From Desulfuromonadales bacterium (lineage in GTDB: Bacteria; Desulfobacterota; Desulfuromonadia; Desulfuromonadales; UBA2294), in contig JAUVAJ010000027.1 of the NCBI GenBank assembly GCA_030591795.1, positions 1-10,269 of the forward strand: a stretch of DNA of 10,269 bases, in the 5' to 3' direction. Positions within the stretch are counted from its first letter, which is position 1, and each line of letters begins with the position of its first letter. Below, piece after piece: positions 1 to 10,269 of this stretch. The position numbers were made by a program, and so were the translations under genes. Under the pieces are notes generated by a model. It did no database searches and was not told the DNA's origin. It saw only the letters and a list, made by a program, of their open reading frames with translations.

Positions 1-391
1 TAGTGCGCAATTTCAGGCGTTCCTCGGTTTCCAGCAACTGCAGTTGTGCCAACTGGATCTCGGTTTCAATTTCATCCTTTTCATGGCTTGAAATCAGCTG
101 TTTTTTATACAACTCTTCATTCCGTTTCGCTTTACGCAAACCGAATTCAACCCGAGCCTTGGCCAAATTGACCGCAGCTTCTTCAACTCCGGATTTCAAC
201 TGAGTCAGAACTTGTCCGCGCTGTACGCGGTCACCCCGCTCAACATTTATCTGTTCGATAATGCCGGGCACCTGGCTGCTGAATTCAACCAACTCATTCG
301 GTTCGATCATCCCCTCTAGTGACGGCACCTCGACGGCAAAAGCCGGGGACGAGACGAAGACAAAGAAAAATAACAATTGACAGAATTTCAT
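1..391 (-). CDS. RND/HlyD-type periplasmic adaptor subunit, N-terminal part, 3' end outside the window
   Basis: Translation from ATG 391 gives 130 residues running off the window edge. GGGAG in the 11-nt gap after the SecA-like stop is the ribosome binding site. Residues 1-19 are a signal peptide (MKFCQLLFFFVFVSSPAFA) with a good AFA cleavage site. Residues 35-66 form the first lipoyl half-motif (EFSSQVPGIIEQINVERGDR, then VQRGQVLTQL). Residues 67-130 are a charged helical hairpin (LRKAKRNEELYKKQLISSHE is typical of this position in efflux adaptors). It differs from the two other HlyD-type proteins of the operon in being exported by a simple signal peptide, with no membrane helix or fused domain. 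It would bridge an inner-membrane component to an outer-membrane channel, neither of which is seen here. The outward-reading genes just beyond could include an RND pump or an outer-membrane factor. Confidence 0.85.
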   Translation of the reverse strand, partial: MKFCQLLFFFVFVSSPAFAVEVPSLEGMIEPNELVEFSSQVPGIIEQINVERGDRVQRGQVLTQLKSGVEEAAVNLAKARVEFGLRKAKRNEELYKKQLISSHEKDEIETEIQLAQLQLLETEERLKLRT

Positions 392-402
392 AATTTACTC
401 CC

Positions 403-2397
403 TTATTCCAACTTACCGGAAAATGACAGCAGATTCCCCTGCTGTTGATCCTGACGAAACAATTCCCTCCTGATCCGGGCATGATATTTTTCCACACTCA
501 CTTGAGCCTGACTGATCGCCCTGCGCGCCAGAGGCTGCATAACTCCCAAGTTGGAAAAATCTATCCCTTTTAACAACTGTGCAATCAGACCGCCACGAGC
601 GCCATCGAGCAACGGATCTTCTAAAGAGAGGATTGCCTGATAACTTCCGGGGTCACCCTGCCGCCCGCAACGTCCTGCCAACTGACGATCGATCCGTGCC
701 GCCTCATGCCGCTCGGTCGCGATAACATGCAAGCCCCCTATTTGACGCACCCCTTCACCCAGCACAATATCGGTCCCCCGACCAGCCATATTGGTGGCAA
801 TGGTGATACTTGCGGCGATACCGGCGGCACTGACAATATCAGCTTCATCGGCGTCCTGCTTGGCATTTAGCACCTGGTGCTCCAGACCGGCCTGACGAAC
901 CAACGCTGACAAGTGTTCAGATGCAGCAACCGATCGGGTTCCGACCAACAGCGGACGTCCCAGATGATGCAGTCTACAGATTTCGGCGACGACAGCTTGC
1001 CATTTCTGCTGCTGAGTCGCCAACACCCGATCCGGCAGAATCTTGCGGATGATCGGGCGATGAGTTGGAACCTTCAACGTCGGCAGGTGATAAACCGCCC
1101 AGAGTTCAACAGCAACCTCTTTGGCTGTCCCAGTCATCCCAGATAGCTGGCGGTAGCGACGGAAGAAACGCTGATAGCTGATCTTCGCCAAGGTTTCCCG
1201 GCGCTGGGTCAGTTCGCAGCCTTCTTTCAGTTCGATCAGCTGGTGCAGTCCCTGTTCCCAGGATCGATCTTCCATCACCCGGCCGGTAAACTCGTCAATA
1301 ATCTGCACCTTACCATCACGCAACAGGTACTGTTCATCACGATGGAAAAACTGTATTGCCGTCAAGGCCTGATGTACCGTCGATTCACGCCGCACCAGAC
1401 CACTCCAGAGTGGCCCAAGTTGACTTACCGCAGCAGCGATCTTTTGCTTGCCGACATCCGTTATGCGTAATTGTCGCCGCGCCGAATCGAGCACATAGTC
1501 ATCCCCTTTGCTCAGCTCAGCTGCCAGATCAAGAGCCTGTTGCAGAAACTGTCGTTCTTCATCCCCGCCGTCCGCACCGGAGATAATCAAAGGCGTCCGA
1601 GCTTCATCAATCAGAATACTGTCGGCTTCATCGACAATAGCAAAATGCAGACCCCGCAGCAGGACACGTTTGCTCCGTTGGCTCTCTCCATGCAGGTATT
1701 CTGCCTGTAAAAGCAGCGGATCGAGTCGATCCCCCAAGGTCAGTCGATCCCGCAGGTAATCGAAAACCAGCTCCTTATTGGTCGCATAAGTCACATCACA
1801 CTGATAGGCCCGACGCCTTTCAGCCGGCGTCTGCCCGTGCACCACACAACCGACCTGTAGCCCGAGAGCCCGGTAAAGCGGCAGCATGGTCTCGGTATCT
1901 CTGGCGGTCAGATAGTCGTTGACGCTGATCACGTGCACAGGTATCCCGGCCAGTGCAACAGTGGCAGCCGGCAAGGTCGCGGTGAGCGTCTTTCCTTCGC
2001 CGGTATCCATCTCTGCCACCATCCCCTGCAGCAATACCAGTCCGCCGGTGAGCTGACTCGCGTAGGGGCGCATGCCCAGTGTTCGGACACTCAGTTCTCG
2101 AACCAAGGCAAAACTACACACCAGCAGCTCATCAATCATTCCGTCGATGTGCAGTTGTTGTCTTAATTGCTGGATCTCCTGTTGTAACTGCTGATTATCC
2201 AAAGCTTGTAACCGCGGTTCGGCAGCTTCAATCCGGGCAACCAAACGCCGCAATCGTCCGCGACCGGAAAAGAGTTTTCGCAGCTGTCCGAAAACTCGGT
2301 GAGAAAAAACTTCCAGTTTTTTTTCCACACGATCCGGCTGTTCCGCGCGCACATCATGGGTTGCCGGGGGGATATGTAGGTTTGAAACGACAGCCAT
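403..2397 (-). CDS. SecA-like export ATPase, shortened paralogue
   Basis: The product is 664 residues from ATG 2397, which lies 8 nt after the previous stop with AGGG upstream. An ATG at 2460 would force a 55-nt overlap and add 21 residues unlike SecA, so it was not chosen. All SecA motor motifs are present. The Walker A segment is EMDTGEGKT (119-127; the usual residue before TGEGKT is Lys or Arg). The Walker B region is VDEADSILIDEARTPLIISG (245-264). Further motifs are LSGMTGTA (408-415), TNMAGRGTDIVLG (525-537) and GRCGRQGDPGSY (566-576). A preprotein-binding region falls at about 220-360. The protein stops just after the start of the helical scaffold (VEKYHARIRRELF). The helical wing and the C-terminal zinc-binding tail are absent, against about 900 residues in housekeeping SecA. 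It is therefore an accessory SecA-like motor, probably for one substrate class. Placement among HlyD-type adaptors supports a dedicated export role. Confidence 0.93.
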   Translation of the reverse strand: MAVVSNLHIPPATHDVRAEQPDRVEKKLEVFSHRVFGQLRKLFSGRGRLRRLVARIEAAEPRLQALDNQQLQQEIQQLRQQLHIDGMIDELLVCSFALVRELSVRTLGMRPYASQLTGGLVLLQGMVAEMDTGEGKTLTATLPAATVALAGIPVHVISVNDYLTARDTETMLPLYRALGLQVGCVVHGQTPAERRRAYQCDVTYATNKELVFDYLRDRLTLGDRLDPLLLQAEYLHGESQRSKRVLLRGLHFAIVDEADSILIDEARTPLIISGADGGDEERQFLQQALDLAAELSKGDDYVLDSARRQLRITDVGKQKIAAAVSQLGPLWSGLVRRESTVHQALTAIQFFHRDEQYLLRDGKVQIIDEFTGRVMEDRSWEQGLHQLIELKEGCELTQRRETLAKISYQRFFRRYRQLSGMTGTAKEVAVELWAVYHLPTLKVPTHRPIIRKILPDRVLATQQQKWQAVVAEICRLHHLGRPLLVGTRSVAASEHLSALVRQAGLEHQVLNAKQDADEADIVSAAGIAASITIATNMAGRGTDIVLGEGVRQIGGLHVIATERHEAARIDRQLAGRCGRQGDPGSYQAILSLEDPLLDGARGGLIAQLLKGIDFSNLGVMQPLARRAISQAQVSVEKYHARIRRELFRQDQQQGNLLSFSGKLE

Positions 2398-2405
2398 CAG
2401 CAGCC

Positions 2406-4550
2406 CTAAATCGCGAAACGGCTCAGCAACATACGCCGCAGCCCCCGGTACCAGCGCCACGCCAACGGTTCCGGAGAATGTTCAAAACGGACGAACACCC
2501 GCTCCTGAACCTTATCTGCCAAAGATTCCGTAAGTTCGATGTCAAACTGAAACAGCCGCTCCAGCGCTTTCGGCCGCTCCGGCTCACGAGGATCGAGGAC
2601 ATAGAGGCCGCCGCCCTCCAGACTGAGTGCCAGACTCGGCAATTCATAACTGGCGGCTGGAACTTCACGGATCACAGCAGCCGGGATCACAGAATCAATC
2701 TGCTCCGCTAAGCGAACTTCAACGTTGCGGGTATCAGCACGAACCCGTTCGATATTCGCCTGGGGCACCAACACTCGGATACTCATTTTATTAGGGTCGA
2801 GAATATATCCGAGCGACGTCCCGCGCCGGACAAACTGGCCGAACAGGTCCTCAGCCTGCGGAAGCACAAAAACACCAGCCGCGTTGCTGCGTAATAACAG
2901 CGACTGCTGCCGTTCATGAGCGCGGGCCAGTTCAGCTTCAATACGGCCCAATTCTTCTTTCAACAGTGCTGATTCAGTCCGTTCGGCAAGCAAACTCAGG
3001 CGATAGCGTGCTTGATATTCCTCCAGACGTGCTGCCAAGAGCCGAACCTGAGCCGCTAACTCAGGATTTTCAGATCGAAGCAACAGGGTGCCGGGTTGGA
3101 CCTGATCACCACTGGTGCTGAGGATTTCCGCAACAAAACCATCCGTCTCCGCATAAACCTGCGACTCATCCGGAGCCCACGTCACGCCCTCACAATTTGT
3201 GTAGAGTGGTACAGGAAGAAAGCACAAGCCTGCCGACAGCAACCCCAGTGGGACCAAGATGGTTAAAAAAATCCGGGCTCTTTTTCTTTGCATCTTCGAA
3301 TCCTTGAGCAGAAAACCAGCTACCTGCAGCAACGGCTTAACCAGCATGCCGAAACCAGCCCAGACCGCAAACACCACGCCGATGAAAAAAAACTTTCCGG
3401 CAACAAAGAGGATGATCCGGATTGAAATAAATATGCGATAAACGAAGGATGCCAGGGCATAGCCAAACATCCAGCCAGCTTCTCCCGGTGCCGTTGCCGG
3501 TGATTCTGAGGTGTTGACACCGAGCAAGTAACGTTGGCAGAGATAGCCGATGTAACGGTTACTGCGCTGTCCTAGATTTGGAATCTCCAGGTAATCGGCC
3601 AGTACATAATAGGCATCGAAACGCAGCAGCGGATTGCCGTTGAACAGTAACGTCGAGATCCCAGCGATCAGCATGACATTAAAAGCTGCGGCACTTATCG
3701 CACCCTGCTCGACATTCAACCAGACCAGCAGCGCCAGAGCGGCAACAAACAGTTCGATCAGAATCCCCGCAGCACCGACCAGCATCCGCTTACGTTTCTC
3801 GCGAAAAGCCAGTGAGGAAGAAGCATCAACATAGGGGATCGGCATAAAAACCAGCAGCATGATGCCCATTTCATGGACCTCGCCGCCCCATTTTTTAACC
3901 ATATAGGCATGACCGAACTCGTGCAGAAGTTTTAGCAACGGATAGATCAAGCTAACCAGTAACAGATTCTCCAAACTCAGTAGCTGGTCGGTGAAATTCG
4001 CCATAAGATCCGACCAGTGCAGCATCGCCAGCACCGCCGCAATAGCAACGACACCGAGCCAGACAAATAGTGCCGGCCAACCTAAAAAGGGGCTTAAAAG
4101 CGGCAGGGTTGCAGTTAAAAAACGATCCGGATCAAGCAATGGAAAGCGCACCGACATCGGTGAACGCAGGTTTGCCAGCAGCCGATTGCGCTGCCCCTGG
4201 TCTTGCCGCTGCTGCAGTTCGGCAAAATCGGGGAGTGCACAGGTCTGCAACAGGTCGGAACGGAACAGTTGCGAAAGCAGCCCGATCACCTCATCCTGGG
4301 TCGGCATATGATCACCGAGCCGCGCGCAGGCAGTCTCCCAGATCGTGCCGAGAGTGCGCCGTCCGTCCATCAAGCCGATCAACTGATAGGCTTCCGGAGA
4401 AAAGCGGTGGTGGCGGCCGGTAAAGCGATCCTGAATGATGTACCAGTTGTCCCCGCGATAGCAATGCTGATGGATTTGCACATGACTGCGCAAGCGCGGC
4501 TTAAGCGGCGCCACCCGGTACCAGGACTGGCTGAAGAGCGATTCACTCAT
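2406..4550 (-). CDS. PqqD-like / M50 (site-2) metalloprotease / HlyD adaptor fusion
   Basis: The product is 714 residues from ATG 4550, which has GGAA 6 nt upstream. An in-frame TTG two codons earlier (4556) is less likely. Residues about 25-105 resemble PqqD, a peptide-binding winged helix (NWYIIQDRFTGRHHRFSPEA). Several membrane helices follow (about 145-430). The M50 zinc motif HEFGH is at 200-204 (LLKLLHEFGHAYMVKKWGG). The matching distal motif FNGNPLLRFDAYY (293-305) provides Asp302. Relatives usually have FDGYY, and here Gly is Ala. After the last helix (about 417-437), residues 440-690 form a HlyD-type periplasmic part: lipoyl half GFVAEILSTSGDQVQPGTLLLRS, coiled coil 490-545, and second half LRSNAAGVFVLP. 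M50-HlyD fusions are known from peptide-export clusters. The PqqD-like part may bind substrate in the cytoplasm. It lies 26 nt after the GAF-HlyD gene and 8 nt before the SecA-like gene. Confidence 0.9.
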   Translation of the reverse strand: MSESLFSQSWYRVAPLKPRLRSHVQIHQHCYRGDNWYIIQDRFTGRHHRFSPEAYQLIGLMDGRRTLGTIWETACARLGDHMPTQDEVIGLLSQLFRSDLLQTCALPDFAELQQRQDQGQRNRLLANLRSPMSVRFPLLDPDRFLTATLPLLSPFLGWPALFVWLGVVAIAAVLAMLHWSDLMANFTDQLLSLENLLLVSLIYPLLKLLHEFGHAYMVKKWGGEVHEMGIMLLVFMPIPYVDASSSLAFREKRKRMLVGAAGILIELFVAALALLVWLNVEQGAISAAAFNVMLIAGISTLLFNGNPLLRFDAYYVLADYLEIPNLGQRSNRYIGYLCQRYLLGVNTSESPATAPGEAGWMFGYALASFVYRIFISIRIILFVAGKFFFIGVVFAVWAGFGMLVKPLLQVAGFLLKDSKMQRKRARIFLTILVPLGLLSAGLCFLPVPLYTNCEGVTWAPDESQVYAETDGFVAEILSTSGDQVQPGTLLLRSENPELAAQVRLLAARLEEYQARYRLSLLAERTESALLKEELGRIEAELARAHERQQSLLLRSNAAGVFVLPQAEDLFGQFVRRGTSLGYILDPNKMSIRVLVPQANIERVRADTRNVEVRLAEQIDSVIPAAVIREVPAASYELPSLALSLEGGGLYVLDPREPERPKALERLFQFDIELTESLADKVQERVFVRFEHSPEPLAWRWYRGLRRMLLSRFAI

Positions 4551-4576
4551 ACGCAATTCCGACGTTCACCATCATC

Positions 4577-6415
4577 TCAAGGCAACCAGCGCCACAGCGT
4601 TAACTGAACCCACTCCAGCAAATCGCGGGTCCAGATCGATATCAGCTTGCGCCGGTCGATAAAAATCTTGCCGACTCCCTCCATCCCCGGTCGCAGACTG
4701 TCGTCAACCGTTTGCAGGTGAGCCTCAACCCGAAAGTAGTTACGCCCCTCCTCGGCCTTGGTAATCGGAGTAATTTTTGCCACGGTAAATAGATATTGCT
4801 GATTTGGCAAAGACGAAAGAACCAAAGTCCCCTGCTGCCCAATCTGCACATCAGCTATCCGGCGCTCATCAACCTTGAGAATCACCCGGTAGGCATCAAG
4901 CGGTGTCACCTCGAACAAGATTTCCCCTTGCGCCACCGCACTTCCAAGTCGTTGGCTCAGGTCACCACTGACCAGCAGTCCGGCAAACGGTGCCGTCAAT
5001 CTACTCCGCTCCAACTTGGCGACAATCAAGTCGAGCTCGGCTTGAGACTGATCCAGTTGCGCTTTGATAATCTTGGCCTGAGCGCTATCATGCTTGGCAA
5101 CCGCCTCCTGATACTGCCGATCCAGCTGCCGTTGCTGACTGTTTTTAGCCAGCATTTCCAAGCGTAAGTCGCGGTCGTCCAGAGAACAGAGCAACGCTCC
5201 TTGCTCAACCAGATCCCCGGCGCGGGCCGGAGCCTGATCAATAAAACCGTTAAAAGGCACCACCACCGCCCGACGGATTGCACCTTCCAGGGTCATATCG
5301 GCAGACAATCGATAATCCCATTCGAGCACACTAAGGCAAGCAATCACTCCGATCAGCAGCAGTAAAAACAGCTTGCGTCCGAAATAACGTGGACCGAACA
5401 GACGTTGTAATTGCTGCTGGGCGGCTGCTTTGAATTTAACCGGCAGTGGTTGGTCATTTAAATACTTACTCTCCAACGCCGGGCCGAGCAAAGCAGCGAT
5501 CGCTCGAAAAAATTCGACATCCCGCTCAGTGAAAGGTCGATCGGCGGCTCGTTCGCAGGTCAGCGCACCGTAATAGCGTCCTTGTCCGTATAATGGAAAA
5601 CTGATAATCGCAGCCATCGATTGCTGACGCGACAAGGCTTCGTGTTCGCGACAGATCAGCACCTCTTCTTCAATCGGCGGATAAGAAACTTCGCGCCGTT
5701 GCAGGATCGCTTCTTCCATAACCCGCTCGATGGCACGGGTCAGGTTCATCTTCCGGCCAACCTCAGCACTGTGGGAAACGGCCTGCAGTTTAAGCTTACG
5801 GCCACGCAAAAAACCGAGACTGACCCGTTCACACTCACTGGCGGCAGACAGCTCGGTGGTAAAAGCCATAGCTGCCGCAGCAAAACTTTCTTGTCCCAGA
5901 ACCACGGCAAGCATATCAACAGCGGTCTTCAATCGGTGCAGAGTAGCCTGGCCCTCGTCGGCCTGTTTGCGCCGTACCAGCAACTCCAGCCAGGCGACCC
6001 CCCACTGCAAATGCTCCATCGCTCTTTGCAGCTCAACTTCAGCCGAGGCAGAGACTTCCAGCGCCACCACGCCACACAAATCATCATCAACCAACAACGG
6101 ATAGGCAATGGAGTAGTTTGCAGAGTCCGGCAATTCGACCAGCAGCCCGCAGTTCTCTTCCAGCACACGTTCAACGACATCGGAAAGCCGTTGTGGCTCG
6201 CTCCCACTTTGCGGCCAACCGGCAACCGGCATAAATTGTTTATCTGCCGCGGCAACAATCAACAGACCCTGAACGACACCCGGAATCAGCCCGCTCTGTA
6301 ACGCCAGCCAGCCTTGATAATAGTCCTGCTCACTGCAAGCAGCGGTGAAATCAGCCCAGAGCTTCGGTGTATCCCTCTGCGGTTCCTCAATGGTTGCGGT
6401 TTCAACGATGCTCAT
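4577..6415 (-). CDS. GAF domain / HlyD membrane-fusion protein chimera
   Basis: This 612-residue protein has a long soluble N-terminus. Residues about 30-150 look like a degenerate GAF-type domain (SIAYPLLVDDDLCGVVALEV). Residues about 160-318 match a second, clearer GAF domain (MAAIISFPLYGQGRYYGALTCER, then RPFTERDVEFFRAIAALLGPAL). One membrane helix lies at about 347-364 (FLLLLIGVIACLSVL). Beyond it is a HlyD-type adaptor: lipoyl half-motif about 380-412 (VVVPFNGFIDQAP, GDLVEQGALLCSLDD), helical hairpin 415-470, second lipoyl half 472-505 (LTAPFAGLLVSGDL), beta-barrel, and the family signature LRPGMEGVGKI at 574-584. By orientation, GAF is cytoplasmic and HlyD periplasmic. GAF modules usually bind small ligands or mediate contacts, so this could couple cytoplasmic state to an export conduit. 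The ribosome binding site is weak. Translation may depend on coupling to the upstream gene, 7 nt away. Confidence 0.88.
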   Translation of the reverse strand: MSIVETATIEEPQRDTPKLWADFTAACSEQDYYQGWLALQSGLIPGVVQGLLIVAAADKQFMPVAGWPQSGSEPQRLSDVVERVLEENCGLLVELPDSANYSIAYPLLVDDDLCGVVALEVSASAEVELQRAMEHLQWGVAWLELLVRRKQADEGQATLHRLKTAVDMLAVVLGQESFAAAAMAFTTELSAASECERVSLGFLRGRKLKLQAVSHSAEVGRKMNLTRAIERVMEEAILQRREVSYPPIEEEVLICREHEALSRQQSMAAIISFPLYGQGRYYGALTCERAADRPFTERDVEFFRAIAALLGPALESKYLNDQPLPVKFKAAAQQQLQRLFGPRYFGRKLFLLLLIGVIACLSVLEWDYRLSADMTLEGAIRRAVVVPFNGFIDQAPARAGDLVEQGALLCSLDDRDLRLEMLAKNSQQRQLDRQYQEAVAKHDSAQAKIIKAQLDQSQAELDLIVAKLERSRLTAPFAGLLVSGDLSQRLGSAVAQGEILFEVTPLDAYRVILKVDERRIADVQIGQQGTLVLSSLPNQQYLFTVAKITPITKAEEGRNYFRVEAHLQTVDDSLRPGMEGVGKIFIDRRKLISIWTRDLLEWVQLTLWRWLP

Positions 6416-6422
6416 AAGTGAC

Positions 6423-6971
6423 TCATTTCAAACGTTTCTGTGTTGGTTGACGAAACTGTTTTTCTACATGCTGTGCAAGTAATTCGTGAATACTTTCCGG
6501 CGGTCGTTTATGAAAAAAATGATGAATGACCACGTGCGCCAGTTCGTGGGCCAGCACCCTGATATTAACTTTATTGACCGCAAGATAGACGCTGTTCTCA
6601 TCTGGCGAAAAAAAAGCAATATAACCGACATGGGCCGCAAACTGATTTTTGTAAACCGCCTGAACCTCTACCTCTGAAGGCAACAGTACAATTGACAAAT
6701 CGCTGCGCGGGGGATGCATATCCAGGATTTCCTGCACCCGACCGTAAACCAGATCAAGCTTGTTACTCACTTCATCACTCAACAACAATTTGCTTCTCTG
6801 TCTGCCCAACGAATTGGACAGCCCCAACCGGACCCGGCTGTTAAACTGCTGTAACCGCTTTTCATCCTGAAATTCCAGACGGACCAAGCGGGTTTTTAAC
6901 TCGGCAGCCTGATTTGGTGCCGGCAACAGGGTGCAGAGCAGGAGAATGATGATAGCGACTTTCAGGTTCAA
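6423..6971 (-). CDS. Small secreted HExxH metallopeptidase-like protein (peptidase MA-like)
   Basis: The product is 182 residues from TTG 6971 (186 if TTG 6983 is used). Residues 1-22 are a Sec signal peptide (MNLKVAIIILLLCTLLP, likely cleavage near NQAA). The mature part contains VLAHELAHVVIHHFF with the zinc motif HELAH at 132-136. Downstream PPESIHELLAQHVE supplies Glu153 as a plausible third ligand, 17 residues after the second His. This order is typical of gluzincins, and the P...I.E.LA.HVE form resembles the peptidase MA group. The preceding segment (QFAAHVGYIAFFSPDENSVYLAV) looks like the edge strand that lines the active site. It probably works in the periplasm on exported protein or the cell envelope. 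The substrate is unknown and activity is not shown. It sits 1 nt after the HAMP gene and 7 nt before the GAF-HlyD gene. Confidence 0.75.
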   Translation of the reverse strand: MNLKVAIIILLLCTLLPAPNQAAELKTRLVRLEFQDEKRLQQFNSRVRLGLSNSLGRQRSKLLLSDEVSNKLDLVYGRVQEILDMHPPRSDLSIVLLPSEVEVQAVYKNQFAAHVGYIAFFSPDENSVYLAVNKVNIRVLAHELAHVVIHHFFHKRPPESIHELLAQHVEKQFRQPTQKRLK

Positions 6972-6972
6972 G

Positions 6973-7536
6973 CTACCCCTCAATCTTCAACTTGTATCTA
7001 CTTAATATTTCGTCTATTTTACCCATTGCTTGCCGAGCATCATCCAACTGATCCCGGCGCAAGTTCTTTTCCAGCAATGCAGACAAATCTTGCAAACTTT
7101 TCACATCCGCAGAATATAAACTGGAGAACTCATTAATATCATTAGCCAGACTACGACCGACATCCTTAGTTCGCAGATGAATGTGCTGATTCAGGTCTCT
7201 TTGCCGTAACCCCTTGAAAACCGTTTCAAAACGATAAAGCGGTCCGGCAAATGCGTGACTGACAAAGAGCATTAACACCGAAACGACACCACCACCGAGG
7301 ATGATAAAAAGCCAATTGGCCTGAAACAGTTCCTTGATCAACACAGAGGGGGTAGCACCGACGCGAAATTGCTGATCAGTATAAGAGATGGTCAAATGCT
7401 CCGAGGAGAGCAAACCGAAAATCAGGGTAAAGAATGCAACGCCAAGGATACTGAGCAAAAATACCCAAAAGATCATTTTGCCCTGTAATTCCTGATTGAT
7501 GAAATAGTTCCGTCGCTTATAGCCACGCGCCATCAT
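6973..7536 (-). CDS. Two-TM membrane protein with HAMP domain and no output domain
   Basis: This 187-residue protein has a basic N-terminus (RGYKRRN). A first membrane segment lies at about 21-43, a short extracytoplasmic loop at 44-64, and a second membrane segment at about 65-88. A HAMP-like linker follows (about 88-140, starting AFAGPLYRFETVFKGL and including LRTKDVGRSLANDINEF). The last 45 residues are predicted coiled coil. The architecture is that of a chemoreceptor or histidine kinase cut after HAMP. There is no MCP signalling tip, kinase or cyclase domain. It may transmit a signal across the membrane to a partner or act structurally. The ATG at 7536 overlaps the previous stop. The second ATG at 7533 is better spaced from the GGGGG ribosome binding site and may be the true start. 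Confidence 0.75.
   Translation of the reverse strand: MMARGYKRRNYFINQELQGKMIFWVFLLSILGVAFFTLIFGLLSSEHLTISYTDQQFRVGATPSVLIKELFQANWLFIILGGGVVSVLMLFVSHAFAGPLYRFETVFKGLRQRDLNQHIHLRTKDVGRSLANDINEFSSLYSADVKSLQDLSALLEKNLRRDQLDDARQAMGKIDEILSRYKLKIEG
6976..6981 (-). promoter_or_regulatory. Ribosome binding site deciding a TTG start
   Basis: GAGGGG on the minus strand is followed by the stop codon TAG of the HAMP gene, one base, and then TTG at 6971-6969. The alternative in-frame TTG at 6983 lies just before the GAGGGG and has only a poor, too-close purine run. The 6971 start also gives a compact signal peptide. Confidence 0.65.
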
Positions 7537-8291
7537 TCACCCCCGTTTTTCAATTTCTGCTGCGGATAACGAACGATCGCCTGTTCACGAACCCGCAGAA
7601 TCCATTCTTCAAGTATTTTTTGTTGCAGCAGATAGTGTAAGTGCTGTCGCAATTCATCGTCCGAGATGACTGACTCTTGGAGCTGCGGCAGTACTTCAAT
7701 CTGATCAATCTGAATACGCACATAATCTGCACCATCAGCAAACGGAGTTGATAGCTCACCGGAGCGCATCGACAACAAGCGAACCTGTAGCGCTTCGGGC
7801 AAGACAACAAAATCTTCGATAAGCTGCTGCTCCTGTGCTGCTTCTCCAGCGAGCGCCTGCTGATAAGACTGGTAGCGCAACAAGGTCAAGCGATAACGCA
7901 GGTGCTGAGCTTTGCGGAAATTGGCGAGGTCCGGCTCCGAAAGCTCTATCGGTTGTTCAAGCTGTTTTCTGTCGAGCAGGGTTTTTACCAGCGATTGTTC
8001 AAAAAAATCCTTAATCAACCGTTTAAACTGATCTTCGTCGGCAATTCCGGACTTAATCGCCTCCTGAATCAGTACTTCACGCAGCACCAAATCATCAATA
8101 AATTCATTCTGATCGCGATAATGATACGGCTTCTGTTGCCACATCTGCTGCAATTCGGCAAAAGGAATCACCCGTTCGTTAACCACCAGGGCATTTTCCC
8201 CCGGCGGCTCACCGGAGCCTTTATAGCTGATGACTCCATAAGCGCAGGAGATCAACAGGATAATGCCGAGGATGAAGTAGATATATTTCAT
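7533..8291 (-). CDS. PpiC/SurA-like periplasmic foldase-type lipoprotein
   Basis: The product is 252 residues from the ATG at 8291 (259 from the weaker ATG at 8312). Residues 1-16 form a lipoprotein signal: hydrophobic core plus LISC lipobox with Cys16. No Asp follows the Cys, so outer-membrane sorting is possible. Residues 26-130 resemble the helical SurA/PpiC N-terminal domain: VVNERVIPFAELQQ, then a FIDDLVLREVLIQEAIKSGI segment. Residues about 120-195 look like a reduced parvulin (PPIase) domain. Its closing part is recognisable (SGELSTPFADGADYVRI), but the central parvulin core seems missing, so isomerase activity is doubtful. A final helix region contains LLQQKILEEWI. As first gene of the operon it probably acts as a periplasmic chaperone for exported protein. 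Its TGA overlaps the next ATG (ATGA). Confidence 0.75.
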   Translation of the reverse strand: MKYIYFILGIILLISCAYGVISYKGSGEPPGENALVVNERVIPFAELQQMWQQKPYHYRDQNEFIDDLVLREVLIQEAIKSGIADEDQFKRLIKDFFEQSLVKTLLDRKQLEQPIELSEPDLANFRKAQHLRYRLTLLRYQSYQQALAGEAAQEQQLIEDFVVLPEALQVRLLSMRSGELSTPFADGADYVRIQIDQIEVLPQLQESVISDDELRQHLHYLLQQKILEEWILRVREQAIVRYPQQKLKNGGE

Positions 8292-8295
8292 CGCA

Positions 8296-8301
8296 CCCCT
8301 C
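8296..8301 (-). promoter_or_regulatory. Ribosome binding site deciding the start of the foldase-like lipoprotein
   Basis: GAGGGG on the minus strand lies 4 nt before the ATG at 8291. The in-frame ATG at 8312 has no comparable site and lies at or near the predicted transcription start, so 8291 is preferred. It also leaves a cleaner signal peptide. The same GAGGGG plus 4 nt arrangement occurs before the third gene of the operon. Confidence 0.7.
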
Positions 8302-8320
8302 TTCCGAGTCATGAGAAAAT

Positions 8321-8350
8321 ATTATCCTAGGAACCTGTCGGATTTAACAA
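8321..8350 (-). promoter_or_regulatory. Putative sigma-70-type promoter of the seven-gene operon
   Basis: On the minus strand TTGTTA (8350-8345, four of six matches to the -35 consensus) is separated by 18 nt from GATAAT (8326-8321, five of six matches to the -10). Initiation about seven bases further on would fall near 8314-8312, giving a leader of about 20 nt before the ATG at 8291. The position is right: after the upstream terminator and just before the first gene. The -35 lies within the palindromic element and the -10 directly abuts it. This is a consensus match by eye only. Confidence 0.5.
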
Positions 8351-8494
8351 GAGCCTACTGCAAAATCGGCTGATCGGTCCAGATCTACGGCAATTTTCGA
8401 CAAATAGCCATGCTATTCGCTCTCAAATTCCCGTAAATCTGGCCTCGAACATCCAATTTTTCGCTACGGCCCGTCAAGTCTGACAGGCTCCTAG
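8327..8494. repeat. 168-bp imperfect palindrome (foldback or MITE-like intergenic element)
   Basis: The two halves of this segment are reverse complements of each other over its whole length. The outer arms of 58 nt each (8327-8384 and 8437-8494) align without gaps. They start with CTAGGA-CCTGTC type ends and finish with CCAGAT(C/T)TACGG. The inner arms continue with CGG-AATTT and end in the perfect pair AATAGC (8403-8408) and GCTATT (8412-8417) around a 3-nt loop. Only one 1-nt length difference is needed. No ORF or obvious target-site duplication was found. The element fills most of the gap between two transcription units, as expected of a non-autonomous repeat family. RNA from either strand could form one very long hairpin. 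Confidence 0.8.
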
Positions 8495-8533
8495 CTAAAA
8501 GACCGATATTTCAAGATTTGACCGGGCAACTAC

Positions 8534-8571
8534 AAAAAAATGCCCGGCACGATCAGACAATCATGCCGGGC
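8534..8571 (-). terminator. Rho-independent terminator ending the RTX-DUF3467 unit
   Basis: The perfect 8-bp GC-rich arms are GCCCGGCA (8542-8549) and TGCCGGGC (8564-8571). Beyond one mismatch, three further pairs (GAT/ATC) extend the stem. Read on the minus strand, the hairpin is followed by one A and then seven T residues (8540-8534). It lies 24 nt after the DUF3467 stop. There is no T-run on the plus side, so it works for minus-strand transcripts. It separates the RTX-DUF3467 unit from the seven-gene operon downstream. Confidence 0.93.
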
Positions 8572-8595
8572 GCAGGCAATTAACAAGCCAAACGA

Positions 8596-8937
8596 TTATT
8601 CAGTTTTTTTTTCCGGAACATCCAAGTGCAGTTCGCCAAAGCGTTTTTCATACTCCTGCACGGTATTCATCAACAGAAGAGCCAACCGTTTGGCCGCATA
8701 CGGATTAAGGGTCATCCGGTCTGACAACTCAATGACGAGCTCCTTCTGCCCCGCGTGCCAGTTCTGATTGGTGCCGAACAGCAGAGTGACCTCTTCGCGG
8801 CTACTTGACACGTTGCAAACGTTGGCATAGGTGCTCTTCATCTTCGATCCATCCCAGCGGATGGTCGGTTTAGTCGATTTTTTCTCTTCTGCTGTTACGA
8901 CAGTTTCGCCTTCTGCTTTCTTTGCTTTTTCAGACAT
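8596..8937 (-). CDS. DUF3467 family protein
   Basis: This gene encodes a 113-residue soluble protein with no signal peptide or membrane segment. Residues 1-25 are charged and probably disordered. Residues about 35-97 match my recollection of the DUF3467 pattern: an N-V-C-N-V-S-S strand region, V-T-L-L-F-G-T, V-I-E-L-S-D-R-M-T-L-N-P, then an amphipathic helix A-A-K-R-L-A-L-L-L-M and a final Y-E-K-R-F-G. The biochemical function of this family is not known to me. The ATG at 8937 overlaps the RTX stop (ATGTCTGA). An AGGAAAG stretch about 5 nt upstream, inside the end of the RTX gene, serves as ribosome binding site. A strong terminator follows 24 nt after the stop. Coupling to the RTX gene suggests a partner role, for example a cytoplasmic chaperone or regulator of the large protein, but that is inference. 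Confidence 0.8.
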   Translation of the reverse strand: MSEKAKKAEGETVVTAEEKKSTKPTIRWDGSKMKSTYANVCNVSSSREEVTLLFGTNQNWHAGQKELVIELSDRMTLNPYAAKRLALLLMNTVQEYEKRFGELHLDVPEKKTE

Positions 8938-10269
8938 TTTCTTTCCTTTTGAGTTCGGTTTTGATTATCGGAGACTCGACATTCAGGTATTGAACTGTTT
9001 TAGTTGCGTCGTTTCCGGCCCAGCCGGATTTGCTCAAATGCCCATCCTGCCAGCGCCAGAAGCGCGCTTTCTCTTTTGGAGTATCAAGGTCAAGCAACTT
9101 GGCCGTGCCGGTTTTTTTGCGCTGGGAAGACGTTACCCCCCAACCGACAAATCCGGCTACGACAGCTTTCAGCGAATCAGCACTGTCGGTCTGTTTTTCT
9201 TCAGGGACTTCCGGTTGTTCCATCTCTTCGGGTGCTTGATCCCGGTCTTCCTCATTTTCGTCTTCGAGAATCGGCTGTTCCGATTCTACCTCTTCAACTC
9301 TTTCCTCCTCGGGCAGTTTTTCTACGTCCGGGCTCGGCTGATCGACATCCTCCGCCGCCTGCTCTTCCACTTCATCTTCCGGCGGATGCTCTTCCACTTC
9401 ATCTTCCGGCGGATGATAGCCTAAGCCATAGCCCTGCCGCTTGGCCGCAGAAGAGGCATCGGAACCATGATGTGTCGGGCGTTGGTCGGTGACCAACTCA
9501 GGACGTTGTGCAGCAATGAACTCACGCATTTGAGTAGGCAGAAGCACACTGCCCAGTTGAGACAATGAAGGAGTTAACGCCAACGGGTTATAAAGCCCGA
9601 ACTGACGGTTAGCGATCAGATCGAGGTTGCCCTGGCCAAGCCGGACCACCGTTTCAGCCGTATCCCCGTCCATCGTCAAGCGGGCATATTCGCCGATCAT
9701 CAGATCTTCGGTAAAATCACCGACAAAGGTGTCATCACCGTGACCACCGAACATAGCGTCAAAACCAGCGCCACCGTCGAGCCAGTCATTGCCACCGATA
9801 AAGCGATGCTCGTCGATGGTTTCGACTGTCCGCAGACGGCCAGATAAATAAGTCGCTCGACCTGCATCACCGACCATATAATCATTACCACTGTCACCAT
9901 AAAGCTGATCTGCGACCGCTCCACCAATTAGCAGGTCGTTTCCTGCTCCACCGTATATTTCATCTTCGCCGCCCAGATTCGGATCGCCACTGGCAATTTT
10001 AGATAACTGACCATTAAGGAAATCCGCTATCCCATTGTCGCCGATCAGGATGTCGTCACCTGCGTCACCATGCATTTCATCGTTACTGAAACCACCGATC
10101 AGCAGATCATTCCCTCCTCCTCCAGCCAACCGATCCTTGCCGCCAAACATCGGGTCGCCGCTGGCAACTTGCGCTAAACGCCCAGCGACAAAGTCGACTC
10201 GGCCGTTATCACCAAGTTGTACATCGTCACCTGCTCCAGAAACAACTTGATCATCGGCAACTCCACCGA
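8930..10269 (-). CDS. Large RTX repeat protein (haemolysin-type calcium-binding repeats), C-terminal part, 5' end outside the window
   Basis: The frame is open from the window edge to a TGA at 8932-8930, giving 445 visible residues. The ATG at 10150 is internal, because the same repeat pattern continues upstream of it. Visible residues 1 to about 190 carry glycine/aspartate-rich nonapeptides such as GGAGNDLLIGG and GDSGNDYMVGD. In the RTX family these bind calcium in a parallel beta-roll and occur in secreted or surface proteins. Residues 190-285 are less repetitive (contains LGQGNLDLIANRQFGLYNPL). Residues about 285-364 are extremely acidic and proline-containing. A short hydrophobic stretch (LKAVVAGFVGWGV, about 366-378), basic residues (QRKK) and a Trp-rich tail ending KRKENV follow. 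I see no clear classical type I secretion tail. The likely role is a large calcium-binding adhesin or surface protein, whose total size is unknown. It is translationally coupled to the next gene by an 8-nt overlap. Confidence 0.9.
   Translation of the reverse strand, partial: GGVADDQVVSGAGDDVQLGDNGRVDFVAGRLAQVASGDPMFGGKDRLAGGGGNDLLIGGFSNDEMHGDAGDDILIGDNGIADFLNGQLSKIASGDPNLGGEDEIYGGAGNDLLIGGAVADQLYGDSGNDYMVGDAGRATYLSGRLRTVETIDEHRFIGGNDWLDGGAGFDAMFGGHGDDTFVGDFTEDLMIGEYARLTMDGDTAETVVRLGQGNLDLIANRQFGLYNPLALTPSLSQLGSVLLPTQMREFIAAQRPELVTDQRPTHHGSDASSAAKRQGYGLGYHPPEDEVEEHPPEDEVEEQAAEDVDQPSPDVEKLPEEERVEEVESEQPILEDENEEDRDQAPEEMEQPEVPEEKQTDSADSLKAVVAGFVGWGVTSSQRKKTGTAKLLDLDTPKEKARFWRWQDGHLSKSGWAGNDATKTVQYLNVESPIIKTELKRKENV
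9362..9415 (-). repeat. Two exact 27-bp tandem copies in the acidic linker
   Basis: The segments 9362-9388 and 9389-9415 are identical 27-mers. They encode two successive nine-residue blocks of the form HPPEDEVEE in the acidic linker of the RTX protein. The period is a multiple of three, so copy number can change by slippage without breaking the frame. The exact identity suggests a recent duplication, unlike the diverged 171-bp units further upstream in the gene. Confidence 0.9.
9722..10269 (-). repeat. 171-bp (57-residue) tandem RTX supermodules
   Basis: Within the RTX gene the calcium-binding motifs sit in a higher-order unit of exactly 57 codons. The glycine of the GD[NA]G motif recurs at visible residues 19, 76 and 133, i.e. 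at bases 10213, 10042 and 9871. Two full units therefore span 10213-10043 and 10042-9872. A partial unit lies before them, at the window edge. A shortened, degenerate unit of about 50 codons (9871-9722) closes the array. Each full unit reads roughly GDNG, DF..G.L...ASGDP, GG.D...GG.GNDLLIGG, and GD.G.D...GD. The copies are diverged at DNA level, so the array is old rather than freshly expanded. It probably continues upstream. Confidence 0.85.

Follow-up and report, generated by a model that had tools for sequence, protein, structure and literature searches.

A four-gene core with a short SecA-like ATPase and HlyD fusions lies beside giant LEPR-XLL proteins: a candidate export system

Genes of the window and their conservation

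The window (the whole stretch of DNA analyzed here, 10,269 nucleotides) encodes nine proteins, all on the minus strand (Table 1). An earlier note, made from the sequence alone, had described seven of them as a co-directional operon, and the listed genes are present in the order and with the spacing that it gave; the likely ATG of the gene for the short SecA-like ATPase (position 2397) lies 8 nt past the stop codon of the M50-HlyD gene. Both domains of the GAF-HlyD fusion are confirmed by profile matches (by eye, the GAF domain precedes a single membrane helix and the HlyD part follows it), and the secreted HExxH protein has the motif HELAH, as described. The lipoprotein, whose start we set from its homologs in two other loci (L027 and L068), keeps its foldase label only as a weak SurA_N match, and the HAMP label of the small membrane protein is also weak, that is, a Pfam search gave no match and a likeness is seen only to a CpxA model. 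The Pfam search of the nine window proteins detected no ABC domain.

Table 1. Genes of the window, from the giant protein at one edge to the adaptor at the other.
Feature	Coordinates	Strand	Profile matches
Giant RTX repeat protein, C-terminal part, 445 aa, running off the window edge	8930..10267	-	HemolysinCabind matches
DUF3467 small protein, 113 aa	8596..8937	-	PF11950, E 1.5e-21
SurA_N-like lipoprotein, accessory	7533..8291	-	PF13624, E 8e-5, below cut-off
Small membrane protein, weakly CpxA/HAMP-like, accessory	6973..7536	-	NF007007, E 0.005 only
Secreted HELAH (HExxH) protein, accessory	6423..6983	-	SprT-like, E 0.056, below cut-off
GAF-HlyD fusion	4577..6415	-	GAF, E 2e-10; HlyD_3, E 1.5e-18; both above cut-off
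Fusion of PqqD-like domain, putative M50 intramembrane metalloprotease and HlyD	2406..4550	-	HlyD_3, weak M50, NF041824
Short SecA-like ATPase, 664 aa	403..2397	-	Pfam SecA_DEAD, SecA_PP_bind, P-loop_SecA
Periplasmic adaptor (MFP), truncated at the window edge	2..391	-	Biotin_lipoyl_2, E 1.7e-9

A near-identical contig in the nearest genome (G001:C151, locus L004) carries the complete adaptor (237 aa) and 966 aa of the giant. The note had suggested looking past position 1 for an outer-membrane channel; beyond the adaptor this contig has 471 nt left to its end, with no ORF of at least 150 aa, and a channel gene is not seen there. The window and G001 also differ in the giant's acidic linker (window ~9000-9400), by an in-frame repeat difference (HPPEDEVEE).

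Six aligned M50-HlyD proteins, used to scan GTDB contigs, gave at least 548 relatives, of which we kept the best 80, a choice that favors near kin of the query; by their record labels, these best 80 of at least 548 are mostly from the delta-, gamma-, beta- and alphaproteobacteria, with single records from Nitrospirales, Omnitrophota, Deferribacteres and, doubtfully, Chloroflexi. The M50-HlyD protein of the locus labeled Chloroflexi (L025) is 98% identical to that of the window; the label is probably wrong.

Counting only loci for which enough DNA was fetched, the GAF-HlyD gene lies upstream of the M50-HlyD gene in 71 of 74 loci, the SecA-like gene directly follows M50-HlyD in 73 of 77, and the adaptor follows the SecA-like gene in 57 of 66, with median gaps of 10, -8 and 9 nt, respectively (best 80 of at least 548 relatives). 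Where the SecA-like gene is not directly adjacent, it is present inside a longer overlapping frame (L086), 5.7 kb further on (L040), or elsewhere in the genome (L035 and L065). The trio of lipoprotein, HAMP-like and HExxH genes is rare: among 81 loci, L004 included (a set built on the best 80 of at least 548 relatives), it is complete only in L004, L027, L035 and L068, the SurA_N-like lipoprotein occurs in 4/81, and homologs of the small membrane protein occur in the same four loci; the HExxH gene is also found in the short locus L025, with HELAH or HEMAH in 5/5 copies. The core order is kept and the trio is rare, so the "seven-gene" unit resolves into a four-gene core (GAF-HlyD, PqqD/M50-HlyD, short SecA-like ATPase and periplasmic adaptor), which is the conserved unit, plus accessories. 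We therefore rejected the seven genes as a single unit; the co-occurrence that the note proposed to look for across genomes exists for the core, the trio being confined to few loci, and the upstream DUF3467 and RTX genes of the window also run in the same direction. The trio of L035 is placed after the adaptor, and the short SecA gene of this genome is on another contig.

Of 62 testable loci, 24 (best 80 of at least 548 relatives; L026-L163) have a gene for a DUF3467 protein located between those for the giant and GAF-HlyD. By eye we had suspected a SecB-like chaperone, a claim dropped on sequence evidence; a profile of 28 DUF3467 sequences matched no SecB in the PDB at E-values up to 10 and none in Pfam. 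An ABC ATPase is detected by motif within 2 kb in only 1 of the 80 loci, on the opposite strand (best 80 of at least 548), and an outer-membrane channel was not seen to be what usually follows in the SecA-type loci, where the first residues of the following ORFs of at least 300 aa were inspected by eye.

The short SecA-like ATPase and the PqqD/M50-HlyD fusion

The SecA-like ATPase is shortened, as the note had claimed. By sequence, its closest relative in the PDB is SecA2 from C. difficile, with an alignment that stops at residue 607 of 781 (37-43% identity to structures in the best 10 matches), and its predicted model matches 6itc, SecA bound to SecY and substrate, with 2.5 A over 595 residues, ending at residue 612 of 6itc. 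Pfam, the PDB alignment and the model agree that the protein shares with SecA and SecA2 the DEAD motor domains and the preprotein-binding domain; it differs in ending early in the scaffold helix, followed by a conserved tail of its own, so that the wing, the two-helix finger and the C-terminal linker are absent (the alignment and model end at ~607-612). In SecA, the part past residue ~612 holds the wing and the two-helix finger. The SecA ATPase motifs are retained in at least 95% of 67 sequences.

All 20 operon genomes searched, including G001, encode a second, full-length SecA beside the short one, and all 20 have a single SecY (that of G236 is in two pieces at contig ends); an accessory Sec system with its own SecY2 was rejected, as no second SecY was found in the 20. 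In a tree of 33 SecA proteins the full-length clade has a support of 1.0; across the root, on the side of the short SecA proteins, a label of 0.22 is probably displaced by re-rooting. In one genome (G250; L172 and L184) the short SecA gene and the LEPR-XLL giant each occur twice; perhaps machine and cargo were duplicated as a pair.

The giant could be exported by Sec; the short SecA would then be an accessory SecA2 that serves the one SecYEG, while the HlyD proteins would aid only passage of the outer membrane. The short protein is a true SecA homolog, closest by sequence to SecA2 and resembling in its model the SecY-bound form, and only one SecY is available as its partner; however, it lacks the part after residue ~612 (the wing and two-helix finger), and the LEPR giants have no strongly hydrophobic stretch near their start (vide infra), so we consider this route unlikely.

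In the M50-HlyD fusion of the window, HlyD_3 scores above its cut-off and M50 is weak (E 7e-4, below the gathering threshold), in agreement with the fusion proposed earlier. Two models of RiPP leader proteases, NF041824 (daptide) and NF058609 (LiaK/YydH), both match 62/62 M50-HlyD proteins; the window protein scores below both cut-offs (for NF041824, 157.7 bits against a 300-bit cut-off, over residues 20-405), and, unlike the daptide and LiaK/YydH M50 proteases, the M50 domain here is fused to HlyD. PqqD matches 35 of the 62. H212, E213, H216, N308, P309 and D314, presumably the catalytic residues, are invariant in the 62 sequences. An HExxH motif with a downstream Asp in a polytopic membrane protein characterizes M50 metalloproteases, and both are found here; by sequence and model the protein is a putative protease of this kind. 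The predicted model has long helices and an adaptor fold at residues 448-701, where most structure matches fall; some, at 10-106, are to the C-terminal parts of GdmN and Rv2067c, and missing structure matches for the PqqD and M50 parts carry no weight.

RTX proteins usually leave the cell via an ABC-type type I secretion system (T1SS), of which RTX repeats are a classic feature. The giant might leave through a standard ABC-type T1SS whose genes lie elsewhere, while the operon only matures it by cleaving a leader or makes an unrelated product; the RTX repeats fit this alternative, as does the match of the M50 half to RiPP leader-protease models, but the presence of three adaptor-type proteins, and of no ABC gene close by, points to a conduit more than to a protease on its own, and we regard it as very improbable. 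Type I secretion (HlyB/HlyD/TolC) does resemble the system described here in its HlyD-type adaptors and RTX cargo, and an outer-membrane channel gene also lies by several of the SecA-less loci (vide infra); it differs in having an ABC ATPase, which this locus lacks, and the tag of the cargo here is N-terminal.

LEPR-XLL giants beside the core

The LEPR-XLL giants that adjoin the operon begin with a basic stretch followed by FExLEPRxLLSAD, the tag recognized by the LEPR-XLL model NF012209. In the first 60 residues of the LEPR giants the best 15-residue mean hydropathy is 0.2 to 1.75; because hydropathy near the tag is low, a Sec signal is unlikely. Among the best 80 of at least 548 relatives, a gene of at least 900 aa with a visible N-terminal LEPR-like motif lies by the operon in seven loci (L060, L065, L074, L078, L081, L083 and L084); three further giants (L054, L090 and L102) were found by the motif itself, so the evidence is circular for those. 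NF012209 recognizes four of five giants scanned, L078 being below the cut-off.

A whole-genome search with NF012209, covering 48 operon genomes drawn from 50 of the best 80 loci, found a match in 40 of the 48 and in none of 14 controls. Of the eight negatives, six have a giant frame that is still open where the fetched DNA ends, and no more than 7.2 kb of contig follows; the variant of L078 scores below the threshold, and L070 has neither an open frame nor a variant. In 25/25 hand-picked cases with tag and operon on one contig, some matched by coordinates only, with the predicted end of the giant coinciding with the frame end in the locus, the giant that adjoins the operon is the frame with the tag; 19 lie upstream, 4 downstream and 2 divergently. 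In 19 of the 25, an unbroken frame of 1,593 to 15,584 aa extends from the tag and stops just short of the operon. Neptuniibacter caesariensis MED92 is one genome in which the giant adjoins the operon. The earlier note had proposed to look for giant repeat proteins near the operon, and LEPR-XLL giants do lie beside it in these 25 cases. A looser count of "giant" neighbors (46/62; a frame of at least 900 aa, or one open at the fetched edge) is not leaned on, since at least one of its frames (L095) starts like a helicase.

For the window itself, the N-terminus of the giant is not seen on its contig; homologs of its C-terminal part are found in 44 of 81 loci, L004 among them (best 80 of at least 548), and G001 has a single NF012209 frame (4309 aa), on C161, a separate contig from the C-terminal part. 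The giant RTX protein of the window is probably a cargo. In the last stretch of the giants, a VAGxxGW-like motif is present in 28 of 43 (window 8930-9300) and is perhaps a C-terminal sorting signal; the pattern was written after the alignment was seen, so it is a lead only. An extracellular motif, PF07595, is known from planctomycetes.

The tag and the M50-HlyD protein also co-occur in broader genome samples. In Desulfobacterota (n=197), NF012209 is found in 7 genomes, a strong M50-HlyD in 5 and both in 4, that is, the tag is in 4/5 genomes with a strong M50-HlyD versus 3/192 others (Fisher p 2.8e-6; 6e-5 without the center genomes; 1.7e-5 with M50-HlyD at 1e-20). In Gammaproteobacteria (n=232), both are found in 18 genomes each and together in 13, that is, 13/18 versus 5/214 (1e-13; 1e-12 and 5e-13, respectively). 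The cut-offs for "strong" were chosen after the scores had been seen (1e-20 is the looser cut-off), and the Fisher values are not strict because the genomes are related. At 1e-20, 9 of 14 Desulfobacterota and 20 of 36 Gammaproteobacteria genomes with M50-HlyD lack NF012209, and two Gammaproteobacteria have the tag with no M50-HlyD at this cut-off. The three Desulfobacterota with the tag and no strong M50-HlyD have a short SecA (G115 and G159, in the latter a contig-edge fragment) or two divergent M50-HlyD proteins (G131). In Alphaproteobacteria (n=241) the association is weak (p 0.06 without the center genome): NF012209 is in two genomes, both with M50-HlyD, and 14 of 16 M50-HlyD genomes (1e-20) lack the tag. 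Strong M50-HlyD genomes without an NF012209 match include variants of the tag: LESQERRILFSAD in L154 (G487) and VEPRLLFSAG in L156 (G493), in the gene after the adaptor.

A proposed export route for the giants

Ten distant M50-HlyD loci (L144-L153), in which a SecA-like gene is missing, have a GAF/HlyD-type gene in 9/10 and an adaptor gene in 8/10; the nine genomes behind them encode full-length SecA only. From five of the ten loci we selected five candidate channel proteins by eye, and all are OEP; LEPR-like giants adjoin L146, L147, L150, L151 and L152, and at the remaining five loci none was observed. As such SecA-less PqqD/M50-HlyD-type loci exist, the short SecA belongs to a single lineage of a wider system, and the necessity of the SecA-like motor implied by the earlier note is unsupported. 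In L144 (10773-12479), a gene for a ShlB/FhaC-type two-partner transporter lies just after the SecA-less M50-HlyD locus.

The nine genomes with full-length SecA only, and the OEP channels and LEPR-like giants each present by five of the ten SecA-less loci, are what would be expected if the SecA-like protein were an unfolding or regulating ATPase and not a motor, with a set of adaptor, M50-HlyD and channel, otherwise energized, exporting the giant; the adjacency of the SecA-like gene in the main clade (73/77 loci, best 80 of at least 548) and its retained ATPase motifs argue against this, and we judge it improbable.

We favor an export system that is dedicated to the LEPR-XLL giants, with a probability of roughly 0.6; the computed support consists of the conservation of the core genes and of the metalloprotease motif, the linkage to LEPR-XLL giants and the truncation of SecA. 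In this system, the PqqD-like domain of M50-HlyD would read the LEPR-XLL tag and the M50 metalloprotease would trim it; the short SecA-like ATPase may feed or pull the giant chain; the HlyD parts of the two fusions, with the soluble adaptor, would form a periplasmic duct that leads to a TolC-type channel encoded elsewhere; and the GAF domain may be a switch. Because the core order is kept, LEPR-XLL giants adjoin and ABC genes are rare nearby, a SecA-type motor in place of an ABC ATPase, as the note had proposed, is our best guess; motor action and export are both inferred. A narrower form of the proposal, in which the exporter is independent of SecY and comprises a finger-less SecA, the M50 protease and the HlyD fusions, with the PqqD-like domain reading the tag as RiPP leaders are read, is tentative, and we place it somewhat below even odds.

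The earlier note called the machine undescribed, but Kamneva, Poudel and Ward (2015; PMC4452313) had already reported, in the main text of their paper, secondary SecA_DEAD proteins without the wing-scaffold, encoded beside genes for M50-HlyD, GAF-HlyD and HlyD proteins; for this neighborhood they proposed SecA_DEAD as the ATPase and M50 as the pore, so that the motor idea of the note was already in print, and they called the biological role of the locus "completely unknown". The operon of the laboratory strain Methylobacterium extorquens AM1 (META1p2399-2402) is named in their paper. The present locus likewise has a wing-scaffold-less SecA_DEAD besides a normal SecA, with M50-HlyD, GAF-HlyD and HlyD/biotin_lipoyl neighbors; as far as that main text goes, the two share the same four core proteins, the loss of the wing-scaffold and the lack of an ABC gene. 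No cargo is named there (a term search of the main text gave no LEPR, RTX, PqqD, giant or DUF3467); the LEPR-XLL link and the PqqD domain are added here. A citing paper, in its accessible part, mentions Kamneva et al. (2015) only for orthologous groups. In the accessible parts of other papers, LEPR-XLL appears as a transcript name and in a Vibrio giant of ~8000 aa that also has RTX and serralysin domains. Our literature search, limited for subscription journals, found no paper linking the LEPR-XLL tag to a SecA/M50-HlyD machine, and a search of the daptide literature found nothing. The machine is therefore of a known but uncharacterized kind, and the link to a probable LEPR-XLL cargo is the new part.

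In the literature searched, the route by which LEPR-XLL proteins of thousands of residues, with no evident Sec signal, leave the cell appears open. The link between tag and locus gives the orphan locus of 2015 a cargo and the LEPR-XLL cargo a machine, and both can be tested. If the SecA-like ATPase does act as the motor, the use of SecA motors would extend beyond SecYEG; if the SecY-independent reading is true, this would be a type of secretion energized by a SecA motor.
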